Of a DNA stretch of 13,681 bases, positions 1 to 13,681 are shown one piece after another. The notes below the pieces were generated by a model that was not told the origin of the DNA, did no database searches, and saw only the letters and a list, made by a program, of their open reading frames with translations. A program made the translations under genes and the position numbers. Source of the stretch: Ophryocystis elektroscirrha (taxonomy: Eukaryota > Apicomplexa > Conoidasida > Neogregarinorida > Ophryocystidae). The stretch spans positions 1 through 13,681 of the forward strand of contig JAQIFP010000111.1 in the NCBI GenBank assembly GCA_030141585.1, written 5' to 3'. Positions within the stretch are counted from its first letter, which is position 1. Every line of letters starts with the position of its first letter.

Positions 1-392
1 GTAGTCGTTGGCGTGGTTGTTGTTGTGGTTGTAGTCGTTGGCGTGGTTGTTGTTGTGGTTGTAGTCGTTGGCGTGGTTGTTGTTGTGGTTGTAGTCGTTG
101 GCGTGGTTGTTGTTGTGGTTGTAGTCGCTGGCGTGGTTGTTGTTGTGGTTGTAGTCGTTGTCGGGGTGGTTGTTGTTGTAGTCGTTGTCGGGGTGGTTGT
201 TGTTGTAGTCGTTGTCGGGGTGGTTGTTGTTGTAGTCGTTGTCGTTGTCGGGGTGGTTGTTGTTGTAGTCGTTGTCGGGGTGGTGGTTGTGGTTGTAGTT
301 GTCGGGGTGGTGGTGGTTGTGGTTGTAGTTGTCGGGGTGGTGGTTGTTGTGGTTGTAGTTGTCGGGGTGGTGGTTGTTGTGGTTGTAGTTGT
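1..392. repeat. Coding tandem repeat (30-bp and 27-bp units)
   Basis: Five almost identical 30-bp units occupy 1-150; the fifth has one base change. They are followed by three 27-bp units (151-231), one 33-bp unit (232-264) and longer variants up to 392. All unit lengths are multiples of three. On the minus strand the 30-bp unit encodes TTTTTTPTTT, so the array is the mucin-like tail of the PAN gene. It is GC-rich against the rest of the window. Confidence 0.93.
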
Positions 393-1211
393 CGGAGAGA
401 GAACATAATCACATAGTCTGATTGGACCTCTTTGAGGGCAAAATTTGGGACCAGCATACATATCCCACGCCATAAATGCACAGCGAAAGCTTCCTTCACA
501 TCTCAAACAATTATATCCACCTCCGTTACACATGTGATTCATACCAAAGTTGCAATATTTTAGTTCATTGCCATTAGCTCCAAACATAGGTTGATTTCCG
601 GGCAGTTGTATACGAATTGCATTCTCTATATCATTCTTTGTTTTAAGTAAACAATTTGAACGAGCTCCTGGTAACTCAGAAGAGAATACATGAGTTTGAG
701 AATAATTGAAATAGACACAGTCTTCTGCCTAAAATAAACCATGACAACAAACTCAAAATGTAACTATTTAAAATCACTTATTTCTACTGAATTCATATAT
801 TTGTTTAAGAGAGTACAAATAACATACTTAATTTGTATTATTTTTCTTTAATGAAACATACCATCTGGCAAAGCAATTGACATTCCTTGATATCTTTAAC
901 CCGCAAAACAGCACCACTCAAATAATCATAATAAGAATACCCTGCAATCCATCGAGAATAACATGAATTAGATGCCGTGAAACCAGGTCTCATTACCGTA
1001 GTTTCGTATCTACAGTTTTGACCCAGAGAAGTCTCATTTTTACTCTAATTTTTAGCATATCTCTCAAAACTTCCTTTACCTGACAGATTTTTACACAGTC
1101 TTCATTTGTGAATTTTTCATTTACTGAAACATAATTTTTGCAATCGTTTAAGTTGGCATGTACAACCCGATTAAAACAAAAATAAGATATAATCCAAAAA
1201 ATGATGAACAT
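1..1211 (-). CDS. Secreted PAN/Apple-domain protein with Thr-rich mucin-like tail (3' partial)
   Basis: Exons 1211-1080, 1044-862 and 728-1 (runs off the left edge); introns of 35 and 133 nt; phases agree. The first ATG of the exon's open frame is at 1211. Residues 1-19 are a signal peptide (hydrophobic MFIIFWIISYFCF, cleavage likely after VVHA). An Apple/PAN core is seen around residues 72-115: ECQLLCQMAEDCVYFNY has the family pattern C-x3-C-x5-C-x2-F-x-Y. A second Cys-rich segment follows (CNFGMNHMCNGGGYNCLRC and more cysteines to about residue 213). An upstream EDCVKICQ may be a degenerate second Apple start. From residue 218 the protein is almost pure Thr with regular Pro. PAN modules bind carbohydrate or protein ligands and occur in apicomplexan micronemal and surface proteins; poly-Thr tails are typical O-glycosylation sites. 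An extracellular adhesin or mucin is inferred. The 3' end and total length are unknown. Confidence 0.8.
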
Positions 1212-1827
1212 AATATAAATCACTCAATTTTATTTAAGCATGCATAATTATTTTAGAATCTATTTATAATTATACATAAAAACTAAGATATTTTGTGATC
1301 TAAAATATTCTCTTATTATCTTTATTAACTAACAATTTCAGGAAATGTACATCAACAATTTGGCTGACAATGGCGATTTTTTAAGATCAATAGCTAGATT
1401 TATAAACTTTATTGATAAAAAATCATATTACACATGAATTTTAAAAAAGGCTTTATTTATTAGTATTTTTTAAAACTTAATCATACATAAAAATCATAAT
1501 AAAAAGAATTATAACATGGATTCAATGTATCATAAAAATTAGTGCAATTGAACTGAAAATACAATTTTATGGCTTACCTCAAAAACCTCATTGGAAACTA
1601 TAATAGTATTCCAATAGGTAAATTATATGATAAAAAGTTTAATTTGGATGATAAGTTGAATTATCAATTAGTTTGAGTATCATGCAAACAAAAAGTCATT
1701 AAGTACTAGGTTAATGCATGTATCAGACCACTTTTGATTTAGAAGTTTTCGGTACATAAATTAAATACTAGGTTACTTTATTCGTGACCTTTAATCATAT
1801 TACTTTTTATATTAAGTTATTAAAACC
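1212..1827. other. AT-rich spacer
   Basis: Lies between the start of the PAN gene and the 3' end of the 210-aa gene. I see no convincing exon on either strand. It must hold the PAN gene promoter and the terminator of the neighbour, but no specific motif stands out. Confidence 0.5.
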
Positions 1828-2577
1828 CTATCCAATATCTCTTGACAATTTTCTTATGTTTTTCAGTTCTTGAAGTTGTTTGTATTCAATACAAAATAGA
1901 CGTCTTATTATATAGTTGATTTTGACAATGAAAATGTTATATTGAGTTCTGTTTAAAGGCTTGTGACGAAAAATACGAAATGATTCGATTATAGCAGATT
2001 TAACATCTGGCTTATACGGTGATTTTGACATAGAGTCACAATATTTAAGCATCAACTGTCTTAATTCATCCATACAGTCACTATTAGTTTCTTGTTTGGA
2101 TTTAGTCAGATAAAATCCTGTTTTGATGCTAATATGCTTTGTACATAGTAATATTTGTAACTTTATCTTTCTCACTAGCGTACGCTCTTCAAATAATTGC
2201 TTATATTCATAGCATTCAATGTATTCTGGTATTGGAGAATTACTGTTCTATATATTATAATAATATCTCAGTGATTACCTCTTCGCAACCAGGAGGTATA
2301 CGCTGACCATCTACAAATGAGCATTGTGAACATAATGAATAACAAATTTCAAGTATTTTAATTAGTAATATGTAAGTAATGGCTCATCTAATTGTTCACT
2401 CTAATTAAAAAATGTTTTTAGCTATATAATTAGTATCAAAAAAAAATTTTATTCAAAATATTTCATACTTATTTGGACTGGAGTTGAATCACCACGATGA
2501 TAAGATGGATGTTTTGGGTTAAATGTGTTTAGAAACGCTATATTACTTTCAATTATGTTGTATTTTGTAATAGTCAT
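1828..2577 (-). CDS. Hypothetical 210-aa protein, three exons
   Basis: Proposed exons are 2577-2469, 2382-2279 and 2247-1828 (stop TAG); introns of 86 and 31 nt; phases agree. The last exon (140 codons) and the 31-nt intron are the most secure. Exons 1 and 2 depend on a donor at 2468 and an acceptor ending at 2383 and are less certain. Visible features: a hydrophobic stretch around residues 39-48 (ITYILLIKILEI), then a Cys cluster CYSLCSQC followed by VDGQRIPPGCEE, then a long charged, probably helical region rich in Lys, Glu, Ile and Leu with no recognised motif. If exon 1 is wrong, the hydrophobic stretch could be a signal peptide or anchor. I do not recognise the family. Confidence 0.5.
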
Positions 2578-3081
2578 AAATAATTAGATGTAGTTAAAGA
2601 TACATTCATACATAAAAAAAACGAAAATAAGACCAGAATTTTGAAAAATCACATATTTAATTTTTATATAACAGTAATTAGAATTGGATTTCTTTCAGTG
2701 TTTATAGTAATTGAGAAAACAAGAAAATAATAATTTTTTCAAAGTAAAAAAGTTTGACGTGTGATACTTAATCAAAGCAATTTTTGATTTTTTTGTATGA
2801 GAGAATAAAAACTTTACAAAGACATGGCAAACAGTAATAAATAAATTTACAATGTTAGAAAATTTAAGGTTTCTTTTTTTTGCATATGTGTCAGTTGACG
2901 CAATATAAAAAAACTGAACTGATTTGAAATGTTATGAATTATTTACGTAATGTTGACTTTCTTACAAACGTAATTGCGTGATAATCTATTAGCTCGTGTT
3001 TATAAGAACACAATTAAGAAATTTGATCAATTAGCTATGTTTTTTTGAAATACAACATTGCTATTTAGCTAATGAGTTTGG
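2578..3081. other. AT-rich spacer, no gene seen
   Basis: Long A and T runs with frequent stops in all frames. Nothing here can be supported as an exon or RNA gene. Confidence 0.5.
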
Positions 3082-3279
3082 CTAATCCAAAAATATGACA
3101 GTCAAATTTATTGATATAAGCGAAGCCAACGCGGCTTGAACATCCTTTAGAATACTGATTGAGTAAATGTATTTTACAACATAAAATGTTACAGTAGCTA
3201 CATCTATCGTATTTGAACTGTTATCGTGTAAGTCTTGGCAGTTCTTTTTGTTATGTTGTGATCCGCATTCGCAAAAGCT
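3082..3279 (-). CDS. Possible terminal exon, Cys-containing protein
   Basis: An open block of 65 codons ends in TAG at 3084-3082. It starts with SFCECGSQHNKKNC, a close cysteine cluster, and continues into mixed and then hydrophobic sequence (LASLISINLTVIFL near the end). It is less AT-rich than its surroundings. It has no ATG, so it would be a last exon with an acceptor AG just before 3279 or 3277. A short upstream exon with ATG at about 3347 can be joined in phase through a 45-nt intron, but this is weak. Open blocks of this length occur by chance in AT-rich DNA, so confidence is low. Confidence 0.3.
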   Translation of the reverse strand, partial: SFCECGSQHNKKNCQDLHDNSSNTIDVATVTFYVVKYIYSISILKDVQAALASLISINLTVIFLD

Positions 3280-3349
3280 CTTTCATAACTCTTTTTAATT
3301 GTTTAAATTGCTTTTTTACAACTAATATAAATACTCATAAATCTGCATT

Positions 3350-5105
3350 TGTGTAAATTTCTATATTTTGCAAAAAATATAATTATATTAAAGGATAACG
3401 ATCACACTCATTAAATCAGATGATCTTGTCGCGAAAGATGTCTATAAAAACTTGTTCATCGTAATAAACTTTAATGAATTTTTTTTTTATATCTAAATTT
3501 TTCTAAATGACAACATCCAACATGTTTTATAAAGATTACACACAAATGGAAATAGCATCATAGTTTTCATATTTTGATGTATTTCTTAAATTTATGTGTA
3601 TAATATGAAGTACACTTTTTTTTTAAAAAGATGTTCATTTTCTTAGTTAGTCGCTTTTTTTTCACAAAAACTGTACATTTAAAGTTCATGCATCTGAAAG
3701 AAAAAAGATATTAAATCATTTATAATTACAAATTTAAATATACTTTGCTGGATATACTGTTTAACTAAATGCCTATTATTATAAGATTAGAAAATGTTGT
3801 ATCGTCAGTTTAATAATAGCTACAACATAGATTTCTTGCTTTTTATCGTCTCAAGTTTTTTTAAAATTCGCACTTAATCTAAAATTAAAAATTCTCGAAT
3901 TCTATTATAATGTTTGCTTACATTCTTAATCAATGTTTTTAATTAAATTACCAGGAATACATTTGAAAGTTTTAAGCGCAGTTTGTATTATAGCTGTTTT
4001 TGACACTTAGACTAAACTTAAGCTGAAAAAAATCCCTTTATGGCAACTTTATGCTCTGCATTTCTGGCCATATTATCAATGACATTAATAGAATAAGTGT
4101 GAATTCGAACATGAACTATTTTCCTAGTTTGGTGTAACAGGAACTGACGCCGTATTATAAATACGTTCAACATCTGTACTTAAGAAGCTATTAGTACTAT
4201 AAATTAATTCAAAGGTTGAGATCTATACATGAATTTGTAATTTATTTTATCATATAGTATTAAACACACATTTTTGCAAACCTGCATGAGTTTTAATTGA
4301 ACTTAAGTGTTTTTCCATGCTTCAAATTGATTTCAAAATAAACAAAAATTCTTTAATTCTGTTTTTGCTCGTTAGCGTTGCTGTTGTCGTTGTTAAAACA
4401 TAAATATAGTAATGTAAGTTCAATATTGTATAAATTAGTAAAATCATACAAGTAAATACATAAGCTTATGTATATGCTTATAATTACATGTCAACAGATA
4501 CGTCTTCATACAAAAAAACGTGGGATTTACTTAAGTTTGCTCGTTCTTGTAATGTTCACATTATTACAAATAAAACTCGATAAAAACCTTTCAGAAAATT
4601 TAATATTAAGATTTGAATCAATTAATATAATTGATTAATTCAAATTGTATAAAATTGCTGTGATGTATTTGTTTAGTCTTAAGTGATCAATTATGGTTCT
4701 TTAAATTTTCAAAAATTCGAACTGAAGGAGATCTAAAATCAGAACTTACCATAAAGTTGAAAAAAACAGATACGCTCCCATCATCCCAAAATTATTTAAT
4801 AAAACCATTATTGTCAAGCCGGGAATTTTTTCTTTAAAATTACTAAAAATTTTCTTTTGTAGTTAGCTTCTTAAATGATATCCAAAAAAAAATACGCTAA
4901 TCTGAGAATTCTATCAATTTTCTACAATAATTTCTGTATTTATGCAAGTTTCACATACTTTTGGAAATTAGGTGGGAATGTCATAAAGAGCAGCTTCAGT
5001 GGATACAAAAACTTAAAGTCAAAAAATTTTTTACGGAGTTTGAATAACTGTACAAGTTAATAAAAATTAATTAACATTAAAGTTTGTATTTGAATATTTC
5101 AATAA
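3350..5105. other. Long AT-rich intergenic region
   Basis: Dominated by A/T runs and stops. I see no tRNA, rRNA or convincing multi-codon exon apart from the 28-codon ORF at 4317-4403, listed separately. The open stretch at 4875-5060 has no recognisable protein character. Confidence 0.5.
4317..4403 (+). CDS. Small ORF, signal-anchor-like (weak)
   Basis: ATG to TAA, 28 aa. The first half is polar (MLQIDFKINKNS) and the second half is strongly hydrophobic (LILFLLVSVAVVVV), as in a signal peptide or single-pass anchor. The Val-rich part comes from a GC-richer patch with GTT/GTC codons. It could be a first exon, but I found no continuation with good phase. Chance is quite possible. Confidence 0.15.
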   Translation: MLQIDFKINKNSLILFLLVSVAVVVVKT

Positions 5106-5331
5106 ATGAGAACTCTTCAGCGCCGTGGATTATATGAAACAAAACATTCCAATAATTTCTTTTTTATAGTCAAATTCATCGCGCGTTCAGTCTTAGTGAC
5201 GGTGCTTTGTGCTCTAGCACAAATTTTTGCTGTACTTTATTTTTTCTTAAGTGATGTCTAAAGCTGTTGGAAAGATAGATGCTGACGTTGCTATCATTAA
5301 TTGGAAAACAAACTTGAAAGCATTGTTTTAG
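5106..5331 (+). other. GC-richer patch with two overlapping small ORFs
   Basis: ATG at 5106 opens 51 codons ending TAA at 5261. It encodes a basic N-terminus (MRTLQRRGLYETKHS) and then a hydrophobic segment of about 25 residues (FIARSVLVTVLCALAQ and onward). A second ATG at 5254 overlaps this stop and opens 25 codons (MSKAVGKIDADVAIINWKT) to TAG at 5331. The two frames differ, so a missed intron or a frameshift could join them. The minus strand is also open across about 5200-5340. A pyrimidine-rich AG at about 5167-5169 could be an acceptor. Base composition differs clearly from the flanks. Identity unknown. Confidence 0.3.
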
Positions 5332-5950
5332 AGTTATCTTTTATACTATTCAAAAGAGGGACGATATGTCACTTGCAATTTTTTTTGCACAAAAAGTACT
5401 TATTCTACTGTTGAACTCTACACCACAAATATAATTACACACACTTGTACTTAAAAGTGATGTTATTCTTCAAAATAGACTCATAAAAGGCTTTCAACTT
5501 TTTTTAATAATAGATTAGTTAAATAATAACCTTTTAAATTACACATAACGAGAAAATAAAAAGATTATTTTATATTTTAATTTGATTACTTTTAACTCAA
5601 TATAATCAGCTGTTATCTAATGGTCAAACTGTTATGACCGTAATATATAACTTGGAATAGACATAAAAAATTAGATAAGATGTTTAATATGACTTTCACA
5701 ATTACATTCAGTAAAAAAGAAACAATTATTTTGTGTAATCTGAAACATATAGTAGGCATTAACAAAACATTTATTACTAGAGTTATAAATAAAATGCATT
5801 AAGCTAATTAACTGTATTCTTATTAAGGAAAATTTATCATAAAAACATTCATATTATTTTGTATCAAAAAAATTAATGAATAATATAGGCATTTATCTGT
5901 AATTGATATAAGAAGGGTTTTAAAAAAATCAAGTTTACAATAAACCAGAT

Positions 5951-6300
5951 ATGGTACTGTTTTGTCCGACGTGTCATAAAATTTTGCTATTGCAAAAAGA
6001 TATAATGATAATATTTTATTGTTCAATGTGTCCTTACAAGCTGCCTGTATCAAGTCAAATGACTCGCACTATTTATTTAAAACCTAAAAAAAAAAGTGAA
6101 GCCATAGGCAATCAGATGGAACAGTTTGGATCTCGTACACAAGGTATGACATAATTTCAAATTATATAAATTTAGCTATATGCCCCAATTGTGGTTACAA
6201 TGAGGCATATTTCAATCAAATTCAGTTGAGATCTTCGGATGAACCAATGACAACTTTCTATATATGCTGTGAGTGTCAATTCCGCTGGAAAGAGCAGTAA
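5951..6300 (+). CDS. RPC11: DNA-directed RNA polymerase III subunit C11 (RPC10/POLR3K family)
   Basis: Exons 5951-6143 and 6176-6300, with a 32-nt intron that splits a codon; 105 aa, close to the roughly 108 aa usual for the family. The start gives MVLFCPTC, matching the family's opening. N-terminal zinc ribbon: C5, C8, C24 and C27 (FCPTC and YCSMCPY). C-terminal TFIIS-like zinc ribbon: C67, C70, C95 (or C96) and C98, with the conserved loop QLRSSDEPMTTFY carrying the acidic pair D86-E87 that supports RNA cleavage in this family. The protein ends FRWKEQ, like the family's RWRD end. Known role: transcript cleavage, termination and re-initiation by Pol III in the nucleus. All key residues are present. 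Confidence 0.95.
6144..6175 (+). other. 32-nt intron in RPC11
   Basis: GTATGA donor and AAATTTAG acceptor. Removing it restores the C-terminal zinc ribbon in frame; reading through gives TGA-less GMT and then TAA. This is the cleanest proof in the window of an ultrashort intron, because the protein family is certain on both sides. Confidence 0.93.
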
Positions 6301-6401
6301 TTATATGTTCTAAGCTTTCCTAGAATTTTTCAAGGTAATTAAAATTGTTTCTAATAACATGATAATATAATTATTTATACAAGCAAACGTTCAAAAAATA
6401 A

Positions 6402-7617
6402 TTTTTTTGTAGATTGCAGAAAAAGCAATTTTTGAGTGCTATATCTGTTATTCTGACTTATATACTTTGTCGAAAATAAATGGATGTTATAGAAGGAGTT
6501 CTCAATGTTCAGAAAAATTTATAGAAAGCGAAATTTCAAAATAACGTATATCAACACGGTATTTCTTTGTCGTGGATCCCCTTTATCAATATACTTTACA
6601 TATTTGGGAGGTCGTCAGTTTGATAAATTTTAAATCATACTTTTGGATAATGGTTTTATGGCAATTTGGTTAGAACTCATCTATCAATTATATACATTAG
6701 TTATATTATTAACTGCTTCACTAACGTCAATCTCAGCATGGATCGTCTTTTAAATCAAGCAGGCATTCTATAATGTCCTTATAGTTACATTTTTATCAAC
6801 TGAGACCAGATGAAGCGAATCCTTGCTATATCCAGCTTAAAGAATTATTTTATTTATTTAAACAGTTTGAGTATACTGATTGTTGACATATTACTGAAGC
6901 AATATTTGAAAGGTTATTAAAAACCGTCGCATGATTGTAAAAATTATATTTTGTAAGATAAGTAAATACCAAATGTTTGAGCATAATGGTTGACAAAATT
7001 TATTAGCTAGCTGTGATGTTTTTGCCTGTAATTATTTCCACAGTAACGTAGTTTTGGAATTGCGTTTGAATTAGGCAAGAGAGTATAAAAAAGGAAGCGA
7101 AATTGAGCATACACAGGTTTTATAAAATATTTTTTTGAGTTGCAGCATTAAAATTAACAAATAACTTTTTATTGATTGAGCGATGGGATAGACACAAACT
7201 CTGTGCATTATTCTGCCACTTTTTATTTGATGTATCGAATGGGATGAATCCAGCAGCAAATATCAATGGCGTAGAAATAGAAAAGAATACAATAAATATA
7301 TTGTTGCCTTTTTTATTGTTAATACCAATAAAGTTGCCATGTTATTTAAACTAATACAGTCAATAAGCTTGATACAAGTCGCTAAAATATTACTTTTATA
7401 TTTGCCTTTGACTTGTTGTTTACTAAAGAAAAAATCAATTGATATATTGTCGACCGTCTATAAATACTAAAAGGTGAAACTGACTTTAACAAACTGTGGG
7501 GAAAACGTTTTACTTTGTGAATAATGACACATACATATCGATAATAATAAGCAACTAAGGTTATTAAATGACCAACATATGGAAATCCCAGTGTATATAA
7601 AATCCTCGCCCCGATAG
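6402..7617 (+). CDS. Unresolved coding-like region, probably one or more multi-exon genes
   Basis: Several stop-free blocks with protein-like composition lie downstream of RPC11 on the same strand, but I could not join them with confidence. 6419-6541 contains FECYICYSDLYTL and CYRRSSQCSEKF (four spaced Cys, possibly metal-binding). 6785-6883 contains RPDEANPCYIQLKELFYLF. 7199-7354 contains RWDRHKLCALFCHFLFDVSN. 7361-7450 reads SISLIQVAKILLLYLPLTC. 7472-7617 contains ETDFNKLWGKRF and DQHMEIPVYIKSSPR, ending TAG at 7615-7617. Links such as a 27-nt intron ending 7075 and a 64-nt intron before 7181 keep phase, but others would need 18-nt introns. A minus-strand 81-codon frame at 7382-7627 competes. 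A decayed gene is possible. Function unknown. Confidence 0.3.
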
Positions 7618-7627
7618 ATAGATTCAA

Positions 7628-8106
7628 ATTTTCTGTATTTTGAAAGCGTTTTTATAAAATTTCTCTTATTTAATAATATAGATTTTTTGTTTTGAGTTCA
7701 ACGATTTCATATAATCTTTATTCAATAATTAAATATACACAATTCATTTATAATCAATTTAAGTTATTATATACGAATTGAATAAGACTTTAATTGCGAT
7801 TAAAACTCATTATTAATGTATACATGTTTGTATAGAATTCAGTATTATATGCTAAATTGCAGGGATACTAAAATTATTTTGAAATAATAAAATTTAATCG
7901 GTAAATACCCAAGAAAAATTGATTAGACAATTATATAAAAGTACTGTTTGAGAATGTTATAATTTCCATAGTACTGGCGGTTTTATATGTAAAGATTTAT
8001 CACATCAATTACTACTCTATTTTGTATACGTAATCAATTAAAAATACGAAATACTAGAAAATCAAAATTTAATGTTATTTTGTCTAAATAAACTCACTAA
8101 ACTCAA
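7628..8106. other. AT-rich spacer
   Basis: Between the unresolved plus-strand region and the 3' end of the BAR-like gene (minus strand). No exon or RNA gene seen. Confidence 0.5.
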
Positions 8107-9674
8107 TTAAAACTGAGAATTTTGTTCTAAAGATGGCAAAGATTGGTATTTTTCATAAATCTGTTTGAGAAATTTCACTTGGGACACTCGGAATAACATT
8201 GTTAACTGGAATATGTTTTCTTCTTGATTGTTAAATATCGATTTACATATTTCTTCAATATTTATGCTTAAACGGTTGAATGCTTCTTTATACTGAGAAT
8301 GCAGACACGTTTATTAAAATAAATTTATGAATAAAATTTGTCTTAATAGTCTATGTTTCGTGATTATGTATATTACTGTGTAAAATAAATTAAACAAAAA
8401 TTTATTGTAATTTGTAAAATACAAACATGGAGAGAAAACGTATAATTTTTGTTATATTATTTTTTTGAATTGTTAAGACATAAATAACTTTAAATATCAT
8501 TTTAATTACTTACAGATTTAAGTTTTGCTGATTTTTCTGGAAGACGAGGATCTTTTGTTTGAGCCGCGATAGTCACCTTGGTTTGATAAATTTTGTCACA
8601 ATTTTACCTTCTTTTCATTATCTCTGGTTTTACGGTACATGTTCACCCTTTGGTCAAAAAGTTTTAGAGCTAAAAACAAATGCTTCGTTACTATGAATGA
8701 TCACATTATAATTATTTAAAAATGTACATTTTAACGAATGCATACTATTTTGATCAATAGGTGACACTTCATATATATGTTTGCTTCAAACAATGACATG
8801 AAATATGCTTAGTTCATAAACAGTGCTTAAATAAATTTCCTGTTCTATATATTTGTTACCTTCATCAATCGCTATATTTATGGTGCGTATTTTATCAAGT
8901 TGACACTGAAGCTCATCTTGAATTGATTTTGCTATTAAAATCATTTAGAAAAAACACACTTTACAGTCAAAAGCAATACACGTGTGCAAATTAGAGTAAG
9001 AATTGAAATACAGCTGTAAATTTGCTAAAAAAAAGTTGAAGTGACATATTGAGTACTTGGTAAACAAGCGGTTCGCATGTGAGAAGACAATTCTAACGCA
9101 AAAGGCTCTTTTTTGATGTATTCTGTAACAATCTTTAAAAACTGCTCAATATCATCTTTAAAACATTTTAATGTTGTTTGATAGTTTAAAATGTCTTCTT
9201 TTAATCGGTTTAACTCGTCATTCTAAAACACCCAACAGAGCTAAAGGTAAACGAAAATATTCAAAAACATACACAAAAATTGGTCAGTAGCTTTATTATA
9301 GCTTGTGTAAAATGTGAATAAGATAATACAGAACTAATCAATTATTTTACATAGGTTTTAAAGCAAGTTCCTCACATACAAATAAATATATATTTGTATA
9401 TGTATATATATATATATACATGTTGAGAATATTTTATTGAATAATAAATAATTATTTATGGAAAAAACTGAATTATCTGTACTTTCAAACAATTAAAATT
9501 TATTAATTTAATTTTGATACAGAGAATTACTGCGAAAATGTTTCTTACAGCAAATGTACTTGGTTTAGGGAACAATGAGTCTCGTGCCCGATTTAACTGT
9601 TCTGTAGTAACTTTAGAAAACGAACGATACCACCCTTTAATTTTAGACGTATCAACGAGATTTTCAGTTTTCAT
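8107..9674 (-). CDS. Predicted BAR-domain-like protein, seven exons
   Basis: Exons 9674-9549, 9222-9057, 9024-8965, 8931-8860, 8669-8608, 8576-8514 and 8292-8107; introns 326, 32, 33, 190, 31 and 221 nt; 244 aa; all phases agree. The N-terminus is MKTENLVDTSKIKGWYRSFS. The body is highly charged, with regularly spaced hydrophobics as in long helices (DELNRLKEDILNYQTTLKCF; LKLFDQRVNMYRKTRDNEKK). A DPRLPEKSAKLKSY segment is followed by helices with NIFQLTMLFRVSQVKFLKQI. Length, helical pattern and the late F-x(n)-Q-x2-F spacing resemble BAR domains (amphiphysin, sorting-nexin and endophilin type), which dimerise and sense or bend membranes. That is a fold-level guess. The exon structure is firmer than the family. 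A 19-20-nt extra exon inside the first intron (about 9350-9370) cannot be excluded. Confidence 0.7.
9381..9422. repeat. TA microsatellite inside first intron of the BAR-like gene
   Basis: Mostly alternating T and A, with TATATTTG and TATG interruptions at the left. It lies wholly in the proposed 326-nt intron. Confidence 0.7.
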
Positions 9675-9934
9675 GGTAACGTCTTATATATATTAATTGA
9701 TTATTCTGCTATTTTGCAGGTATGCAAAAAAGAAGTCCAATTTACACAAATCCAAAATGGTCAACTAGTTATATGAATCTTATGTGTATTGTATACGTGT
9801 ATAGCTGAATCAAACCTGATTTATTGCACATCAACTATTATAAAACGTTACAGTAACTAAAAAAAATTAACTGAATGATCAACTCATTGTGTTATTGTTA
9901 AAGTAGAAGAACTATGAATTTTATAACAAGAAAA
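9675..9934. other. Spacer upstream of the BAR-like gene
   Basis: 260 bp between the ATG of the BAR-like gene and the stop of the ARP4-like gene, both on the minus strand. It should contain the promoter of the former and the terminator of the latter. No clear motif. Confidence 0.4.
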
Positions 9935-12025
9935 TTAAGGGCAGCGTCGGAAAAAAATGCTTGCTCCGTGCTCTTCATAATCTAATTTTGATATAACGTA
10001 TGATTTAAAGATTTCAGTTGAACACAAAATGGAGGCTCCTATGAAACCTGCATTTCTTCGAGCAAAATTATCTTCTGTAATAATAAAACGCATATTCGCC
10101 TGATATTGAATATTATGAATCAATTAAATTACGAAGTTTGAAGACAGTGACTTTCGTTTTTCTTCATTGATTCTTTCCGAAAATCCTTTAAAAATAGAAT
10201 TGCCTCCAGTAAATACAATAGCATCCAAAAACTCCTTTTGTCTACAACTAACTTTAAAAAAAAAAAGATGGCAATTTACTTTGGTTTGTCTCCCATTTTA
10301 CTAAGACATTCTAATATTAGAGACTTTTTGAATTACTTACTAGAAACCATGGACTCAATACCATCAATTGAAGCTGTATTTACAAACTTTGAAGATAAAT
10401 TTCCACCAACAATTAAAGGCTCAACTAAACTAGAATTAAAAGATTCTAAGCAGAATTATTATTTTTACGTAATGAATGCACGTACGAGTGTTTATTGTAG
10501 TATTGTCTGGTAGTTTATATGTCGAGCTATAAATATATTAAATATAATTGTAGGACTGACGAAGATGAATCTTTTTCTTGACAGCAGTTATAAAAACACA
10601 GCTGGTTTTTTAAATCTTCTACATAAGATTCAACAGCCCAATCCCAATATGAACCAGACATCTATATTGTATGTATTTCATATAATTTTTCTTACAAATG
10701 TTTTATTGAATGGCCCTTTTGCAAAAGAGGGCTTTAAGTTAACATTTTTCATTTTATTGATAATATTCTGCAACTCTTTAGTCATGGCATATCCGCCATA
10801 ATTATGGGTTATAACGGACTTAGGTACTGTATAACCCTTATTAACAGCAGAAATAGTCGTTTGATCATATCCTGAATCCCACACTAAACCAGTGATTCTG
10901 GCACAACCAAATGCAGCCAGTGCTGGATGTTTGTAAAATGCTAATTCTTTAACCTATCAACAATTTCATAGTAGTTATAAATGTTACATTTATAGATTCG
11001 AATAAATGTTTGCTTAAAACATTCCGGTATTCTCTAAATTACCCAATCTTACAGTTAAAATCTGTATACGTGTTAGTTAATGCAGGCTCAATAATTAGAA
11101 CAGAGCTTTTTGACATATTTGATTTCGATAAATATTTTGCACCCGTTGTAAATACAAAGTCCAAGGCATTTTCAACAGCATCCGTATTCAAAACTGATTA
11201 TCATAAGTTATATTTTTCAAAACGATTTATAGCATATAGGCTTAGTGATATGTCAATTTTTAGTTTATAAAACTGTGCTCAAATTACTTTCTAATTTTTG
11301 AGTATTTTGATTAAATTGTACTGGTTTAATAATCTCTGTATCATTTACGGCTTCAAAAGGATTGACTGGATAAACAAAAACATTCTTCTTGGAATGTAGT
11401 GAACATTTAACAACTCCGACTGCCTGAACATCTTTGATAACATTTGAAGAACATCAGGTTCTTTGTTGATAATTCCAGTGTAATAACTCATTTATTTCTA
11501 AACTGTTGAATAGCTATGCAGATTATCCATTCAATTCACATTATTTAATTTATCAAGTAATTTGTTATATTATATGGTATACTATTTTATTCAATTTAAA
11601 TAATTTAACAAATTTTAATATATATATATATGTGGACAACAAATTACATATAAAATTATACATATATTGATTATACATAATAAAATTAATATGAATACGT
11701 AAACATATATATTTGACCAAATGCGTATTAACCACATTTTACCGTATATTTTAAAAATATGATATTATATAATTTGAGAAATATACAAAAATTTATCAAA
11801 TAATATACAAAAGCTGTCTTAGAGTGTATATATATATGTGAAATGTTGAAGCATATTTTTATACCGTAGGAATTTCAATTTGAGGATCTAATTCTCCTGC
11901 GCAGCCAACCCGAAGAGAAAGGCTACTCAGCTCAAGTATAATAGGACTGTCATTGTGGCATTCTGGTGTTAATTATACTAAACTATTATCTAAGCACCTG
12001 TTTCTGTTACAGTATCTTTAATCAT
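9935..12025 (-). CDS. ARP4: Actin-related protein, ARP4/BAF53-like
   Basis: Twelve exons: 12025-11998, 11962-11865, 11423-11288, 11193-11043, 11012-10988, 10953-10696, 10661-10561, 10526-10486, 10445-10341, 10310-10280, 10247-10133, 10099-9935. All 11 joins are in phase; 417 aa (conventional actin 375, ARP4 somewhat over 400). Actin landmarks in order: LRVGCAGELDPQIEIPTAVG (phosphate-1 loop and FPS-VG region), LFESIN, ARITGLVWDSGYDQTT (phosphate-2 loop, D172-S-G), YWDWAVESYVEDL, TYKLPD, AIVFTGGNSIFKGFSERI and DYEEHGASIFFRRCP. The CP ending and overall length favour ARP4, a subunit of SWR1/INO80/NuA4-type chromatin complexes, over actin (which ends CF). The phosphate-1 loop reads LELSSLSL instead of the Gly-rich form and actin's His161 position is Thr, so ATP hydrolysis is unlikely. 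The exact ARP subclass is less certain than the superfamily. Confidence 0.88.
11424..11864 (-). other. 441-nt AT-rich intron in ARP4-like gene
   Basis: Joins ...EIPT to AVGVV in phase and restores the actin FPS-VG region. It contains a TA tract at 11621-11631 and a shorter one at 11827-11838. An ATG inside it (11492-11490) starts a short frame that reads into the next exon, but this would lose the phosphate-1 loop, so I treat it as intronic. Confidence 0.75.
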
Positions 12026-12330
12026 AGGTCATCTGGTCCTTTTAGCTGGCAAAAATCAGTATATTAGATAATATTTGTTGATACTATTATATAACATTGA
12101 GTAAATCAGATTCAGGTTAATATACGTTTTAATATATAGTAATAACCAGGGAATTTGTTATTTTTGAAATTGTACATGTCAAATAGCTTTATTACGCAAA
12201 TTTACCATAATATATTATAAAAACAAATTGATATTTTATGCTCACGCTTTAATTGATAAAACATTTTATTATAAATTAATAACATTAACATCTTGACAAT
12301 CATCATTAAAACAATCAATTCTGTGACAGA
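12026..12330. promoter_or_regulatory. Bidirectional intergenic region between ARP4-like and F-box/pseudokinase genes
   Basis: The two flanking genes start 305 bp apart and diverge, so this AT-rich segment should contain both promoters and 5' leaders. No specific box can be named from sequence alone. The role follows only from gene orientation. Confidence 0.5.
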
Positions 12331-13493
12331 ATGCAGAACACTATGATAAAAAATTTTCACAATTTCGATACATTCCATCAAGATATTATTTACGATATTT
12401 TGGGTAATACCATTACTCTGTACTCTATAGTCAATAACAAAAACCTAGCTAGATTCAACCGAATAGCATGTTTTAACGTAATGTATCACTGCAGAATTTT
12501 TGTTACCGGAAGAAATATTAAAATTGGGGCGACTAAATTATAATCTATATAAAATAGTTTTTAATCCTGATTTATGGGAGCAGCGTCTTTTAAAAAAATA
12601 TTACATTTATGATCTTCTTGAACCTGCACGTGGTAAACAAATTATTTCATAAACCCTCGTATCTTGATATACATATATATATATATATATGTAACTATAA
12701 TTGTTATGCGAATCGGCTTACACTTAGAATCTGATCTTTTTTATAATTCAGAGCTTATTGCTGATCGAAGGTCTAAAGGTAGAGTAGAATTAGCACATCT
12801 GAAAGGAAGTAGAAAAAAAGTAAATAAATATAATAATTCAACGTATAATAGTTTATTGTAAGAACAGTGTCTCTCGAGACAACTAATGCTGGTAAAAATG
12901 ATGGTGTACCAACGTCATGCTTACGTAATACGGCCTTGTTATTGAAACTCAATGAAGAAAAAATTATAAAGTAACGGAGTTACGTATTTTTCCTAATAGG
13001 CCAATAGATGCTATGAAGCATTCCTTCGAAATAAAGAATTAATTATAATAACCGAATATATTGGACCTAGTTTATACAAATACTTATCTTCAAGATCAAA
13101 CACAGCTAAATTAATAGAACCATGCATTATCAAGGTAATCAGTCAATTATTATAAAAAAAAAATCATCTAACTTGAACTCTAAATAAAGTCTATAGAGCA
13201 TTATGAAACAAACGTTTCAAGCCGTTAAATGTTTACATGAAAAAGGTTTAAATTTATTCTTATTCTTAATGACGTGATAGGAATTATACATCGCAATATA
13301 AAATTAGAGAATATTGTCCTTGGATCTTCAACGGATGAAAATGAGTTTTGCACTGTAAAAGTAATTGTCCACATTTTTGATACGTTCAACACAGCTTTGT
13401 GATTTAGCGCTCGGTAGATTTGTAGACATCCCTCTTGGTATTTATACCCCAGAAGTAATCACCTATTTGCTCTCACATAAGCTAGTACCTTAA
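12331..13493 (+). CDS. F-box / CDK-like pseudokinase fusion (proposed)
   Basis: Exons 12331-12403, 12495-12632, 12728-12819, 12852-12970, 13008-13134, 13197-13245, 13281-13360 and 13395-13493; introns 91, 95, 32, 37, 62, 35 and 34 nt; all phases agree; 258 aa. Residues about 14-60 fit an F-box (HQDIIYDILEFLLPEEILKL, then NPDLWEQRLLKKYY), the Skp1-binding motif of SCF ligases. Residues about 72-256 follow a CDK kinase fold: the PSTAIRE helix is DGVPTSCLRNTALLLKL, the hinge ITEYIG, the catalytic loop IIHRNIKLENI, and the activation segment CDLALGRF...YTPEVIT. Catalytic positions are replaced: VAIK Lys to R105, alpha-C Glu to N127, HRD Asp to N205, DFG to D229-L-A, and the Gly loop is degraded. 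The reading frame stops soon after YTPEVIT without the APE motif or most of the C-lobe, so either the gene is truncated or a further exon lies beyond 13484. The alternative is two genes: a 76-aa F-box protein (stop at 12652) and a kinase-like gene starting at ATG 12706. Confidence 0.7.
12633..12727 (+). other. 95-nt intron that decides the F-box/kinase fusion
   Basis: The GTAAAC donor at 12633 and TTAG acceptor at 12727 join ...LLEPAR to ESDLF in phase. The segment contains the stop TAA at 12650-12652, a TA microsatellite (12668-12690) and the alternative kinase ATG at 12706. If it is not spliced, the two halves are separate genes. Confidence 0.55.
12668..12690. repeat. TA microsatellite
   Basis: Alternating T and A with one early C, inside the proposed 95-nt intron. 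Confidence 0.8.
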
Positions 13494-13505
13494 CATACAT
13501 CAAAT

Positions 13506-13681
13506 TTATTATATATATTATATATATTATATATATTATACATATATTATATATATTATATATATTATATATATTATATATATTATATATATTATATATA
13601 TTGTATATATTATATATATTGTATATATTATATATATTATATATATTATATATATTATATATATTATATATATTATATATA
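13506..13681. repeat. 9-bp AT tandem repeat (unit ATTATATAT)
   Basis: About 19 head-to-tail copies of a 9-bp unit run to the right edge, with variants ATTATACAT and ATTGTATAT. It begins just downstream of the last F-box/pseudokinase exon, and may lie in an intron of that gene or in intergenic DNA. Confidence 0.9.

Follow-up and report, generated by a model that had tools for sequence, protein, structure and literature searches.

A putative F-box gene with a predicted CDK-like pseudokinase domain in Ophryocystis elektroscirrha

The F-box is the plug that couples proteins to a ubiquitin ligase, and F-box proteins differ chiefly in their recognition module. In cyclin F (FBXO1 of animals) the F-box is joined to a cyclin module that recognises SCF targets. 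Tribbles proteins, on the other hand, are CAMK-related pseudokinases that recruit COP1 through a tail.

Passages of published reports describe eighteen F-box proteins in Toxoplasma (PMC6685633), the apicomplexan F-box protein FBXO1 in Plasmodium (PMC10006092), SCF components in Plasmodium (PMC10006092, PMC10927090), and Phytophthora infestans CDKs that carry an integral cyclin domain (PMC3019232). No fusion of an F-box with a kinase domain was found in the literature at the level of titles and the opening parts of abstracts, and the kinase terms looked for are absent from the text of PMC9485057.

Gene model at the contig end

The window, i.e. the whole stretch of DNA that was analysed, is an entire contig of 13,681 bases (C12) from a genome of 8,008,172 bases in 118 contigs. 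Its GC content is 0.21 to 0.32 over most of its length, and tRNA and Rfam scans of it gave no matches. Several other features were observed in the same window. Positions 1-1223 (minus strand) hold Cys-containing exons followed by a Thr/Pro repeat with 13 copies of a 30-bp unit; the product resembles a secreted mucin-like protein, and its Cys-rich part gave nothing above the Pfam cut-off. A two-exon zinc-ribbon protein lies at 5951-6300 (plus strand; TFIIS-type ribbon, 68 bits) and resembles RPC10/RPC11, the small subunit of RNA polymerase III. A divergent multi-exon actin-related protein is located at about 9938-11491 (minus strand; Actin profile, 123 bits for hand-joined pieces).

At the end of the window, seven GT..AG introns give a spliced model with one open frame of 246 residues (738 coding bases, no stops; Table 1). 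The initial annotation had proposed that F-box exons and CDK-like kinase exons are joined in phase by the intron 12633-12727, with only a few residues between the F-box and the CDK fold. That this GT..AG intron would join the two parts in phase was confirmed in the sequence, and the gap is about 15 residues: the Pfam F-box match spans model residues 18-56, and global alignment sets the CDK1 start at about residue 72. The exons themselves had to be revised. An F-box-like stretch is present and needs the 91-nt intron 12404-12494, and the kinase exons are CDK-like and their N-lobe is best read with the 32-nt intron 12820-12851.

Table 1. Features of the proposed gene and of the adjoining contig end (window coordinates)
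Feature	Position	Strand	Evidence
Exon 1: putative start codon and first F-box part, MQNTMIKNFHNFDTFHQDIIYDIL	12331..12403	+	spliced F-box alignment
Intron 1, 91 nt	12404..12494	+	percentile 99 for the donor (of 734), 55 for the acceptor (of 585)
Exon 2: remaining F-box and linker, EFLLPEEILKLGRLNYNLYKIVFNPDLWEQRLLKKYYIYDLLEPAR	12495..12632	+	F-box-like match, codon score
Intron 2, 95 nt, putative F-box/kinase junction	12633..12727	+	in-phase join, site strength
Exon 3: degenerate kinase N-lobe (beta1, former glycine loop, beta2)	12728..12819	+	within Pkinase match; codon score 0.20
Intron 3, 32 nt	12820..12851	+	outscores rival 12809-12867
Exon 4: beta3 (FIVR replacing VAIK-type motif) and PSTAIRE-type helix (PTSCLRN)	12852..12970	+	alignment, Pkinase profile
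Intron 4, 37 nt	12971..13007	+	site shared with the genome's own CDK1 (CDK1 position 65, phase 2)
Exon 5: beta4-beta5, hinge, alphaD	13008..13134	+	alignment, Pkinase profile
Intron 5, 62 nt	13135..13196	+	site shared with the genome's own CDK1 (CDK1 position 106, phase 0)
Exon 6: alphaE	13197..13245	+	alignment, Pkinase profile
Intron 6, 35 nt	13246..13280	+	spliced alignment; both sites weak (percentiles 66 and 20)
Exon 7: catalytic loop HRNIKLEN, without the HRD Asp	13281..13360	+	alignment, Pkinase profile
Intron 7, 34 nt	13361..13394	+	spliced alignment, site scores
Exon 8: CDLALG replacing DFG motif; activation segment to YTPE	13395..13454	+	alignment
Read-on to stop, VITYLLSHKLVP, probably intron read through	13455..13493	+	CDK similarity ends at residue 166
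9-bp satellite TATTATATA, 19.2 copies, at contig end	13507..13681		repeat scan

Splice-site tables were derived from 124 machine-called, unfiltered introns of other kinase genes in the genome, and percentiles were calculated over the 734 GT and 585 AG sites of the window. Of these 124 called introns, 46 (kinase loci L032-L071) measure 30-36 nt and the rest of the distribution has a long tail; the introns of the model measure 32, 34, 35, 37, 62, 91 and 95 nt. Spliced alignment of the window with human CDK1 as the query returned introns 4 to 7 (12971-13007, 13135-13196, 13246-13280 and 13361-13394), and a milder gap cost added intron 3. With the genome's own CDK1 as the query the first three of these were retained and one donor shifted to 13355; upstream, this path takes another intron of 283 nt from 12585, which counts against the junction 12633-12727. 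The 283-nt path disrupts the F-box and is without support from the Pfam scores.

Other splicings were also rejected. In the N-lobe, removal of 12809-12867 gave 75.0 bits with the Pkinase profile versus 81.3 for 12820-12851, and exon 4 extended into VTELRIFPNRPIDAM gave 61.3 bits, rising to 73.8 once 12971-13007 was removed. The codon score is positive in frame for 6 of the 8 exons.

The F-box-like and CDK-like parts

The F-box part taken alone scores 19.3 bits with the F-box-like profile (E 0.00097), below the cut-off of 24.3, and 12.3 bits with the Pfam F-box profile (cut-off 20.5). Joining exon 1 through intron 12404-12494 raises the F-box-like score by 7 bits (from 12.2 to 19.3); this intron is one of 10 open splicings and was compared by score with some of the others. 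Alternative joins giving versions of 70 and 101 residues had no Pfam match at E 1. The initial annotation had suggested that both profiles be run on the spliced protein, and there the Pkinase match stood, whereas the F-box-like score fell to 16.4 bits, below the cut-off. The codon score of exon 2 is 0.14 in frame and below 0 in both other frames (the 99th percentile for noncoding 70-codon stretches is 0.04); that of exon 1 is -0.13, i.e. not distinctive, and higher in another frame. The best solved-structure match of the F-box part is FBXO4, with an E value of only 0.85.

The local background was estimated by spliced alignment of three F-box queries to 284 overlapping chunks, cut from the window and from 41 loci of 173,589 bases in all, most of them kinase loci. 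With the consensus F-box the window scored 51, by way of intron 12404-12494, and came second behind a locus (L070) with 59, the next value being 42. With FBXO4 it was at the top (56, next 46), by a path through exon 2 alone, and with Skp2 it was ordinary (38, a value equalled or exceeded by 14 of the 284 chunks). The F-box-like sequence thus exceeds local chance with the consensus and FBXO4 queries but not with Skp2. Exon 2 is thus well supported and exon 1 less so. At exon level, L070 (C58:10892-11011, minus strand) alone in the genome matches the Pfam F-box families at E 0.001, and its F-box stands at the start of a long Asn/Ser-rich frame.

The similarity of the second part to kinases exceeds chance. 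In the fused model the Pkinase match starts at residue 87 and scores 80.1 bits (cut-off 31.7), covering profile positions 12-148 of 263; the alignment z value is 13.9 from 200 shuffles, and the top solved-structure match is CDK1 (E 5.4e-14). The sequence is identical to human CDK1 at 43 of 163 aligned positions and to the genome's own CDK1 at 41 of 160 (about 26%), with no stop or frameshift. No glycine loop (GxGxxG) is present, the PSTAIRE helix reads PTSCLRN with the alphaC Glu replaced by Asn, HRD has become HRN, DFG has become DLA, and under the favoured splicing Arg replaces the beta3 Lys. The domain does keep the Asn of the catalytic loop, the DFG Asp and the Thr of the T-loop. Since the glycine loop, the alphaC Glu, the HRD Asp and, under the favoured splicing, the beta3 Lys are lost, the domain is predicted to be a pseudokinase, a prediction that would favour a binding role.

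The own CDK1 (locus L039) has intact catalytic motifs in its spliced reading. Its best solved-structure matches are 1v0b, 1v0o and 1ob3 (478 bits), then 3niz and 2qkr (447 bits), these being CDKs of Plasmodium falciparum and Cryptosporidium. Among its best 120 of 7277 matches in the protein database most of the named ones come from alveolates (Vitrella, Platyproteum, Filipodium, Chromera, Besnoitia, Cardiosporidium, Plasmodium and dinoflagellates), together with two high-ranking plant-named entries. Taken by themselves, these matches point to a probable apicomplexan or a near relative.

The introns tie the kinase part to CDK1, two positions being in common with the own CDK1. Among 13 other kinase loci, an intron at CDK1 position 106 phase 0 was found in one (the own CDK1), at position 65 phase 2 in two (the own CDK1 and L071), and at position 143 phase 0 in one (L067); the model introns at 24 phase 0 and 123 phase 1 occur in none of the 13. 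The tblastn search of the genome points against a CDK1 origin: its strongest match (55.5 bits) is to a MAPK-like gene at L071, and the own CDK1 is missing from the matches at E 0.01. The pseudokinase prediction and the CDK1-linked introns go beyond the initial annotation, as does the placing of the C-lobe off the contig, which is treated below.

The putative junction and the missing C-lobe

At the junction 12633-12727, the donor ranks in the 98th percentile (734 GT sites) and the acceptor in the 76th (585 AG sites). Of 845 ORFs used as controls, each 45-90 codons long, 568 have some in-phase GT..AG join, so the in-phase join by itself is no evidence; a join of sites as strong, leading into at least 31 open codons, was found for 36 of the 845, a count that takes in true exons and perhaps also the window's own.

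Intron 2 contains both the stop of the F-box frame (12650-12652) and an in-frame ATG (12706), and the locus could accordingly be read as two neighbours, with an F-box protein of 76 residues ending at this stop and, from this ATG on, a divergent CDK-like gene (MRIGLHLESDLFYNSELIADRR...). The ATG shares the reading frame of the kinase and might be the start of a separate gene, its context is not unusual beside 19 presumed starts, and a kinase beginning there scores 81.3 bits versus 80.1 for the fused model, which is a length effect; the frequency of in-phase joins among the control ORFs also speaks for two genes. However, a mere 53 bases would separate the two genes on the same strand, the 76-residue protein would be left without a recognition domain, and the junction donor is among the strongest in the window. 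We therefore regard two neighbours as unlikely, and it is quite likely, judged from the sequence, that the F-box part and the CDK-like part form a single gene. A CDK1-like start exactly at ATG 12706, placed by eye from equal CDK1 length under the splicing 12809-12867, would have spoken for two genes but was gone under the better-scoring splicing.

At the other end of the single-gene model, the similarity to CDKs extends no further than CDK1 residue 166 in the spliced alignment. The donor at 13455 is in the 96th percentile and falls at CDK1 position 163 in phase 0, a site at which two of the 13 other kinase loci (L067, L069) also have an intron, and the contig ends in a satellite. The end at 13493 given initially is thus probably not the end of the protein; the stop 13491-13493 is probably a read-through into an intron truncated by the contig end.

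The end of another contig (L072, C22:90300-92349, minus strand) carries a CDK-like C-lobe that lacks an N-lobe, with more open stretches beyond. Its Pkinase match (164-211) is 236 bases from the contig end, with the 5' side facing that end; in spliced alignment the piece covers CDK1 167-295, and two candidate exon starts in phase 0 were recognised by eye. When the window kinase and the C22 piece were joined, they scored 130.6 bits as one stretch, little above the 81.3 and 44.1 bits obtained separately. From these features it is rather likely that the C22 piece is the continuation of the window's kinase, a lead that came from comparing some of the contig ends.

Proposed mechanism and comparison with known systems

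The reading that best fits the sequence is the one suggested by the initial annotation, an SCF adaptor whose recognition module derives from a CDK. A single gene would encode an F-box and, behind it, a CDK1-like domain that is catalytically dead; the F-box would bind Skp1 within the SCF ubiquitin ligase, and the pseudo-CDK would capture proteins that partner with real CDKs, whether cyclins or others that bind CDKs, and these would then be ubiquitinated and destroyed. Profile searches of the genome gave two exon matches for Skp1 (on C46), two matches for cullin (on C80) and three for Cyclin_N, two of them above the cut-off. The single transcript, the binding of Skp1, the partner and its degradation are steps that we infer, and for the mechanism as a whole we tentatively estimate a probability of roughly 45%. 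A recognisable cyclin-binding helix had been the initial argument for a cyclin target; the helix reads PTSCLRN, which weakens this guess, and cyclin binding by such an altered PSTAIRE helix is doubtful.

A real fusion might also put its F-box to another use, either making the CDK-like protein short-lived or holding Skp1 outside the SCF. Self-ubiquitination and roles outside the SCF are both known for F-box proteins, and no bound partner is visible in the sequence, both of which count for this explanation; nothing speaks directly against it, but a CDK-like sequence that was retained while its catalytic residues were lost suggests a binding role, and we hold the other uses to be improbable. That the locus is a relic, i.e. 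a decaying CDK copy beside a chance F-box-like stretch, is very unlikely. In favour of it, catalytic residues are lost, the reading on this contig runs to a stop and the F-box is below the Pfam cut-offs, yet the CDK-like part is free of stops and frameshifts at its low identity to the own CDK1, and both the codon scores and the F-box control argue against decay.

In simulations of neutral decay (substitutions without insertions or deletions) of the own CDK1 to at most 30% identity, none of 2000 runs stayed stop-free (mean 10.7 stops, fewest 2). It is therefore unlikely that the CDK-like part is a decayed copy, and its frame was probably kept by selection over most of its history. If the two parts are one gene, the dead kinase may be a bait used to destroy the partners of the real one.

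A relative with the same order of F-box and kinase was not found in the protein database searches: an early kinase model had 147 candidates, none at E 0.001, and the fused model had 597, with four kinases at E 0.0027 to 0.076. The database includes alveolate proteins, but the search depends on shared five-residue words, so this absence is weak evidence. It is conceivable, though on balance rather doubtful, that an alveolate lineage made a CDK1-type gene into an F-box-fused dead bait that would trap cyclins or other CDK partners for destruction by SCF, the mirror image of cyclin F.

Of the known systems, the F-box proteins of Toxoplasma (PMC6685633) and Plasmodium FBXO1 (PMC10006092) are likewise apicomplexan; a kinase domain is not mentioned in the available passages of these papers. 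The CDK-cyclin proteins of Phytophthora infestans similarly combine a protist CDK domain with a cell-cycle partner domain, but this domain is a cyclin and not an F-box, a term absent from PMC3019232 as far as its text was available. CDK1/PfPK5-type CDKs, including the own CDK1, are close to the locus in that its best solved-structure match is CDK1 and two of its intron positions recur in the own CDK1, whereas these CDKs have intact catalytic motifs and no F-box. Tribbles resemble the proposed protein in that a dead kinase domain would carry targets to a ubiquitin ligase, but they are CAMK-related and reach COP1 by a C-terminal tail, whereas here a CDK-like domain would act with an F-box.

If true, a CDK-derived recognition module would be a new kind of F-box module, an example of a pseudokinase recruited for protein destruction and a natural counterpart to engineered degraders, and the cell-cycle control of a little-studied alveolate would be opened to simple tests. 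Cyclin F has in common with the locus an F-box and a cell-cycle recognition module. Unlike cyclin F, the fused model has no match to a cyclin domain in Pfam; the module of cyclin F is a cyclin whereas the one proposed here is CDK-like, and the roles would therefore be mirrored.
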